Shown: positions 1 to 64,000 of the stretch, piece by piece
Layout: each line of letters starts with the position of its first letter
How positions within the stretch are numbered: the first letter of the stretch is position 1
Source: Promethearchaeota archaeon Loki_b31
GTDB lineage: Archaea > Asgardarchaeota > Lokiarchaeia > Sigyniarchaeales > SOKP01
Direction: 5' to 3'
Length of the DNA: 64,000 nt
Assembly (NCBI GenBank): GCA_005222975.1
Contig: NJBI01000002.1
Location: forward strand, 62,001 to 126,000
Notes under the pieces: model-generated
What the model was told of the DNA's origin: nothing
The model's input: the letters and a program-made list of their open reading frames with translations, nothing else
Database searches by the model: none
Made by a program: the position numbers and the translations under genes

Positions 1-555
1 CGAACAAGTCATTTCTGGGCGATTTATGGCGGTTTATATGAGAATGAAAAAGTTGTTCCTGATTTTATGGTTTTAGGGAAAGGTATGAGCTCTGGGATAT
101 ATCCAATCTCTACTTGTAGTTACAAACCATTTATAGAGAAGTCAGTTTTTAAGGAGGATCCGTTCATTCATATTTCTACAACTGGTGGCTCAGATTTAGG
201 TTGTACGATTGCGTGCGAGATGTTAGACATACAGTCCGATCCCGAATTTTTAAAACATGTAAAAGAAATGGGTAAGTTATTTGGTAAAGGTTTAGAAGAA
301 ATAGCGGACGATAATTCTGAACTAATAAAAGAAGTGAGGGGAAGAGGGCTTATATGGGGAATGGAGTTTAATAGCGAAACATTTGGGCAATTAGCTATGC
401 TCTCCATAATAAAAGAAGGCGTCTTACAAAATTACTGTGGTAATAGAAAAGATACTCTTATTATGATGCCACCATTAATCGTGAAAGAAGAAGAAATTGA
501 AGAGATTATAGAGAGAATAGGTAAAGGTGTCCATAATCTTAAAAAATTAAGTTAA
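1..555 (+). CDS. class III PLP aminotransferase, C-terminal part
   Basis: The reading frame is open from the first base of the window and ends with TAA at 553-555, so the N-terminus lies outside. What is visible matches the acetylornithine/4-aminobutyrate class of pyridoxal-phosphate aminotransferases. The segment VPDFMVLGKGMSSG carries the lysine that forms the Schiff base with the cofactor. It is followed by the usual small domain, with TTGGSDLGC (normally THGGNPLA/SC) and VRGRGLIWGMEF. The substrate cannot be decided from this half: ornithine, acetylornithine, GABA and lysine derivatives are all possible. It converges with the Hef gene, leaving only 18 bases between the two stop codons. 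Confidence 0.85.
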   Translation, partial: RTSHFWAIYGGLYENEKVVPDFMVLGKGMSSGIYPISTCSYKPFIEKSVFKEDPFIHISTTGGSDLGCTIACEMLDIQSDPEFLKHVKEMGKLFGKGLEEIADDNSELIKEVRGRGLIWGMEFNSETFGQLAMLSIIKEGVLQNYCGNRKDTLIMMPPLIVKEEEIEEIIERIGKGVHNLKKLS

Positions 556-573
556 TAATATTTTTTTCTCAAT

Positions 574-2922
574 TTAGGAGTCACTATGATATTTAAATCT
601 ACTTAATTTATAGATTTCTTGAGCGATTTTCTTTCCAATATTCTCAACTTTTAATAAATCACCAATTTCAGCGTTGAAAATATCTTGGAGGGATTTCAAT
701 TCTCGAAGAAGGTTTCTTGCTCTAAGCGAATTTACGCCAGGAACGCCTGCAACAATATATTCTAATAAACGAGAAATTTCGATGGGTTTCTTCTCAAACC
801 TTAGTTTTAATTCACCTTTAATACTAGATTGTTCTTTTTTCGCTAATTGAAAAAGGAAAGTAGCAGTTTCAGTGGAATCTTTTGTTTTGTATATAGAAAT
901 TCCTAAATTCAAAATAATGGAAGTTATTGCACCGTAGAGCGCGTTTTGATTAATATTTGAATTAATAAAAGGGTCTCCTTCTAAAATTAAGATGGGTCTA
1001 ATAAAGTTATTTTTTAAATCGTTCAATTCGTTAAATAATCTTCCATCTTTAATAGAATCATTAAAATCTTGGGCAGATTTTCGTTCAATCCCAACTCTTT
1101 CCGACACTATGTAATCAGCCACAGCTAGTTGTTTTAATTTTAAATCAACTCCCATTAAAGATAGTGTTCTAACAACCGCAGAGGCTGTTTCTCTATTGTC
1201 ACAAATAATTGTAAATTTTTCAGCACCTTCAATTTTTTGGATCAACTGAATTTCATTTTGATTTTTTAAATTAGCCTTATCTCTACCTTCTTTTTCTTTT
1301 TTAACGAAATTTAAGAGACTCGATTGCCCAACAACTTTAGAGTTGGAATCAGTTTCTTTTATTTTTTTTAAACTCTGTTTCATAGTACGCTCCTTAGCTC
1401 TTTCTGCCCAATAGTACCCTTCATCACGGGTACCCTCAGCCATTAAAATAATAACTTTTCCTTCTTTTTCTCTACCAGTCCTCCCGCGACGTTGAATTGA
1501 ACGTACAGCACTCGGAACGACATCATAAAAAATAACTAAATCACATTCTGCTATATCTAATCCTTCTTCGCCAACACTCGTCGCTATTAACGTATTGTAA
1601 ATTCCCTTTTTAAAGTCGTCAAGAAGTCTTATTTGTTCCTTTTGAGTTAAACCTTTGTCAGATGTTTTACTCTGTTGTCCAACGAATTTATGTGCCGTTA
1701 TGCTTGGATCTTTTTTAAGAAATTTAACTATATTGTTAACAGAATCCCGAAAATGACAAAATACCAAAATTCTTGAATTATTATCTCCAATTATCTGATT
1801 ATGTAGAATTTCCGCTAATTTTTCTAGTTTAGGATGTACAACTCCCTTTATTTTGTTAGATTCAATTAATTTAATAACGCGTTTAATGTCAGGATCTCTT
1901 AGGAGTTCTTTTAACGATTTATTTGCTGTATTTTGTTTTATCTTTTCTATGTTTTTTTTCATGTAATCATCTAAAGCGCTCAACCCCTGAGTTTCTATTA
2001 GTTCATCCATATGAGAAAGCCTTATAGCATTTGCAGTATATTTTTTAGCCGTAAATAATTGGAACTTCTCGTCATCAGCTCTAGATGTCGAAATCCTCCC
2101 ATTAATTACTTTATCTAAAGCTAATAAATTCTTTCTTGTAACTTTAGAGATATCTGATGTATTCAATAATTCTTTTTGCTTTAACCATTTATAAATTGTT
2201 CTTAATTTTTCTGTAATAACTTTTTTAATTTCTAAAAACTCGCTTGGAAGCTTAACCTTAATCCACTCGTTATCGACTTTGTAAATATAAGGTTTAACGT
2301 CTGAATCAAGATCTGTTCTAATTTCAAGGTGATCGATAAATAAATTTTTTTTTATTTCATTAATCTTCCCTTCCGTTGATCCTGGACTTGCCGTAAGCCC
2401 TAATATTTGAGGATTTTTCGAGGATTCCATGTACTTTTTAGCAATAAAACAATATGCGTAATTCCCAACAGCACGATGACATTCATCAAAAATAATTAAA
2501 CTAACACTATTTAGTGAATAAAGATTTGAAATTACATCATTTTGGAGCACTTGTGGCGTCATAAAAGCGACCTTTAAACCATCCCATAATTCTTTCCTTT
2601 TTTCTGGTGAAGTCGTTCCTGTAATTGCTTTCAAGCTTTGAGAAGGAATAACAGTTAATCCTAAGAACGATTTATAATGTTGATTAACTAATGGTTTGGT
2701 TGGAGCTAAAAATATTACTTTTGAATTGGGTTTTTCTGTTAATCTCTGTACCGCTAACATTAAGCCTATAATAGTTTTTCCTAGCCCCGTAGGAATAACC
2801 ACTAAACAATTGGTGTTTAGGCAATTAATAAATATACTTTCTTGATAAGCTCTCCTTAAGACTGTATTTTCTTTAATTAAAGGGTGAGATATATACTGTT
2901 CTTTTTTCGATATAGAGATCAC
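574..2922 (-). CDS. Hef-like helicase-nuclease (FANCM/XPF family)
   Basis: The 782-residue product has the archaeal Hef architecture: an SF2 helicase followed by an XPF-type nuclease. The helicase shows a P-loop (IPTGLGKT, about residue 44), a DECH box (about 147), a TASPGS motif and motif VI QRRGRTGR (about 482). The nuclease domain (about 590-700) has CDNRETAS and the catalytic IERKSAQD, so the ERKxxxD signature is intact. The C-terminus (about 715-775) contains tandem helix-hairpin-helix sequence (VAGVPGVNSLRARNLLREL, VENIGKKIAQEI). The family processes stalled forks and branched DNA in euryarchaea and Asgards, usually as a dimer with PCNA. Both activities should be retained here. The start at 2922 gives the expected N-terminus. 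Confidence 0.93.
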   Translation of the reverse strand: MISISKKEQYISHPLIKENTVLRRAYQESIFINCLNTNCLVVIPTGLGKTIIGLMLAVQRLTEKPNSKVIFLAPTKPLVNQHYKSFLGLTVIPSQSLKAITGTTSPEKRKELWDGLKVAFMTPQVLQNDVISNLYSLNSVSLIIFDECHRAVGNYAYCFIAKKYMESSKNPQILGLTASPGSTEGKINEIKKNLFIDHLEIRTDLDSDVKPYIYKVDNEWIKVKLPSEFLEIKKVITEKLRTIYKWLKQKELLNTSDISKVTRKNLLALDKVINGRISTSRADDEKFQLFTAKKYTANAIRLSHMDELIETQGLSALDDYMKKNIEKIKQNTANKSLKELLRDPDIKRVIKLIESNKIKGVVHPKLEKLAEILHNQIIGDNNSRILVFCHFRDSVNNIVKFLKKDPSITAHKFVGQQSKTSDKGLTQKEQIRLLDDFKKGIYNTLIATSVGEEGLDIAECDLVIFYDVVPSAVRSIQRRGRTGREKEGKVIILMAEGTRDEGYYWAERAKERTMKQSLKKIKETDSNSKVVGQSSLLNFVKKEKEGRDKANLKNQNEIQLIQKIEGAEKFTIICDNRETASAVVRTLSLMGVDLKLKQLAVADYIVSERVGIERKSAQDFNDSIKDGRLFNELNDLKNNFIRPILILEGDPFINSNINQNALYGAITSIILNLGISIYKTKDSTETATFLFQLAKKEQSSIKGELKLRFEKKPIEISRLLEYIVAGVPGVNSLRARNLLRELKSLQDIFNAEIGDLLKVENIGKKIAQEIYKLSRFKYHSDS

Positions 2923-3077
2923 CAGAAAATATCGTTCTAAAAGGCTTTTTAAAGTTATGTTTTTAATATATGTTTTAAAGTTATAGAGTCTATAGAATCT
3001 CTTAAATTATATTAATACCTTTTTAATAATTAGATATTAAATTTATTTTAAAAAATTTAAATTTCTCAATAAAATTT

Positions 3078-3214
3078 GCGCGAGTGGTTTAGCCGTATAA
3101 CGACACGCTCACACCGTGTAAATCTTCGCTGATTTACAGCGTAAATCTCGACGGTCGGGGGTTCAAAAATTTGGAAATCTCTTTCAAATTGAATAATTCC
3201 CCCCTTGCGCACCA
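3078..3214 (+). tRNA. tRNA-Val (CAC) with two non-canonical insertions
   Basis: The acceptor strands GCGCGAG (3078-3084) and CTTGCGC (3204-3210) pair over 7 bp, followed by a discriminator A and an encoded CCA. The D arm is GTTT/TAAC with a short 7-base loop holding a single G. The anticodon stem ACACG/CGTGT (3103-3107 with 3115-3119) encloses loop CTCACAC, giving anticodon CAC for valine. The T stem is GGGGG (3157-3161) with CCCCC (3199-3203). Two parts are too long. The variable region 3120-3156 is 37 bases instead of about 5 and contains a perfect hairpin GTAAATC/GATTTAC. The T loop 3162-3198 is 37 bases instead of 7 and contains AATTTG/CAAATT. Removing about 32 and 30 bases leaves a normal 75-nt tRNA, so I infer two introns. 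The exact splice points and bulge-helix-bulge motifs are not resolved. Confidence 0.85.
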
Positions 3215-3323
3215 TACTTAAGCGAGGGAAAAATTTAAACTTACTTAATTTACGATAAAAACCAAAAAAGTTTTATTTTATATTACATTTCAAAATTTAA
3301 TTACTATTTCTTTGGTTTATGTT

Positions 3324-3626
3324 ATGTCTTCTTTTTTAGAGTCTCGTGAATTGAGAAAGTTGTATAAAGAAGTTCGAAAAGATATTAAGGTCGGTTTTAT
3401 TTTTCTTTCCAGATATGAAAAAGCGCGCATCATTGGTGCAAGAGCACTGCAAATTTCATACGGGGCTCCTATATTAATAGATAAGCCTAAGAATTTAATA
3501 GACCCAATTAAGATAGCATTACTTGAATTAAAATCTAAAATTTTACCCTTAACAATTCGAAGGGAATATCCTTCAGGAGTATATCAAGATATTCCTATTA
3601 ATAAATTAATTCTTAAAAAAGATTAA
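3324..3626 (+). CDS. rpoK: RNA polymerase subunit Rpo6 (RpoK/RPB6)
   Basis: This is the small omega/RPB6-type subunit that helps assemble and stabilise archaeal RNA polymerase. The diagnostic core is [20 protein letters not shown] (residues about 31-50), followed by [19 protein letters not shown], the family's conserved C-terminal block. The product is 100 residues from the ATG at 3324. A TTG at 3312 would add four residues (MVYV), and I prefer the ATG because the extension is not conserved in the family. The gene follows the tRNA by 110 bases. RpoK genes are often beside other translation or transcription genes, but here the downstream gene is convergent. Confidence 0.93.
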
Positions 3627-3683
3627 TGCATTTTAGATATTCATATGTAAAAAATGTTTTAGTCGCTCCATTATCCTTTAATT

Positions 3684-4145
3684 TTATTGAATTCTGTATT
3701 TCCCTCTTTCTGTAAGAATATATACAATATTTCCTTCGACTTGCTCTGTTTCTAAATAACCCTTAGAAATTAAAACTTCTAGAATTTTTTCTAAATCTGC
3801 TTTTTTAAATGGTTCAATACCCAACTGTATTTTACTTTGATTAACAACAATCGCGATGCGTGTAAGAAACATTCTTTTACTTATAAACGATTCAAGAACT
3901 GTAAGCTCATCGTTAGAAAGGCGTTCAAATTGATCGTGTTCTAAAATTTGGTCTTTAAGAGTTTTGGCAAGCTCTATTGTATCTTGACTTACTTCTTGTT
4001 TCTTTACTTCAACATGTTTTAATTGCACCAAATCTTTTGCAACTGGTGATTTTTTATTTTGAGCCATTTGCTCTAAGTAATTACGAATTTTTTCTTTATC
4101 CCCTACTTCTCTTTTCGAATTCTTATCTTCATTTTTATTCTCCAT
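3684..4145 (-). CDS. hypothetical protein with C-terminal winged-helix-like domain
   Basis: I do not recognise a named family. The 153-residue product has a charged, low-complexity N-terminus (about 1-50, many K, E and D), then a predicted helical segment (about 55-100). The last 55 residues resemble a winged helix-turn-helix: ADLEKILEVLISKGYLE, a short polar turn, then IVYILTERGKYRI as the beta wing. That suggests DNA or protein binding. It is divergent from the acetyltransferase gene, with 45 bases between starts, so the two may share a promoter region. Confidence 0.65.
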   Translation of the reverse strand: MENKNEDKNSKREVGDKEKIRNYLEQMAQNKKSPVAKDLVQLKHVEVKKQEVSQDTIELAKTLKDQILEHDQFERLSNDELTVLESFISKRMFLTRIAIVVNQSKIQLGIEPFKKADLEKILEVLISKGYLETEQVEGNIVYILTERGKYRIQ

Positions 4146-4190
4146 AATAATACGATAAGGAATTTAATTATAAAAACTTATATTCAATTA

Positions 4191-4757
4191 ATGAAAAAAG
4201 TTTTAAAGTTAAAAACTGGAGAAACTATTACCATTAGACACGTCAAAGAATCAGATATTGACGGAATTTGGAATAATTTCAATAGTGTTGTTGATGAAGG
4301 GTTATATCTTCCAGTTTTTTTCCCGGTAAGATCTGAATTCGAAAAAAAATCGTGGTATAATAATATTAAAAAAGAAAGAGAAATATGTATTGTAGCTACT
4401 CACCCAAAATTAAAAAAGCCATACAATATCCTTGGTCAATGTGAAATCTCAAATCTTGAATGGGATGCTGCCACTCACGTAGGTAAATTAGGTATAATTG
4501 TACAAACAAAATTTAGAGATTTAGGTATTGGATTTAATTTAATTGACGAAGCGATTCGAGAATCTAAAAATCTAAATAATAAAGAAAAAATTATCTTAAG
4601 TTGTTTTTCTAATAACAAAAGAGCTCTATACCTTTATAAAAAAATGGGTTTTCAAATATTAGGTATAAGAAAGAAACAATTTTATATGGATTCTAAGTAT
4701 TACGACGAAATTCTATTGGATTTGTGGATAGATGATTATTTAGCCAACAACCCTTAA
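4191..4757 (+). CDS. GNAT-family N-acetyltransferase
   Basis: This 188-residue protein has the GCN5-related acetyltransferase fold. It starts with the beta1-alpha1 segment (GETITIRHVKESDIDGIW). Motif A is at about 100-125, where the acetyl-CoA pyrophosphate-binding loop reads TKFRDLGIGFNLIDEAI (canonical R/QxxGxG/A: RDLGIG). The end is the family's ALYLYKKMGFQILGIRKK (motif B, about 142-160). The length and the C-terminal YYDEILLDLW resemble RimJ/RimL or polyamine-type acetyltransferases. The substrate cannot be inferred. It is divergent from the winged-helix protein upstream. Confidence 0.88.
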   Translation: MKKVLKLKTGETITIRHVKESDIDGIWNNFNSVVDEGLYLPVFFPVRSEFEKKSWYNNIKKEREICIVATHPKLKKPYNILGQCEISNLEWDAATHVGKLGIIVQTKFRDLGIGFNLIDEAIRESKNLNNKEKIILSCFSNNKRALYLYKKMGFQILGIRKKQFYMDSKYYDEILLDLWIDDYLANNP

Positions 4758-4784
4758 ATTCTTTAGAATTCGAAAGGGATTTCT

Positions 4785-6224
4785 TTACGGAAATCGAGTT
4801 CTCTTTTGATAGATTTCCCAACTCTCGGGAGTTAACGGATTTTCGTTTAGAAAAATAAAGTTCAAATTTTTTAAATTAGCAACATAACTCATATTAAATT
4901 CTTTGATGTGATTATTTTCTAAAAAAAGTATAATTAGACCTTTTAGATTACTAATTCCTTCCAATCCTTTAATACGATTTTTATCAATAAACAACTCTTG
5001 GAGATTTGTAAGATTGTCTAATCCACCAAGCGATAGAATTTTATTGTTAGAAATCTCTAATTTATTTAAATCTACTAGATTTTCTAAACCCTCAATTCGC
5101 TCAATATAATTATTGGATAAATTTAAAACTTTTAAGCTTAGCAAGTGCTTTAACCCCTGAATATGAGTGATCTTATTATTGTTTATATGTAAAGTAACTA
5201 AATTCTCGAGTTTTTCTAAACCAGAAATTGTTTCTATTTGATTAAAAGACAAAAAAAGGTTTCTTAAATTACCTAAATTATCGAGATTTTTTAGTTTTAA
5301 AATAGCGTTATAGCTAAGATTTAACAGTGCTAAATCGCATAAATTATCTAAATTTTCAATTTCTGTAATTAAGTTCCGATCCAACGATAATTTTTTTAAA
5401 TTACCTAAATCCAGATTTTCAATCTTCTTTATTTTATTTGAAGATAAAGAGATTTCCTGGAGATTATTCAGACCGTTTAAATTTTCAATCTTTTTAATTT
5501 GATTCTGTGATAAATTTAAAGTTTTTAATTGTGTTAAATGGCTAAGGCCATGAATGTTATGAATGTTATTTCTTTGGAGTTGTAAATGCTCTAATTTAAC
5601 AAGCTTATTAAAAGCCTGAATTTCAGAAATATCATTCAACTTACCACCCTCACAATTTAACAAGATAATTAATCCCTCCCTTAACGTTACATTGTATCCA
5701 CAAGAATTTACATAATAGTCGTAAAGAATTAAATTAAAGCAAACTTCTAAAATTGCACGCGGAATGGGTGTATCGTAATTAGAATTAAATATTTCTTCGG
5801 CAAACTCATAATTTTTTTTCTTAAAATTTAATTTAATAGCTTTCTTCAAATAATCTTTAATGATTTTACGAGCTTTTTTTGTGTCAATCAAGTTTAATAT
5901 TTCTACAGCAAAGAATTTTTGATCCATATTATTTACATCATTTAGCGTAAACTCTAAAAGAGATACGAACTTTTTATGATAAAAATAGTTGTTTCGTAAG
6001 ATGTTCCCTGAAAAACCTCTGATTTCAAAGCTCTCATCTGAAAGAAATAATTGTTCAAAAAATTTAAACTCCTTTCCCTCATCCAATGAAGAATAGAGGT
6101 TTAACGCGGTTTCCCTTATACTGATCTTATCTGAATTTACAATCCACTCTTTTAATATATCTCTTGCTGTTTTTTTACCAATTTGTTCCAAATTTTTTTT
6201 AATGTAATCAGGATTTAAATCCAT
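4785..6224 (-). CDS. SDS22-like leucine-rich-repeat protein
   Basis: The 479-residue product has two parts. Residues 1-200 are helical and HEAT-like, with pairs such as TALNLYSSLDEG and FEIRGFSGNILRNN. Residues about 205-470 form about twelve consecutive 22-residue leucine-rich repeats of the SDS22 type, consensus LxxLxxLxLxxNxIxxIxG. No signal peptide or membrane segment is seen, so it is probably cytosolic and used for protein binding. SDS22 in eukaryotes regulates PP1, and a PPP phosphatase is encoded at 52439-53335, but any link is speculative. It is divergent from the actin gene across the 453-base spacer. Confidence 0.88.
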   Translation of the reverse strand: MDLNPDYIKKNLEQIGKKTARDILKEWIVNSDKISIRETALNLYSSLDEGKEFKFFEQLFLSDESFEIRGFSGNILRNNYFYHKKFVSLLEFTLNDVNNMDQKFFAVEILNLIDTKKARKIIKDYLKKAIKLNFKKKNYEFAEEIFNSNYDTPIPRAILEVCFNLILYDYYVNSCGYNVTLREGLIILLNCEGGKLNDISEIQAFNKLVKLEHLQLQRNNIHNIHGLSHLTQLKTLNLSQNQIKKIENLNGLNNLQEISLSSNKIKKIENLDLGNLKKLSLDRNLITEIENLDNLCDLALLNLSYNAILKLKNLDNLGNLRNLFLSFNQIETISGLEKLENLVTLHINNNKITHIQGLKHLLSLKVLNLSNNYIERIEGLENLVDLNKLEISNNKILSLGGLDNLTNLQELFIDKNRIKGLEGISNLKGLIILFLENNHIKEFNMSYVANLKNLNFIFLNENPLTPESWEIYQKRTRFP

Positions 6225-6677
6225 CTTTAAACGATTAAAATATATGTTTGAAATCTTCTATTAAAGAATCGTATTGCTTATTTAAAATATATTCTTCAAT
6301 TTCAGATATATACAAATTTTTCTTTTTTAATTACTTAAATTCATTTGTATACACAAATAGATTTTATTGGGATTTCAAAAGTTATGATTTGTTATACCAA
6401 ATAAAAAAAAGAAAAAATTAAATTAAAAAATTATTTTGTGATTTTTCCATATTAATAGGAATATAACCTTATTTTTTTTAAAGAAATACCCCCCAAATAT
6501 CTCAATTTTTTTGTAATAAAAAATATTTATATATATCTAATTTATTATTATGATAATTTGAATTTGTTATAATTTGTCGATATTATTATACTCTAAAAAA
6601 TAATATTGATAAATGTATAAAAAATTTTGAATAAAATTAACAAGCCAAAATAAATAAAAATTAAAAAGCTGAATATT
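6225..6677. promoter_or_regulatory. AT-rich divergent intergenic region upstream of actin
   Basis: This 453-base spacer separates the divergent LRR and actin genes and holds no coding-like frame. Two TATA-like candidates point toward actin: TTTATATATATC at about 6526-6537 and TATAAAAAA at 6616-6624. The second lies 54-62 bases before the actin ATG and would leave a 5' leader of roughly 30-35 bases. I see no Shine-Dalgarno before the actin start (AAAAAGCTGAATATT), so initiation may not depend on it. The assignments come from pattern alone. Confidence 0.45.
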
Positions 6678-7823
6678 ATGGCAGAAGAAGAAAGTTTTTT
6701 AAACGCGAAAGCCTTAGTCGTTGATAACGGTACCGGGATTTCAAAAAATGGTTTCGCTGGTGAAGACCAACCTCGTTCTGTATTTCCAACTCTTATTGGC
6801 TATCCTAAGTATGAATCGATAATGACTGATGTCGAACATTACACTCGAGAATATTACATTGGAGAGGAAGCTATGCAACTTAAAGGTGTTTTAAAGTTGA
6901 TGTTTCCTGTAGAACACGGTATTATCGAAGATTGGACTGCTATGGAAAAGATTTGGCATTACACGTTTTACACCGACTTACGAATCGATCCTAGCGAACA
7001 TCCAGTTCTTTTAACTGAAGCTCCATTAAACCCAAGACCAAATAGAGAAAAAATGGCTGAAATAATGTTTGAAACATTCAACGTTCCAGCCCTTTACGTT
7101 GCGATGCAAGCGGTTCTATCTCTTTACGCCTCTGGTCGTACTACGGGATGCGTAATAGATATTGGAGACGGAGTCTCTCACGTCGTACCTATTTTCGAAG
7201 GTTTCGCTTTAAGTCATGCTATCCAAAGAATCGATCTTGCTGGCCGTGATATCACAACATACCTACAAAGATTACTCCGTCAAAAAGGGTATTCCTTTAC
7301 AACTTCTGCAGAGAAAGAAATCGTCAGAGATATCAAAGAAAAACTCTGCTATGTAGCAATCGATCCAGAGAAAGAAATGATGCTTTCAAAGAAAGTTGCT
7401 GGAATGGAAAAAAGCTACATGCTTCCTGACGGAGAAACTATAAATGTAGGTGTCGAAAGATTTTTAGCACCTGAATGCTTCTTCAATCCATCAGTAATCG
7501 GGAAAGAATTAGAACCTCTCGATGATGTTATTGTCGGTGCTATTTCAGAATGTGATGTCGACCTTCGTAGAGACCTTTATGGTAATATTGTGCTTTCTGG
7601 TGGCTCAACAATGTTCCCTGGAATCAAAGAAAGATTAACCAAGGAAATTAAGGAACAGATTCCAGAGTCCGTTGATGTTAAAATCATTGCCCCTCCAGAG
7701 CGTATGTATTCCGTATGGATTGGTGGTTCAATTTTGAGCTCTCTAAAAACGTTTCACCGAATGTGGGTTACGCGTAGAGAATACAAAGAGATGGGCCCCC
7801 AAGTAATTCACCGCTGCTTTTAA
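6678..7823 (+). CDS. Asgard actin (lokiactin)
   Basis: The 381-residue product is close to the full length of eukaryotic actin (375) and alignable end to end. The nucleotide-binding loops are all present: phosphate 1 [17 protein letters not shown] (about 14-31), phosphate 2 [13 protein letters not shown] (about 157-169) and the adenosine motif [13 protein letters not shown] (about 306-318). The C-terminus keeps [16 protein letters not shown], and the last residues HRCF recall the eukaryotic HRKCF end. Asgard actins of this type form filaments and bind profilin. The gene is monocistronic, with an AT-rich promoter region and a downstream hairpin. Its codon use looks slightly richer in C-ending codons than its neighbours, consistent with high expression. 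Confidence 0.97.
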
Positions 7824-7870
7824 GCCCTTTCGGGCAACCTCCTAATTTTTTTGAATTTTTTATTTTTCTT
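7824..7870 (+). terminator. hairpin plus T-tract after actin
   Basis: GCCC-TTTC-GGGC (7824-7835) begins right after the actin TAA and forms a 4-bp GC stem with a UUUC loop. A run of T-rich sequence follows from about 7845. Archaeal termination mainly needs the T-tract, and the hairpin may stabilise the 3' end. It is the clearest terminator-like signal in the window. Confidence 0.5.
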
Positions 7871-7996
7871 TTTTATTATTTTTTTAATTCCTTAAATTAA
7901 ATACGAAAAAAAAAGGTAAATGCAATTTTACAGTTTCTCGTAGTTTAATATATTTGAGATTTAATCAGATTTATGGTGATCTTTCTAAATTACGAA

Positions 7997-8431
7997 TTAA
8001 ATTTTTTCGATATTTGCTCCATAACTCTTACAGTAATTGTTACTTAAAAGATTCTCTTTACTACAATTCTTGTCAAATTTCAGTTCTATATTTTGGTTGG
8101 ATAATCCAGACATATTCTTTATTTCATTTAATTTTTTCAAAAAATTCGGATCTTGTTCACGAATTAGTTTCATAGGTTTAGCTCCGATGTATTGAGCCCA
8201 TTTTTTCGTAATCATTTGTGGCGTTAGCCATTGCATCCCATAACCGAATGATAAACTTACATTCATGGTAATATAGGTGGTTGATTCGTTGGGATCGAAA
8301 CCTATAGTCATAAAGTAGGTTTCACCATAGGATCCCATAGAGATATCCTTTTTCACATTTATTGTATAGAATAGATTAAATTGAATAAATTCTTCACCTA
8401 CATCCCAGCAATCTGCTAATGATTTATAGAG
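7997..8431 (-). pseudogene. hypothetical protein lacking a normal start (possible remnant)
   Basis: From a GTG at 8354-8356 the frame gives a 119-residue protein (SYGETYFMTIGFDPNEST; SFGYGMQWLTPQMITKKWAQ). I do not recognise its family. Protein-like sequence continues in frame upstream for 25 more codons (LADCWDVGEEFIQFNLFYT) until a TAA at 8432-8434, with no ATG, GTG or TTG in that stretch. Either GTG 8356 is the true start and the upstream similarity to protein is accidental, or the 5' end of a longer gene has been lost. I favour the second. The opposite-strand frame here shows no protein-like character. Confidence 0.5.
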
Positions 8432-8473
8432 TTAGGAAAAAAAGATTACTTCTAATTCTTTGATTTATTGCAT

Positions 8474-9475
8474 TTAACTTTCGATACTTTGTCTCGATTT
8501 TGATTTAATTATCGAAATCTTATTCGTCATCAGAAGCATACCTAATACAGCATTAAGTATCAGAAATCCTAAAGAAATAAACAAGAATAGAAAAAACATA
8601 CTTGATAGGAAGAGAAACAAGAATATAGTATAAAAAGGGAACAATAAAACACTAACAATTAGCATTTCAAAGATAAAAGTTTTATTAAATTCTTTTTTGT
8701 TTTCCTTTTTTTGGTCTTTTTCTTTTTTACTTTTGATCTCGTTCTTTTCCTCATCCGAAAGAAAAAAATAATTTCTTTCCCTCAAATGTTTATCTCCATT
8801 AAAATAGAATAATAAATTTAAACCAAAAAGAATACATATTTCCACCGTCAAAACCCAAAGATGATTTTTTTCTGTAAAATCCTTTAAGAATTCGAGACCT
8901 CCGAAGTTTCCATTTACCTTAACTGCTATAAATAAAAGATCTCCTAAGTAAAGAACTCCCCAAAAAATTACTACTAAAATCATTAAGCAAATGGCAACAC
9001 CTGGGCCTTTTAAAGGAAATCTTTTAAATTTGTGTGAATATTCTTTAATTTGAAGGAATCCTGCTAACCAATACATAGATGTCCATATGGCGATAAAAGA
9101 TAGAATTATAATTATGGTTATTAATACTGCCTCAAGGAAGGTCGGTTGATAATAAGAAATAACTCTCACATTCAATTCATGTTCATATGCAAAATTTAAT
9201 AATCCTAAAAATGGGGAAAGTATAAGAATTATAAAATTAACAATAAAAACTCTTATTGTTTCAAAGAACGATTGCTTCATTTTTATATTTATCAACAAGG
9301 CTCTTTTTTCATGATCTTTCCAATACAGGGCAGTTTCAGGTTTATCGGATACTATATTGATAAGTAAAAATGAGGTTCCAAGAAAAGTTAACATCTTAAC
9401 ATAGGTCATAATGGAAAAAAAGAGATTTGAATATGCCCAATAAGAAACTACTACAGTTAGAATAAATGTTATCAC
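8474..9475 (-). CDS. multi-pass membrane protein of unknown function
   Basis: The 333-residue product has about seven hydrophobic segments (roughly residues 3-22, 25-42, 75-95, 115-140, 165-190, 215-235 and 275-325 as a long pair). A very basic and acidic cytoplasmic loop lies at about 240-265 (KNEIKSKKEKDQKKENKKE). No family is recognised. The first canonical start is GTG at 9475, which would begin directly inside a hydrophobic segment. The frame is open and hydrophilic for about 58 codons upstream (KKTQDYYIEIKNN, then NKKGIVLKFGYAIV), with ATA/ATT but no ATG/GTG/TTG. The real N-terminus may therefore lie near 9590. Confidence 0.7.
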   Translation of the reverse strand: MITFILTVVVSYWAYSNLFFSIMTYVKMLTFLGTSFLLINIVSDKPETALYWKDHEKRALLINIKMKQSFFETIRVFIVNFIILILSPFLGLLNFAYEHELNVRVISYYQPTFLEAVLITIIIILSFIAIWTSMYWLAGFLQIKEYSHKFKRFPLKGPGVAICLMILVVIFWGVLYLGDLLFIAVKVNGNFGGLEFLKDFTEKNHLWVLTVEICILFGLNLLFYFNGDKHLRERNYFFLSDEEKNEIKSKKEKDQKKENKKEFNKTFIFEMLIVSVLLFPFYTIFLFLFLSSMFFLFLFISLGFLILNAVLGMLLMTNKISIIKSKSRQSIES

Positions 9476-9650
9476 TATTGCATATCCAAACTTTAGAACT
9501 ATACCTTTTTTATTGACACTAATGTTATTTTTTATCTCAATATAGTAATCTTGAGTTTTTTTAGAATTGTTGTTTATAATTATCCTATCCTTTATGATTA
9601 TTTTAAGATTAATTCGTAATAAAATTATAGAAAAAAAAAAGTGTATTATT

Positions 9651-9990
9651 TTAACCTACAATGCCATCAGAATCCAGTATATCAAAAGAACAAGCTAATC
9701 CTAATGCAATAAATGACACTGCCATAATACTATATTTTACAGCTACAATAGTACCTGCTGTATATAACAACTCAATTAGTGTGAGTGTAAGCCCTACCCC
9801 AAATAATATAATCATTAAAATTTGTTGAACTAAATCTTCCGTAAAGTAAACAGCGCCTATTGAAGTTAGTATTAGATTGAAAAATCCCGTTATAGCAACT
9901 AACAGTGATCCTATAGTAATAGTACCCTCCGCAGCAAGGGCGAAAAGATAAAGAAATTCCGCCCCACCTAATTGATATCCTTTGGGAACA
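9651..9990 (-). pseudogene. truncated four-helix membrane protein
   Basis: Read on the minus strand to the TAA at 9651-9653, the frame encodes hydrophobic helices in order. Recognisable pieces are GGAEFLYLFALAAEGTIT, LLVAITGFFNLILTS, QQILMIILFGVGLTL and YSIMAVSFIALGLA, and it ends DSDGIVG. It is clearly a membrane protein of about 110 residues. The open frame has no ATG, GTG or TTG ahead of the first helix, and a stop closes it at 10011-10013. The family is not recognised. Its 5' end collides with another truncated gene on the plus strand, which suggests a deletion took both starts. Confidence 0.55.
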
Positions 9991-10234
9991 AATGTGCAAA
10001 TCTGCTGGTTTTAAATTCACCGTTGAAAAGTTAGAAAAAGGAACCCAGATAAAAGTATTATATTGTCCTTTAGTGGATACCGCAAAGGAATTGGAAGCAA
10101 CTGATTGGGGGTATCATTTCTATTGTTTATCCGATTATAGTATTGTGAAAGGATTCAATTCAAATATTGGATTTAGAAGAACAAAGACTTTAATGGAAGG
10201 CTGTGTTTGTTGCGATCATTTCTATTTTAAATAA
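9962..10234 (+). pseudogene. C-terminal fragment of ATC-hydrolase-like protein
   Basis: The last 80 residues, from an ATG at 9992, resemble the C-terminal part of the L-2-amino-thiazoline-4-carboxylate hydrolase family. YCPLVDTAKEL is followed by the family's closing block GFNSNIGFRRTKTLMEG and then CVCCDHFYF. Protein-like sequence continues in frame upstream (about 9962: LIDILWEQ before MCKSAGF) until a stop at 9920-9922. Full-length members are roughly twice this size, so the N-terminal half is missing. It could still be expressed from ATG 9992, but I think it is a remnant. The functional assignment rests on the C-terminal motif only. Confidence 0.55.
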
Positions 10235-10423
10235 TTACAGAAATAGGAATTTATAATTATTTTTAACCAAATATTTACTAACTATAAATCGGATATTTTA
10301 GATTCAAAAAAATATAAGTAGATAATAAATTTGATGTTGATTTAAATTAAAATGTATTAAGAAAAAAACGAGATCTAAAAACATTTTAATTATAATATTA
10401 TTGTGTATTGGAGCGTAAATTTC

Positions 10424-11398
10424 ATGCCTGAAAGTAGCGTTATTTTAAACGATCTTAACAAGGTTTTTATACCTTGTCGAACGGTATTAGAGATGGAAGC
10501 ATTAACATCTTTGTTTTTAGAATATTATAACTACGATCTGATCAAAGAGGTTCCCAAAAGTCAACCATCCAGCCAAAAAATTATAGGAATTTTTCGAATT
10601 TTAGAATGCCAACCTCTTGAGAGGATTATTGAATATTTTATCGAGGTAGTTGTGCATAAACTCAAACCAATCGTGATGTATGCAAGGGACCATCAAGATC
10701 GATTTAGAATGGGAAATGTAGTGGCTTACACTAAAACGCGCGTGTGTCTCTATCTAGCGCTGCATAGATTAAAGTTAAAATTTTTGATCATCAATCATTT
10801 TATGAAGGAATTTAAAGAGAATAAATTTAAATTGAATTTACCGGAAGAACAAGAGAGTTTAGGCGCTCACGCGTTTATGGCTTCTTTCTATAAGAACTAC
10901 ACTCATAAGAATAAAATGAATCTGAGATTAATGCTTTCAACGAAAAGAGTTTCAGAGAGAGTTAGTAAATTAATAGATCTTAAGGACATTGTAACTAACG
11001 AGGATATTATTTACGCAATAACTTTTAAAAAGTTTTTAGATGACAAGAATCGAATTAAATTTATTATGAGAGAAATTAAGGCTTCACTATTCGTATGCAA
11101 AGTCATGTTCGCACAAATGGATGTTCTTAACCCTTTTACCGTTGGTAAAGAAACTATGATCGATGCTGAAGAAATTATGTTAAGCCAAGATTTTATACCA
11201 GTACTAATACCCGCGATTTCAAATTGTTATTTAGGGAATAATCCGGCTCAACTTGAAGATTTATTTCGAGCTTATGAATTTATGATGAAAAGAGTATTGG
11301 AAGGACTTAATTATGGCATAGAAATAGCTTCAGGAGGCCAAATAATTCTCGATTTAGATGATACAATATACAATTCAGGAAATATCTTCGATATTTAA
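10424..11398 (+). CDS. hypothetical helical protein
   Basis: The product is 324 residues from the ATG at 10424; a GTG at 10403 would add seven. I do not recognise a family. It is predominantly alpha-helical, without membrane segments or a signal peptide. A basic helical centre lies at about 85-150 (KPIVMYARDHQDRF, YTKTRVCLYLALHRLKLKF). The C-terminal segment contains FIPVLIPAISNCYLG and ends in an acidic tail (LDLDDTIYNSGNIF). The base composition resembles the neighbours. It converges with the Flx-Hdr operon's last gene, about 70 bases apart. Confidence 0.7.
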   Translation: MPESSVILNDLNKVFIPCRTVLEMEALTSLFLEYYNYDLIKEVPKSQPSSQKIIGIFRILECQPLERIIEYFIEVVVHKLKPIVMYARDHQDRFRMGNVVAYTKTRVCLYLALHRLKLKFLIINHFMKEFKENKFKLNLPEEQESLGAHAFMASFYKNYTHKNKMNLRLMLSTKRVSERVSKLIDLKDIVTNEDIIYAITFKKFLDDKNRIKFIMREIKASLFVCKVMFAQMDVLNPFTVGKETMIDAEEIMLSQDFIPVLIPAISNCYLGNNPAQLEDLFRAYEFMMKRVLEGLNYGIEIASGGQIILDLDDTIYNSGNIFDI

Positions 11399-11468
11399 GT
11401 AATATGCTGAAACTTACGCGATAGAAGAAGATAATAAAAAGTAAAAAATTGAATTTAATTCATATAAA

Positions 11469-12581
11469 TTATTGTCGCTCTTTTAAAGCCTTTGCATATC
11501 TCTCGTATTTCCTTTTGCCAAAACCTATTACTTTAGCTAACATTTCTGACTTTTTGACGGATGTGTTAAATTCGTTTGGCTCTTTAATATAACCTTCTTT
11601 TAAAGCATTATTGTAAATTTCTTCGCCAATTTTAGTTCTTATCACCGTCGTAGTGAATCCATCTTGCGACCCTAAACCCCCAAATGATATGTCTGCATAA
11701 ACATTGGAAAAATCTCTGCAAGCGTAGCAAGCTGCTCTAGTAATACCTCCCAATTCATTAAAACCTATGTGGATGGATTTCTGATTTTGAAGATTTAATA
11801 TAAGGTCTTCTTTGATATTCATTTTTTCAACTTCGCTAAACGAGAAGTTAAATTTTTCTTCCAATTCTTTTCGTCCTTCAGTACTGAAAGAAAAATTTAA
11901 ATTGCAAAATAGCCCTAAAGTATATTTTATTATGTGTGCTGGCAAAATACTCAATTCTTGCATTTTCCTAATAGACATAATTTGGCAAGGGGTACCAACG
12001 ACTGCAATGCTCATCATATCCGAGCTAACGACTTTTTTTAATTTAGCTATTGTAGGAATGAAAGTATTATAGTTTTCTAAACCAACAACGCCTTGAGATA
12101 AATCAAAATGAGATCCTGCGGCTTCAATTAATTCTTCTTTAGTTGTCGCAAAGAAGGGTACTCGGTTAAACGGTCCTTCCTTTTTAGAAACTATTGCCCC
12201 ATTTATTAAATTACGATCTAATAAATAACTGAGAATGGCAGTGACCGCACCTCCATCAGTCGCGTTCTTTAAAATTTCTTCCGAATTAGCTTTATTCGAA
12301 GTAATTTTCAACCAATTACCTATGGATACTTTATAATCGTATCTTTCATTTAACTCCTTATCTAACACATGAGTTTGGGGGCAAATTAAATAACAGATAC
12401 CACATTTTAAACAATTATCTTTATTATAATATCTTGGAGGGCCAGATTCAGACATCTCGATTGCTTTTATCTCGTGTGCTGAGCAAAAACTCACACATCC
12501 TCCACATTCTCCACAAATTCCAAGTTCGTGAACATCTTTTATTAAATCATCAAAAGATTTTGGTAAAACTTCGTCAACCAT
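11469..12581 (-). CDS. FrhB-like F420/ferredoxin oxidoreductase subunit
   Basis: The 370-residue protein belongs to the coenzyme F420 hydrogenase/dehydrogenase beta-subunit family (FrhB/FpoF/FqoF). The N-terminus has two 4Fe-4S motifs: CGECGGCVSFC (about 22-32) and CLKCGICYLICP (about 57-68). The FrhB core follows, including TDGGAVTAILSYLLD (about 108) and VGTPCQIMSIRKMQ (about 200). A third cysteine group, RAACYACRDF, sits near 287. Such subunits carry FAD and exchange electrons with F420H2 or ferredoxin. It is the last gene of the Flx-Hdr operon, preceded by AGGTAGGTT, and probably provides an extra electron entry or exit. The identity of the electron carrier is inferred. Confidence 0.85.
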   Translation of the reverse strand: MVDEVLPKSFDDLIKDVHELGICGECGGCVSFCSAHEIKAIEMSESGPPRYYNKDNCLKCGICYLICPQTHVLDKELNERYDYKVSIGNWLKITSNKANSEEILKNATDGGAVTAILSYLLDRNLINGAIVSKKEGPFNRVPFFATTKEELIEAAGSHFDLSQGVVGLENYNTFIPTIAKLKKVVSSDMMSIAVVGTPCQIMSIRKMQELSILPAHIIKYTLGLFCNLNFSFSTEGRKELEEKFNFSFSEVEKMNIKEDLILNLQNQKSIHIGFNELGGITRAACYACRDFSNVYADISFGGLGSQDGFTTTVIRTKIGEEIYNNALKEGYIKEPNEFNTSVKKSEMLAKVIGFGKRKYERYAKALKERQ

Positions 12582-12629
12582 TTTTTAACCTACCTTTTTT
12601 TTATTTTTATTTGAAATTTATTTAATTTT

Positions 12630-13475
12630 TTAATATTCGGTTGGCAATTTTTTAAGCTCTGCCAAAGAAAAAACGGGACCATCGATACAGACATATTTAT
12701 TGCCAATATTGCATCTCCCACATTTTCCAACTCCACACTTCATCCTCATTTCTAATGAATTTAGTATCTGTTCGTCATTAAATTTTAATTCTTCTAGAAC
12801 TGCTATCGTCGTCTTAATCATGATTGGGGGGCCACACACTACAGCTATAGCGTTATCCGAAGAAGGGGCTACTTCCTTTACAATAGGGGCTACGAAACCT
12901 ACTTTTTCTTTCCACCCTTCCTCTTCGCGATCAATCGTTAAAACCACTTCAATATCGTCGTGTTTTTTCCATTCTTCTAAAACATTGCGGTATAAAACTT
13001 CACCGGAGTCGCGATTTCCATAAATCACCGTGATCTTCTTGTAATCTTTTCTGTGCTTCTCGTTTAGCAAATAAATAACGAGGGACCTTAAAGTTGAAAA
13101 CGCGAACCCCCCACCAATAACCACAATATCCTTACCCTTCATTTCTTCAATAGGCCATCCGTTTCCAAAAGGACCTCTTACGCCTACAACATCTCCAATA
13201 TTGCAGTTGTGAAATTCCGATGTTACGGTTCCCATCTTTTTTATAGTAAATTTAATCGAGCCTTCTTCAGTAGGAGATGAAGCAACTCCTATAGGTGCTT
13301 CACCCTTTCCTATTAAACTTATTTCAGCGAATTGTCCAGGAATATAATTGAATTTATTATAATCTTCTTCTTTTTTAAATTCTAATTCAAGAGTTTTAAT
13401 GTCATTAACTTTGTTTTCAGAAACAATATTTTTTATAGTGGTTAACGTTGGGATATAAAGATTAGGCACTTGCAT
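12630..13475 (-). CDS. flxA: FlxA-like FAD/NAD(P)H oxidoreductase subunit
   Basis: The 281-residue product is of the ferredoxin-NADP reductase/hydrogenase-gamma/PyrK type. It has a flavin-binding beta-barrel (about 10-105, with VGVRGPFGNGWP at about 93) and a nucleotide-binding domain beginning VVIGGGFAFSTLRSL (about 112). The C-terminal 2Fe-2S ligands are CGVGKCGRC and YVC (about 249-266). In bacterial FlxABCD-HdrABC systems this subunit oxidises or reduces NAD(H). Its start overlaps the end of the FlxB gene by 14 bases, behind GAGGAGG, which shows translational coupling. It is therefore the likely pyridine-nucleotide port of the complex. NADH versus NADPH cannot be decided. Confidence 0.85.
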   Translation of the reverse strand: MQVPNLYIPTLTTIKNIVSENKVNDIKTLELEFKKEEDYNKFNYIPGQFAEISLIGKGEAPIGVASSPTEEGSIKFTIKKMGTVTSEFHNCNIGDVVGVRGPFGNGWPIEEMKGKDIVVIGGGFAFSTLRSLVIYLLNEKHRKDYKKITVIYGNRDSGEVLYRNVLEEWKKHDDIEVVLTIDREEEGWKEKVGFVAPIVKEVAPSSDNAIAVVCGPPIMIKTTIAVLEELKFNDEQILNSLEMRMKCGVGKCGRCNIGNKYVCIDGPVFSLAELKKLPTEY

Positions 13476-14523
13476 TCTCCTCCTCTTTTGGTTTTATATT
13501 ATTTATTTTATTAATTATTGTTCTGAGATCGTTATTAACTGGGCATACTTGGATACATCGTCCACATCCCACACATCCAATTATATCGTAATTCAAGGGG
13601 TAATAACTAAATTTGTGTAATATACGATTTCGGCATCGCTCAATATTACTATTGCGGGGATTGTGACCGCTCGTATGAAGGGTATAAAGGCAGAATTGGC
13701 AAGTATCCCAGATTCTTATTCGTCTGCCACGATTCTCGTATTGAGCATTCTCATCGATAACATCAAAACAAGTGCATGTAGGGCATAAAAATGAACACGA
13801 TCCACACCCTAAACAATTTTCGCTAACCTCTTCCCAAATTGCGTTGCCAAAATTACTTTCTAAAATCTCACTCGTGTTAGTTAGATCTAATTTTGTGGTT
13901 ATTAAATCTTCTGCCTTCTTTGCTAATTCTTGTGCTTTTTTTATGTCTGCTTTAGAAGCTTTTAGAAGCCATGACAATTGTTGAATTAAGTTATTACCTT
14001 TATCACTTATACCTTCTACTAAATATTTATCGCCTAAATCTACTAAAAAGATATCCATATCATCTTTTTGGAAGGGATGTCCTTCTATCGACGTACAAAA
14101 ACATGTGCTTCTTGGAGAATTACAACCAATTCCTATTATTAAGCTATTTTCTCTTTTTTTTAAGAATATCTCATCTTGGAAATCCCCAAAAGCAAAGAAT
14201 TTTTCTAATAGATCAAAACTATGAGCATCGCACGGTCTTATACCGAAAAGAATATTTTTTTCGTCTAAATCTTTTCTATCTTCAATTTCTATAACATTTT
14301 TACCATCTGTTTTAAATTCAAAAAGAACTTCCATCTGTGGAAACAAAATTTCTTTTGGCGGAATTTTAGAATTGAAATAATTTAATTCAATTTCTTCTGG
14401 GTTTGAAATTTTTCTATAAGCAATATAACCTTTTTCTTTGACGGGAGCAAAGAAATTATATTCTCCTGATAACTCATTATATAACTTTGCGACCTGATCT
14501 TTCATTAAAATCATTACTTCCAT
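13462..14523 (-). CDS. flxB: FlxB-like 4Fe-4S protein (sulfhydrogenase beta type)
   Basis: The 353-residue protein resembles the HydB/AsrA family of electron-transfer subunits. The N-terminal half contains the family block NILFGIRPCDAHSFDLLEKFF (about 90-110) and CTSIEGHPF (about 142). The C-terminal half has two ferredoxin-like cluster sites, CLGCGSCSFLCPTCTC (about 239-254) and CVGCGRCIQVCPV (about 316-328). It would relay electrons between FlxA and FlxC/Hdr. The start follows GGTGG. Its stop overlaps flxA, and flxC lies 16 bases upstream, so the three form a tight translational unit. Confidence 0.85.
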   Translation of the reverse strand: MEVMILMKDQVAKLYNELSGEYNFFAPVKEKGYIAYRKISNPEEIELNYFNSKIPPKEILFPQMEVLFEFKTDGKNVIEIEDRKDLDEKNILFGIRPCDAHSFDLLEKFFAFGDFQDEIFLKKRENSLIIGIGCNSPRSTCFCTSIEGHPFQKDDMDIFLVDLGDKYLVEGISDKGNNLIQQLSWLLKASKADIKKAQELAKKAEDLITTKLDLTNTSEILESNFGNAIWEEVSENCLGCGSCSFLCPTCTCFDVIDENAQYENRGRRIRIWDTCQFCLYTLHTSGHNPRNSNIERCRNRILHKFSYYPLNYDIIGCVGCGRCIQVCPVNNDLRTIINKINNIKPKEEENASA

Positions 14524-14539
14524 TTTCTTACCACCTATA

Positions 14540-15577
14540 TTAATCCTCTTCCATCATAAATTCTTCTTTATCATTTATATTAAACGACATCATTGGAGGT
14601 ACCGTTTCTTTATCAATACCTGAAGTAAAGTTATATCTTTCTTTTACAATTTTCTCTAATTTTCTTGTTATTAAATTCAAATCAATACCCATGGGGCAAA
14701 CGCTACTACAAGCGCCACAAGCAACACATCTACCCGCTAAGTGCATAGCTCGATTAAAATGAAAAGCAAAAATATCTGTAAAATCAGTTGTTTTTCCAAA
14801 CCAAATGGGTTTATTTTGGTCCACGAAACACAGATTGCAATAACACATCGGACACACTTCTCTACACGCATAGCATCTCGTACATGCGCTTAAAGTATCT
14901 TTAATATACGCCCATTTTTCTTCAGAAGTTTTGGATTCAAAATCAGAAATATCGTTAAAATCATCTTCAATAACGGGATTTTCTAAGCATTCTCCTACAC
15001 ATGAACCATCCACGTTAGGAGGGGATTTGACTTTACAAACTTTACATAATTCATTCATATATTCGTCGAAAGGAAATGTTTCTTCAAAATCTCTTCCCTT
15101 TACGATAATATTATTACCCAAAATAGAGATTTCTAATATTTCTCTTTCTCCAATTTCCTTCTCAATTCTTTTTCTATTTATTATTCCATTACAGGAAATT
15201 CCTATCATTTTAATATTTTCAAAATTAATTTGATTCTCGACGGCTAAGTGAATTAATGCTCTTCCAACGCAACCTTTTGCGACAATACCAACTTTCAATT
15301 TTTGACCCTCTTCGTCGTACAGTGTAGGAATTCTAGGAGCTAAATAATTAGCTAAATTTACATAACATAAATTATTCCACAACAATTTATCCACATCTTC
15401 TTCATTCGTAATGAAAACTGGAGAAGAGCTTAAGGGGACCGTTCCCTTTGTATAACCGATAATTACATCAACTTCCTTTTCTCTAAGCAACTTCCTTGCT
15501 AATTCTTTAATCTTATTTTCAATGTCTTGGTTTTCTGATTCAATATCCCCCACTTTTTTATCACCATTTTTTCTCAA
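14540..15577 (-). CDS. flxC: FlxC-like 4Fe-4S dicluster protein
   Basis: The product is 345 residues. Residues about 30-200 form a globular domain seen in HydN/CooF/FrhB-associated proteins, with KVGIVAKGCVGRALIHLA (about 96-113), a cysteine at CNGII, and CKVCKVKSPP. The second half has two clusters: CTRCYACREVCPMCYC (about 233-248) and CVACGACSSVCPMG (about 286-299). It matches the FlxC position and architecture. Its first codons overlap the end of the MvhD gene (15561-15577). The name is assigned by gene order plus domain content, not by a distinctive FlxC-only motif. Confidence 0.75.
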   Translation of the reverse strand: MRKNGDKKVGDIESENQDIENKIKELARKLLREKEVDVIIGYTKGTVPLSSSPVFITNEEDVDKLLWNNLCYVNLANYLAPRIPTLYDEEGQKLKVGIVAKGCVGRALIHLAVENQINFENIKMIGISCNGIINRKRIEKEIGEREILEISILGNNIIVKGRDFEETFPFDEYMNELCKVCKVKSPPNVDGSCVGECLENPVIEDDFNDISDFESKTSEEKWAYIKDTLSACTRCYACREVCPMCYCNLCFVDQNKPIWFGKTTDFTDIFAFHFNRAMHLAGRCVACGACSSVCPMGIDLNLITRKLEKIVKERYNFTSGIDKETVPPMMSFNINDKEEFMMEED

Positions 15578-16022
15578 ATTTTTTATTTGGTCCCAGTTTT
15601 TTAACCAATTTGGTGGTTTTTCTTATCAAAACAGCAAAACGTTCACCTTCAGCAGCAGAAGCCCACATAAAATTAACTCTATCTGGTTCAATTCCGAAGA
15701 ATTCTAATAGATCCTTTAAAATTCCAAACCTTCTTCTAGCTACTAAATTTCCTGTTATATAATGGCAATCTCCGGGATGGCATCCAGAAACCAGAACTCC
15801 ATCCCATCCATCTAATAATGCTTTTACTATAAAATAAGGATTTATTCTACCTGAACATGGAACTCTAACTACTCTAATATTTGGAGGGTATTGAATTCTA
15901 CTCACTCCTGCTAGATCTGCTCCAGCATAGGAACACCAATTGCATAAAAATGCTAATATCTTAGGTTCCCATTCATCATTACTATTTTTTATTTGTTCTG
16001 TTTCACTCGTAATTTCGTTCAT
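15561..16022 (-). CDS. MvhD-type 2Fe-2S electron-transfer protein (FlxD-like)
   Basis: The 153-residue protein is a near-complete MvhD domain, which passes electrons from an input module to HdrA. The conserved cysteines are visible: FLCNWCSYAGADLAGVSR (about 27-44), VPCSGR (about 55), SGCHPGDCHY (about 77). Positions where some archaeal homologues use selenocysteine are cysteine codons here. It lacks the C-terminal extension of its paralogue at 19046-19816. It ends inside flxC and starts just after the fused HdrA, 4 bases apart. It is probably the partner of the fused HdrA. Confidence 0.9.
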   Translation of the reverse strand: MNEITSETEQIKNSNDEWEPKILAFLCNWCSYAGADLAGVSRIQYPPNIRVVRVPCSGRINPYFIVKALLDGWDGVLVSGCHPGDCHYITGNLVARRRFGILKDLLEFFGIEPDRVNFMWASAAEGERFAVLIRKTTKLVKKLGPNKKFEKKW

Positions 16023-16026
16023 TTTA

Positions 16027-19000
16027 TTAATTCCTCCCAGTTATCATTGCAAATATTTGTTCACCTGTGAAACCGCGAATGTCAATGGCAGCACACCTGC
16101 AGTTACCTGCACACGCCCCACATCCTTTACAGAGTATCTGGTTTATATATGCAACTCTACCGAAATGCCTATCATCGATTAATTCAATAGCATTATAGGC
16201 GCAATTCTCAATACACATCCCACACCCAGTACAACGAGCCATGTCAATCTCTCCGATTTTACCTTCAACCTCGATCTCATCTTTAGAGAGAATTGTACAA
16301 GCCCTTGCAACAGCTGCGTTAGCTTGAGCAATAGAATCCTCAATTGTCTTTGGACAATGTGCTAATCCTGCCACAAATACGCCTTCTGTAGCGAAATCTA
16401 CTGGACGTAATTTAACATGGGCTTCTAAAAAGAAATTATCGTTGTTTAAAGGAACTTTTAGCATTTTTGCTAACTCCTCGTTATCCTCGCGTTTTGCTAT
16501 AATACCCGCACTCAAAACTAAAAGGTCGGATTCAATTGTAATTTCTCCCATCTTCTGAGTCTTTAATTTAACTTTTAATACTGAACCTTCTGAAATTATT
16601 TCTGGAGGATCATTTTCTTCGTATTTAATGAATATTACTCCATTTTCTCGCGCTTTTCGATAATACTTTTCTTTAAACCCATATGTTCTTATATCTCTAA
16701 ATAAAACTACAACTTCAACATTTGGATTTTTCTGTTTTGCCAAAAGAGCGTTCTTTATCGCTTCAGCACAACACATTTTACTGCAATAGGGATGGTCGTC
16801 GTTTCTAGAACCAACACACTGGATCATAACTACTGATTTTTTATCGTTAATATCATTAGAGGTGTTTAATAATTTTTCAAATTCCGATTGTAGAATTACT
16901 TTGTTATTCTGACCGTATGAATACTCTGTAGGTTGATATTCACTGGCTCCTGTAGCTACAATCACCACTCCATGCTCAAACTCTGTTTTCTCTTTATTTG
17001 AACCGTGGATAACTGTAGTCTTAAAATTTCCAATATAACCATCAATAATTTCAATTTCTGCTTGAGTAAAAACACGGATTAATTTGTTTGAATTGATTTT
17101 TTCAATTAAATCTGATATAAATTCTTGAACATTGCCACCTTCAAGCGTGGTATATATATGTCGAGCAAATCCCCCCAATTCTTTTTGTTTTTCAACCAAA
17201 AACGTCTCATATCCTTGCGTTGCAAAATTAAGTGCAGCAACCATTCCGCTAATTCCCCCTCCTACAATTAAAGTTTTTTGCGTTACTGGTAATTTTATCC
17301 GTTCGATAGCCTCAATATTTCTTGCTTTATTTACAGCCATCCTCACGAGGTCCTTCGCCTTTTCGGTTGCTTTTTCCCACTCGTTCATGTGAACCCAAGA
17401 ACATTGATCTCTGATATTTGCCATTTGAAATAAATATCTATTTAAACCCGCTTCTCTAATTGTTTCTTGAAACAACGGTTCGTGAGTTCTTGGCGTACAA
17501 GAAGCAACAACGACGCGGTTAAGGTGATATTCCTTTATTACATCTTTTATTATCGTTTGAGTATCTGCGGAACATGTATATAAATTATTATCTGCTAAAA
17601 CTACATTTGGAAGATTACTTGCATATTTGGTAACTTCTGGTACATCTAAAAAGCCCCCTATGTTAATTCCACAGTAACAGATAAACACACCAATTCTGGG
17701 CGGTTGACCTCTTACAAATATCTCCGGAGGAAGCGTTTTTTCTGTTATTAATGTACCTTTCTTTTCGTGTAAAAGTTGATTAACGCAACCAGCAGCAGCA
17801 CTAGCTTGCGTAACTGTATCTGGAATGTCTTTAGGAGAAGAAAAAGCTCCACATGCAAATATTCCAGGTTTTGATGTTTGTACGGGGTTAAAAATATCTG
17901 TTATAGCAAAATCATATTCATTTAATTCTACGCCGAACTTCTCCGCAAGAAATTTAGCGTCGTTAGGAGGATTTAAACCAACGGCAAGGACTACCATGTG
18001 ATAATCCTCTTCTACTATTGTACCATCTTCCGTTTCATATTTAATTCTTAAGTCTTTCGTTTCTGGTACTTCGGTTATTGAAGATACACGGCTTCTAATA
18101 TAGCGAACTCCATATTGTTCTTGTGCCCGAATAATATATTTATCAAAATCTTTACCATATGCCCTTACATCCATGCTAAAAATCGTTGGCTGTATTTGAT
18201 GCATGTGTTCATGGGCAATTACTGCTTCTTTCGCAGTATACATACAACATACTGACGAACAATAGGGCTTTCCTTTACCTGTATAATCACGAGAGCCTAT
18301 ACATTGGAGGAATGCTACTTTTTCTGGGACATCTCCGTCCGAGGGTCGTAATACTCTCCCCGCGTAAGGACCACTAGCACTCAAAATTCTTTCAAACTCT
18401 ATACTCGTAACTACGTTCTTATACTTTCCATACCCATAAAGGTTACCTTCTGATGGAATGTATTCGTCAAACCCAGGAGCCAATATTATTGCACCAACAT
18501 TAATTTCGGCTTCCTCGTCTTTTCTATCGTATTCTATGGCTTTTGCTTTGCAGACTCCTTGACATATTCCGCAACCAATACAATAATTTTTATCAATAGC
18601 AAATACGAGAGGTACTGCTTGAGGATATTTAACTGATGTTGCTGCATATTTCGCTAAACCTTCATTAAAGACATCAATCGCTTCAACAGGACACTCACGA
18701 CCACATACTCCACAACCAGTGCACTTTTCAGGGTTTATATATAACGATTTTTTTAGTACTTTTATTGTAAAATTTCCAGCTTCTCCTATAACATCTTGAA
18801 TTTCACAATTAATACTCAAATCTATGTTCTGGTGTCGCCCAGTTTCAACTAACTTAGGACTTACAATACACATCGCACAATCGTTCGTAGGAAATGTTTT
18901 ATCCAACTGTGCCATTACGCCACCAATGCTCGTCGTGGATTCAATCAAATAAACTTTGTATCCCGAATCTGCTAAGTCTAATGCCGCTTGCGAACCTCCA

Positions 19001-19041
19001 ATTCCCGCACCTACAACCATTACTGCCCCAATCTTTTCCAT
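16027..19041 (-). CDS. hdrA: HdrA, fused double-module form (1004 residues)
   Basis: HdrA is the FAD subunit that carries out flavin-based bifurcation in heterodisulfide reductase complexes. This copy joins two HdrA-like halves. Residues 1-440 have an FAD motif VVGAGIGGSQAAL, PTNDCAMCIVSPKL, two ferredoxin sites CTGCGVCGRECPV and CIGCGICQGVCKA, and CIGSRDYTGKGKPYCSSVCC. Residues about 445-1004 start with IGVFICYCGINIGG and have a second FAD motif VGGGISGMVAALNFA (about 600). They also carry CVGSRNDDHPYCSKMCC and C-terminal clusters CTGCGMCIENC and CKGCGACAGNC (about 936-990). Canonical HdrA is about 650 residues. The neighbouring genes 21515-22837 and 19822-21510 encode the same two halves separately. 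Confidence 0.93.
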   Translation of the reverse strand: MEKIGAVMVVGAGIGGSQAALDLADSGYKVYLIESTTSIGGVMAQLDKTFPTNDCAMCIVSPKLVETGRHQNIDLSINCEIQDVIGEAGNFTIKVLKKSLYINPEKCTGCGVCGRECPVEAIDVFNEGLAKYAATSVKYPQAVPLVFAIDKNYCIGCGICQGVCKAKAIEYDRKDEEAEINVGAIILAPGFDEYIPSEGNLYGYGKYKNVVTSIEFERILSASGPYAGRVLRPSDGDVPEKVAFLQCIGSRDYTGKGKPYCSSVCCMYTAKEAVIAHEHMHQIQPTIFSMDVRAYGKDFDKYIIRAQEQYGVRYIRSRVSSITEVPETKDLRIKYETEDGTIVEEDYHMVVLAVGLNPPNDAKFLAEKFGVELNEYDFAITDIFNPVQTSKPGIFACGAFSSPKDIPDTVTQASAAAGCVNQLLHEKKGTLITEKTLPPEIFVRGQPPRIGVFICYCGINIGGFLDVPEVTKYASNLPNVVLADNNLYTCSADTQTIIKDVIKEYHLNRVVVASCTPRTHEPLFQETIREAGLNRYLFQMANIRDQCSWVHMNEWEKATEKAKDLVRMAVNKARNIEAIERIKLPVTQKTLIVGGGISGMVAALNFATQGYETFLVEKQKELGGFARHIYTTLEGGNVQEFISDLIEKINSNKLIRVFTQAEIEIIDGYIGNFKTTVIHGSNKEKTEFEHGVVIVATGASEYQPTEYSYGQNNKVILQSEFEKLLNTSNDINDKKSVVMIQCVGSRNDDHPYCSKMCCAEAIKNALLAKQKNPNVEVVVLFRDIRTYGFKEKYYRKARENGVIFIKYEENDPPEIISEGSVLKVKLKTQKMGEITIESDLLVLSAGIIAKREDNEELAKMLKVPLNNDNFFLEAHVKLRPVDFATEGVFVAGLAHCPKTIEDSIAQANAAVARACTILSKDEIEVEGKIGEIDMARCTGCGMCIENCAYNAIELIDDRHFGRVAYINQILCKGCGACAGNCRCAAIDIRGFTGEQIFAMITGRN

Positions 19042-19045
19042 AATC

Positions 19046-19816
19046 TTATCTCCCCCATAACCTCATAAATATTGGTGTATTTCCTTTAATCTCTTGAAAG
19101 TCAACTTGACCGCGAGTTTTTAAAGTTAGTACATGCTCTAAAATTATACTCGGATCAATCTTTAACTCAACCGCTAAATCTTTTACAGAATTCGAATCTT
19201 TTTCTAAAGCAAGTAAAACTCGGTGCCGCTCAAATTCATCTGTTATCGCTTTATCCATTAAAATGTTAAAGCTCTGCTCAATGATTTGTTCCCCATAGAC
19301 ATTTTCACTTTCAAGTAGGGTTTTCTCTCTTCCTACTAATGCTCGCATCCTATTACTACCCGCGGCCAATTTTATTGCTTTAAGTTTATCGAGTATATCT
19401 TCGTCGGGATTCTCCCCACTTAGGGGTGAAGGACCTAATTCTTTAATGTGCTTAATGAATTCGGTTACAACTTCACCAAATCTAGTACCTTCCGAAGCAG
19501 AAACCCAATCTAATCTCACTCTTTTATCAAAGTTAATAAATTTAAGAAATTGTTGGGTCATATCAAATTTGGTTATTGCTTCGTAATTTCCTTCAAGATA
19601 ATGGCAATCTCCGGGATGACATCCCATTACAAATACTCCATCGATTCCTAATTCAAAAGCGTGAAAAATAAATTTAGGGTCAACTCGACCGCTACACATG
19701 ACTCTAATTACTCGCATATTCGTAGGGTATTGAATTCTGCTAACACCTGCTAAATCGGCACCAGCATAGGAGCACCAATTACATAAAAAACCTAAAATTT
19801 TTGGTTCAAAACTCAT
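19046..19816 (-). CDS. MvhD-type protein with C-terminal winged-helix extension
   Basis: Residues 1-140 are an MvhD domain almost identical in plan to the one at 15561-16022 (FLCNWCSYAGADLAGVSR, VMCSGR, MGCHPGDCHY). Residues about 185-256 add a helical domain with winged-helix character (VKDLAVELKIDPSIILEHV, then GNTPIFMRLW). Similar extensions occur in bacterial FlxD/MvhD proteins. The start follows GGAGGTT and lies 5 bases after the HdrA second-half gene. It is most likely the electron-delivery partner of the split HdrA. The extension may mediate protein contacts rather than DNA binding, which is an inference. Confidence 0.88.
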   Translation of the reverse strand: MSFEPKILGFLCNWCSYAGADLAGVSRIQYPTNMRVIRVMCSGRVDPKFIFHAFELGIDGVFVMGCHPGDCHYLEGNYEAITKFDMTQQFLKFINFDKRVRLDWVSASEGTRFGEVVTEFIKHIKELGPSPLSGENPDEDILDKLKAIKLAAGSNRMRALVGREKTLLESENVYGEQIIEQSFNILMDKAITDEFERHRVLLALEKDSNSVKDLAVELKIDPSIILEHVLTLKTRGQVDFQEIKGNTPIFMRLWGR

Positions 19817-19821
19817 CTTTA

Positions 19822-21510
19822 TTAACCTCCAAAAGCTTCAATTTCAGAAAAAATTTGATCATCTGTAAAATGTCTTATCACAATTGCTTGACTCGTACAT
19901 GTTGCACCACACACTCCGCATCCTTTACATAATGCTTCTATAATTTCAATCTCATCCTTTTCATTTTTGATAATTGCATTAAAAGGACAGACTTTGATAC
20001 ATATTTCGCAACCAGTACACAGACTTTTATTATATTCGGGTAAACTTGATGTTGCTCCTTCTACTTCGAGCGATTCATGAGACAAAACTCTGCTTGCCCT
20101 TGCCGCAGCAGCATATCCTTGAGTAATAGCTTCTGTTATATCTACGGGCCATTTAGCTGAACCACCAATATAGATTCCATCTGTGGCAAAGTCGTTAGGA
20201 CGTAGTTTTACGTGTGCCTCCAAAAAGAATTTGTTAGTTTCTAAAGGGACCTTTAACATTTGAGCAAGTTCTTTGTTATCGTTATTCGCAACTAACGGCG
20301 TTGATAACACAAGTAAATCATATGGAAGGATCAGTTCTTCCCCCATATATTCGTTAAATACTTTTACATGGTCTTCTTCTACAGTTGGTACTTTATCAAG
20401 ACTATATTTAATAAAGAGCACGCCTTGTTCCCGTGCATCTCTATAGTATTTCTCGTAATCTGTTCCAGGAGTATATAAATCTCTAAATAAGATCGTAATA
20501 TTTGCTTCAGGATTTTTTTCTTTAATAATTAAAGCATTTTTTAAAGCCGTCATGCAACAAACGCTTGAACAGTATGGGCGTTCGTCAATTCGAGAACCTA
20601 CGCACTGTATCATTACAAAATTATTTGCTTTTACATCGTTATTTATAAATTTATGCTCTAATTCAAATTGCGTGATTCTTGTTTTACCGTCGTACCCATA
20701 TAAATTGTTAGGCGTAAAAAGTGAAGAACCTACAGCAACTATTATAGCACCTACGGACAATTCAATATTTTTTCCATTTTGTTCTACTTCTACCTCGAAA
20801 TTACCTACAAATCCATCAATATTTTTAACTATGGTTGATGTTAAAACTTGCAAATTTTGAGCATTTTGAATGTTATTTTTAATTTTATCTAAAAAATCTG
20901 AAGCGTCTAATTGATGAGGAAAGAGTTTATGTAGCGAATTTAACCTTCCTCCTAATTTATCTTCCTTCTCAATTAAGTAGGTTTGAAATCCTTGTCTGCT
21001 TAAATTCAGAGCCGCACTCATACCAGCGACACCTCCACCAATTACTAAAGCGGACGGGTTAACACTTACCATGATTATATCGAGTGCTTCAAGCTTTACA
21101 GCTTTAGCAGTTCCCATCCTAATTAAATCTTGAGCTTTCTTATAAGCTTCCTCGGGCTGCTTTTGATGTACCCAAGTACATTGATCACGAATATTAACAA
21201 AGTTAAAGAGATATTTGTTTAAACCCGCTTCGGAAACACAATCTCGGAATAAGGGTTCGTGAGTTCTTGGCGTACAAGATGCTACAACAACGCGATTTAA
21301 ATTGCGTTCTTCGATTGCCGCCTTAATACTCGCTAAACCGTTTTCTGAACAAGTATATAGGTTATCCTCTGCATAGGTAACATTTGGAAGACTTTTTGCT
21401 TCTTCAGCTAAAGTCTTACAGTCTATCAAACCACCTATATTTGAACCACAATGACATACAAATACTCCCACCCTTACATCTTCAATATCTTTCTTTTCTT
21501 CTTCTGACAT
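19822..21510 (-). CDS. hdrA: HdrA C-terminal half as a separate protein
   Basis: The 562-residue product aligns with residues about 445-1004 of the fused HdrA. It opens with VRVGVFVCHCGSNIGG (about 11-26) and VASCTPRTHEPLF (about 75). It has an FAD motif VIGGGVAGMSAALNLS (about 155), CVGSRIDERPYCSSVCC, and two C-terminal ferredoxin clusters CTGCEICIKVCPF and CKGCGVCGATC. It should hold the bifurcating-type flavin and pass electrons to HdrBC. The start is preceded by GAGGAGG. Together with the 440-residue product upstream it equals the length of the fused paralogue (440 + 562 versus 1004). Confidence 0.92.
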   Translation of the reverse strand: MSEEEKKDIEDVRVGVFVCHCGSNIGGLIDCKTLAEEAKSLPNVTYAEDNLYTCSENGLASIKAAIEERNLNRVVVASCTPRTHEPLFRDCVSEAGLNKYLFNFVNIRDQCTWVHQKQPEEAYKKAQDLIRMGTAKAVKLEALDIIMVSVNPSALVIGGGVAGMSAALNLSRQGFQTYLIEKEDKLGGRLNSLHKLFPHQLDASDFLDKIKNNIQNAQNLQVLTSTIVKNIDGFVGNFEVEVEQNGKNIELSVGAIIVAVGSSLFTPNNLYGYDGKTRITQFELEHKFINNDVKANNFVMIQCVGSRIDERPYCSSVCCMTALKNALIIKEKNPEANITILFRDLYTPGTDYEKYYRDAREQGVLFIKYSLDKVPTVEEDHVKVFNEYMGEELILPYDLLVLSTPLVANNDNKELAQMLKVPLETNKFFLEAHVKLRPNDFATDGIYIGGSAKWPVDITEAITQGYAAAARASRVLSHESLEVEGATSSLPEYNKSLCTGCEICIKVCPFNAIIKNEKDEIEIIEALCKGCGVCGATCTSQAIVIRHFTDDQIFSEIEAFGG

Positions 21511-21514
21511 TTTT

Positions 21515-22837
21515 TTAACCTCCTCTAATTACTTCTGCTGCCCTTGCTGCCGCACCGCTCGCCTCAGAAACCGAGCGTGGTATATCCATTGGCTCATGCA
21601 CGCATCCGCATGTGAAGATACCTCCCTTACTGGTTTCTGTTGAGTCAAAAGGAGGAGTTTTAACAAATCTATACTCGTTTAATTCAATACCTAAAACTTC
21701 TGACATTTTCTCAATTCCTTCTGGTGGGATAATACACGTGGCTAAAACTGCTAAGTCTACTTTTAATTCTTTTATCTCTCCATTGTCCAAATCTTCATAC
21801 ACTATAATCGGATTTTCTTTATTATCAACGGTAATTTGAGCAATTTTACTCTTAATATATTTAATACTATAATCATTTTCGCCCCTTTGAATAAAAGATT
21901 GAAAGCCTTTACCCCCTGCTCTCATATCTATATAAAAGACATACGACTCCAATTCATTATTATGCTCGTAAGCTATCATAGCTTCTTTAGTTGTATACAT
22001 ACAACAAATCGACGAGCAATACTGTCTACTTCTATCGTTTCGTGAACCGATACATTGTAAATAAGCTATTTTTTTTGGTTTTTCTCCATCAGATAGTCTT
22101 TTTATGTGCCCATCTTGAGGTCCAGAAGCGCTTAACAATCTTTCGAATTCTAAGGCGGTAACGACATTCCTGTACTTTTGATAACCGTAATTTCTTAAAA
22201 CCTCATTATCAATATCTTCGATCAAATTATACCCCGTAGCAACGATAATAGAACCAACATTATTCAATTTAATTTGTTGATCTTGTTGCTCAAAATCAAT
22301 TGCTTCCTTCTCACAAACTTTCTCACAAATTCTACAAGCGTTCTTTGTAAACCATAAGCAATTATCCTTATCAATCGTCATTATAGCAGGAACTCCTTGC
22401 AAGTAATACATATAAATAGCTCTCCTTTTTCTTAGCTGACGATCGAATTCATCTATTACCCTCATTGGGCATTTTTCAGCGCAAACACCGCAATTTATAC
22501 ACTCATCTTCTTTAACGTAGCGTGCACGTTTTAAAATATCGACCGAAAAATTACCGCTCTCACCCTCCACTTTCTGAACTTCTGAATACGAATAGAGCGT
22601 AATGTTTGGATGTCTATAACATTCTGATAATTTAGGGGCTAATATGCAAATCGAACAATCGTTGGTAGGAAATGTTTTATCTAATTGGGCCATTCTGCCC
22701 CCGATATTTGGAGCTTTTTCTACCATATCTACATGTATTCCCATATCCGCTAAATCTAATGCTGCTTGAATTCCTGCGATCCCACCACCGATAACTAAGA
22801 CACTCTTTGAGTTTTTTTCCAAATTTACTTCACTCAT
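21515..22837 (-). CDS. hdrA: HdrA N-terminal half as a separate protein
   Basis: The 440-residue product aligns with residues 1-440 of the fused HdrA. The FAD motif is VIGGGIAGIQAALDLA (about 15-30), followed by PTNDCSICILAPKL. A ferredoxin cluster CINCGVCAEKCPM and a second site, CRICEKVCEKEA, are present. CIGSRNDRSRQYCSSICC follows at about 265-280, and the end is SEASGAAARAAEVIRGG. In the second ferredoxin site the first cysteine is displaced (DNCLWFTKNACRIC), which differs from CIGCGIC in the fused paralogue. It is the third gene of the operon, 24 bases after hdrB. Confidence 0.9.
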   Translation of the reverse strand: MSEVNLEKNSKSVLVIGGGIAGIQAALDLADMGIHVDMVEKAPNIGGRMAQLDKTFPTNDCSICILAPKLSECYRHPNITLYSYSEVQKVEGESGNFSVDILKRARYVKEDECINCGVCAEKCPMRVIDEFDRQLRKRRAIYMYYLQGVPAIMTIDKDNCLWFTKNACRICEKVCEKEAIDFEQQDQQIKLNNVGSIIVATGYNLIEDIDNEVLRNYGYQKYRNVVTALEFERLLSASGPQDGHIKRLSDGEKPKKIAYLQCIGSRNDRSRQYCSSICCMYTTKEAMIAYEHNNELESYVFYIDMRAGGKGFQSFIQRGENDYSIKYIKSKIAQITVDNKENPIIVYEDLDNGEIKELKVDLAVLATCIIPPEGIEKMSEVLGIELNEYRFVKTPPFDSTETSKGGIFTCGCVHEPMDIPRSVSEASGAAARAAEVIRGG

Positions 22838-22861
22838 TATTAATTTTAATTTTAATAAAGT

Positions 22862-23737
22862 TTAAACATTAAACCCTATACTTTCGAATAATTCCTTTGG
22901 TTTAATTCGATGAAAGTTAAATCCTAATTCTTCCGGTTTAAACCCAAATGATAAAGCCATCAACTCAGACAAATAAAAAACAGGTATGTTGTATTCAGTA
23001 TTATTTCTCTTGTTAAGTTCTCTCTGATTAAACTCAAATTGTTGATAACAAGCAGGACATACTACAACAACACAGTTAGCGCCAGCTTCATTAATTGCTT
23101 TCAATTTGTTGTCTATCATTTGCAGAGATAAATCCCTATCCGACTTATCAAGAGGATTTCCACAACACTCCATTTTTAGCTCATATTCTATGGATTCCGC
23201 TCCCAATGTCTTAACGATTTCATCTAAAGTTACTGGTTCAAATGGGTCGTCCCATTTAATAAACTCTGAAGGCCTTAAATAGTGACAACCGTAATGAATG
23301 GCGACCTTAAAACCTTCCAAGGGTTTTTCTATGTTTTCTTTAACTTTTTCTAGATTTTCATAAAGAACTTGAGCAAAATGTTTTACTTCTGTTTTGCCCT
23401 CATATGTCTTTCCAATCCTTTTTAAGTATTTGTTAACTTTTTGCTTAGCGTCTCTATCCTTATTTATAAAATAATTTACGCCTTTTAATGTTTCAACGCA
23501 TCCTGAGCAAAAAGATATGACTCCTCCATTGTTATTGCACAAACTTAAATTCCTTGCACCCAAAGCTAACCATGTTTCGTGGTCAATTAGTTCAATTCCA
23601 GTAGGATCAGGACAACAACTAAATCCGTCAACATCTCGTAATTCAATACCAAGTTTTTCAAAAACTTTTCTTGAAGATACCTCTAAATAAGGTAATCTTG
23701 CCGGAATAACGCAACCCAAAAATAAATCGTACGCCAT
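22862..23737 (-). CDS. hdrB: heterodisulfide reductase subunit B
   Basis: HdrB carries the catalytic non-cubane 4Fe-4S clusters that reduce a disulfide. The 291-residue product has two CCG-domain repeats. The first is FSCCPDPTG (about 40) with SFCSGC (about 75). The second is HYGCHYLRP (about 148), MECCGNPLDKSD (about 190) and VVCPACYQQF (about 222). This is the full ligand set. In methanogens the substrate is CoM-S-S-CoB; in other lineages it is a different or unknown disulfide. The gene starts 1 base after hdrC ends, so both are co-translated. Confidence 0.93.
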   Translation of the reverse strand: MAYDLFLGCVIPARLPYLEVSSRKVFEKLGIELRDVDGFSCCPDPTGIELIDHETWLALGARNLSLCNNNGGVISFCSGCVETLKGVNYFINKDRDAKQKVNKYLKRIGKTYEGKTEVKHFAQVLYENLEKVKENIEKPLEGFKVAIHYGCHYLRPSEFIKWDDPFEPVTLDEIVKTLGAESIEYELKMECCGNPLDKSDRDLSLQMIDNKLKAINEAGANCVVVVCPACYQQFEFNQRELNKRNNTEYNIPVFYLSELMALSFGFKPEELGFNFHRIKPKELFESIGFNV

Positions 23738-23738
23738 T

Positions 23739-24236
23739 TTATTCGCGCCCCCTCAAGATATTTTTTTCAAAATTAGTCTCTCTCATTAGAGTTTTAATCT
23801 CTTCCGCTGACGCGATTTTGATCTCTGGAAGACCTAATTTTTTACGCCTAGCAACGATCGAATTTGAATAAGGAATGGCAACTCCAGTATCAAATACCGC
23901 TTTACCCTGGGAGTAAAACGCTTCGGGATATTTCTGCTCTTCAAAACACAAGTTTTTTATTAAAGTAAATATCTCCGTTAATTCTACCTTTTGAGGGCAC
24001 AACTCAACGCATTTTTGACAAGTCGAACACAACCAGGGGTTAGGATCTTGACTCTCAACTAATTTATCCTTTAATCCTAATATTGCCTCTTCAATTATTT
24101 TTCTAGGATTATACTTCCCATTTGTAAGTAAAGCTACAGGACACCCACCAGAACACGTTGAACATTGATAACAATAACTTAATGAAGCGTTATGCTTGAG
24201 TACTTCGTTTCTAAAATTATAATTTACGACACTCAT
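23739..24236 (-). CDS. hdrC: heterodisulfide reductase subunit C
   Basis: The 165-residue protein is a soluble HdrC with two classic 4Fe-4S motifs, CYQCSTCSGGCPV (about 22-34) and CSTCQKCVELCPQ (about 71-83). It links HdrA to HdrB. No membrane HdrE-like partner is present, so this is the cytoplasmic HdrABC type. It is the first gene of the 12.8-kb Flx-Hdr operon. An AGAGG sequence lies about 8 bases before the ATG, and a 184-base spacer separates it from the cysteine-rich mini-proteins on the same strand. Confidence 0.93.
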   Translation of the reverse strand: MSVVNYNFRNEVLKHNASLSYCYQCSTCSGGCPVALLTNGKYNPRKIIEEAILGLKDKLVESQDPNPWLCSTCQKCVELCPQKVELTEIFTLIKNLCFEEQKYPEAFYSQGKAVFDTGVAIPYSNSIVARRKKLGLPEIKIASAEEIKTLMRETNFEKNILRGRE

Positions 24237-24420
24237 GTCAAAACCTCTTTTTCTAACCTTTTGTGATTTTTAATGGTATAACTAATTTAAATTTTACAAA
24301 AAGGAAATATAAGTTCAATTAATTTATTACATTTCAGCACAATTAGATAAATTATAATGGAAAATCGACATTTCCATTCTAACTTGTTTAGATAACTATT
24401 GAATTTGATTCTATTTTTAA
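24237..24420 (-). promoter_or_regulatory. likely promoter region of the Flx-Hdr operon
   Basis: This non-coding gap lies between the cysteine-rich genes and hdrC. On the minus strand it contains AT-rich TATA-like candidates, such as TTTAAATTAG and AACTTATATTTCC, 45-80 bases before the hdrC start. The Shine-Dalgarno-like AGAGG is near 24245. It could hold the operon's own promoter, or the operon may be read through from the cysteine-rich genes. I see no strong terminator between them. Confidence 0.35.
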
Positions 24421-24699
24421 TTACTCGAGATGCTTTTGAAGATCTATGTAAATTGGTATCTCTTCGCCCTTCTTCTTAATTACAACTCTTAAAAGCCCAT
24501 CCTCTATAGATGTTTCAATTGGTCTTAACTCTTCTTCGGACGCTTTTGGAGCGATATCCCCTTCAGGACGCTTCGTTTTAGTCTTTAAACAAGTGTGTTG
24601 CTCGTTATAGAGAAGACAGTGTGAACAACAAAAGCCTTCCGGCATATATCCCACTATTGAACACTTATCGTAATTGTCGCAATTACAGTTGTTACACAT
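24421..24699 (-). CDS. 8-cysteine mini-protein A
   Basis: The 92-residue product begins with a cysteine-rich domain that its two upstream neighbours share: MCNNCNCDNYDKCSIVGY, then PEGFCCSHCLLY and a last cysteine near residue 37. The motif is MCNxCxC, CSIVGYxP, FCCxxC, Y and C, with eight cysteines in about 37 residues. A charged tail (about 40-92) follows and ends VIKKKGEEIPIYIDLQKHL. The cysteine pairs suggest metal or iron-sulfur binding or thiol redox chemistry. No known family is recognised. Its position directly upstream of hdrCB suggests a link to the Hdr complex. Confidence 0.8.
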   Translation of the reverse strand: MCNNCNCDNYDKCSIVGYMPEGFCCSHCLLYNEQHTCLKTKTKRPEGDIAPKASEEELRPIETSIEDGLLRVVIKKKGEEIPIYIDLQKHLE

Positions 24700-24711
24700 A
24701 AGCGTTTACCT

Positions 24712-24942
24712 CTATTTGCCTATGATAGTGGTTATCTTTTCCTTTTTTGCTTCTTCCTGAGTTTCAACTCGAATATGTTGAGAATTTGAGTCAAAAACCT
24801 TTGCTTTCATTCTAATATAATTTTCGCACGAATGTCTATTTTCGTACCCTACACAAATTTCGCAACAAAACGCAATCGGTTGGTACCCAACAATCGAACA
24901 TCGATCGTAAGCATCTTGACTACAATTACAGCTATTACACAT
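24712..24942 (-). CDS. 8-cysteine mini-protein B
   Basis: The 76-residue paralogue of the neighbouring genes has MCNSCNCSQDAYDRCSIVGY with one extra residue before the tyrosine, then IAFCCEICVGY and a final cysteine at about residue 38. All eight cysteines are conserved, while the tail (about 40-76) is unrelated in sequence and highly charged. The gene ends 12 bases before mini-protein A begins, so the two are probably co-transcribed. The function is unknown. Conservation of the core with divergence of the tail suggests that the core does the chemistry and the tail sets partner specificity. Confidence 0.8.
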   Translation of the reverse strand: MCNSCNCSQDAYDRCSIVGYQPIAFCCEICVGYENRHSCENYIRMKAKVFDSNSQHIRVETQEEAKKEKITTIIGK

Positions 24943-24962
24943 ATTTAATTCCCTCTCGATTT

Positions 24963-25139
24963 TTAGTGAATAATTATCTGTGTTGGCAGGTTATTCCTGC
25001 TAAACTCAACTTCTCTTAGTGTCTGAAAGCATTTTTCCCGGTCTTCGTAAAAAACACATTTAGGACAACAAAAACCTAATGGAAAATACCCGACAATGGA
25101 ACATTTCTCGTAGTTTTCGCAATCGCAGTTATTACACAT
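24963..25139 (-). CDS. 8-cysteine mini-protein C (58 residues)
   Basis: The ATG is at 25137-25139 and the stop at 24963-24965. The product begins MCNNCDCENYEKCSIVGY, continues PLGFCCPKCVFYED, and has the eighth cysteine at residue 37, then a short tail ending in PTQIIIH. It aligns with mini-proteins A and B over the whole cysteine domain, which confirms that this short frame is real. It is the first gene of the three-gene array, 20 bases before mini-protein B. The function is unknown. Its promoter must lie in the 668-base spacer that also serves the divergent Lrp gene. Confidence 0.8.
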   Translation of the reverse strand: MCNNCDCENYEKCSIVGYFPLGFCCPKCVFYEDREKCFQTLREVEFSRNNLPTQIIIH

Positions 25140-25295
25140 TTTTATTCACTTTTATTATTTTTTTATTGTGAATTAATTCCCACAATTTTTTTTACTATGA
25201 TCATAATTAGATAAATTAGTATTTAAATGTGACTTTTTCCAACTTTTCGACTAGACTTTTTATCGATAATTATGATTTTGTTTGTTTAGAGCAAT

Positions 25296-25311
25296 GATTC
25301 TGATCAGAATC
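25296..25311. promoter_or_regulatory. 16-bp perfect palindrome
   Basis: GATTCTGATCAGAATC is its own reverse complement over 16 bases. It lies about 160 bases upstream of the first cysteine-rich gene and about 500 bases upstream of the Lrp gene. The TGATCA core matches the other three sites in this spacer. The size and symmetry fit a binding site for a dimeric helix-turn-helix protein. Confidence 0.5.
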
Positions 25312-25728
25312 TACGCATCCAATAACGAACCAATTTTAACTGATCCAAATCACTAATTAATATAGAATATTATTATTCAAAGGTTCAAAATGTAAAAAAA
25401 GTTCAAAAAAAGCCAAACATATGATGCTTTTCGAAAAATAATCGCTATAAAATGGTAAAAATCATGAATTCCCTTGGACACGAGTGTAACCAATGAACCT
25501 AATAATGTTGAATATAACGAGTAGAAAGCGTGTTTTGATAGTTTTTAAAAATTAAAATAATTTAAACCTAAAAAAATAACATGTTCGAGTTTAGGAAGAT
25601 ATTATTTTTATCACATCAATGATCGATAAAGGCAAGGAATTCAAGTGATTTATGTAAGGATTCAACATTTTATGAACTTATTTAAGATAAGGTTTCAGAA
25701 AAAATTTCGAAAAACGATAAAAATTAAT

Positions 25729-25752
25729 AATTGATCATTGATAATTGATCAT
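25729..25752. promoter_or_regulatory. tandem AATTGATCAT repeat, candidate Lrp operator
   Basis: AATTGATCAT occurs at 25729-25738 and again at 25743-25752, a 14-base period, ending 55 bases before the Lrp start. Each copy contains the palindrome TGATCA. Lrp/AsnC proteins often repress their own genes from repeated, spaced half-symmetric sites, so an autoregulatory role is plausible. This is inferred from position and pattern only. Confidence 0.45.
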
Positions 25753-25807
25753 AAGAACATTATAATTTTGTAAAGATATTAATAATAATACAAGTGAGTT
25801 AATTGAA

Positions 25808-26227
25808 ATGGATGTTATAGACATTAAGATTTTAGAAGAATTAAAAATGGATAGTAGAATGTCGTTTAATGAAATCAGTAAACGTATTATGAAAACAGAA
25901 GCAACCGTTAGAAGAAGAGTGAAAAAATTGAGAGAAGATGGAATTATCAAGCGGTTTACAATAGATTATGTAATTGATACAAAACCTAAAACTTCCGCAA
26001 CTATAAAAATAGAGCCTGATTTCAAAGATATTAAGCGAATTTTGAATGAATTAAAAGAAATTGAGGAAATAACGGCTATTTGGAGGTTATCTGGAGATTG
26101 TGGACTTCTTATGAAAGTAGATATTGCCTCTATCGAGAAGTTTAATCCCCTTATAGAAGACAAGATCTCTCAGGTTTCAGGAATAAAAATAGTAGAAACC
26201 TGTTTTATAACTGATATTATCAAATAA
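25808..26227 (+). CDS. Lrp/AsnC-family transcriptional regulator
   Basis: The 139-residue product has the two-domain Lrp fold. Residues 1-55 form the helix-turn-helix (DVIDIKILEELKMDSRMSF, then EATVRRRVKKLREDGIIKRF). Residues about 62-139 form the RAM/effector domain (TSATIKIEP, ITAIWRLSGDCGLLMKVDI, then VETCFITDIIK). Such proteins form dimers or octamers and sense amino acids or related metabolites. It is divergent from the cysteine-rich/Flx-Hdr genes across a spacer with repeated TGATCA sites. Control of both directions is therefore a reasonable inference. The effector is unknown. Confidence 0.92.
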   Translation: MDVIDIKILEELKMDSRMSFNEISKRIMKTEATVRRRVKKLREDGIIKRFTIDYVIDTKPKTSATIKIEPDFKDIKRILNELKEIEEITAIWRLSGDCGLLMKVDIASIEKFNPLIEDKISQVSGIKIVETCFITDIIK

Positions 26228-26455
26228 CAAAAAAATTCTTTTTACTAATTACTAATCTTTTTTTAATCTAAATCTAAACGAAAAATTAACTTAGTTTTTA
26301 CCTGAAAAATGGGGAAAAAGGCAAAAAGATATTAAAGTTCTAAAACATTAAGCCTAAAAAAATTAATAATTTTCCACAGTCACTTTTTTTTAATTATTTT
26401 GGGACGATATAACGAACATAAGAAAATAATATTTTCCTTTAAAAATTATTAAAAG

Positions 26456-26641
26456 ATGATAAATATAATGATTAACGAGGTAATTATTAACCCAAAAAGT
26501 TGCATTTTGTCGTGCCCATTTTCACACGCGTGCAACCTTCCCAAAGTTGAAAGTTTATGCAATTTTCCAGATTATAAACTTTGCCATGATTACGATTCCA
26601 AACTAAAAAGATTAAAAGCCTCAACCAAAATCTTGCACTAA
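26456..26641 (+). CDS. small cysteine-containing protein
   Basis: The 61-residue frame contains five cysteines in CILSCPFSHACNLP and SLCNFPDYKLC, followed by a basic tail (DSKLKRLKASTKIL). An internal ATG at 26468 is an alternative start. I do not recognise the family, and the cysteine spacing differs from the three mini-proteins upstream of hdrC. The composition looks more protein-like than random AT-rich frames nearby, and it lies near other small cysteine-rich genes. The call is moderate because the length is short and no homologue is recognised. Confidence 0.5.
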   Translation: MINIMINEVIINPKSCILSCPFSHACNLPKVESLCNFPDYKLCHDYDSKLKRLKASTKILH

Positions 26642-26804
26642 TTAAAATCTAAACCCCTGAAACTGAGAATTTTATAATGTTTTTTAAAAATCAGGTAAAT
26701 TCAAGGCTTAGTTTAAGCATAAATGGTCTAAATTAATATATATCTACTTTTAAAACTAACGAAATGCAAATACTAAGTAGTTAAAACCTAAGAAAAGAAA
26801 AATA

Positions 26805-27095
26805 TTATAACTCTTTCTCTATTAAAATCTCGTTCAAAACGATATCGAGCTCAATGTCGGAGTCTCTTATCTTTTTAACGACTTTCCTTAAACCATAATC
26901 GTTTAACATTAGTTCAATAATGTTTTTATATAACCCGACTATGTTTTCCTTGCCCGCTTCGTAAAAAATTTGATCATCTTTATCAGCAAGGCCAATGCTT
27001 AGGATATCGTATAATCCCTTAATGGACTCCTTAATATCGTGGAAATTCTTCTCGGCTTTTTCTACACTACCATTCGTAAAATTTGTTTGAGGCAT
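26805..27095 (-). CDS. small helical hypothetical protein
   Basis: From the ATG at 27093-27095 the product is 96 residues (MPQTNFTNGSVEKAEKNF...). A longer frame up to 27182 adds 29 hydrophobic, unconvincing residues. The protein is mostly amphipathic helices (about 12-30 EKNFHDIKESIKGLYDIL; about 50-70 ENIVGLYKNIIELMLNDY; about 72-96 KVVKKIRDSDIELD). No membrane segments or cysteines are present. The family is not recognised. The upstream 488 bases carry no convincing gene, so it is probably transcribed alone. Confidence 0.55.
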   Translation of the reverse strand: MPQTNFTNGSVEKAEKNFHDIKESIKGLYDILSIGLADKDDQIFYEAGKENIVGLYKNIIELMLNDYGLRKVVKKIRDSDIELDIVLNEILIEKEL

Positions 27096-27583
27096 TTTTT
27101 TAATCACTATGTTACAATAATAAATCTGAATATTTAAATGATTATTATTTTCGACTATTTCGTGTAAGTTCACGATCAGCAAATGTAAGGGATTCTTATG
27201 GTGTTGACGAATATCATAAACAAAAATAATAAAATAACAGATAAGAAAATGTCGAAAATAGTAATAAAAAAAACTTTAGGTGTGATGATAATCAAAAATA
27301 TATTAAGTCGATCGACGAATCTCGTCATAAAGATCTTTTTTGATCGAACTTTTCTGAAAAATGAAGAAAAAGTCAATTTTTAGAACATTATTTTTTTAAA
27401 AAACAATAGATAAATAAGCTAATACTTAACATAGTTCTCTCTTTTAGAACCCAAAATATATAAAAAAAAAACTTTATTGAGATTTTTCTTCCAATTTTAT
27501 ATTAGAAGTGATATAAAGGCTGATAACACAACTTATTATTTTTATATCGAGTGATTTCGAAATTAATAAAAATGTTAAAAAAC
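27096..27583. other. gene-poor intergenic stretch
   Basis: No convincing gene is seen. Two overlapping opposite-strand frames near 27176-27383 have composition typical of translated AT-rich DNA (runs of I, N, K or F). GTCGATCGAC (27307-27316) is a short perfect palindrome. The 27390-27580 part is very AT-rich and probably contains the leader for nothing on the plus strand; the GMP synthase-like gene converges from the right. Confidence 0.4.
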
Positions 27584-28771
27584 TTATACATATTCGATTG
27601 TTGCCGGGGGTTTGGGAGTGATGTCAAAATATATATTTTTTGTATCAGGGATTTCAAACAATTTATATTTTATTTCTTCGATTAAATCGAGTGGTAAATT
27701 TGTAACGCTTGCCGTCCTTGCGTCGATGGAATTGATAGATCGGATGAGAACGTCGTAAATTCCTTCGTGACTTTCGTAAAGCTCGTAAAGTATCCTGGCA
27801 TAACCTTTTATTTGTGAAGAAAAATGTACTAATTTTTCAAAATCCCATTCACCTTTAATCGATAAAGGAACTTCGTAAGTTCTTTGGCCGTTAATGATTC
27901 CGGTGACTTTTCTTAATAGCACATCCGTGGTTGTCGCTGCAAACGCTTGAAATGGTTCCTGCTCTCCCTTATCGTTAATTACCATAGGTTTACCAAATTT
28001 TTCAGTATAATAATCGTCAACAGTTGATTCAACAATATCGTGGACTTTTTTTTCAAATTTCAAATTTTCTGAAGTGACTGGACCAATAATACGAGCCGAG
28101 AGCGCTGGACCTGGAAAAGCTTTTCGATAAACTAATTCGTTAGGCATTTTAAAATACTCGAGAATTTTTCTTACTTCCGGTTTCGTAAGACTTGCTACAG
28201 GTTGTATCGTTGCTTCTACGTCGTATTCAATATCCAAATTGTGTTGACTTTTAACGAAACCTCGAATATTTTTATTTTTTAAAGAAACTTCTTCCTTTAA
28301 AGACATGGTTTCTTTTAGATCTGAGATTTTAACGCCAAAACTTTCTTCAATATCTGGTAAAATGGTACCATCAGATAGTAGGTCGCATTTTTCTTCTTTA
28401 ATGACTTTGCTAATTGTATCTGAGTAAGCGTCTTTGAATAATTTTCTTTTTACTTCGGCATCCTCTTCTCCATAAATTTTAGGAAGAAATTTTTCCCTGA
28501 TATCTACCACCATAACTTCTGGAAATAGCTTTTTAATATTTTCTCTTTCTTCGACCCCCCTAATTATTCGCATAAGTCCATGATCGATAAAGACCGGAAT
28601 TGTATTGATATTTGCTTCTTTAAGCAAAAGGTAGGTCGCAGAACTGTCGATCCCTCCAGAAAGGGCACAAAAAACTTTTTTATCCTTCGCATGCTTCTGT
28701 AAAAATGTTATTGCAGCCTTAACAAACTTTTCGGGTTCGCGGGGCGGATTTATTAATCGATGATTTAGCAT
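27584..28771 (-). CDS. guaA: GMP synthase-like ATP pyrophosphatase
   Basis: The 395-residue protein resembles the synthetase half (GuaAb) of archaeal GMP synthase, which adenylates XMP and transfers ammonia to it. The PP-loop LSGGIDSSATYLLL is at about 38-51, VFIDHGLMR at about 60, DGTILPDIEES at about 132 (canonical QGTLYPDVIES), and YRKAFPGPALSARIIG at about 216 (canonical RPFPGPGLAIR). The C-terminus PPATIEYV matches the dimerisation-domain end. It is about 85 residues longer than the usual archaeal subunit, with an extra segment around 150-190. No glutaminase subunit is in the window. A related ammonia-ligating ATP-PPase is an alternative. Confidence 0.78.
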   Translation of the reverse strand: MLNHRLINPPREPEKFVKAAITFLQKHAKDKKVFCALSGGIDSSATYLLLKEANINTIPVFIDHGLMRIIRGVEERENIKKLFPEVMVVDIREKFLPKIYGEEDAEVKRKLFKDAYSDTISKVIKEEKCDLLSDGTILPDIEESFGVKISDLKETMSLKEEVSLKNKNIRGFVKSQHNLDIEYDVEATIQPVASLTKPEVRKILEYFKMPNELVYRKAFPGPALSARIIGPVTSENLKFEKKVHDIVESTVDDYYTEKFGKPMVINDKGEQEPFQAFAATTTDVLLRKVTGIINGQRTYEVPLSIKGEWDFEKLVHFSSQIKGYARILYELYESHEGIYDVLIRSINSIDARTASVTNLPLDLIEEIKYKLFEIPDTKNIYFDITPKPPATIEYV

Positions 28772-28909
28772 AAAATAAATAAAGTTAATTCATAAAAAAA
28801 GCCTAATTATTAATTGGTTATGATTTGCCTAATTTTTTATAGAAGTTATTTGATGTAATATTTGATTCATTTATATTCAATTTCTAAAGAAAATTAAAGG
28901 TATAGCGAT

Positions 28910-29182
28910 TTGTCTGATACAATTTCCCCCGAATTAAGAGAAAAAATCGATTTGGTTGTCGAAAAAGCAATAGTAAGGCTAATTGAAAAAGCTTCAAAAG
29001 ATCAATCGTTAGAGGCGTTAATAAAAACTCTAATAGTTGAAAAAGTAATGAGTAGACTTAAACCATTAATGAATAGGTACATAGCGAAAAAAATAGCTAG
29101 AAAAGCAGTTGAAAGAATAGTCGATAGAATGTGGGATAGACACAGAGATAGATTAATGGCAAAAATTAGAGCGTTGAAATAA
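28910..29182 (+). CDS. small basic helical protein
   Basis: The product is 90 residues from a TTG start preceded by AAAGG nine bases upstream. It is almost entirely helical and strongly basic toward the end (RYIAKKIARKAVERIVDRMW, then DRHRDRLMAKIRALK). The first half is a mix of acidic and hydrophobic residues (SPELREKIDLVVEKAIVRLI). No family is recognised. The amphipathic basic helices could bind nucleic acid or a membrane surface. It is divergent from the GMP synthase-like gene (138 bases between starts) and convergent with msrA. Confidence 0.65.
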   Translation: MSDTISPELREKIDLVVEKAIVRLIEKASKDQSLEALIKTLIVEKVMSRLKPLMNRYIAKKIARKAVERIVDRMWDRHRDRLMAKIRALK

Positions 29183-29210
29183 TTTTCAATTAACTTCCTT
29201 TTTCAAAGAC

Positions 29211-29672
29211 CTAACGAGTTCTTTGATTTTTTTCAATATATCGCTGGTGATATTCTTCCGCTATAAAAAATTCTGAGACGGGTTTAATCTCCGTAACTAT
29301 TTGTTTTTTATACTTTCCAGCCTTTTCAAGCATTGATTTTGCCAGGAGGGCGGTTTTTTTCTGTTCTTCGTTATGATAAAATATGACAGATCTATATTGA
29401 GTGCCAATATCCCATCCTTGTCGATTAAGGCTCGTTGGATCGTGGATGTTCCAAAAAATGTTTATCAATTCTTCGTACGACACAATAGAAGGATCGTAAC
29501 CAATTTCAACTACTTCTGCGTGCCCAGTTTCGCTCGAGCACACGTCTTTATAGGTCGGATTTTTCAAAGTTCCGCCGCTATAACCTACTCTTGTTGAAAC
29601 AACGCCATTAATCTTTCGAAATTTTTCTTCTATACCCCAAAAACACCCTGCTCCAAATGTTGCTTTCTCCAT
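29211..29672 (-). CDS. msrA: peptide methionine sulfoxide reductase A
   Basis: MsrA reduces methionine-S-sulfoxide in proteins. From the ATG at 29670-29672 the product starts MEKATFGAGCFWGIEE, with the catalytic cysteine in GAGCFWG at residue 9. The family blocks VGYSGG (about 29), GHAEVVEIGYDP (about 50), DPTSLNRQGWDIGTQYRS (about 78) and EEYHQRYIEKN (about 141) are all present. The length of 153 is typical. A longer frame from 29711 adds 13 hydrophobic residues and is probably not used. No MsrB domain is fused. It shows bacterial-type conservation and is common in Asgard genomes through transfer. Confidence 0.95.
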   Translation of the reverse strand: MEKATFGAGCFWGIEEKFRKINGVVSTRVGYSGGTLKNPTYKDVCSSETGHAEVVEIGYDPSIVSYEELINIFWNIHDPTSLNRQGWDIGTQYRSVIFYHNEEQKKTALLAKSMLEKAGKYKKQIVTEIKPVSEFFIAEEYHQRYIEKNQRTR

Positions 29673-29806
29673 AGTTCTATTTAGGATTAAAAAGAGGTTA
29701 TTAAAAAACAATTGGATAATTTCTTATAAACAAAAATGATTGAACGCAAATATTTTTAAAATAGATATAGATAAAAGAAAAAATTTTGAAAAAATTAATT
29801 TAAGAA

Positions 29807-31447
29807 TTACTTTTTTTGAGCTTCTAAATCTTTTAATTCGCGATGAAGTACTTTTCCCACTATTGTTTTTGGAATTTCATCAATAAATTGTACAAAACGC
29901 GGATATTTATCGCCTGCCATATTTTCTTTTGCCCAATTAATGATGTCTTGTTCGCTGATTCCCTTGTCCTTATATTCTTCCTTCAATACGATATATGCTT
30001 TAATGTTTTCGTTTCCCTTGTCATCAATTATTCCAATAACTCCGCATTCTTGAATGGCTTCGTGATAATATAAGAGATCTTCTACTTCAGTGGGGTAAAC
30101 TGAATGTCCTTTATATTTGATCAAGTTCTTTAACCTATCTTTTATGACAAAATATCCGTCTTCATCCATTAAAGCTAAATCTCCCGTCCATAACCAACCG
30201 TCTTTAATCGTATTTTTAGTTTCCTCTTCACGTTTATAGTACCCCCTCATCATTTGCGGTCCTCTTACTACTATTTCCCCTACCTCTCCGACTCCTAGCG
30301 TGTTGCCTTCAGCGTCACATATTTTTACATCGGTATTAGGAAATGGCATTCCGATCGTGCCCGGTTTCAATTTGCCTTCGAATGGGTTTGCGGTAACGGC
30401 TGGAGACATTTCTGTTAAGCCGTATGCTTCTCGAAGCTTTGATCCTGTTAGTTCTTCAAATGTTTTTCTTACATCATCTGGAAGTGGTCCTGCTGAGCTC
30501 AAGCAATACTTTATGCTAGACAAGTCATGATTTTGAATTCCTTCATAAATATTTAAATTGTTATAAATAGCAGCAACTCCTGGAAAGACGGTAACTTTAG
30601 TCGCTTCGATGACTTCGATAATTTCGTGAGCCTCTCTGGGGTTAAATACGCACGCTAATTTCCACCCGTTATGGATGCTCATATTCATCATAAACCCCAT
30701 GTATATATGGTAAAAGGGTAAAGCTGCGAGTAAAACCTCTTTTCCTAATTCTTTTTCAACAAACCATACTTCAGCTTGAAAAATGTTTGCAGCAATACTT
30801 CCGTGTGTAAGCATTGCTCCTTTAGGGAATCCCGTTGTCCCACCAGTATATTGTAGCTGAGCTAAATCGTCTCGAGTGATCTCGACTACAGGCGGGTTTC
30901 GTAGAGTTTCTCTTATTAAATCTTCAAAAGATGGTTCCCCTTCCATTGAAAATTCAGGTGGAGCCATAGGATCTGGACTTAGATAAGGGCCTAAATTGCT
31001 ATAAAATTTATGTATTACTCCAGTATCGTTAATTATAGGATCAACCAATCCCATAAAGCCCTCCCAACCAATATATACCTTTGCGTCGCTATCGATTAGC
31101 TGTCGTTTTATCTCTAATTTCTTATACAAAGGTGAGATTGGCGTAACTACGCCCCCTATTTTCAAAATACCAAAATAGTAGGCAATGAATGCGGGGTTAT
31201 TAGTAAATTGGATTGCAACGCAGTCACCTTTCTTTATGCCAAGCTCGGTTAATTTAGTCGCAACTCGGTAAACAATGTCAAGCAACATCGTATATGTGAG
31301 TTCGAACCCCATGAAATATGTTACAATGTTATTTGGGTAAGTTTTCACAGAATCTTCTAGAAAATCAATTAAAGTTTTATTTGGGATGTCAACTTCTTTT
31401 GGAACACCCTCTGGCCAATGTTTGTAATAAATTTTTTGATCTGACAT
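29807..31447 (-). CDS. long-chain acyl-CoA synthetase (AMP-binding)
   Basis: The 546-residue enzyme activates a fatty or aryl acid with ATP and CoA. The ANL-family signatures are visible: the P-loop-like YTGGTTGFPKGAMLTH (about 197-212), the adenine-binding YGLTEMSP (about 338), WTGDLALMDEDGYF (about 420) with DRLKNLIKYKGHSVYP, and the catalytic lysine near PKTIVGKVLHREL (about 528-540). The sequence resembles FadD-like ligases. An enoyl-CoA hydratase homologue at 41157-41945 suggests fatty-acid turnover. It is divergent from the small GTPase gene. The substrate is not determined. Confidence 0.9.
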   Translation of the reverse strand: MSDQKIYYKHWPEGVPKEVDIPNKTLIDFLEDSVKTYPNNIVTYFMGFELTYTMLLDIVYRVATKLTELGIKKGDCVAIQFTNNPAFIAYYFGILKIGGVVTPISPLYKKLEIKRQLIDSDAKVYIGWEGFMGLVDPIINDTGVIHKFYSNLGPYLSPDPMAPPEFSMEGEPSFEDLIRETLRNPPVVEITRDDLAQLQYTGGTTGFPKGAMLTHGSIAANIFQAEVWFVEKELGKEVLLAALPFYHIYMGFMMNMSIHNGWKLACVFNPREAHEIIEVIEATKVTVFPGVAAIYNNLNIYEGIQNHDLSSIKYCLSSAGPLPDDVRKTFEELTGSKLREAYGLTEMSPAVTANPFEGKLKPGTIGMPFPNTDVKICDAEGNTLGVGEVGEIVVRGPQMMRGYYKREEETKNTIKDGWLWTGDLALMDEDGYFVIKDRLKNLIKYKGHSVYPTEVEDLLYYHEAIQECGVIGIIDDKGNENIKAYIVLKEEYKDKGISEQDIINWAKENMAGDKYPRFVQFIDEIPKTIVGKVLHRELKDLEAQKK

Positions 31448-31633
31448 AATTTTATTTTTATATAAGATGTTATTTATTGTTTTTGTTCTGAATATAAGTT
31501 AAAACTATACTTAAGTATGGAAGAATTTTTAACCTAGATATTAAGATATTCAGATAAAATTTTTAATGATTAATCCTTTAAAGGATTATTAATATAATTC
31601 GAAGAAAAACTATGTTATATTATTGTTAATGAG

Positions 31634-32179
31634 GTGTTCAAAATCGACCGAGATGGTGCTTTTAAGTTATGCATTTTTGGTGACGGAGGCGTAGGTAAAA
31701 CTACTCTTATTCAAAGATATCTTACTAAAGTATTCGATGAAGATTTAAAAATGACGATTGGTGCAGATTTCTCTATTAAAACATTCGAAATTGAAGGGAA
31801 AAAAGTTGTCGTTCGAATATGGGATTTTGCTGGAGAGGAACGCTTCAGAGTTCTTTTACCTAGTTTTGCGAAAGGCGCTGATGGGGGGATCTTTATGTAT
31901 GATATTTCAAGATACACAAGTATAAAGAACTTAGACGATTGGCTCTCAATATTTGAAAGAAATGTGAGAGATAAACAAATAAAAATACCAATAGTTATGG
32001 TTGGAGGAAAGTTGGATCTTGAGGATAAACGATCTGTTGAAACAGCTGAAGCTATTGAGTTGTCGAACATCCACAATTTACAAGGTATTTATGAGTGTTC
32101 TTCTAAAACAGGAGTTAATGTGGAAGATATATTCGAATTTATCACGCGTAAAATGATGGAAAATGCTGGTATGCTTTAA
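31634..32179 (+). CDS. Ras/Rab-like small GTPase
   Basis: The 181-residue product begins at a GTG preceded by GAG. G1 is GDGGVGKTT (about 14-22), followed by the switch-I threonine in KMTIGADFSIKTF and G3 in WDFAGEERF (about 62-70). G4 reads VGGKLDLED instead of the usual NKxD. G5 is ECSSKTG (about 157-163). The overall order and spacing match Rab/Ras family proteins, which Asgard archaea carry in many copies. No C-terminal cysteine motif for prenylation is present (it ends MMENAGML), so membrane attachment by lipid is not expected. Regulators or effectors are not visible nearby. Confidence 0.93.
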   Translation: MFKIDRDGAFKLCIFGDGGVGKTTLIQRYLTKVFDEDLKMTIGADFSIKTFEIEGKKVVVRIWDFAGEERFRVLLPSFAKGADGGIFMYDISRYTSIKNLDDWLSIFERNVRDKQIKIPIVMVGGKLDLEDKRSVETAEAIELSNIHNLQGIYECSSKTGVNVEDIFEFITRKMMENAGML

Positions 32180-32254
32180 TTTTTCTATTTTTTATAGGGA
32201 ATAAATCCAATCCTTTATATTATAAACTAACTATATTAAAATGAATTTTTCGGG

Positions 32255-33067
32255 TTGAGTAGAAGCATAGAGTGGAAATCCGATTTTGTTACTAATAACG
32301 GAAATAAGTTTCATTATTATAGAACAGGAGGGGACAAACCTCCTGTATTACTTCTTCATGGCGTTATGGATAATGGATTGTGTTGGACACCTCTTGGTCG
32401 TGTTTTAGCTAGTGACTATGATGTGATTTTACCAGATGCTAGAGGTCATGGATTGACTCATATATCTGATGAAACATGGACTTACGAAGCAATGGCAGAT
32501 GATGTTGCTCTACTAATTAAAGACCTTAATGTAGATAAAATACAATTAGTTGGTCATTCTATGGGGGCTGATACGGCTGCTTTAGTAGCAGCGAAATATC
32601 CCGATCTTATTAAAAAGATTGTTCTTGAAGATCCCGGCTTTAGTATGAGTGAAATATCATCGATTAAAAAATCTTCCTTTAAACTTGCGATGAAATTAAT
32701 ATTACCTCGATTTTTAAATAGTACATATGAAGAACTATTAAAGAAAGGGCATAAGCAAACCCCATTATGGTCTGACGAAGATTTAAAACCCTGGGCAGAG
32801 TCAAAAATTCAATTTAGGGAGAAAGATCCTAATTTAATATTTAAAATGTTTAAAAATGAATATAAATGGGAGGAAATAATTAAAAAAATCTCTTGTCCAA
32901 TTCTACTCATCACCGCGGATAAAGGGTTAACCTCAGACAAGTTAGCCCAGAAAGTAATGGATGTGAGTAAAGCCGGAAAATGGGTGAAAATCGAAGGCGC
33001 AAGTCATAGCATTCGGAGAGAGCAATTTAAACAGTATGTTCAAAATATTAAAGAATTTTTAGGCTAA
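32255..33067 (+). CDS. alpha/beta-hydrolase
   Basis: This is a 270-residue single-domain hydrolase. The oxyanion segment is VLLLHGVMDNGLCW (about 31-44). It is followed by LPDARGHGLTH, the nucleophile elbow LVGHSMGADTAAL (serine about 102), an aspartate in LLITADKGLTSDK (about 220) and the histidine in GASHSIRREQ (about 250). The triad therefore looks complete. It starts at TTG 32255, 75 bases after the GTPase stop, and might be co-transcribed with it. The substrate is unknown; related enzymes act on esters or acyl-peptides. Confidence 0.87.
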   Translation: MSRSIEWKSDFVTNNGNKFHYYRTGGDKPPVLLLHGVMDNGLCWTPLGRVLASDYDVILPDARGHGLTHISDETWTYEAMADDVALLIKDLNVDKIQLVGHSMGADTAALVAAKYPDLIKKIVLEDPGFSMSEISSIKKSSFKLAMKLILPRFLNSTYEELLKKGHKQTPLWSDEDLKPWAESKIQFREKDPNLIFKMFKNEYKWEEIIKKISCPILLITADKGLTSDKLAQKVMDVSKAGKWVKIEGASHSIRREQFKQYVQNIKEFLG

Positions 33068-33142
33068 CTTTTTTTAAATAATGGATTGAGGGATAAGATC
33101 AATTAAATTCAAATTATCTAATTAGAAATATTTATCGTCTTA

Positions 33143-33679
33143 CTATGCAGAAGTTCTCTTGATAACTTTAACTAAACCTTTCTTCCGTAGTTTACTTAGC
33201 ATTTTTTCGACTTTATCAAGGGGTTTTTGCGAAATCTCAGCGCATTCTTCTACTGAATTCATTCCATCACACACTTTTAACAATTTGAACTCATCTAATG
33301 ATAACATTCCTAATTGAACGCTCATTGGCGAAACTTCTTTAACTACAATAGGGATCCTTACTTCTCCACCTACTTCGATGGTCCCAGCTCCAACTTCACT
33401 CATACTCGGAGAATCTCCAAAAAACGATTTCACACCCGTTATGTCGTAATTGTCATTTATATAAAGATAAATCGTGTGTTCCTGACCTGAATAATCATCT
33501 GTATCTTCTAGATCGGGGTAAAGATTTATGTGTTTATGTTCTTTAGTATATATACCCATTTTTAATCCGGATTTAATTTCTTCCTTATTTGCCCTAATAT
33601 TGACCATTTCGGAGCATATATCACACCAAGCCCAAGCTTCTATAAGGCTGAAGTATTTCATTACTTTATTCTCTGGCAT
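33143..33679 (-). CDS. hypothetical protein with C-terminal winged-helix domain
   Basis: The 178-residue product has a single CxxC (WAWCDICSEM, about 17-26), then a beta-rich middle with acidic turns (NLYPDLEDTDDYSGQEHT, YINDNYDITGVKSFFG). The C-terminal helical domain (about 120-175) resembles a winged helix (MLSLDEFKLLKVCDGMNSV, LDKVEKMLSKLRKKGLVKVI). The family is not recognised. One possibility is a small zinc-containing regulator or an Asgard-specific signalling adaptor. It is convergent with the hydrolase and divergent from the zinc-ribbon gene. Confidence 0.65.
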   Translation of the reverse strand: MPENKVMKYFSLIEAWAWCDICSEMVNIRANKEEIKSGLKMGIYTKEHKHINLYPDLEDTDDYSGQEHTIYLYINDNYDITGVKSFFGDSPSMSEVGAGTIEVGGEVRIPIVVKEVSPMSVQLGMLSLDEFKLLKVCDGMNSVEECAEISQKPLDKVEKMLSKLRKKGLVKVIKRTSA

Positions 33680-33865
33680 CGCGTTTTTCCAAAAAAGTAA
33701 ATTTTGTATAAAATAAACTTGATTATAATTATTATGTAGTGAATTAATATAAATATTGATTATGAATAATTCCTTGGAAATTTAGGTAATAATTATTTTC
33801 TAAAATCGAAAATAATTAAAGTTAAAGGATATTTTACTATCCATTATAGTTTACTAAGATTAACG

Positions 33866-34042
33866 ATGTCAAGTTTTAAAAAAAAAATGTGTTTCTCGTG
33901 TGGACGACCGATTGCGCCTTATGAAGGTGCAGTTCATTTTCCTTGTCCCCAATGCGGGGATGTAACTATTTGGAGATGCGAACGATGTAGAGCTATGGGG
34001 AACCAATATACTTGCCTAAAGTGCAGCTTTTCGGGCCCATAA
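33866..34042 (+). CDS. small zinc-ribbon protein (HVO_2753-like)
   Basis: This 58-residue frame encodes two zinc-ribbon-type cysteine sets: CFSCGRPIAP with FPCPQCGDVT (residues 9-12 and 27-30), and WRCERCRAMGNQYTCLKC (37-53). The double CxxC pattern and size match the archaeal small zinc-finger family common next to translation genes. It lies just upstream of aEF-1beta on the same strand (38-base gap), as in many archaea, so it probably acts in translation or RNA binding. Confidence 0.82.
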   Translation: MSSFKKKMCFSCGRPIAPYEGAVHFPCPQCGDVTIWRCERCRAMGNQYTCLKCSFSGP

Positions 34043-34080
34043 TTGATTGAACGACGATATTAGATAATATAATTAAGAGA

Positions 34081-34356
34081 TTGTTTAAAGTGGGAGAATT
34101 TGTAGCATTAATTGATGTTATTCCAGAAGACATAGATGTTAATTTTGAAGAACTCGTTTCAAAATTAAGAAGTGTACTTACTGATAACGCTGTTATCGAA
34201 AGTTATGAAATAAAACTTGTAGCATTTGGTTTGAAGAAAGCAAGAGTCCGTGTTAGGTACCCTGAAGAATGGGGGGGCACAGATAAAGTCGAAGAATTTT
34301 TTAAACAAGTTGAGGGAATCCAAGGGATTGATTCTATCGCTTTTTCAAAAGCTTAG
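34081..34356 (+). CDS. ef1b: translation elongation factor aEF-1 beta
   Basis: The 91-residue protein is the archaeal guanine-nucleotide exchange factor for EF-1alpha. The family pattern is clear: VALIDVIPEDIDVNFEEL (about 7-24), the hydrophobic VAFGLKKARVRVRYPEEWGG (about 47-66), then TDKVEEFFKQVEGIQGIDSI. The start is TTG 34081; GTG at 34090 would remove three residues. The stop overlaps the convergent TPR-like gene by 4 bases. It forms a two-gene unit with the zinc-ribbon protein upstream. Confidence 0.92.
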   Translation: MFKVGEFVALIDVIPEDIDVNFEELVSKLRSVLTDNAVIESYEIKLVAFGLKKARVRVRYPEEWGGTDKVEEFFKQVEGIQGIDSIAFSKA

Positions 34357-34856
34357 TTTCCGTTGTCATTTTGTAGACTAATCTTAAATTTAATCCGTTC
34401 TTTTAAGTCTTTCTTTGTCAAGTTTTGAATAATCTGAATTGAATCTAAATTTATTTTATCCTTATAATGAATTTTAAAAGCTTCTAACACTTCGTGAGCT
34501 TGATTAAAATTTTCAGCTTTTATTAGAACATCATAAATCCTTTCTATTTTACTCGCTGCTTCGTTAATTTCTGAAACATAAAACTCCTTTTGAACTTTTT
34601 CAGCTATAATTTTCATAAATTCTTCTTGTTTTTTAATATGATGATCCATATCTTTTTCTATTGCCAATCTAATAACTTGTTCTGAATAATGAATAGCGTC
34701 ATCGTAAACACCTTTCATTAAACTACCTTCTGCTAAATCGCTTAATTCTACTATTTTTGAAAGCGTCTCTATTTGAGGATTCTTAATAGGAATATAACTA
34801 TCTTCTTGATCTAGTTTACCTTTTTTTACTTTCTGCTTTTTGTCTTTTTTTTTCAT
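34353..34856 (-). CDS. helical (TPR-like) hypothetical protein
   Basis: The 167-residue product starts with a lysine-rich tail (about 1-18) and then consists of helix pairs reminiscent of TPR or 14-3-3-like repeats. These include LSDLAEGSLMKGVYDDAIHY (about 38-57), a long charged helix with HHIKKQEEFMKIIAEKVQKE (about 72-92), and IERIYDVLIKAENFNQAHEV. No family is confidently recognised. It is likely cytosolic and engaged in protein contacts. Its end overlaps the aEF-1beta stop by 4 bases on the opposite strand. Confidence 0.65.
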   Translation of the reverse strand: MKKKDKKQKVKKGKLDQEDSYIPIKNPQIETLSKIVELSDLAEGSLMKGVYDDAIHYSEQVIRLAIEKDMDHHIKKQEEFMKIIAEKVQKEFYVSEINEAASKIERIYDVLIKAENFNQAHEVLEAFKIHYKDKINLDSIQIIQNLTKKDLKERIKFKISLQNDNGN

Positions 34857-34960
34857 AAGAGATATATAGAATTTGTTTTGTTCTTCTTAATACTCTAATT
34901 GAAAACTTGCTATTTATATCTTAATTATTTGAAGAATTGCATAATGAGTAAAAAAACCAT

Positions 34961-36805
34961 TTAAACTATTCTTTTAAAAAGTTTATCTAGTTCTTTAAAT
35001 GAGATAAATTTCAATGTCGGTCTTCCATGAGCGCAACGAAACGAGTCCTTACATTTTGCTAAATCTATAATTAACGATCTAACCTTTTTTAAAGACAAGT
35101 CGTCGCCCCCTCTAATGCTTTTGTGACAAGCTAAATAATTAATAATTTCTTCCAATTTTTCTGAGAAGCTTTTATCTTTCCCTATTTCTGTTATATCACT
35201 AATTATTTCTTTAATAATCTGCATACTCGGGGTTTTTCCCATTATTATTGGGATTGATCTTAAAATGAAAGTGTTACCTCCAAAATGTTCGAAATCAAAT
35301 CCAAGTCGATTAATTTCCTTTAAATTGTGTTGTAAAAAGAATTTCTCGCTCGGACTTACCTCAATTTTAAGTGGCGAAATTAATTTTTGCTTACTTTTTA
35401 CGGATTTTTTATAAAGATCGTAAAAAAACTCTTTATTTACGCGCTCCGATGCTGCGTGTTGATCTAAGATATATAAACCGCCCTCGTCATTTTCATTAAT
35501 TCCTTCTAAAATAATGTAAGTTTTATTACTTAATTGGCCAGTGCGAGATATTAATCGAAGTTTAGGAAAATTTTTTGCTACGACATACTTTTCTCTCAAA
35601 AAAGTTTCTGCTGAAGTGACTTCCCCCAATCCTTTATCAACATCGTGATCAGTCAAACTTAATTGAACAGATTTCTCTATTTGGTATCTTGAACTTTTTT
35701 CAAACTCTTCTACTGAACTTTCAGACTTATCGTACGGTTCTTCTTTATCATCTTCTGCTTGAGGTGATGTAAATTTACTAATTTCTTGAAAATCGTAAGT
35801 AACTTCTTTTTCAATAAACTTTTCTTCAACAAATTTACGAACGATATTGTAAACCTTGTTATATATGTAATCTTCGTTTTCAAACCTTATATGTAACTTT
35901 TTAGGGTGTACGTTAAAATCAATTACAGAGGGATCTATTTCTAAATGCAGAACGAAAAAAGGATATTTTCCTGTCATTAGAGTTCCTTTATACGCTTCTT
36001 GTATAGCCCTAAACAAAAGGTCGCTTATGACATACCGCTTATTTAAGATTATACTTGAATGCGTCCTATTATTTTTTGAAATCTCACTATGACCAAGTAA
36101 CCCATGGAGAATTAAATTTCCTTCCTTGAAATTGAAAGGCTCCATAAATTTTGCCACATTTTTCCCATAAATATGAAAAAAGGTCGTTTTCAAATCATTA
36201 AAAGCGGGACAATTAAGAACATTTAAATCATTATGCATATAAATGAAATGAAGATGAGGATAAGCTAAAGAATACCGCTGTATGATATCAGTGATGTGGC
36301 CAAGCTCAGTAGGGTCTCTTTTTAGAAACTTTTGTCGCGCCGGAATATTGTAAAACAAATTTTTAACCTTGATATCTGTTCCAATGGGACAAAAAATTTC
36401 TTTTTTATCAATAATTTTTCTATCCTCTAATATTAATTTTACGCCTCGTTCTTTTTCCTTAATCCTTGAAGTTATTTCAACTTGACTAACTGCTGCAATA
36501 CTAGCTAAAGCCTCCCCTCTAAAACCTAAAGTAGATAAAACCTCTAGATCTTCGATTTTGTTAATTTTACTACTTGTATGGCGCTCAAATGCTATTACAA
36601 TCTCATCAGGAGGAATACCAATGCCATCGTCTATAACATGGATTAAATTTTTTCCGGCTTTTTTAACGATAATTCGAATTTCTTTCGCTCCAGCATCTAT
36701 ACTATTTTCAATTAATTCCTTCACGACATTCGCTGGTCTTTCTACTACCTCTCCGGCTGCGATCTTTTCGGCATCATCTATTTTCTTAATTTTATTTCTT
36801 TTCAA
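34961..36805 (-). CDS. mutL: DNA mismatch repair protein MutL (endonuclease type)
   Basis: The 614-residue protein has the GHKL ATPase at the N-terminus: ELIENSIDAGAKEI (about 28-41), DDGIGI (about 59), STLGFRGEALASI (about 90). The middle is transducer plus linker. The C-terminal domain has the metal-dependent nicking motif DQHAASERVNKE (pattern DQHAxxExxxxE), then ACHKSIRGG and CAHGRP, the other conserved zinc-binding elements. So it should nick DNA, as in organisms lacking MutH. It is separated from mutS only by a membrane protein gene, which suggests an incoming bacterial-type repair pair. Confidence 0.95.
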   Translation of the reverse strand: MKRNKIKKIDDAEKIAAGEVVERPANVVKELIENSIDAGAKEIRIIVKKAGKNLIHVIDDGIGIPPDEIVIAFERHTSSKINKIEDLEVLSTLGFRGEALASIAAVSQVEITSRIKEKERGVKLILEDRKIIDKKEIFCPIGTDIKVKNLFYNIPARQKFLKRDPTELGHITDIIQRYSLAYPHLHFIYMHNDLNVLNCPAFNDLKTTFFHIYGKNVAKFMEPFNFKEGNLILHGLLGHSEISKNNRTHSSIILNKRYVISDLLFRAIQEAYKGTLMTGKYPFFVLHLEIDPSVIDFNVHPKKLHIRFENEDYIYNKVYNIVRKFVEEKFIEKEVTYDFQEISKFTSPQAEDDKEEPYDKSESSVEEFEKSSRYQIEKSVQLSLTDHDVDKGLGEVTSAETFLREKYVVAKNFPKLRLISRTGQLSNKTYIILEGINENDEGGLYILDQHAASERVNKEFFYDLYKKSVKSKQKLISPLKIEVSPSEKFFLQHNLKEINRLGFDFEHFGGNTFILRSIPIIMGKTPSMQIIKEIISDITEIGKDKSFSEKLEEIINYLACHKSIRGGDDLSLKKVRSLIIDLAKCKDSFRCAHGRPTLKFISFKELDKLFKRIV

Positions 36806-37014
36806 TTTTTTGAGAATTTCATTTCTAATAATTTTTTGAAGTTAATATCTTTCACATTTTAATTAAATTTAAAATAATACTCCATTAAAGTTTAAATAAA
36901 TTCGATTTTTTAATCATTTCTAATGAAGTTTAAAATCTAAAGTAATTCTTTTAAATCGTTATAAATACTTTAGATTATTCATTTTAATAATATTACCATT
37001 AATATTTTAATAAA

Positions 37015-37932
37015 ATGAGAATCGAGAGAGAATACCCTTTTCATAAATATTTTATTTGTTTTTTAGCCTTTATCACCGTTTTATTTATTGCTTTAAGGAT
37101 TCTTATCAATTTATATGATTTTCCAATATTATTAGAAATCTCTCGCGATGTCGATTTTAATATTTTATTAAGAGGATTCCATAATGGTTTAAGAGATTTT
37201 TATAAAATCGCGGAAATGCCTTCTGGAATTCCTGATTGGCCGCCATACTATCTATATTTTTGGTATTTCTTGTTTTTACCTATGGGGTTAATTCCTTTTG
37301 AGATTGGAGTTTATATATGGGATGCTTTAAGATTAATTTCTGTGAGTTATGTTATATTAAAAGCTTATAAAATATTTGGAAATCGCAAGGATCTTTTTAT
37401 TTTTTACGGGTTATTAACAATAGGTTATTTAATTGATGGGTGGTTCAATAATGTCAATTTTGTAATACTATTTTTTCTGTTTCTGTCTTATTCTTTTATG
37501 AAGGATGATGAAAAATTGCTTGCTGGAATTTTTTTTACTCTTGCTACATTTAAGATCAATTCAATTTTGTTCCTTCCGGTAATTATAGTAGCAAGGAAAA
37601 TTAAATTTAGGGATCTACTGTATTATATTATTCCATTCTTTATTATCTGTCTGCCTTACCTTATATTTCCAGATTTTCTTTCACAGATGTTGAACAATTG
37701 GCTGAGTAGTGATACAAATGTTCAAGGTCTAACAATAGTAGACTCCATTCTTTGGAAAGCTTTACAACCTTCTCATTTAATGTTTATTAGCTTCTTATAT
37801 ATCATTTTTTTCGAAAGCTTAACAGAAGGAAAAAGAAAAAAGCAGATTAGAATAATTATTATAATTCTCTTTATTGCTTATTATATATATAATTCGTTAG
37901 TTGTTTGGATATTTCCTACATTTTTACCTTAG
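37015..37932 (+). CDS. GT87-like polytopic membrane protein
   Basis: The 305-residue product has about eight hydrophobic segments: about 10-30, 80-105, 110-125, 135-160, 165-185, 200-225, 250-270 and 280-300. It resembles the DUF2029/GT87 family of polyprenyl-phosphate-dependent mannosyltransferases in layout. A charged first luminal loop (EISRDVDFNILLRGF) and PDWPPYYLYF near 70 are in the usual position. The enzymatic assignment is tentative. It is on the plus strand between mutL and mutS, and its stop overlaps the mutS stop by 4 bases. Confidence 0.6.
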   Translation: MRIEREYPFHKYFICFLAFITVLFIALRILINLYDFPILLEISRDVDFNILLRGFHNGLRDFYKIAEMPSGIPDWPPYYLYFWYFLFLPMGLIPFEIGVYIWDALRLISVSYVILKAYKIFGNRKDLFIFYGLLTIGYLIDGWFNNVNFVILFFLFLSYSFMKDDEKLLAGIFFTLATFKINSILFLPVIIVARKIKFRDLLYYIIPFFIICLPYLIFPDFLSQMLNNWLSSDTNVQGLTIVDSILWKALQPSHLMFISFLYIIFFESLTEGKRKKQIRIIIIILFIAYYIYNSLVVWIFPTFLP

Positions 37933-40841
37933 CTGATATTTCGCGTCTTTTCTTTAAGCTCGATTAACTTTTTCATGGCATCGATTGGAGTCATAGAGTT
38001 AATATCGATGTCCTCGATTTTTCTAATTAGCTCTTCAATATTTTCGTTATCCGCGCTTTCTTTCAATACAATTGGTTTAAAAAAAGTAGTTTGCACAATT
38101 TTTTTTTCCTTTTTAATACTAATTTCTGGTTTGGTAGTGGTCTCTGACTGATACTTAAGGTTTGTTAGTTGTTCTTTCTTTTTCTCAACTTCAAATTTTT
38201 TTTGTCCTAATTCCCTCTCCTTTTTAATTAGTTCGGCTTCGCACTTATTTAACTCTCGCTGTCTTACATCAAAGTCTAAATTCAAATGTTCTAGCGCTTT
38301 CTTTTTCTCTTGAATAAATTTGTCGTAATATTTGTTAGTTAATCTTCCATTACCATTTTCTTCTACTGTAGCTTTAAAGGGATCTTTTTCCTCGATTTGG
38401 TTTAAAATTTCAAACGCTCTTATAATAACGTCATCTGGGATTCCTGCTAGCTTCGCAATGTGAATTCCATACGATTTATCAGTGCTTCCTGGTTGTAATT
38501 TTCGAATGAAATTAATGCTTCCATCGTCATTTTCGATAATGTCTAAATGATAATTTTTTATTCTTGGTAGATTTATCTCAGTTAATTGGTGATAGTGAGT
38601 ACTAAATAGCGTCTTTGCCTTTAATTCGTGTAATTTTTCGAGAGTTGCTAAAGCGATACTTTGACCGTCACTAGTGCTCGTGCCTCTTCCAAGTTCGTCT
38701 ATTATAACTAGGCTTTTCTTCGTCACAAAATTTAATATCTTAGCCGTTTCAGTCATTTCTATCATAAATGTGCTTAATTTCCTCGCTAAATCATCAGACG
38801 CGCCTATACGTGTGAAAATCTGATCAATAACACCTATAGTAGCAGATTTGGCTGGGACAAAACACCCCATTTGAGCAATAATACAGATTAAGGCAACTTG
38901 TCGAAGATATGTGGATTTCCCTGCCATATTCGGCCCAGTAATCATTAAAATTTGCTCATTATCCGTATCTAAATAACAATCGTTAGGAATAAATTTTTCA
39001 GATAATCTTATTTGCTCAACAACGGGATGTCTTCCCTCCTTAATCGTAATTTTACCTTCGTTATTGATTTTTGGGCGACAGTAGTCGTATTTTTCTGCAA
39101 CTTCTGCAAAACAAGCAAGAACATCAATATATGCTATTTTTTTAGCAGTTTCTAAGATTTTTAATGTTTCTCTTACTATCTTTTCTCTAATTGTACAGAA
39201 TATTTCATATTCCAAATCGTTTATCTGTTCTTCCGCTTGAACAATCTTTTCTTCTAGCTCTTTTAGTTTTTTTGTGGTGTATCTTTTCGCATTTTTGAGA
39301 GTTTGGCGTTCAATGTATTCTTCTGGAATTTTTGTGATATATCTTAGCGTTTTTAAAGTAATTTGTATATAATATCCAAGAATGTTATTATGTCCCACTT
39401 TAAAACCTGAATTTACTTTCCATCTATCTCTCTGCTGTTTTTCGTAATCTAGAACATATTTTTTACCATTCTGGAGGATATCTCTTAATTCATCAATTTT
39501 TTCGTTAAATCCTGCCTTTATCAAGTGCCCCTCTTTGACTGTGGGTGGTGCGTCGTCTTTTATAGAGACTTCTATTACACTTCTAGCTTCTCTAAAATCA
39601 TCAATTTTATCGATGAATTTTGAGACTTCCGGAATTTTAGATTTTTCTAGTATCTTTTTAATTTTAGGAATTTTTTCCAAAGAATTTTTTAAGTTAATTA
39701 AGTCGCGAGCATTGGAATTTCGAGAGTAATTAATTCGGTTTACAAACCTTTCAAGATCACCAATAACTTTTAGTTCTTCCCTTAATTCAGACCTTAAGAA
39801 AACATCGTCCTTAAATTTTTGAACTATATTAATTCTTTGATTTATCTCATTTATGTCTGTTAAAGGTTGAAGGATAATTTTTTTTAACAAACGAGCGCCC
39901 ATAGGTGTATGAGTCTGATTAAAAATTGAATACAATGTTGTATCCTTCCCCTTTTCCCAAAGTGAGCTAATTAATTCTAAATTTCTTTGAGTAATATAAT
40001 CTAAGTGTAAAACTTTTTCTTCACGAATGAGATTTATTTTAAAAAGATTAGGAATTACATCCCTTTGAGTTTCTTTTAAAAAAGCTAATAAACCACCAGA
40101 AGCTTGAACCGCCATTTCACAATTTTCTAAATCAAAACTATTTAAATTGGAAATGTTAAAATGTCGTTTAATTAAATCACGCGCTTCGTCATAATTAAAC
40201 ACATAATCTTCGTAAGATTTAATCAAAGCATCGTTTAAATCGGTTAATAATAGAAAGAGATGTTCGTCCTTCTTTAATTCCGTAGGTACTATAACTTCAA
40301 CGGGGTTATATTGAGAGAAGATGCTTAGTATTTTTTCTAGTGGATCTTGTCCACTCTTAAAAAATTCCGTTGTAACGAATTCGCCCGTTGAGAGATCAGC
40401 GAAAGCGATTCCGAATCCCTTTCTTTCTTTAACAATAGAACAAATATAGTTGTTTTCGTTTGATTTAAGCATATCTGGCTCGATAACAGTGCCCGGGGAT
40501 AATATTCTAACGACACCTCGTTTAACTATTCTTCCTTTTACTGTGGTGGGGTCCTCTAATTGTTCGACAATTACTACTGTTTCTCCTAAGTTAATTAAAT
40601 TATTTAAATAAGAGCCGGCGTGATGTGGTATCCCCGCTAAGGGATATGAATCTGATCCAATTTTTCTTTTTGTCAATGTTATTCCTAAGAGATTTGAAAC
40701 TCGAACGGCATCGTCGTAGAAAAACTCGTAAAAATCTCCCATACGATAAGCCAATATTGTATCTGGGTATTTCTTTTTAACAGAATACCAATGTTGCATC
40801 ATTGGAGTGAGTTCTTTAAATTTAATATCTTCAAAAGGCAT
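37929..40841 (-). CDS. mutS: DNA mismatch repair protein MutS
   Basis: The 970-residue protein is a full MutS1. The mismatch-binding domain has YRMGDFYEFFYDDA with the intercalating Phe-x-Glu (FYE, about 32-40). The connector, lever and clamp follow. The ABC-type ATPase is near 620-800: Walker A TGPNMAGKSTYLRQ, then GASDDLARKLSTFMIEM, Walker B LVIIDELGRGTSTSDG and THYHQL. The usual signature glycine in DDLARG is replaced by lysine. A charged coiled-coil tail (about 830-970), longer than usual, ends the protein. With MutL it completes a bacterial-type mismatch repair system. Confidence 0.95.
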   Translation of the reverse strand: MPFEDIKFKELTPMMQHWYSVKKKYPDTILAYRMGDFYEFFYDDAVRVSNLLGITLTKRKIGSDSYPLAGIPHHAGSYLNNLINLGETVVIVEQLEDPTTVKGRIVKRGVVRILSPGTVIEPDMLKSNENNYICSIVKERKGFGIAFADLSTGEFVTTEFFKSGQDPLEKILSIFSQYNPVEVIVPTELKKDEHLFLLLTDLNDALIKSYEDYVFNYDEARDLIKRHFNISNLNSFDLENCEMAVQASGGLLAFLKETQRDVIPNLFKINLIREEKVLHLDYITQRNLELISSLWEKGKDTTLYSIFNQTHTPMGARLLKKIILQPLTDINEINQRINIVQKFKDDVFLRSELREELKVIGDLERFVNRINYSRNSNARDLINLKNSLEKIPKIKKILEKSKIPEVSKFIDKIDDFREARSVIEVSIKDDAPPTVKEGHLIKAGFNEKIDELRDILQNGKKYVLDYEKQQRDRWKVNSGFKVGHNNILGYYIQITLKTLRYITKIPEEYIERQTLKNAKRYTTKKLKELEEKIVQAEEQINDLEYEIFCTIREKIVRETLKILETAKKIAYIDVLACFAEVAEKYDYCRPKINNEGKITIKEGRHPVVEQIRLSEKFIPNDCYLDTDNEQILMITGPNMAGKSTYLRQVALICIIAQMGCFVPAKSATIGVIDQIFTRIGASDDLARKLSTFMIEMTETAKILNFVTKKSLVIIDELGRGTSTSDGQSIALATLEKLHELKAKTLFSTHYHQLTEINLPRIKNYHLDIIENDDGSINFIRKLQPGSTDKSYGIHIAKLAGIPDDVIIRAFEILNQIEEKDPFKATVEENGNGRLTNKYYDKFIQEKKKALEHLNLDFDVRQRELNKCEAELIKKERELGQKKFEVEKKKEQLTNLKYQSETTTKPEISIKKEKKIVQTTFFKPIVLKESADNENIEELIRKIEDIDINSMTPIDAMKKLIELKEKTRNIS

Positions 40842-41156
40842 TTTATGGTGAATTATATTACTTTCCTATAACTAACAAATAACTTAATTTAAAATTATTA
40901 GTTTTTAATAGGAATAAATTCTAATTATTAGTTTTTTAATAAATAAAAAAAAAAGGAGATATTAGATTTTTAAGACTTTTTTCTCAAGCGTTAACTCGTA
41001 AGCTTCTTGCATAGTCTCTTAATAAATATCAATTTCAAATTTGAAATTGATTTGCGCTGCGATTGATATTTCCTTTTCGTCTAAACTCAAGGCGCACTTA
41101 AATTAATTTTTAAATCCGCTAAGAAAATTTATATTAAACATATCTTTTTTTAAACC
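40842..41156. other. intergenic region with stacked inverted repeats
   Basis: No gene is seen in these 315 bases. Besides the palindrome described separately, CAAGC...GCTTC/CTTG forms a hairpin at about 40985-41010 inside an AGACT/AGTCT pair. TGCGC at about 41052 can pair with GCGCA near 41096. The region between mutS and the enoyl-CoA hydratase gene could carry a structured RNA or an untranslated leader. A tRNA was looked for and not found. Confidence 0.35.
41024..41071. repeat. 24-bp palindrome with a competing 10-bp stem
   Basis: Bases 41028-41051 are a perfect 24-base palindrome (core TTTCAAATTTGAAA). Its left arm also belongs to AAATATCAAT (41024-41033), which pairs perfectly with ATTGATATTT at 41062-41071. 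The two stems use the same bases, so they exclude each other. In DNA it may be a protein-binding site, and in RNA a switch-like leader of the downstream gene. Confidence 0.55.
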
Positions 41157-41945
41157 ATGGATAGTCAAGAAGATATAATTTTATACGAAGTAAAGGGACA
41201 TATTGCTACAATAACGATTAATCGCCCAGACAAAGCACACGCTTTCAATGTCGAAATGTTGCAACTAATGCATACGAACTTACTACAAGCGGATAAGAAT
41301 GAGAACGTTAAATGTATTATTATAAAGAGCACAGGGGAGAGATTTTTTTCTGCGGGTTATGACCTTAAGGAGATACAAGGATCTCCCGAAAATATAGAAA
41401 AAATAAAAACATGGGGCAGAAAGATCACCTATACGATGCTTTTCATGAAAAAAACCATTATTACTCAAGTACAAGGAATTGCAATCGGTTTTGGTGTTTT
41501 AATGATTCTCGCATCTGACCTTAGAATTTTTGCTGATAGACCAAAAGAAGAGCTGTATATAAGGCTTCCAGAACTAGCTATTTCTGCATTTCCTCAGACT
41601 GGAGCAACACTCTTGCCTTTATTGGCCTTTGGATTAAGTTACGCTAAATATCTGCTTTATTCTGCTGATAAAGTCGGGATTGAAGAATTGAAAAACATCA
41701 ATTTTCCAACACGAATATTTCCACTTGAAACCTTGGAAGCTGGAACCCGTTCATTTGTAAAACAATTAACTAAATATCAAACAGAATTTTTACTCTTTCC
41801 AAAAATGATGCTAAACATCATGAATAAGGCATATATTAAATCGTGTTTCGATTTAGAAGATGAATGTGGAAAAATTACCGATGAAAAGAAGACAATGAAA
41901 GAATTGGATGAAATTATAAAAGAATTATACAAAAAATATCCATAA
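41157..41945 (+). CDS. enoyl-CoA hydratase/isomerase family protein
   Basis: The 262-residue crotonase-fold protein begins with VKGHIATITINRPDKAHAFN (about 13-32). It has the oxyanion-hole stretch FFSAGYDLKEI (about 63-73) and QGIAIGFGVLMILASDLRIF (about 105-124). The usual first catalytic glutamate (GGGCELALACD) is replaced, reading GFGVLMILASD. The second region, LPELAISAFP, keeps a glutamate. Hydratase activity is therefore uncertain, and an isomerase, dehalogenase or hydrolase-like role is possible. It may act on CoA esters made by the acyl-CoA synthetase at 29807-31447. Confidence 0.85.
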   Translation: MDSQEDIILYEVKGHIATITINRPDKAHAFNVEMLQLMHTNLLQADKNENVKCIIIKSTGERFFSAGYDLKEIQGSPENIEKIKTWGRKITYTMLFMKKTIITQVQGIAIGFGVLMILASDLRIFADRPKEELYIRLPELAISAFPQTGATLLPLLAFGLSYAKYLLYSADKVGIEELKNINFPTRIFPLETLEAGTRSFVKQLTKYQTEFLLFPKMMLNIMNKAYIKSCFDLEDECGKITDEKKTMKELDEIIKELYKKYP

Positions 41946-41947
41946 CT

Positions 41948-42817
41948 CTATTTTATATTTTTGTTATTTTTTTTAATGTGTTTTTCTAACCAAACATACA
42001 TATCTCGAAAAACTTGCGCTTTTCCTTTTTCATTCCATAGTTCATGAAGAAACCCATCGTATTCCCTATAAGTCTTGTCTTTACTTTTTATTTTTTCAAA
42101 GAATTCTTTAGTCGTTCCTTTTTCTACCATTTTATCTTTTCCAGCTTGCATAATGAATGTTGGGCATAGTAAATTAGAAGCGTTTTCCATCGCCCATTTC
42201 ATAGCTCTTTCCATTTCAGCAGCAGATCTCAAGGAGATTTTTTCCAATTTTTTATCATCTGAAATGTGTTTGCGTAAAATTTTGATATCACTAGTTAAAA
42301 GGTTTTGTTCAATCACCATTTCTACAGTTTTAGTTGGAGAAATTTTAGAAATCGGTCCGGCGATTTTTTTACCCAATTTTTTACTAAACGACAAGTTTAC
42401 AGCAAATCTTAATAAAGGAGATGATACTAATACACCAGGTAATGCTGGATGATTAGCCGCAAAAACTAAGGCAATTAATCCACCGAACGAATGCCCCATT
42501 AAAAAGACTTTTTTATCTCCAGAGGTTTTTTTTACTAAATCCATAAAAAGAACAATATCTTTTTGAATATGAACCATACTATCGATATGTCCGGGGTTGT
42601 TGTCGGCATTTCTCCAATGTCCTCTAATATCAAACGCATACACAGCGTATCCATTTTCCGTTAAAAATTCTGCGGGTACCTCCATTCTGTCTGAATGAGT
42701 CCCCCAACCATGTAGAGCTATTATATATGCTTTAATATTACTCGAATCTGGTAGCCAGTACTGATAAAATAATCTTTTAGTCTCTCTACCTTCAAAATAA
42801 CCTTTTTTATTAATCAT
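41948..42817 (-). CDS. monoacylglycerol lipase-like alpha/beta-hydrolase
   Basis: The 289-residue enzyme of the serine aminopeptidase/MGL type has LHGWGTHSDRMEVPAEFL (about 39-56), YAFDIRGHWRN (about 69), the elbow LMGHSFGGLIAL (serine about 116), an aspartate in MQAGKDKMVEKG (about 231) and the histidine in YDGFLHELWNEKG (about 263). The triad looks complete. It probably hydrolyses lipid or ester substrates in the cytosol. It converges with the enoyl-CoA hydratase gene, with stops 2 bases apart. Confidence 0.85.
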   Translation of the reverse strand: MINKKGYFEGRETKRLFYQYWLPDSSNIKAYIIALHGWGTHSDRMEVPAEFLTENGYAVYAFDIRGHWRNADNNPGHIDSMVHIQKDIVLFMDLVKKTSGDKKVFLMGHSFGGLIALVFAANHPALPGVLVSSPLLRFAVNLSFSKKLGKKIAGPISKISPTKTVEMVIEQNLLTSDIKILRKHISDDKKLEKISLRSAAEMERAMKWAMENASNLLCPTFIMQAGKDKMVEKGTTKEFFEKIKSKDKTYREYDGFLHELWNEKGKAQVFRDMYVWLEKHIKKNNKNIK

Positions 42818-43018
42818 AATTACTTGCTCGTTGAATAAATTTGAAATGAATACACTTATTATGGTTTATAATCTTTTAACTTTTTATCATATTTGAAGTC
42901 ATTTAATAAGTCTGATAGCCATAAAACTAAAATTGACAAAAGTTTTTAATTTTGATAAACTCTTTAAATAGTAAGATTAATTCATAATTATAATGTTTAA
43001 CCATATTAGGCTTTTAAT

Positions 43019-43606
43019 ATGAGCGAATTGGAACTGATAAAAATTGTTTTACACGGGAGAGGGGGTATGGGTGCAGTTACTGCTTGTGAGATAATAGCTG
43101 AAGCAGCATACTTAAGTGGTAATTTCATTGATGTCCAAGCATATCCTTCGTTCGGTGCTGAGAGAAGAGGTGCCCCTGTTCAAGCGTATGTAAAATTATC
43201 CCGAACAGAAAAAGTATACGATCGCGCTCAAATTGAAAACCCAAATATTTTAATCGTATTCGATGAGACTGTTTTAACTAAAGAAGTGGCATCGTCTTTG
43301 GAAAGCAACGGAATTTTTATAATAAATTCTGATAAAAATCCAGAATATTTTGTTAAAGAATATCATCTTAGTAGCAACATAAAAGTGATTGTTGCGGATA
43401 TTAATAATTTAGCACTTGAAAAAAATTTAACGATAGATGGAAACCCTGTAATAAATACACCAATTTTAGGTTTGCTCTCAAAAGCATTACCAGACCTGCA
43501 CTTAGAAAATCTAAAAGATGTGGTTTTGAAAAAATTAGGAGAAAAATTAGGAAACCTTAACTACGATTTAATTGAGCAAGGTTTTAACATGGCAAAAATA
43601 TTATAA
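43019..43606 (+). CDS. porC: 2-oxoacid:ferredoxin oxidoreductase gamma subunit
   Basis: The 195-residue protein is the gamma chain of a POR/VOR-type enzyme. Diagnostic blocks are VLHGRGGMGAVTACEIIAEA (about 10-29) and AYPSFGAERRGAPVQAYVK (about 41-59). Gamma supports the alpha chain and CoA binding. The delta, alpha and beta genes follow at 46528-49025, so the complex is complete in the window. The delta-alpha-beta set is separated from gamma by an opposing histidine kinase gene, an unusual break of the operon. The 2-oxoacid (pyruvate or branched-chain) is not resolved. Confidence 0.92.
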   Translation: MSELELIKIVLHGRGGMGAVTACEIIAEAAYLSGNFIDVQAYPSFGAERRGAPVQAYVKLSRTEKVYDRAQIENPNILIVFDETVLTKEVASSLESNGIFIINSDKNPEYFVKEYHLSSNIKVIVADINNLALEKNLTIDGNPVINTPILGLLSKALPDLHLENLKDVVLKKLGEKLGNLNYDLIEQGFNMAKIL

Positions 43607-43630
43607 GATACATTTTTCAAAATACACATT

Positions 43631-46276
43631 TTAAGATATTGGTAGTTTTACGATAAATGTACTCCCCTTATTTCTTCCTTCTGATTCCGCTCGAATTTCA
43701 CCTTCGTGCAAACCTACTATCTCTTTTGAGATATATAATCCTAACCCTGTGCCTTGGATGTCGATATATTCATAACCCTCGCCATACCGTTCTATTTTAC
43801 CAAACCTAGTGAATATGAAATCCATTTCCTCTTGGGTAAGACCTATCCCTGTATCGTTAATAGAGATTTCAGCCCAATTTCCCTTTTTTTTTAAAACTAT
43901 CTTTATGTCCCCCTTTGGAGGTGTATTTTTTATAGCATTGGATAATAAATTCATGATTACTTGTTCAATCCTAATTTTATCCATTTTCAAAAAAAGGCTC
44001 TCAGGAAGCGTAAGGTTTAAATTAGTTTTTCTCTCTCTTAATAAAAACATTAATTCTTTTGAGACATCCCTAATAAGTTCGCTCAGATCGTTGGATTCTT
44101 TTTGTAATTTGAATTTACTATATTCAATTCTAGAGATATCAATTAAATTATCGACTAAATGTTTTAACCTTTTACCCCCCTTTTCAATAAGTTCTATTAA
44201 CTCTAATTCCTCTTTACTTAATTTTTCTCCATACAGGGTTAAAAGGAGTTCACAACCTCCACTAATTGAAACGAGAGGTGTTTTTAATTCGTGCGAAACT
44301 CTCGAAATTAAATTTTTTCTAAGCTGATCAAGTTCCTTCAATTTTTTTAATTCCTCATCAACAAGGAACTCAGCTTCTTTTTTTTTAGTGATATCTGTAA
44401 ATAACGCTTGAACATATGTTTCATCCCTGATATTCATCAGAGCTGCTTGAAGATTTGCCCAAAAAATCGTCCCATTCTTTCTTTGTATTTGAATATCTAT
44501 TCGATGCATTTTTTCTCCTTTTACAAACTTTTTAAAAAGTGCGAAAATTGTTGATAAGTAATCTGGATGTATTATTGAAAGATCCATAAACCCTTTACCA
44601 ATTATTTCGTCTATCTTATAACCAAACATTACTTCGGTTGTTGGATTAGCATCTACAACGACACCTTGTGAATTAATTAATACTACTGAAAAAGGCGTGT
44701 TCTCATAGATGTTACGATATTTTCTCTCTGATTCTTTTAATTTTTGTTCGGTAATTTTTCGTTCCGTAATATTTACAACAGTAACTAAGTTCGCATTTCG
44801 TCCTCTAAATAAAATTGTTTTAGAGAAATTATCTAACCAAATAATTTTTTTAGATTTATTTATTAGGCGATATTGATAATAATTTTTTATGTCATTTGAA
44901 CCCAATTGTTTCTTTTTAGCTTTTTCTATTACCCAATCCCTATCATCTGGATGAATTACGCTTGCAAACCAACCAGGTTCCCAATTCTTTACTTCTTCGA
45001 TTGTATATCCTATTAGATCAGCGAATTGTTTATTAATGTATTTAACCAAATCATCTTGTATTACACATATGCCCAATAACGATTGTTCGGCTATAGATCT
45101 GAATTTTTCTTCAGATTCTCTCAATTCTTGCTCCAAATTGTATTTTTCTGTAATGTCGATAAAAGTTCCTTCAATACCAAACGGATTTCCTTCTTTATCA
45201 AGCATTAAATGAGAATTTAATTGGACAACAACTTTTTTACCTTCTTTAGTTAGGGATGGGCAGATGTAATTCTTAGCATAACTATCTTTTAATATCTGCT
45301 TTAAATAATTATCTCGATCTTCAGGAAATTGCCAAAAATCTGTTACTTTTTTGCCTATATGGCTCTCTGTTTGATCATATTCTAAAATCTTATTATGGGC
45401 GGGATTATGGTTTATCATCGTTCCATCTAAAGCAACTTGATAAAAACCAACATCTAGATTATTAATCATATCGCGATATTTAAGTTCAGATTCCTTTAGT
45501 TTCTCTTCTGCCTTTTTTCTTTCCGTTATATCTTCTGTGCGCACAATTATTAAATCAGGATCGACGTAACCGTAATTTACTAATAAATATTTCTCATCTT
45601 TCGAGAAACTATATCTATACTTCATTTCTCTCGTAATATGAGTTTTTTCATTCATACATAGATGTAAATCGTTCAAAATATCGGGACGATCTTTATACAT
45701 TTCAAATGCGTTAGTTCCTAAAAAAGTTTCTACATTCCCTTGAGTTATTTTATCTGCGGCGTTATTAAAATCAATGAAAACAAAATCATCTCCTATTTTT
45801 CTCCAAGTATAAGCAGGAATTGGACCTTCCTTAAATAAAGCTTTGAACATTTCTGCTGATTCTTTTAATTTTTGTGCTGTTTTTTTCCGTTTGGTGATGT
45901 TTTTGGCTATTCCTAATATTCCGTACATTCTACCATTTTTTTTTAAGGGAATGCCGTATGTTTCGATAAATATATAATCGCCCGTTTTTGTTTTAAGCTT
46001 GTATTCCCTCTTGGCAGATTGTTTCCCCGTTTTTGTTATTTCCTTCAATGTGTTATATGCCTTAATCAAATTATCTCTGTCAAGCAAATCAGTAAAAGTC
46101 AAATTAAGAATGTCCTTCCTTTCATAACCGAGAGAAATTAAAGTTAATTCATTTGCATCAAGAAAATTACCGTTTAAATCATTTACATAAATTAAATCCA
46201 AAGAGTGTTCAAATAAATCCTTGAATTTTTCTCTAACTTCTTCTTTATTATAATCTATATCCATATCCATCACCAA
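43631..46276 (-). CDS. sensor histidine kinase with five PAS domains
   Basis: The 881-residue protein has no membrane segments. Five PAS domains follow in series: about 15-130 (SLDLIYVNDLNGNFLDANEL), 140-262, 265-385 (LDVGFYQVALDGTMINHNPA), 390-510 and 515-640 (NTPFSVVLINSQGVVVDANP). The dimerisation/phosphoacceptor domain has the H-box RVSHELKTPLVSISGG (about 662). The ATPase domain has the N-box VIMNLLSNAIKNTP (about 762), DTGIGLTQEEM and GTGLGLYISKEIVGLH. No receiver domain is attached, and no response regulator is nearby. It lies between porC and porD on the opposite strand and could sense a cytosolic redox or metabolite signal. Confidence 0.93.
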   Translation of the reverse strand: MVMDMDIDYNKEEVREKFKDLFEHSLDLIYVNDLNGNFLDANELTLISLGYERKDILNLTFTDLLDRDNLIKAYNTLKEITKTGKQSAKREYKLKTKTGDYIFIETYGIPLKKNGRMYGILGIAKNITKRKKTAQKLKESAEMFKALFKEGPIPAYTWRKIGDDFVFIDFNNAADKITQGNVETFLGTNAFEMYKDRPDILNDLHLCMNEKTHITREMKYRYSFSKDEKYLLVNYGYVDPDLIIVRTEDITERKKAEEKLKESELKYRDMINNLDVGFYQVALDGTMINHNPAHNKILEYDQTESHIGKKVTDFWQFPEDRDNYLKQILKDSYAKNYICPSLTKEGKKVVVQLNSHLMLDKEGNPFGIEGTFIDITEKYNLEQELRESEEKFRSIAEQSLLGICVIQDDLVKYINKQFADLIGYTIEEVKNWEPGWFASVIHPDDRDWVIEKAKKKQLGSNDIKNYYQYRLINKSKKIIWLDNFSKTILFRGRNANLVTVVNITERKITEQKLKESERKYRNIYENTPFSVVLINSQGVVVDANPTTEVMFGYKIDEIIGKGFMDLSIIHPDYLSTIFALFKKFVKGEKMHRIDIQIQRKNGTIFWANLQAALMNIRDETYVQALFTDITKKKEAEFLVDEELKKLKELDQLRKNLISRVSHELKTPLVSISGGCELLLTLYGEKLSKEELELIELIEKGGKRLKHLVDNLIDISRIEYSKFKLQKESNDLSELIRDVSKELMFLLRERKTNLNLTLPESLFLKMDKIRIEQVIMNLLSNAIKNTPPKGDIKIVLKKKGNWAEISINDTGIGLTQEEMDFIFTRFGKIERYGEGYEYIDIQGTGLGLYISKEIVGLHEGEIRAESEGRNKGSTFIVKLPIS

Positions 46277-46527
46277 AAGAACTGATATTTATTCGTAATT
46301 TATGTTATTTTCTAAAGAGATAATGAAATTGTTGAATATAAATTTCTTTCTTTTTCGAAAGACTAACATTTTTTTTTAATAATATTGTATGAGTATATTA
46401 ATCGCCTTTTCTTAGATAATTTCTTTGAGTTCTATTGAATAGCCCTATTTTAATTAATCGGAAGAGTTTTATTTCAATAGTTATTAATTTTTATATTGGC
46501 TTTTATTCATTAATTTGTGTGATATCT

Positions 46528-46827
46528 ATGGCTAATACGAAAAAGGATTATCAAAAAATCTTAGGTTCCGTTCAAAAACCCGTAAAGGGAGAAGCTGGGA
46601 AAACGGGCACATGGAGCCCTAAAAAACCCGTAATTGATTTAGAAAAATGTATTCCGGCAAAATCGGGAAAACCTAGCTGTTTTAATTGTTGGTTATATTG
46701 TCCAGAAGCAGTAGTATCTAGGACTATTCCTCCTAAAATAGATTTAGAATATTGTAAAGGATGTGGAATTTGCATGGAAGAATGTCCTGTAAATGCAATT
46801 AAAATGGTTGAGGTGAAAATTAAATGA
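46528..46827 (+). CDS. porD: 2-oxoacid:ferredoxin oxidoreductase delta subunit
   Basis: The 99-residue ferredoxin-like chain carries electrons from the thiamine site to ferredoxin. From the ATG at 46528 it reads MANTKKDYQKIL..., with cluster sites IPAKSGKPSCFNCWLYCPE (about 45-63) and CKGCGICMEECPV (about 77-89). The first set is CFNCWLYC plus an earlier C, as in other PorD chains. A longer upstream frame from 46435 is hydrophobic and unlikely. The stop overlaps the porA ATG by 4 bases. Confidence 0.92.
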   Translation: MANTKKDYQKILGSVQKPVKGEAGKTGTWSPKKPVIDLEKCIPAKSGKPSCFNCWLYCPEAVVSRTIPPKIDLEYCKGCGICMEECPVNAIKMVEVKIK

Positions 46828-48119
46828 CAATTACAGAAAAGAAATCTGATAAAATTAGTCATAAAATTAAGATTTTGACAGGAAACCATGCAGCAGCTCA
46901 AGCTCTCAGGCAAGCTAAAGTTGGCGTCGTTGCAGCTTACCCAATAACCCCCCAAAGTCCGGTCGTTGAAAAAATAGCTGAATTTATTTCGAAAGGCAAA
47001 ATGAATACTCGTTTTGTTAAAGTGGAATCAGAACATTCCGCATTAGCGGTTTGTTGCGCGGCTTCGGCTACAGGGTCAAGAGTTGGCACGGCAACATCTT
47101 CTCATGGATTAATGTTGATGTATGAAATGTTACCGTGGGCTGCGGGCAATAGATTACCAATAATAATAAATTTGGCAACTAGAGCAACAGGAGCTCCTTG
47201 GTCAGTTTGGACGGATCACCAAGACTTTATTACTATGCGTGATGTTGGTTGGATTCAAATGTTTTGCATGGACAATCAAGAAATTTACGATACAAATATT
47301 CAAGCTTTTAGAATTGCGGAAGATCCAAGAGTTTTTCTTCCAACAGTGGTAGCTTATGATGGTTATATATTATCCCATACTATGATGCCCGTAATCCTAG
47401 AAAAACAAGAAGATATTGATGATTTTCTACCTCCTCTAAAACATCATATAAATTTATCAGATATGTCTCAAGTGAAGGGTATAGATCCTGTCACCACGCC
47501 TCATTTAATAGATCGGGGTGAAGAAGGAATCGCTCCAGGGTATTTTGAGTATAGATATGCGATGCAAAAAGCTCTTGAAAATTCAATTGATATTATTGTT
47601 GAAGTTCATGACAAATTTGCTGATAAATTTGGGCGCTCTTACGGAAATGGAATTTACAAGACACACTTAACTGAAGACGCGGATACTATTATTTTTGCAA
47701 TGGGTTCAGTAGCTTCTCAAGCTCGAAATGTGATTAAAAAACTTCGAAAAGACGGGTTAAAAATTGGTTTAGTGAGCTTGAAGCTATTTAGACCGTTTCC
47801 CGTCTCGTATCTAAGAGAGTTTTTCAAAAATAAAAAGCAAGTCGTCGTTTTTGATAGGGATATTGGTTATGGATACGAAGGCGTGTTATCATACGAGTTG
47901 AAAGCTGCTTTATATGGTTTGAAAAATAGCCCCTTTATTAAAGGATTTATAGTAGGGTTAGGGGGTAGAGATATTACTGATCAACATATTATAAAGGGCG
48001 TGTATAAAGTAATTGAAGAATCCGAAATAGGGATAATAACACATAAAACTGATTTTATTGGTTTAAGATTGGAAGAGTTAGGTGATTATGACGAATCAGA
48101 ATATTTCAAAGGAGGTTAA
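46824..48119 (+). CDS. porA: 2-oxoacid:ferredoxin oxidoreductase alpha subunit
   Basis: The 431-residue alpha chain has ILTGNHAAAQALRQAKVGVV (about 13-32), then AYPITPQSPVVEKIAEF, the substrate- and thiamine-pyrimidine-binding stretch. KVESEHSALAVCCAASATGS (about 70) and TSSHGLMLMYEMLPWAAG follow. The C-terminal domain (about 260-400) includes FAMGSVASQARNVIKKL and QVVVFDRDIGYGYEG. It works with the adjacent beta chain. The start overlaps the delta stop, showing translational coupling. Confidence 0.94.
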   Translation: MTITEKKSDKISHKIKILTGNHAAAQALRQAKVGVVAAYPITPQSPVVEKIAEFISKGKMNTRFVKVESEHSALAVCCAASATGSRVGTATSSHGLMLMYEMLPWAAGNRLPIIINLATRATGAPWSVWTDHQDFITMRDVGWIQMFCMDNQEIYDTNIQAFRIAEDPRVFLPTVVAYDGYILSHTMMPVILEKQEDIDDFLPPLKHHINLSDMSQVKGIDPVTTPHLIDRGEEGIAPGYFEYRYAMQKALENSIDIIVEVHDKFADKFGRSYGNGIYKTHLTEDADTIIFAMGSVASQARNVIKKLRKDGLKIGLVSLKLFRPFPVSYLREFFKNKKQVVVFDRDIGYGYEGVLSYELKAALYGLKNSPFIKGFIVGLGGRDITDQHIIKGVYKVIEESEIGIITHKTDFIGLRLEELGDYDESEYFKGG

Positions 48120-48125
48120 GATATA

Positions 48126-49025
48126 TTGGTTAAATTAATGGATATACCTGAAGAAGAATTTATTTACCCCGGTACTAGAGCGTGCGCAGGATGCTCAATG
48201 GCGTTATTATATAGAATTGCTCTAAAAGCCCTTGGGCCAAAAACAATTATTACTGTACCAGCTTCGTGCCTAACTGTTTTACACGGAATGCAAGGGTTTT
48301 GTACCACTAAAGTTTCTGTGCTTCATACTCCTTTTGCCACTACGGGCGCTTCTGCTTCTGGAATTGTAGCTTCACTTGAAGATAAAGGATTAGCCAACGA
48401 TGTTAATGTCGTTGCGTTTGCGGGGGATGGCGGAACTGTAGATATTGGAATTCAGAGTTTGAGCGGAGCGGTTGAGAGAGGGACCAACTTTATTTTTGCT
48501 TGTTATGATAACGAGGCGTATATGAATACAGGAGTTCAAAGAAGTGGAAGTACACCACCTGGTGCTTATAGCACAACAACTCCTAATGGTAAAGTGGGGT
48601 ATAAAAAAAATATGGCTAAAATTATGGAGGCACATGGCATCCCTTACGTTGCAACAGCAATTTCGTCTTATCCGCTTGATCTATACGATAAATTTAAGAA
48701 CGCTCAAAATATTTTCGGTCCAAAATATATACACATTCTTGCTCCTTGCCCTCCGGGATGGGGATATAATCCAAAAGATTCAATTGAGATTGGGAGATTA
48801 GCTGTTCAAACGGGGTTCTGGCCGTTATATGAAGTAATTAACGGTAAGTTTATTTTATCAAAAGATAGTAAAAGATTTTTAGACCCAACAAAACGCAAAC
48901 CTATTGAGGAATATTTAAAAATCCAAAAAAGATTTAGAACCATCTCTGAGAGCCAAATTGAGAATTATAGACGATATATTAGCGATCTATGGGAAGCGAT
49001 TAAAGAAAGAATTGAAAAAAAATAA
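48126..49025 (+). CDS. porB: 2-oxoacid:ferredoxin oxidoreductase beta subunit
   Basis: The 299-residue beta chain binds thiamine pyrophosphate through the GDG motif AFAGDGGTVDIGIQSLSGA (about 98-116), and then CYDNEAYMNTGVQRSGSTPP. Cysteines for the 4Fe-4S cluster appear in TRACAGCSMALLY (about 18-30) and ILAPCPPGWGY (about 200). The start is TTG 48126, with GGAGG nine bases upstream, so it is favoured over the ATG at 48138. It completes the delta-alpha-beta set. Pyruvate is the default substrate, but others are possible. Confidence 0.94.
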   Translation: MVKLMDIPEEEFIYPGTRACAGCSMALLYRIALKALGPKTIITVPASCLTVLHGMQGFCTTKVSVLHTPFATTGASASGIVASLEDKGLANDVNVVAFAGDGGTVDIGIQSLSGAVERGTNFIFACYDNEAYMNTGVQRSGSTPPGAYSTTTPNGKVGYKKNMAKIMEAHGIPYVATAISSYPLDLYDKFKNAQNIFGPKYIHILAPCPPGWGYNPKDSIEIGRLAVQTGFWPLYEVINGKFILSKDSKRFLDPTKRKPIEEYLKIQKRFRTISESQIENYRRYISDLWEAIKERIEKK

Positions 49026-49145
49026 CTTATTTTCAACAGATTTTTTTTAGTTATTTTAATTTTTTCTAATTTTATTATTTTAACAACATAGTTAAGATAT
49101 AGAAAAAAATATAAATTATTTAGAGTTAAAAATTATTGATTATCT

Positions 49146-49931
49146 ATGCTGAAGACATACATTTTCAACGAACCTAATAAAAAATGGGTCGAGGAAAACA
49201 CAAGCTTACTTTACCACGATTTATGCGCTATTTTGGATGAAGAGCGTAAAATTATCTATCTATGGAACGGGCCAAAAAGCTCTAAAGAAAGGCTTAATAG
49301 AGGATATAAATTGTTAGAAAATTTAATGTCCAACTATCCTCACATACATTTCCAATTATCTATTTTAAAGAAAGAAATTCCAGATTATATTCAAAATAAA
49401 TTGGATTTAATGTTAAAAGAAATAAAACAAGAAGACGAAAGAGAGCACCAAAAGTTTACAAGATTTATTACAATTAGGTTATATTTAATTTTTCTAGTAG
49501 TGTCTTTGATTTTACCGATATTATCTGCTTTAAATTTAGGTTCTTCTTTGTCTTGGACGAATGTTGGCAATAATTTTGAGGTTAGTGCGGATTTGTACCA
49601 TAATTGGCTCTATGTTTCGTATATATTAATAGTAATTTCTTTGATTTCTTTTGTTATTATTACAACGATAGGTATCTTTGAGATCGAACATCAAGCTATT
49701 GTTTTTTCCTTATTAGGCGTGATAATTTGCAGCGGAATAGCGTTTTATCTACACCAAGGAATTTTCTTGTTTATATTTGAAGAAGGATCAACCACTTCAA
49801 TTTATTATATCAAACAAAATGATATCTTTATATTTTTAATTGTAATTATTACAGGCATTATGATTTTTGAGTTACCAAATGTGAAAAAACTCATCTCATT
49901 CATTATATCCTACAGAAAATATATTTTTTGA
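49146..49931 (+). CDS. gelsolin-like domain fused to membrane helices
   Basis: The 261-residue protein has two parts. Residues about 1-95 resemble a single gelsolin-type domain: LLYHDLCAILDEERKIIYLW (about 21-40), then NGPKSSKERLNRGYKLLENL (about 41-60), in the place of the family's ILD...IYVWxGxxSSxxER pattern. The C-terminal 150 residues contain about four hydrophobic helices (about 108-130, 150-175, 182-200, 222-245). Asgard archaea are known to encode gelsolin domains that act on their actins; this one appears to be membrane-tethered. The gelsolin call is from pattern only, so the confidence is moderate. The gene is adjacent to RIO2. Confidence 0.6.
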   Translation: MLKTYIFNEPNKKWVEENTSLLYHDLCAILDEERKIIYLWNGPKSSKERLNRGYKLLENLMSNYPHIHFQLSILKKEIPDYIQNKLDLMLKEIKQEDEREHQKFTRFITIRLYLIFLVVSLILPILSALNLGSSLSWTNVGNNFEVSADLYHNWLYVSYILIVISLISFVIITTIGIFEIEHQAIVFSLLGVIICSGIAFYLHQGIFLFIFEEGSTTSIYYIKQNDIFIFLIVIITGIMIFELPNVKKLISFIISYRKYIF

Positions 49932-50028
49932 TCTGTTAAGTTTCAATTTAAAAGAAATGTTTTTAAATATTAACTTAATAATTTTTAGATAAGTGTCTTA
50001 AATTAAAAGAAATTATAAGATAATTGAT

Positions 50029-50916
50029 ATGGCTGAAGCAGCAAAATTACTTGAGAAAAAAAAGCTGGAAAAGGAAGATTTAAGAATTTTAATGGGAATT
50101 GAGATCGGAATGAAAAGATCTAAATATGTTACGATAAATAACATAAAATTCTACTCTAGGAATCCAATAGAAGAAACCTTATTTCGTCTTAAAAAAGTAC
50201 ATAAATTAGATTTAATAATAAGAGATTCTTCTAAAAATGATATAGCATATACCCTTAATTCTATTGGTTACGATGCACTAGCTCTTCACACCTTGGTTGA
50301 GAGAGAGATAATTAGTAAGTTAGGACCTATAATAGGTAAAGGTAAAGAATCAGACGTCTATGGTTGTATGGACGATAACGAAAATATTTTCGCTTTAAAA
50401 ATTTATAGGATGGGAAGGACCAGTTTTAAAAACATTAAGATGTTAAGAAGCTTTCTTGGTGATCGAAAACATATATCTTGGTTGTATGTTAACAGACTTG
50501 CCGCTAAAAAAGAATTTGACGCTTTAAGTAAAATTTACAAACTTAAATTAGATACACCTAAACCAATAGGTTTTAATCGACATATAATAGTAATGTCATA
50601 CTTAAGAGGAAAAGAATTAGCGTATTATCAAAATCTTAAAAATCCAAATAAGATTTTTAACAAGATCATCAAACAAATTAAAGTAATTTATCAAAAAGCG
50701 AATATGATCCATGGAGATCTAGGAGAATTCAATATAGTAGTAGATAATAAAGGAAATATATTAATAATCGATTGGCTACAATGGATTCCGTCAGATCACC
50801 CAAACGCAAAATCAATTTTAGAAAGAGATATTGAAAATGTGTGTAACTTCTTTCAAAAGAAATACCATATAGAAAGCAACCCTGTTGAGATTATTCAATC
50901 ATTTAAAAAAAAGTAA
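50029..50916 (+). CDS. rio2: RIO2-type atypical protein kinase
   Basis: The 295-residue protein has an N-terminal winged helix (about 10-95, e.g. NSIGYDALALHTLVEREII) followed by a RIO kinase domain. The glycine loop is IGKGKESDVYGC (about 104-115), the catalytic loop is MIHGDLGEFNIVV (about 225-237) and the metal loop is LIIDWLQWIP, compared with the usual IDFPQ. RIO2 acts in late small-subunit ribosome assembly in archaea and eukaryotes. It is oriented with the gelsolin-like gene upstream (97-base gap) and converges with the methyltransferase. Confidence 0.94.
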   Translation: MAEAAKLLEKKKLEKEDLRILMGIEIGMKRSKYVTINNIKFYSRNPIEETLFRLKKVHKLDLIIRDSSKNDIAYTLNSIGYDALALHTLVEREIISKLGPIIGKGKESDVYGCMDDNENIFALKIYRMGRTSFKNIKMLRSFLGDRKHISWLYVNRLAAKKEFDALSKIYKLKLDTPKPIGFNRHIIVMSYLRGKELAYYQNLKNPNKIFNKIIKQIKVIYQKANMIHGDLGEFNIVVDNKGNILIIDWLQWIPSDHPNAKSILERDIENVCNFFQKKYHIESNPVEIIQSFKKK

Positions 50917-50924
50917 ATTTAGAA

Positions 50925-51545
50925 TTAATGTTTATTTAGACTTCCTTGAATAATCACATCTTCTATATTCTCTAAAAACTCAGTCTTAAGGTTTATTGTA
51001 TGTGTTTTTAAATATGCTATTAAATCATCTACTTTCAATTGTTTTCGTAGGATTGATAATCTTAAAAGCGAATCCTTTTGACCAACTCGAATAAATTCGC
51101 CCAAACCTTTCTTTATGACTGGTAAATTTTGGAGTGATGTGATTGAAAAAATTGCATTAAAGCTATCCTGTCTTAGCGGTAAGTTTTCGATATCTCCTAA
51201 AATTAGATTTATATCTTCAATATCTTTTAATTTTTTAGATTTGTCACAAAAGTTCATTAGCATTTTCCAAGAGATATCTATTCCAATATATTTGACCTTC
51301 TTCTTTATATTATCGATATTTAAGTTAAAAACATATTCAATTAATAGGCCTGTACCACAACCAGCGTCTAGAATGGTTTTATAATTTAAATTACAATTTC
51401 TAAAAAGAATTTTATACTTTTCTTTTTGGATTTTACTATATCTATTATCATAGAAGCTTGAGGTTGAATTATATTTCTCAATAATATTTTTTTTCTTATC
51501 TAAATCTTTATTTAAAAGTTTCAAGAAAATTACCAAACAGATCAA
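50925..51545 (-). CDS. SAM-dependent class I methyltransferase
   Basis: The 206-residue product has motif I ILDAGCGTGLLIEYVF (about 58-73), an acidic residue after strand 2 in YIGIDISWKMLMN (about 86), and ILGDIENLPLRQDSFNAIFS (about 113-132) as motifs II/III. The first 15 residues are hydrophobic. Length and motifs suggest a small-molecule, quinone-like or RNA-modifying enzyme of the UbiE/Trm type; the substrate is not known. It lies between the convergent RIO2 gene and the divergent LSm gene. Confidence 0.87.
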   Translation of the reverse strand: MICLVIFLKLLNKDLDKKKNIIEKYNSTSSFYDNRYSKIQKEKYKILFRNCNLNYKTILDAGCGTGLLIEYVFNLNIDNIKKKVKYIGIDISWKMLMNFCDKSKKLKDIEDINLILGDIENLPLRQDSFNAIFSITSLQNLPVIKKGLGEFIRVGQKDSLLRLSILRKQLKVDDLIAYLKTHTINLKTEFLENIEDVIIQGSLNKH

Positions 51546-51655
51546 AATATAAGAATAATTAATATCCGATAAAAAGGTTTTAATTCAAAAAAGTTTTTCT
51601 TTAAATTATCTTTTCAATAATTATATTATAAATGTTTTTTAGTAAAGGTTAAAAT

Positions 51656-51913
51656 ATGTCAAACCAAAATATTAGAAATAGGAACCCTCTAGCAATCCTT
51701 CAAAATGCCCAGAACAGTCAGATATTGCTCAGACTAAAAGATGGCACTGAATATAAAGGGCTCTTAAAAGAAATTGATGCTTACATGAACATGATTCTAG
51801 AAGATGCGACTGAAATCATGGAGGGTAGTCCCGTAGCTAAATATAACGAAATATTTATTCGTGGTAATAATTTGCTTTTCATAAAACCGGACGCAAATCA
51901 GCTAAAAATATAA
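51656..51913 (+). CDS. Sm-like RNA-binding protein (LSm/SmAP)
   Basis: The 85-residue protein has the Sm1 motif ILLRLKDGTEYKGLLKEIDA (about 23-42), followed by YMNMILEDATEI, and the Sm2 motif IFIRGNNLLFIKP (about 67-79). Archaeal Sm proteins form heptameric rings that bind U-rich RNA. The start is an ATG with GGTTAAAATATG context. It is a single-gene unit, divergent from the methyltransferase. Confidence 0.95.
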   Translation: MSNQNIRNRNPLAILQNAQNSQILLRLKDGTEYKGLLKEIDAYMNMILEDATEIMEGSPVAKYNEIFIRGNNLLFIKPDANQLKI

Positions 51914-51994
51914 AAATCAAAAAATCTGAAGCATATCATCTAATCTAATTTCCTCGTTTCAAATGCTCAATTTTTAATTCTTAAATTATGTAAA

Positions 51995-52438
51995 TTGATT
52001 GATAATAAAAGCTCAGATTCCAATCTCGTATCAATTATTGGTTATGGAACTTTCATAACTCGGAATCTCTGGAAGGATAAACTCAATGTTGAAGTATGTC
52101 TTGTAAAAAATTTTACAAGAGTTTTTCCTAAAAATAGTTGGTTTCCTTATGTTTTACCTTCAAAGAATTCCTTTTGGACTTTAAAATTTGATGTGAACCA
52201 ACAAGAATTAGAATTGTTAGATTCAATCGAAGGAGTTTTTGATGATTTATTTGAACGAATAATCACCGAAGTTTATTTAAAAAATAATAGAAAATTGTCT
52301 GCTTATATCTATATACCTACAAAAAAGACAATAGCTTCACAAAAATTATCTCTGGAATTAGATAAAACCGATCGATGGAAGGAAGAAATTAAAAAATATC
52401 CCGAGATTGTTGAAACATTTCCCGAATTGGTGTTATAA
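51995..52438 (+). CDS. gamma-glutamylcyclotransferase-like (AIG2) protein
   Basis: The 147-residue product contains the GGCT-like entry motif SIIGYGTFITRNLW (about 13-26, canonical YGSxL/M), then hydrophobic strands (YVLPSKNSFWTLKFD). An acidic stretch lies near ELELLDSIEGVFDDLFER (about 71-88). This fold binds small glutamyl peptides or acts as a glutathione-processing or protein-modifying enzyme. Whether the catalytic glutamate is in place is not certain. The start is TTG 51995. It abuts the convergent phosphatase gene, with adjacent stop codons. Confidence 0.72.
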   Translation: MIDNKSSDSNLVSIIGYGTFITRNLWKDKLNVEVCLVKNFTRVFPKNSWFPYVLPSKNSFWTLKFDVNQQELELLDSIEGVFDDLFERIITEVYLKNNRKLSAYIYIPTKKTIASQKLSLELDKTDRWKEEIKKYPEIVETFPELVL

Positions 52439-53335
52439 TTATTTGATTAATTTTGGTTTTACCAAATTATTTTTTATAACGGCGTAGGACGCTGGATTTG
52501 GTGAAAACTTACCTAGATAATTAGCAGAAGAAAATATAGATAACAACCGCTCGTTGAAAAACCATCTATAACCTTCAGGGAAAACTTCGTGCGCTCTAAT
52601 TAAATATTTTAAACTATACTCTTTCATAAAATCATTAAAAACATCTTCTCCAAAAGATTTAATTCCAGGACCTCTAAAACTTTCTGAGAATCCTTTTAAG
52701 TCGGATTTAGGGTCATTCCACATAATTTGTACTAGGCTTTTTGCTATAGTTTTGAATACAGAAACAATATCTCTTGGTTTTAATCCTCTCAACTTCCTTA
52801 AAATCGCGATATCTTCGGGAATCCCGCCATGCAGACATAATATGCCTTTATTTACTAAAGCACAAAAGGGAAGTACATTGTATACGGCTAAAACTTCGTC
52901 AAATTTTTTTTGATCATTAAATCTGTATTTAAATTCTTGGAAGAATCCATAAGCCTTGTTCATTTCCAAAGTTTCGTGATTCCCTTTTAATAGATAGTAT
53001 CTATTTGGATATCTAATTTTTAACGCAAGAACCAAAATTAAACATTCTAACTGATTTGTACCCCGATCAACGATATCACCTAGAAAAATTACAAACTCAG
53101 GTTTTTTTTCATCTATTATTTCAATCAATCTCTGTAAAGTTTCTAAATTTCCATGAATATCTCCAATAACCCATACTTCGCTTTCGGAATCATCGAGGTT
53201 AAACTCTAATAACAATTTTTCTTCTTTAAAAATCTCTTCTGCTTTTCTTAAAATCTGTGAAATATAATTGAAATCTAATTTAGAGATTTTATATGGTTCC
53301 TTTATAATGTTGTTTAAAAACGGTTTATCTATCAT
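52439..53335 (-). CDS. PPP-family serine/threonine protein phosphatase
   Basis: The 298-residue enzyme carries the eukaryotic-type PPP metal-binding signatures in order: GDIHGNLETL (about 55-64), FLGDIVDRGTNQ (about 84-95), LLKGNHETLEM (about 118-128), LCLHGGIPEDI (about 164) and IRAHEVFPEGYRWFF (about 247-261). It resembles PP1/PP2A in layout and ends soon after the core. Such phosphatases are frequent in Asgard archaea. The SDS22-like LRR protein in this window may be a partner, which is speculative. Confidence 0.93.
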   Translation of the reverse strand: MIDKPFLNNIIKEPYKISKLDFNYISQILRKAEEIFKEEKLLLEFNLDDSESEVWVIGDIHGNLETLQRLIEIIDEKKPEFVIFLGDIVDRGTNQLECLILVLALKIRYPNRYYLLKGNHETLEMNKAYGFFQEFKYRFNDQKKFDEVLAVYNVLPFCALVNKGILCLHGGIPEDIAILRKLRGLKPRDIVSVFKTIAKSLVQIMWNDPKSDLKGFSESFRGPGIKSFGEDVFNDFMKEYSLKYLIRAHEVFPEGYRWFFNERLLSIFSSANYLGKFSPNPASYAVIKNNLVKPKLIK

Positions 53336-53472
53336 TTTTTAATCTTATTTGCAAGTAAAATTTTTAATTTATCTCTAATAATTGTACTTTAACTTTTAAA
53401 TTAATATCTTGCATTATTAGAATTAGTGTTAATAAAAAATCTCAAAGAAACGATTTTTTTTGTTAAAATTCC

Positions 53473-55512
53473 ATGAAAATGCCGTCGTCTAAAAGCAGTA
53501 TACCAATTTTGGAAAACATAATTAACAAATTCGAAAATGAGATAGTTACCGAAAAGAAGAATAATAAAGATCGTGGAGTAGTTTATACACCTCAACCAAT
53601 TGCGGACTTTATGGTATTAAACATTTTTAGAATCTTTTTTGACGATTTTTTAGAGCTAAGAAAAGTCTTTCAAACAAACTGTGATTACACCAGTCTAAAA
53701 CAATTACTCGCAAAAAATAAAAGTCTTAAAGATAGATTTGAAACAAAAATAAGAAATATTAAAATTCTAGACCCAGCTTGTGGTACGGGAAGATTTTTGA
53801 TCGCCATTGCGGAAGTTCTTTTTAATATCAATAAAATATTTGAGCTAGGGTGCCCCGATTACGATATTAAGAAAAAAATAATTCAAAACAATCTATACGG
53901 AATCGAAATTGATAAGTCGGCATACTTAATATCAAAACTAAGACTAATAATGTGGCTTTATTCAGATGTTGAGGCCCCATTTTTAGACGGATGTGCTTGT
54001 ACTAATTCAAATTTAGACGAAATTGAAAATTATATCATTAAAATCAACCTGAACTTTAATATTGTTAATTTAGATTATCTTCTTGAATTTGATTCAACTG
54101 ATATTGATATCATAATCGGAAACCCTCCTTACGTCGAAAATAAGAAGATATTAGATTTAGAATTCAAAAAAAAAATCAAAAAAAAATTTGAATCTGCTTA
54201 TAGATTGTTTGATCTTAGTATTATTTTTATTGAAAAATCGATAGAATTATTGAAAAAAGGAGTTGGATGCCTATCTTTTTTAACTACTAATAAATTTTTA
54301 TCAGCCGATTACGGCCTGAAAATTAGGGAGATGTTATTGCGAGATACAGAGCTTAAGGAAATTATTAATGTATCTTCATTACCAATATTTCAAAAAACAG
54401 CAGCTTATCCAATAATAATTTCTTTTAAAAAAAGAACTAACACAGGCAATGCGATTCTAATAAAAAAGTTTGAGAGCATGAAAGATTTTAAGTATTTGCA
54501 AAACGAAAAAATAACTGAATTACCCCAAGATTCAATAAAAAACCTTCCTTCATCTGTAATACCAATATCCCCTGATATAAACTTAGTTAACTTCTTGTAT
54601 ACAAATTTCAAACCAATGATACAAGTTATAAAGGGTTTAAAAATTATATATCGTCCTTTCGGGTTCATTAAATGGGCGGAACATTTCAAAAATATTAGTA
54701 AAAATAAGACTTCTAATAAAGATTTAATATTGATAGGAACCGGAAATGTTGGTAAATATTATATTGATTTCAAAAAACGCATAAAAATCGCAAAAGTAAA
54801 TCATGAAATATCATATTTTAGCTTTCAATCAGAGCAAAAAGAAGTTTGGGATAACTTAAATAGTGAAAAAATAATTTTTAGGGAAATTGCTAAGGAAATT
54901 ACTTGTGTGTACGATCCGGGTATTTACGTTAATTTAACTGGGCTCTATTTTTTAAGGGTACCTTCATTTAAAACAAACGACTATTTTTGTTTGCTTGCGA
55001 TAATGAATTCAGATATTATTAATTCTGTATTTAAAGCATTATACGGAACTCTTCATATGTCTGGAGGGTATTTAAGGTATAACGGAAGTTTTATAAAAAA
55101 ACTGCCCATGCCAGAGATTTTTCCCACATCCCTTTCTTATCTAGGTAAAATAATTCAATTTTTATCGCAATTAAGATTTGAAATTCTCCAAGAACCAAAC
55201 GATGAAATTCAATTATTAGAAATCGAAAAACTCTTAAATTTTTATCAAAGCCTAACAAATTCTTTAGTTGCTCAACTATATTTACAATTCGAGCCTTATG
55301 ATGAATTAAATAAATTATTAAATTCTCCTAATTCAATACCAAATATAAAAATTAAAAATTTTAAATGTCGTTTTGATCTGCCAAAATACTTTACTTATTT
55401 AAAGGGAGAATTGAAGGAAAACCTAAATCAAATTAATAATTCATTTAATTATTTATATGGTAATTCGAAATTGGTGGATCAAATAAACAAATGTTTGGTG
55501 TATAAATTCTAA
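53473..55512 (+). CDS. N6-adenine DNA methyltransferase (Eco57I/TaqI-like)
   Basis: The 679-residue protein methylates adenine in DNA. Residues about 30-60 hold RGVVYTPQPIADFMV, typical of type IIG/TaqI-like enzymes. Motif I is ILDPACGTGRFLIAIAEVLF (about 98-117) and motif IV is IIGNPPYVENK (about 217-227). The C-terminal 250 residues form the target-recognition region (LHMSGGYLRYNGSFIKKLPM, about 525-545). No nuclease domain is seen at the N-terminus, and no restriction gene is adjacent, so it seems solitary. It may be transferred; its composition is AT-rich like the neighbours. Confidence 0.85.
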   Translation: MKMPSSKSSIPILENIINKFENEIVTEKKNNKDRGVVYTPQPIADFMVLNIFRIFFDDFLELRKVFQTNCDYTSLKQLLAKNKSLKDRFETKIRNIKILDPACGTGRFLIAIAEVLFNINKIFELGCPDYDIKKKIIQNNLYGIEIDKSAYLISKLRLIMWLYSDVEAPFLDGCACTNSNLDEIENYIIKINLNFNIVNLDYLLEFDSTDIDIIIGNPPYVENKKILDLEFKKKIKKKFESAYRLFDLSIIFIEKSIELLKKGVGCLSFLTTNKFLSADYGLKIREMLLRDTELKEIINVSSLPIFQKTAAYPIIISFKKRTNTGNAILIKKFESMKDFKYLQNEKITELPQDSIKNLPSSVIPISPDINLVNFLYTNFKPMIQVIKGLKIIYRPFGFIKWAEHFKNISKNKTSNKDLILIGTGNVGKYYIDFKKRIKIAKVNHEISYFSFQSEQKEVWDNLNSEKIIFREIAKEITCVYDPGIYVNLTGLYFLRVPSFKTNDYFCLLAIMNSDIINSVFKALYGTLHMSGGYLRYNGSFIKKLPMPEIFPTSLSYLGKIIQFLSQLRFEILQEPNDEIQLLEIEKLLNFYQSLTNSLVAQLYLQFEPYDELNKLLNSPNSIPNIKIKNFKCRFDLPKYFTYLKGELKENLNQINNSFNYLYGNSKLVDQINKCLVYKF

Positions 55513-55532
55513 TTTTTAATAGATATAAAAAA

Positions 55533-56129
55533 TTATTTACACTCCTCTTTAGATAATTCACTAAGTAAATTTATTGTTCTTGATGTATTAAAAATTCCAC
55601 ATACGCAAGGTTTTGCTAATTCTTCAGCAGCGTTTTCAATTGAAATTTTATCTTTTTTAATTAAGTCTAAGTAGTATTCTACTGATTGTGGTGAAACACA
55701 ATGATGCCCGCACATAGTAGTTATTTCTAAGATTTTGTCTGAAGGTAGAAGTTCTTTTTTTCCAAATGTACCGAGAGAAAGGTGAACAGTATGCATTTCC
55801 AGATCTACATCTTTAAGAACATCCTCAATTTCATTCAATAAACCACTTACTACTATAGAAATACCTAAATCTTCTTTTTTTAAAGTCTGGATTACTCTAC
55901 TTACATCTTTAATTTCGGTGAAAGCTGCTTGAATTACGGACGAGATTTTCCAAGCTTTTTCTGTTAAAATATTTGTAGGGTTATGGTTTTTAAATATTTG
56001 GGCAATTCTTAGTAATTTCTGGCGAGCGTCAGGATGTTTATCATTTTTACCTGCTGCAAGCATTGCTAAGATTACATAATCACCCTTTAAATTATCAAAA
56101 TCTCCTTTTCTATGCAAAGAATGCGTCAT
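55533..56129 (-). CDS. hypothetical cysteine-containing protein
   Basis: The 198-residue product is not recognised by me. The N-terminal half is helical (GDYVILAMLAAGKND, RQKLLRIAQIFK). The C-terminal half has cysteines in TTMCGHHCVSPQSVEYYL (about 138-155) and AKPCVCGIFNT (about 173-183), which could bind a metal or iron-sulfur cluster. It follows the iron-sulfur gene upstream on the same strand by 20 bases, so the pair is probably co-transcribed and functionally linked. Confidence 0.7.
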   Translation of the reverse strand: MTHSLHRKGDFDNLKGDYVILAMLAAGKNDKHPDARQKLLRIAQIFKNHNPTNILTEKAWKISSVIQAAFTEIKDVSRVIQTLKKEDLGISIVVSGLLNEIEDVLKDVDLEMHTVHLSLGTFGKKELLPSDKILEITTMCGHHCVSPQSVEYYLDLIKKDKISIENAAEELAKPCVCGIFNTSRTINLLSELSKEECK

Positions 56130-56149
56130 TTATAGTTACCTCCAATACG

Positions 56150-56851
56150 CTATACCTTTCCTAACCCAATATTTACTTTCGCATTTGGGTTTATTTGGTA
56201 CCCTTTTTTGGCAAGAACATCGATTATTGGAATTTCTTTTCCGTTTAAAACGCGTGATATAACTCCAACAGTGAATACTGTATCAATTCTTTTTTCTACT
56301 TCCCTGATTATTTTTATAACACTGTCAATTTTCCCACATGGGATTTTAAATTCTATGATCGCGGATAGAACTCTTTCATTTTTAATATCCTCATTAATTT
56401 TAGTTCGATCCTCGGTCAAAAGTGCTGTAATAGGGCTTGCTTCCTCATACTCGACTCCAATCTTAGTTAACGGTTTTACGAAGAGATCTACATTTTTAAG
56501 GCAAGTTCCAACACCTGGACGTCCAATTTCAATAGATATACCGATTTCACCTAAACCGAAACGATTAGTAATATCATTTGTTTTCATTTCTTCAGTACCT
56601 CTTCCTGGAACTCCTGTTAATTTATGCGTAGACACGACATCGCTAAAAGGATTTCTTACTAAACGTGGCCACTTTAATCTTTTAGGTCTAATTGCCTTTA
56701 CAAGACATTTCGCATTCCTGTAACACACATTACACTCCACACATAAGTTATCGTTTATTATTGCCTTATTTTCAATCATCTTAATAGCATTAGTTGGACA
56801 TATTAGGACGCAGTTTCCACAGCCAATACAGAGCCCTTCTTTTATTTTCAT
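56150..56851 (-). CDS. 4Fe-4S ferredoxin-domain protein of unknown role
   Basis: The 233-residue protein starts with a bacterial-ferredoxin domain: CIGCGNCVLICPTNAI (about 8-23) and CVECNVCYRNAKCLVKA (about 37-53). The second site has an extra residue, C-R-N-A-K-C, compared with the normal CxxCxxCxxxC. The remainder (about 70-233) is a conserved-looking globular domain (STHKLTGVPGRGTEEMKTND, GISIEIGRPGVGTCLKNVDL) that I do not recognise. It could couple electron flow to an unknown enzyme activity. It is transcribed ahead of the 55533-56129 gene. Confidence 0.72.
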   Translation of the reverse strand: MKIKEGLCIGCGNCVLICPTNAIKMIENKAIINDNLCVECNVCYRNAKCLVKAIRPKRLKWPRLVRNPFSDVVSTHKLTGVPGRGTEEMKTNDITNRFGLGEIGISIEIGRPGVGTCLKNVDLFVKPLTKIGVEYEEASPITALLTEDRTKINEDIKNERVLSAIIEFKIPCGKIDSVIKIIREVEKRIDTVFTVGVISRVLNGKEIPIIDVLAKKGYQINPNAKVNIGLGKV

Positions 56852-57050
56852 AATCGATTCAAATTTTTTAAAAATATTAAAGAAACTAATTTATCTAAAA
56901 ATTATAAGCTTTCACATTTCTGCTAATTTCGAACTTAAATATTTATAATCCTAGAACCAAATTTTTACTATTAAAAAAAAACGTTAAAATAGATGCTAAT
57001 ATAATATATTATTTAATTAAAATTTATGAAAAAAAAAAGTGGTTTATAAA

Positions 57051-58493
57051 ATGGAAAATTCTACATCAGAAAAATTAGGTTTGGCACCTCCAAAATTTAA
57101 TACAAAGCAACGTGTACATTGGGGCTTAGCAAGTTTTGGTGGAGCAATCATAAGCGGAACTTATGCTTCGCTTTTGTCGATTTTTTATGTCGATTATTTA
57201 GGCCTTGTTGGACCTTATGCCTATTTAGTGGTTATTATGAGCATAGCTTACGCTGTTTGGAACGCTATTAACGACCCTCTTTTTGGTTTCTACTCTGATC
57301 GCGCAAAATTAAAAAAAGGAAGAAGAATTCCATTCATGCGCTATACAGCGCCGTTTCTTGGTTTATCTTTTATTCTTGTTTGGTTTGCCCCGATTAGTCC
57401 TGACAAAATATATGTTTTTTGGTGGATGCTAGTAACAACATTCCTGTATGATACTGGCTATACTATCGTGTTCCTAATATATTCAGCGCTCCCTCCTGAG
57501 ATAACTGAAGATGAACAAGAAAGAAATAAATTATCTGTATTTGCCTCATTTTTTTATTTATTAGGGACAATTTTAGGATTCCTAATTCCAGACTTCTTCC
57601 GAAGCGAACAAGGAATATTCCCTCTACAAATGGCCATGATAGCAGTTGGAATCGTTGGAACTCTCTTTATATTATATACTACATTTAAGTTTAAAGAACG
57701 TCCAGAATTTACAAAAGTAGATGCTCCTCTCAAAATTAAAGATGCTATAAAATATACATTTAAAAGCAAATCGTTTATTATTCTTGTTTCAGCCAATTTT
57801 ATGAGCATATTTATGCAACAGATGATTTTGGGTTCGATGTTTTACTTGGCTGATTATGTAACGCAATCAAATACTATCCTATTGCTTGTAGCTATATTCG
57901 TTCCGCTTATATTCGGAGTATGGATAACCCCAAAATTGATTGCAAAATTTGGAGTTGTAAGGGCTGATCAAATCTTATTGACAATCGGAGCTACGGGTTT
58001 ACTGCTTTTAACATTTATTCCTACTACAATAATATATTTTAGCCTTGCTCTTGCAGGTATTGGGCTTGTAGGGCCATTAGTTCTGACTAATGTAATGTTC
58101 GCTCAAGTGATCGACGAAGATGAGTTAAAAACTGGAGTTAGAAGAGAAGCAGTTTATTTTGGCATGAATGCTTTTATTACTAAACCGGCACAGAGCGTTG
58201 CACTTGCTATTCCAGCTGTTTTGTTGACTATAGCTCACTTCGTTCCCAGAAATGCATTGGGGGAGATTCAAACTCAAACACATCCGGCTGACGTTGATTT
58301 CGCAATTAGAGCTTTTATGGGGTTAATTCCAGCCATTGCATTGTATATTGAGGTTTTAATTTTGCAACTTTATCCATTAAAGGGAGAGTATTTGGCAAAA
58401 GTTCAAAAAGAAATTCTTGTTTTACACGACGAAAAACATGCTAAACTGATGGAATTGGAAAAACAACAAAAGCCAGATAGAAATCAACAATAA
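57051..58493 (+). CDS. MFS transporter, sugar:cation symporter (GPH) type
   Basis: The 480-residue product has about twelve transmembrane segments. The GPH/MelB-like features are NAINDPLFGFYSDRAKLKKGRR (about 70-90, loop 2-3 with acidic and basic residues), and the middle-loop ELTENEQERNKLSV-like segment here reads ITEDEQERNKLSV (about 160). It imports a small solute, probably a sugar or glucuronide, with Na+ or H+. The start is ATG 57051; GTG 57039 would add four residues. The upstream 180 bases are AT-rich with TATA-like ATTTATAAT. Confidence 0.85.
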   Translation: MENSTSEKLGLAPPKFNTKQRVHWGLASFGGAIISGTYASLLSIFYVDYLGLVGPYAYLVVIMSIAYAVWNAINDPLFGFYSDRAKLKKGRRIPFMRYTAPFLGLSFILVWFAPISPDKIYVFWWMLVTTFLYDTGYTIVFLIYSALPPEITEDEQERNKLSVFASFFYLLGTILGFLIPDFFRSEQGIFPLQMAMIAVGIVGTLFILYTTFKFKERPEFTKVDAPLKIKDAIKYTFKSKSFIILVSANFMSIFMQQMILGSMFYLADYVTQSNTILLLVAIFVPLIFGVWITPKLIAKFGVVRADQILLTIGATGLLLLTFIPTTIIYFSLALAGIGLVGPLVLTNVMFAQVIDEDELKTGVRREAVYFGMNAFITKPAQSVALAIPAVLLTIAHFVPRNALGEIQTQTHPADVDFAIRAFMGLIPAIALYIEVLILQLYPLKGEYLAKVQKEILVLHDEKHAKLMELEKQQKPDRNQQ

Positions 58494-58714
58494 TTCGAAT
58501 ATTTAACCAAAAATTAATTTTTTTTTTTAATTCTGAAAAATAAATTTTATAAAAATTTATTAATGATTTGAGTTTTTGTTTCCAAACTTAACACCAAGTA
58601 CGAATTGAAATAAATTTTCACTATTCGAAAATATAATAATAAAATCTAAATTTTATTGAATTAATTTAATTTTATATTAATATTAAAAAATAACTAATAT
58701 TATTCGTGAAATCA

Positions 58715-59032
58715 ATGGCAAAAAAAAAGAAAGTACCAGCAGAAACCGAAAGTGAAGATGTTCCCGAAGGAAAAAGGGATGAGGATGGAGATGAGATTAT
58801 TGATTTATATGATGAGCAAGATAATTTAGAAGATGATCTTGATTACGATCTAAGTGAGATTAAAGACGATATGTTAGCGGACGAAACAGAAGAAGAGGAG
58901 CTTGGATTGGAAGTTGACGATGTCGTAAAAATGTTAAGAAAAGTGAAATGCGATCCATGTCCTGGTTTAAAGAGCATACCAGGTTGTAAAATTGCTCATG
59001 ATCACGGCTGTCCAAAACCCAATAAGCCATGA
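58715..59032 (+). CDS. small acidic protein with cysteine-rich C-terminus
   Basis: The 105-residue product begins with MAKKKKVPAE, then a long acidic, probably disordered region (about 12-65: EDVPEGKRDEDGDEIIDL, then many D and E). It ends in a cysteine-bearing stretch (KCDPCPGLKSIPGCKIAHDH plus GCPKPN; cysteines at about 78, 81, 91 and 98). The four cysteines could bind zinc. The family is not recognised. The start is ATG 58715; a GTG at 58706 would add three residues. Confidence 0.65.
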   Translation: MAKKKKVPAETESEDVPEGKRDEDGDEIIDLYDEQDNLEDDLDYDLSEIKDDMLADETEEEELGLEVDDVVKMLRKVKCDPCPGLKSIPGCKIAHDHGCPKPNKP

Positions 59033-59107
59033 AAAACCAATTTCCTTTTATTTTTTTATTCAAATCTTATCGAATTCAGCCTCATAAACTAACATTAGGG
59101 ATAACTA

Positions 59108-60109
59108 ATGCTCTCAAAGAGTCAAAAACGCATTATTATAATCATTATTGGAATTATTTTTAGTGCATACATCTGGAATGTAAATGCCTCGTTTGGTAAT
59201 CCTTTTGAACCGTGTTTGATATTATCAACAACAACTTTTTTAATCATTTACACGCCATTTGAAATATATTGGAGCTTTAGGGATTTATACTTCGATAGAT
59301 GGGCTCCTATTAAATTTGGGAGTTTAATAACTTCTAAAATTAAAATCGAAGTTGGCAAAAGCAAAAGAGGAAAAAGTAGGTGTATTGTAGCTTGTTTAAT
59401 ATGTTCAAACGATCAAGAAATTGTTAAATCCAAAAATACTATTGTTGTTGTCTGCCATGGCTTTTCAGACACAAAAGAAACTCTACAATACTATTATTTA
59501 CCGTTAGCTTACCAAGGATATACAATCTTAGCGTATGATGCACGTGGCACGGGAGAGTCTAAAAAGGTAGGAAGGAGGAGTCAATTTTTAAAGAGAATAG
59601 ATGATTACAGAAAAATAATTGAATGGGTTAAGGATCATGACCAGCTTAAGAACAAAAAAATCTTTTCCGTCGGATTCAGCATCGGAGCTATCACTGTTCT
59701 GTGTGGAGGGTTTTCAAATGTTCATATTGAAAAAATGATTGCCATTTCTTCAATATCTTATTACAAACAAAACTTACCTAAATATAATCCTATAGTAATG
59801 CTTAGTTATCTTTTAAAGGGAGTAAAATTGTTCCCAAATAAAGAAGAAAATGAAAAAATATCTCCATACATCGTAATCGATAAATCTAAACGCTTATTAT
59901 CAGAAGATATATGGCAATATTATTCTAAGAAAATATTTCTTATTCATGCTAGAAATGATAAAATTATAAAATTTAAGAATTTCAAGGAAAATGTTGAACT
60001 ACTAGATCTTTCAGAAGAAAACACATTAGTTTTAAATAAGGGTGGCCACACTCAAAAGAAAAACGAATTAGTTTTAGTCGCAGCTTCTTTAAAATTTTTT
60101 AACGCTTAG
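59108..60109 (+). CDS. membrane-anchored alpha/beta-hydrolase
   Basis: The 333-residue protein starts with two hydrophobic segments (about 8-27 and 36-55), so it is membrane-anchored. The hydrolase core follows: VVVCHGFSDTKETL (about 117-130), AYDARGTGESKKVG (about 145), the serine elbow FSVGFSIGAITVLC (about 194-207), an aspartate in LIHARNDKIIKF (about 278) and the histidine in LNKGGHTQKKN (about 316). The triad is complete. It belongs with peptidase or lysophospholipase-like hydrolases, and the substrate is unknown. It follows the acidic protein on the same strand by 75 bases. Confidence 0.83.
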   Translation: MLSKSQKRIIIIIIGIIFSAYIWNVNASFGNPFEPCLILSTTTFLIIYTPFEIYWSFRDLYFDRWAPIKFGSLITSKIKIEVGKSKRGKSRCIVACLICSNDQEIVKSKNTIVVVCHGFSDTKETLQYYYLPLAYQGYTILAYDARGTGESKKVGRRSQFLKRIDDYRKIIEWVKDHDQLKNKKIFSVGFSIGAITVLCGGFSNVHIEKMIAISSISYYKQNLPKYNPIVMLSYLLKGVKLFPNKEENEKISPYIVIDKSKRLLSEDIWQYYSKKIFLIHARNDKIIKFKNFKENVELLDLSEENTLVLNKGGHTQKKNELVLVAASLKFFNA

Positions 60110-60193
60110 CTCAATCTTAAGTTAGAATTTTAAAATTGTTAACTTTAAATATTCCATTTTTAATATAATTTAAAGTATATAAATTGAATTTTA

Positions 60194-60367
60194 ATGATTT
60201 GTCCTATTTGTAGAGAAGAAATTAAACTTCAAAAGTTAAATTCACACTTCAAAATAACTTTAGGAAATTTAATAAACGGGAAATTTTACGGTAACAAAAC
60301 TTTTTATTATCATAAGGATTGTTTAAGTGAGAAAAATCTCAATGAGAAAGAGCTTTTAATAGTATAA
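60194..60367 (+). CDS. small zinc-finger-like protein
   Basis: This 57-residue frame starts MICPICREEIKLQKLNSHF, with a CxxC at 3-6, a histidine at about 18, and a later HKDC (about 42-45). That suggests one zinc site. The remainder is K/N-rich. The frame is short and the family is not recognised. The CPIC opening is typical of small archaeal zinc proteins. It follows the hydrolase gene by 84 bases on the same strand. Confidence 0.55.
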   Translation: MICPICREEIKLQKLNSHFKITLGNLINGKFYGNKTFYYHKDCLSEKNLNEKELLIV

Positions 60368-60455
60368 AATAATAAGTGTTACTAGCTGCTTCTAATAACA
60401 TTTCTGAAAAGCCGATAGGTTTTAAGAAAGGCCAGTGTCCCCAGAAAGGTTTCAT
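60339..60455 (-). CDS. possible 38-residue small protein
   Basis: The minus-strand frame from ATG 60453-60455 to the stop at 60339-60341 encodes MKPFWGHWPFLKPIGFSEML followed by a helical end (LEAASNTYYFILLKALSH). The two tryptophans and the proline pattern are unusual for random AT-rich sequence, and it lies just upstream-antisense of a zinc-finger gene. It may also be a remnant of a longer protein. Its 3' part overlaps the end of the small zinc-finger gene on the plus strand. The evidence is weak. Confidence 0.3.
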   Translation of the reverse strand: MKPFWGHWPFLKPIGFSEMLLEAASNTYYFILLKALSH

Positions 60456-60488
60456 ATCATTTAGGATATTTTAAGATATATGCTTGTT

Positions 60489-61937
60489 CTAACCAATAAC
60501 TTTATCCCAATCTGAGAAATCAATTAACTGTTGGTAATTTTTACATATCTTAGCTAATAAGGTACATCCAATGCAAGACATATTAACAAAATCATCTATA
60601 GACAAATTTAAGAGTTTACTATTTTTCTGTGAGAATCCAATACCTCGCTCAACTTCAATTTGACCATCGAAACCAGATAAATTTACTACAAATTCTTCTT
60701 TCTTTAAAGAGCCTTTATATACACCTCTAGCAATTCTTGCTAGACCACCAACTGGGATTATAAGACCTTCTTTTTGGGCTAAATAGAGTCTTATATCATA
60801 GGTATGTTTTCCACCCTTCCACATGATAGTATTAAAGTTAGCCATCTCTTGAATTGTATAGGGATATGGATTACGATTTTTCATAAATTTTGCAAAGAAC
60901 TCTCTTTTACTTTCTTCTATAATGTGTTTAATTCTTAGAGGTTTTTCATTCTTTAAGATTGGAATTACTCCTGCTCCGCCAGATCCTCCCATAGGTTTAA
61001 TGATAAAAGATTTATTGTAATTTTTTATTAAATAATTTATTTTTTGGCTTAATTCCTTCTCATTATTAACTTTTGTGAAAAGTAGATATTTCAAATTAAA
61101 CTTTTCAAGGAGACTTTTATTGTAAAAACTTGCTAAATATGTGAGAGATTTATCATCAGTAATTTTGAAAATTGGATTTACAATTATAGTATTTATTCTG
61201 CGAAAGTCTTTTTTAATTAGATTAACAAATTCCTCGTCGTTTAGACGTCTCGCTATACCATCTCCAATCAAAACCTTAACTTTTTCACCTAGATATTTAA
61301 TCCATCCATTAGAAAATGTTAACGTTTGATCTAATTCTTTATAATCTGCTATTAAAAACACAATTTCTGCCTTATATTCCTTAGAATAATTATCGGAATT
61401 AAAAATCTTAAGTGAATAACCCATCGATTTAATTTTTTTCCTAAAATATTCAACCATAATTACTTTTTCATGGATTAAAGCGTCGTTTACGGGGACGCCT
61501 ACTAGCACCAATACTTTTTCATTATTTCCTTTAGATTTTTCTATTGCCTGACTAATTGCCTGAAAGTACCCATTATACATTATATCTTGTTGTTTGTTAG
61601 TAAGAATAGACAAACCTCGATTAGAACCTCCATTTGTTTCGAGAAGAAAAAATCTCTTACCTTCGGGCTCATCACACACCATAAAATCAATGCTACCTGC
61701 ATAAAATGTGTCAGTATTAACTAGAACATTATCTCCATGTTTAGCTAATTTTATCAAAGCTTTTTCTCTCATTCGATCTACAAAATTATCATCCTGAGAT
61801 GAACGAAGTTCCGCGAACGAGATTAAGTTAAGTCCTAAGGTATTTCCTAATTGAATTAATTCTAAATCAGACTCGGTGATATCTTTTGACATTAATTTAA
61901 GGAATTTAGTTAGTAAGTTCTCTCCCAAATACATCAC
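60489..61937 (-). CDS. ATP-grasp domain protein
   Basis: The 482-residue product has ATP-grasp features in its second half. These are FIIKPMGGSGGAGVIPILK (about 316-334, the ATP-binding lysine and glycine loop), TIQEMANF (about 371) and YDIRLYLAQKEGLIIPVGGLARI (about 386-408, with a D and R as in ligases). The N-terminal half (about 60-250) has VNTDTFYAGSIDFMV and LLETNGGSNRGLSIL. It may be a peptide, amino-acid or tubulin-tyrosine-ligase-like ligase; the substrate is unknown. It is flanked by a short minus-strand frame and AT-rich spacers. Confidence 0.75.
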   Translation of the reverse strand: MMYLGENLLTKFLKLMSKDITESDLELIQLGNTLGLNLISFAELRSSQDDNFVDRMREKALIKLAKHGDNVLVNTDTFYAGSIDFMVCDEPEGKRFFLLETNGGSNRGLSILTNKQQDIMYNGYFQAISQAIEKSKGNNEKVLVLVGVPVNDALIHEKVIMVEYFRKKIKSMGYSLKIFNSDNYSKEYKAEIVFLIADYKELDQTLTFSNGWIKYLGEKVKVLIGDGIARRLNDEEFVNLIKKDFRRINTIIVNPIFKITDDKSLTYLASFYNKSLLEKFNLKYLLFTKVNNEKELSQKINYLIKNYNKSFIIKPMGGSGGAGVIPILKNEKPLRIKHIIEESKREFFAKFMKNRNPYPYTIQEMANFNTIMWKGGKHTYDIRLYLAQKEGLIIPVGGLARIARGVYKGSLKKEEFVVNLSGFDGQIEVERGIGFSQKNSKLLNLSIDDFVNMSCIGCTLLAKICKNYQQLIDFSDWDKVIG

Positions 61938-62141
61938 TCAATCGTGATTTAAAAATTTGATAGTCCGATTTCAATTGATCTTATTATGCTTTTAATGCTT
62001 TTAAAGATAACAATTATAAATAAAGATATCCTTAGAAGTTTTGCCTGGTTGGTATTTTAATAAATATTGTTAATTATTATGGTTAAGATATGTTTTTATT
62101 TTCAATTTAAATATATATGACTAGATTAAAGAAAATTATTT

Positions 62142-62490
62142 TTAACGATTTTTAATCATTTTTTGAATGCCACAAATTTTACACGCATGCCCGTTTTTAA
62201 TATTATAAGGAGTTGCCCACCATTTATGATTATAACTCCCACATTTCCATTTTAAATGAGTTTTAATGTTAATATAATTTTCAGATAGACACCAACCGTC
62301 TCGTTCTGAAGCAATTTTCTGCATATCTACTATTGTGTAAGTTAATTGTCTCTTATATTTAGGACAATCACGCCCTATTTGAGAAGGAGTATCTTTTAAA
62401 GAATGTATAAATTTTCTATCCTTTGCTGAATTGAACCAGCAAGTAAATGTCCTGAACTATGAGCAAATCCGCATTCACCTTTGCGGCATT
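62142..62490 (-). pseudogene. frame-disrupted zinc-ribbon/treble-clef protein fragment
   Basis: The downstream frame (62142 to about 62465) reads FRTFTCWFNSAKDRKFIHSL, GRDCPKYKRQLTYTIVDMQK, ERDGWCLSENY, HLKWKCGSYNHKWW and CKICGIQKMIKNR, and then stops. A second frame in the upstream part (62395-62490) reads CECRKGECGFAHSSGHLL and SIQQRIENLYIL. It looks like the preceding portion of one gene, which points to a frameshift near 62400-62430. The WxC...HKWWATPxxIKNGHxCxICG zinc ribbon is repeated at 63731-64000. A short protein from ATG 62324 is possible. Confidence 0.5.
62146..62250. repeat. direct repeat copy 1 (zinc-ribbon fragment)
   Basis: About 105 bases here match 63777-63881 in the same orientation, with roughly ten differences and no gaps by eye. 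The repeat starts CGATTTTTAATCATTTTTTG. It covers the zinc ribbon and the C-terminal KMIKNR end of both fragments. The copies are 1631 bases apart and bracket the membrane protein gene, so recombination between them could delete or amplify that gene. Confidence 0.75.
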
Positions 62491-63722
62491 CACATTTTAC
62501 TTGATTTATTCGATTCTTCTCTATTCCACATATCAAATTGTTTCTCTAATTCATCAATAAAATCTGAAATTCTTTCTTGATGTATGTTTATGTAATCTCC
62601 ATCAATTGTGAAACCAAATTGATCTGCCCAATCAATTAATTTCTCGCTGAATTCCTTGGGGTCTAATTTTAAGAAATCCCTGAACATATTAATTCGCATC
62701 CGGGTAGAAACACTCATCATTTTCTTAACTTTATCTATGAAGGCTCGTTCTTTTTTCTTGCGTTCCATCTCGAGCTCCTTTTTTGCCATTACCATGCGTA
62801 CAGCTTGTTCCTGAGTTCTTGTAGAGGTCGATCTATGAGTAACTGATGATCCTGTTGGTTTCCACGGCTTCTTTCTATATATAGTTTTTTCATGTTTATG
62901 TTTACTGTAATAATATAATGCGCCTCCAATGATTGGCGCAAATCCAGCGATACAGATGAAGATTATCCATCCAATATCCAAGTTTATACCGCCTATACCA
63001 AGGATATTTAGCTTGTAAGTTCCTTCATATTGCATCAATAAAAGAATTCCAGCATTAGGATGTGAAGTTAAATCATCATTTCCAACTGGCCCTGAATTAA
63101 TCTGATTGAAATTTTTAGCCTCGCTTGAATTCCTATTTATCAAGGTCCATGCCCGACAATTCCCATCTTTAGTTTGACTGACATCATTAGAAGGTATAAT
63201 GAAATGAATAACTGAATATCCCCAATCATTATCATTGAATTGAGTGGTTATTCCATTACTAATTTCTGTCGAAGAACATAACCTTGCTTTAAATATACCA
63301 ATTTTATGGTCTTGTATTACGTTATCCCATAATAAATAGAAATTTTTGGAAGTCATTGGGGCAAAACACATCCACTCCCCCTCAATATTAGATGTAATTT
63401 CCCCCGTGAAATCTGAATTATCATATAATGCCATTATTAAAGTACGCCATGAATTACAAATAAAATAAACTTCTCCTGCTTCAAGAAAAAACTGCAAATA
63501 AAAGGTATGTCCAATTCCAGAATTTTGAACTTGATAATATTCATCTATAGTTAAAATAGTTGGATTCATTGGTTCTTCACTGAAAATTACCGAAGTTGGA
63601 AGTGATTGTTTAAGACAATGCTCTGATTTTGACTTAATATCAACCATAGGAAATAACCAAATTATTGAAATTGAAAGAGTAAAAACAAAAATAACAATAA
63701 AGAATCTTTTTGAGCTATTCAT
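62490..63722 (-). CDS. single-pass receptor-like membrane protein with C-terminal helical domain
   Basis: The 410-residue protein has an N-terminal signal anchor (about 7-26, FFIVIFVFTLSISIIWLF). An external beta-rich region follows at about 30-245 with a few cysteines, and a second membrane segment is at about 252-272. The basic cytoplasmic part (about 273-410) contains SVTHRSTSTRTQEQAVRMVM, a coiled stretch of K/E residues (about 315-330), and a helical domain (about 340-400: MRINMFRDFLKLDPKEFSEK, then DGDYINIHQERISDFIDELE). This resembles the winged-helix/PCI-like tail seen in Asgard membrane proteins. The function is unknown. It sits between two copies of a zinc-ribbon fragment. Confidence 0.68.
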   Translation of the reverse strand: MNSSKRFFIVIFVFTLSISIIWLFPMVDIKSKSEHCLKQSLPTSVIFSEEPMNPTILTIDEYYQVQNSGIGHTFYLQFFLEAGEVYFICNSWRTLIMALYDNSDFTGEITSNIEGEWMCFAPMTSKNFYLLWDNVIQDHKIGIFKARLCSSTEISNGITTQFNDNDWGYSVIHFIIPSNDVSQTKDGNCRAWTLINRNSSEAKNFNQINSGPVGNDDLTSHPNAGILLLMQYEGTYKLNILGIGGINLDIGWIIFICIAGFAPIIGGALYYYSKHKHEKTIYRKKPWKPTGSSVTHRSTSTRTQEQAVRMVMAKKELEMERKKKERAFIDKVKKMMSVSTRMRINMFRDFLKLDPKEFSEKLIDWADQFGFTIDGDYINIHQERISDFIDELEKQFDMWNREESNKSSKM

Positions 63723-63730
63723 TAAATGAA

Positions 63731-64000
63731 TTATAAAATCTTTTTCTTTATAAATTTACTCAAATTCAATTTTTTACGATTTTTAATCATTTTTTGAATG
63801 CCACAAATTTTACACCAATGCCCATTTTTAATACTATGAGGAGTTGCCCACCATTTATGATTACATTTTCCACATTCCCATCGTAATTTTACATGAACTC
63901 CAAAATATCTTTTAGATAAACAAAAACCATTTCTTGATTTAGCTATTTCATACATTTCTTGAATTTTATCTGGAGGCGATATATCAAGAGTTCTCCAATC
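63731..64000 (-). CDS. zinc-ribbon repeat protein, N-terminus off window
   Basis: The frame is open to the last base of the window, so the start is outside; an internal ATG lies at 63953-63955. The visible 89 residues are DWRTLDISPPDKIQEMYEIA, a zinc ribbon (RWECGKCNHKWWATPHSI, then CKICGIQKMIKNR), and a lysine-rich tail ending KFIKKKIL. The CxxC plus CxxC pattern binds one zinc. Such ribbons often occur repeatedly in DNA-binding or mobile-element proteins. The same domain recurs at 62142-62490. Confidence 0.68.
   Translation of the reverse strand, partial: DWRTLDISPPDKIQEMYEIAKSRNGFCLSKRYFGVHVKLRWECGKCNHKWWATPHSIKNGHWCKICGIQKMIKNRKKLNLSKFIKKKIL
63777..63881. repeat. direct repeat copy 2 (zinc-ribbon fragment)
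   Basis: This is the second copy of the repeat starting at 62146, within the zinc-ribbon protein that runs off the window. The first 39 bases are identical to copy 1. This copy is in a longer, apparently intact frame, so it is the likely parent of the disrupted one. Confidence 0.75.

Follow-up and report, generated by a model that had tools for sequence, protein, structure and literature searches.

Tandem eight-cysteine mini-proteins next to an Hdr/Flx operon of Lokiarchaeia and their possible role as a metalloprotein accessory

DsrC, a small thiol protein tied to an Hdr system, has two conserved cysteines at its flexible C-terminus. For the Hdr complexes of Asgard archaea we are not aware of any physiological disulfide or partner that has been established. 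In sulfate reducers, the FlxABCD-HdrABC complex has been proposed to be the partner of DsrC (PMC6470260), and in Asgard archaea both MvhADG-HdrABC and FlxABCD-HdrABC complexes have been assigned in syntrophic metabolism (PMC7015854). Work with co-expressed HdrBC has a precedent in the HdrB2C2 of M. acetivorans (PMC5296606). The locus described here lies within a window of 64 kb (the whole stretch of DNA that was analyzed), in which an operon with Hdr, FlpD and Flx genes is preceded by three mini-genes. Like that of DsrC, these are small thiol-protein genes tied to an Hdr system; unlike DsrC, the encoded proteins carry eight N-terminal cysteines (residues 2-37), and Pfam and other family searches gave no DsrC-type match. 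A small, easily expressed family that is tied to one Asgard Hdr complex represents a concrete candidate for a partner.

Organization of the mini-gene array and the Hdr/Flx operon

The three mini-genes are found on the minus strand and encode, in order, proteins of 58 (copy 3, 24963..25139), 76 (copy 2, 24712..24942) and 92 amino acids (copy 1, 24421..24699), with intergenic gaps of 20 and 12 bp. All three start with ATG-TGY and share a core of around 37 residues at the extreme N-terminus (MCNxCxC, CSIVGYxP, FCCxxC, Y, C), in which the cysteines are spaced as CxxCxC-x5-C-x10-CCxxC-x8-C. The residues that are invariant in the three-copy alignment are M1, C2, N3, C5, C7, Y10, C13, S14, I15, V16, G17, Y18, P20, F23, C24, C25, C28, Y31 and C37. 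The core is followed by a short tail in copy 3, contains a 2-residue insert after C7 in copy 2, and continues in copy 1 into a variable linker and a conserved C-terminal beta tail of three strands. Then, 184 bp after the array and on the same strand, follows hdrC (24236-23739), and inspection of this gap revealed no terminator-like site. The first-pass annotation, which had described three adjacent 8-Cys genes upstream of hdrC on the same strand without a clear terminator, was thus accurate with respect to the reading frames, the common core and the gap, and its label 'Hdr-Flx operon' is right in substance given the Hdr, FlpD and Flx gene content.

The first gene of the linked operon, hdrC (23739..24236, minus strand), encodes two CxxCxxCxxxC motifs, and the adjacent hdrB (22862..23737, minus) two complete CCG motifs (C9-CC41/42-C77xxC80 and C151-CC191/192-C227xxC230). 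The remainder of the operon (11469..22837, minus) comprises two HdrA-like pieces (440 and 562 aa), FlpD, a 1004-aa HdrA, a further FlpD, two Fe-S subunits, a Flx-like NAD/FAD subunit that is related to sulfhydrogenase gamma/AsrB, and FrhB. Together, the two adjacent HdrA-like genes (19822-22837, minus) are as long as the 1004-aa HdrA (16027-19041), and they appear to represent its double-HdrA architecture in split form. A UGA recoding event was ruled out as the origin of this split, since the reading frames of the two genes differ.

A 13-mer, AATTTATCTAATT, has exactly two exact matches within the 64 kb, both on the minus strand: one 65 nt before the mini-gene array (25205..25217), which is a putative promoter or regulatory element, and one 104 nt before hdrC (24341..24353), so that each transcription unit is preceded by a copy. 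The expected number of matches is 0.10, which, as the count was made after the element had been spotted, serves as a guide rather than a test. Close relatives have largely retained the element, and L076/L082 carry a copy with one mismatch before the mini-gene; a role as class-wide regulon motif was rejected, the element being clear only among close relatives. Its presence before both units suggests two promoters under common control. The array and hdrC probably each have a promoter of their own, and the array probably shares its control with the adjacent hdrCB-hdrA-flpD-flx operon. A candidate regulator is encoded divergently at 25808..26227 (plus strand), by a gene of the Lrp/AsnC family whose NCBIfam Lrp-type matches remain below cut-off; such a gene recurs near the mini-genes in 14/45 loci.

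Conservation, distribution and linkage to hdrC

Orthologous mini-gene arrays were found in related species and, together with the low dN/dS of the cores, these indicate that the three ORFs are real genes. In seven close species the dN/dS values, which are sums over species pairs and thus descriptive, were 0.040, 0.093 and 0.265 for the cores of copies 1, 2 and 3, and 0.45, 0.17 and 0.40 for the respective tails, with hdrC at 0.083 for comparison. The eight cysteines are invariant in 31/31 diverse cores and 81 of the 82 unique family ORFs retain all of them (one of these 81 starts with a codon outside ATG/GTG/TTG, was scored as a fragment and is intact on read-through). The mini-gene cores are under purifying selection, as was proposed in the first-pass annotation on the basis of the retained cysteines. 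The accompanying claim that the tails differ holds between paralogues and fails between orthologues, where the tail of copy 1 is conserved over its last ~30 residues and rich in beta structure. This 92-aa paralogue is present in nearly all loci of family f1; the other paralogues are lineage-specific extras, and the total amounts to about 1-4 genes per locus.

The family was recovered from 55 of 228 genomes of the Asgard phylum, all within the Lokiarchaeia, the class of the window, and widening of the search to 393 genomes yielded no further members. When 84,980 named species genomes were scanned, 42 loci were recovered, all 42 from Lokiarchaeota/Lokiarchaeia or Helarchaeota, although diverged members elsewhere could have escaped the two peptide patterns that were used. 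Pfam, NCBIfam and PHROGs gave no significant match to the mini-proteins (a PHROG match at E 0.22 was dismissed as chance level), and the best matches in a PDB sequence search had E values of at least 0.7. The 8-Cys mini-proteins constitute an uncharacterized, Lokiarchaeia-specific family, which is new in the sense that Pfam and NCBIfam have missed it; the alternative of a well-characterized family, which the first-pass annotation had itself raised, finds no match in Pfam, NCBIfam or PHROGs.

The connection to hdr genes is strong. An hdrC of the window type (at least 67% identity) occurs in 42 of the 65 family f1 genomes and the mini-protein in 41 of these 42, as compared to 10 of the 23 genomes without such an hdrC (Fisher P 8e-7, without correction for kinship). 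In the sole exception (G140), hdrC lies 235 bp from the contig end and its upstream region falls beyond the contig. In the hdrC tree, a mini-gene lies no more than 2 kb away in all 32 rows of a supported clade (21 on the hdrC strand, 11 divergent), and 6 changes are needed to place the three arrangement states on the 42-row tree. Such adjacency, kept while the orientation changed, points to function and not just to an inherited gene order. Similar arrangements were observed in more distant families: a mini-gene precedes hdrC in G048 (f2), two copies are located between the Flx genes and hdrBC in G052 (f6, Helarchaeota), and a mini-gene is found a few kb from hdr in G053 (f7). Conserved linkage to hdrCB, as one would look for in a partner of the Hdr system, was thus observed in 32/32 clade loci and in two orientations. 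Together with the co-occurrence, it strongly supports the association that had been suspected from the window, and the opposite outcome, homologues mostly away from hdr genes, was not encountered.

The linkage has its limits. Among the several Hdr operons of a genome, the mini-genes go with a single one, and not with Fe-S assembly genes. Sister Hdr operons of the same layout have no adjacent mini-gene in G042, G046, G054, G108 and G139, and neither has hdrCB of G050, on a partial contig. In genus g6 a full-length mini-protein is encoded away from any hdr gene, in G142 the mini-gene is found beside lipoamide dehydrogenase without adjacent hdr, and the 53-aa variants of G025 and G033 have no hdr gene nearby. 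Considering the sister operons that lack the mini-protein and its occurrence away from hdr in g6, the mini-protein would be an accessory and not an obligate Hdr substrate. In addition, the divergent mini-genes (11 loci) lie outside the operon, and adjacency therefore need not mean a stoichiometric partnership. The mini-protein may serve more than one client. In g6, a conserved flavoprotein-like gene of 194 aa that contains a CxxCxxC stretch (L101:6367-6951 and L034:11443-12027) lies close to the mini-genes, and its product is a possible alternative redox client. A dihydrolipoyl dehydrogenase-like gene adjoins the mini-genes at L040, L046, L048 and L105, in several genera. Lipoamide dehydrogenase was rejected as a general conserved partner; it is present in 48/58 relatives, mostly elsewhere in the genome.

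The cysteine core and possible roles of the mini-proteins

Taking the data together, the best explanation overall, to which we give almost as much credence as doubt, is that the mini-proteins form a Lokiarchaeia-specific metalloprotein accessory of one Hdr complex. Given eight invariant cysteines, no clear fold and an anaerobic, cytosolic setting, we infer that a metalloprotein is more natural than a dithiol carrier. A natural variant is informative in this respect. One paralogue of G026 (L020:1168-1440, plus strand, and L108:1999-2271) carries the changes C2V, C24E, C28F and C37F, and retains CNC-x5-C...GF-x-C (C5/C7/C13/C25) as well as the beta tail; a normal copy stands in tandem with it, and hdrC follows after about 1 kb. 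The loss of exactly four of the eight cysteines in this one variant suggests that the core consists of two predicted Cys4 metal sites, {5,7,13,25} and {2,24,28,37}. If so, the neighboring C24 and C25 would be ligands of different metals, and the sites would be close to each other. The variant makes the metal-site proposal directly testable.

More explicitly, the mini-proteins would be small cytosolic metalloproteins whose core of ~37 residues probably needs metal in order to fold; C5/C7/C13/C25 and C2/C24/C28/C37 would form two sites for Zn, Fe or a small Fe-S centre. In line with this, AlphaFold, which models no metals, gave the core no confident fold (pLDDT about 50-64 in two runs), although such low confidence can also reflect disorder or a shallow alignment. 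A fold search with the model, in which the beta tail accounted for the best match (E 0.17), was uninformative. As accessory of that one Hdr, the protein would act as a metal-centred redox partner or, less likely, as a carrier of metal or Fe-S. The most specific version of this idea, that Lokiarchaeia invented a family with a compact two-site thiolate metal centre as the dedicated redox partner (acceptor or donor) of an Asgard Hdr-Flx complex, is possible and in our opinion rather unlikely. Small ferredoxins and rubredoxins, which are likewise small and Cys-rich, can act as one-electron carriers close to flavin enzymes. The CxxCxC of the mini-proteins nevertheless differs from the CxxCxxC...C of ferredoxins (for which CxxCxxCxxxC was used as the Fer4 test) and from paired CxxC knuckles, and no Fer4 or rubredoxin match to the mini-proteins was obtained.

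The first-pass annotation had proposed a partner of Hdr in the form of a disulfide carrier or metallo-redox protein, or else a protein for metal storage or assembly. A DsrC-like thiol/disulfide carrier would be reduced by HdrB in its oxidized form, or would donate electrons to HdrB in its reduced form. This would be in line with the position of the mini-genes at the hdrCB end of the operon, with an HdrB that retains both CCG motifs of the disulfide-reducing HdrB, with the vicinal CC and CxxC pairs of the mini-protein and with the proposed DsrC partnership of FlxABCD-HdrABC in sulfate reducers (PMC6470260). Two reactive cysteines would suffice for such a carrier, yet all eight are fixed, and the idea is further weakened by the clean loss of four cysteines, by the same-layout Hdr operons without the mini-protein, and by g6, which has the mini-protein without an adjacent Hdr. 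Of the roles proposed at first, the disulfide carrier therefore ranks below a metal/redox accessory and appears improbable, whereas the metallo-redox or metal/Fe-S assembly alternative fits better.

The variation in tandem copy number (1-4 genes) and the richness of the linked operon in Fe-S proteins could also point to supply or storage, with the mini-protein as a chaperone or metallothionein-like buffer that fills the Hdr/Flx clusters and tandem copies for dose. The small, Cys-rich metallothioneins SmtA/BmtA (PF02069; PDB 1jjd, 6gv6) indeed have a cysteine register, CxxCxC-(15-16)-[FY]C-x3-C-(8-9)-C, that can be aligned to the mini-proteins with one gap and six matched cysteines. Random placement reproduces an SmtA-like pattern in 0.065% of trials, for a pattern chosen after the fact. 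The mini-proteins, unlike SmtA/BmtA, lack the final CxC and the Zn-ligand His and have C13 and C25 instead; homology to SmtA was rejected because, despite the attractive register, the hhalign probability was 0.2, and PF02069 has no match in the genome of the window at E<=10. Considering this lack of profile similarity to metallothioneins, the ties to one of several Hdr operons instead of to Fe-S assembly genes, and a conserved tail that is unexpected of a mere buffer, we regard supply or storage as unlikely.

The metalloprotein accessory, which we prefer, has a further competitor in a zinc-finger-like adaptor or regulator, whose structural zinc core would bind protein or nucleic acid and whose link to Hdr would be regulatory. 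The mini-protein core resembles the CxxC ... C ... P-x-G-[aromatic]-x-CxxC arrangement of PHD/treble-clef fingers, in particular PxGFCCxxC the zinc-knuckle loop (PDB sequence match to the BRPF1 PHD, E 0.72), although it is half the length of a PHD finger. Variable tails, the recurrent Lrp/AsnC neighbor and the occurrence in g6 and G142 without adjacent hdr would suit such a role, as would a Helarchaeota member (L089:8001-8324) with a zinc-ribbon-like C-terminal part (CxxC...CxxC) behind the 8-Cys core. Against it stand the linkage to one particular hdrC clade and the Pfam search at E<=10, which gave no PHD (C4HC3) or zinc-ribbon match for any of 56 members and one C2H2-type match at E 7.7; an adaptor of this kind seems quite unlikely to us. 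The TRASH domain (PF08394) was rejected as well, its one match in the genome of the window (E 0.46) being on another contig and not in the mini-genes.

For the accessory, the paralogue-specific C-terminal tails would probably serve as docking or specificity parts. The tail of copy 1 (24421-24540, minus) is modeled with a pLDDT of ~83 and is possibly a docking beta-hairpin. It is similar to the C-terminal strands of the archaeal Hsp20 alpha-crystallin domain (ISxxIEDGLLKVVIxxK, compared with ..ISSKMTNGLLRVIIGKK.. of L094; Pfam HSP20 E 0.062 in 2 members), but the likeness covers only ~25 residues and the alpha-crystallin domain is lacking, and it may be convergent. Elsewhere in the window, a 58-aa Cys-rich ORF (33866-34042, plus strand; MCFSCGRPIAPYEGAVHFPCPQCGDVTIWRCERC...) is zinc-ribbon-like and, by motif, unrelated to the 8-Cys family.
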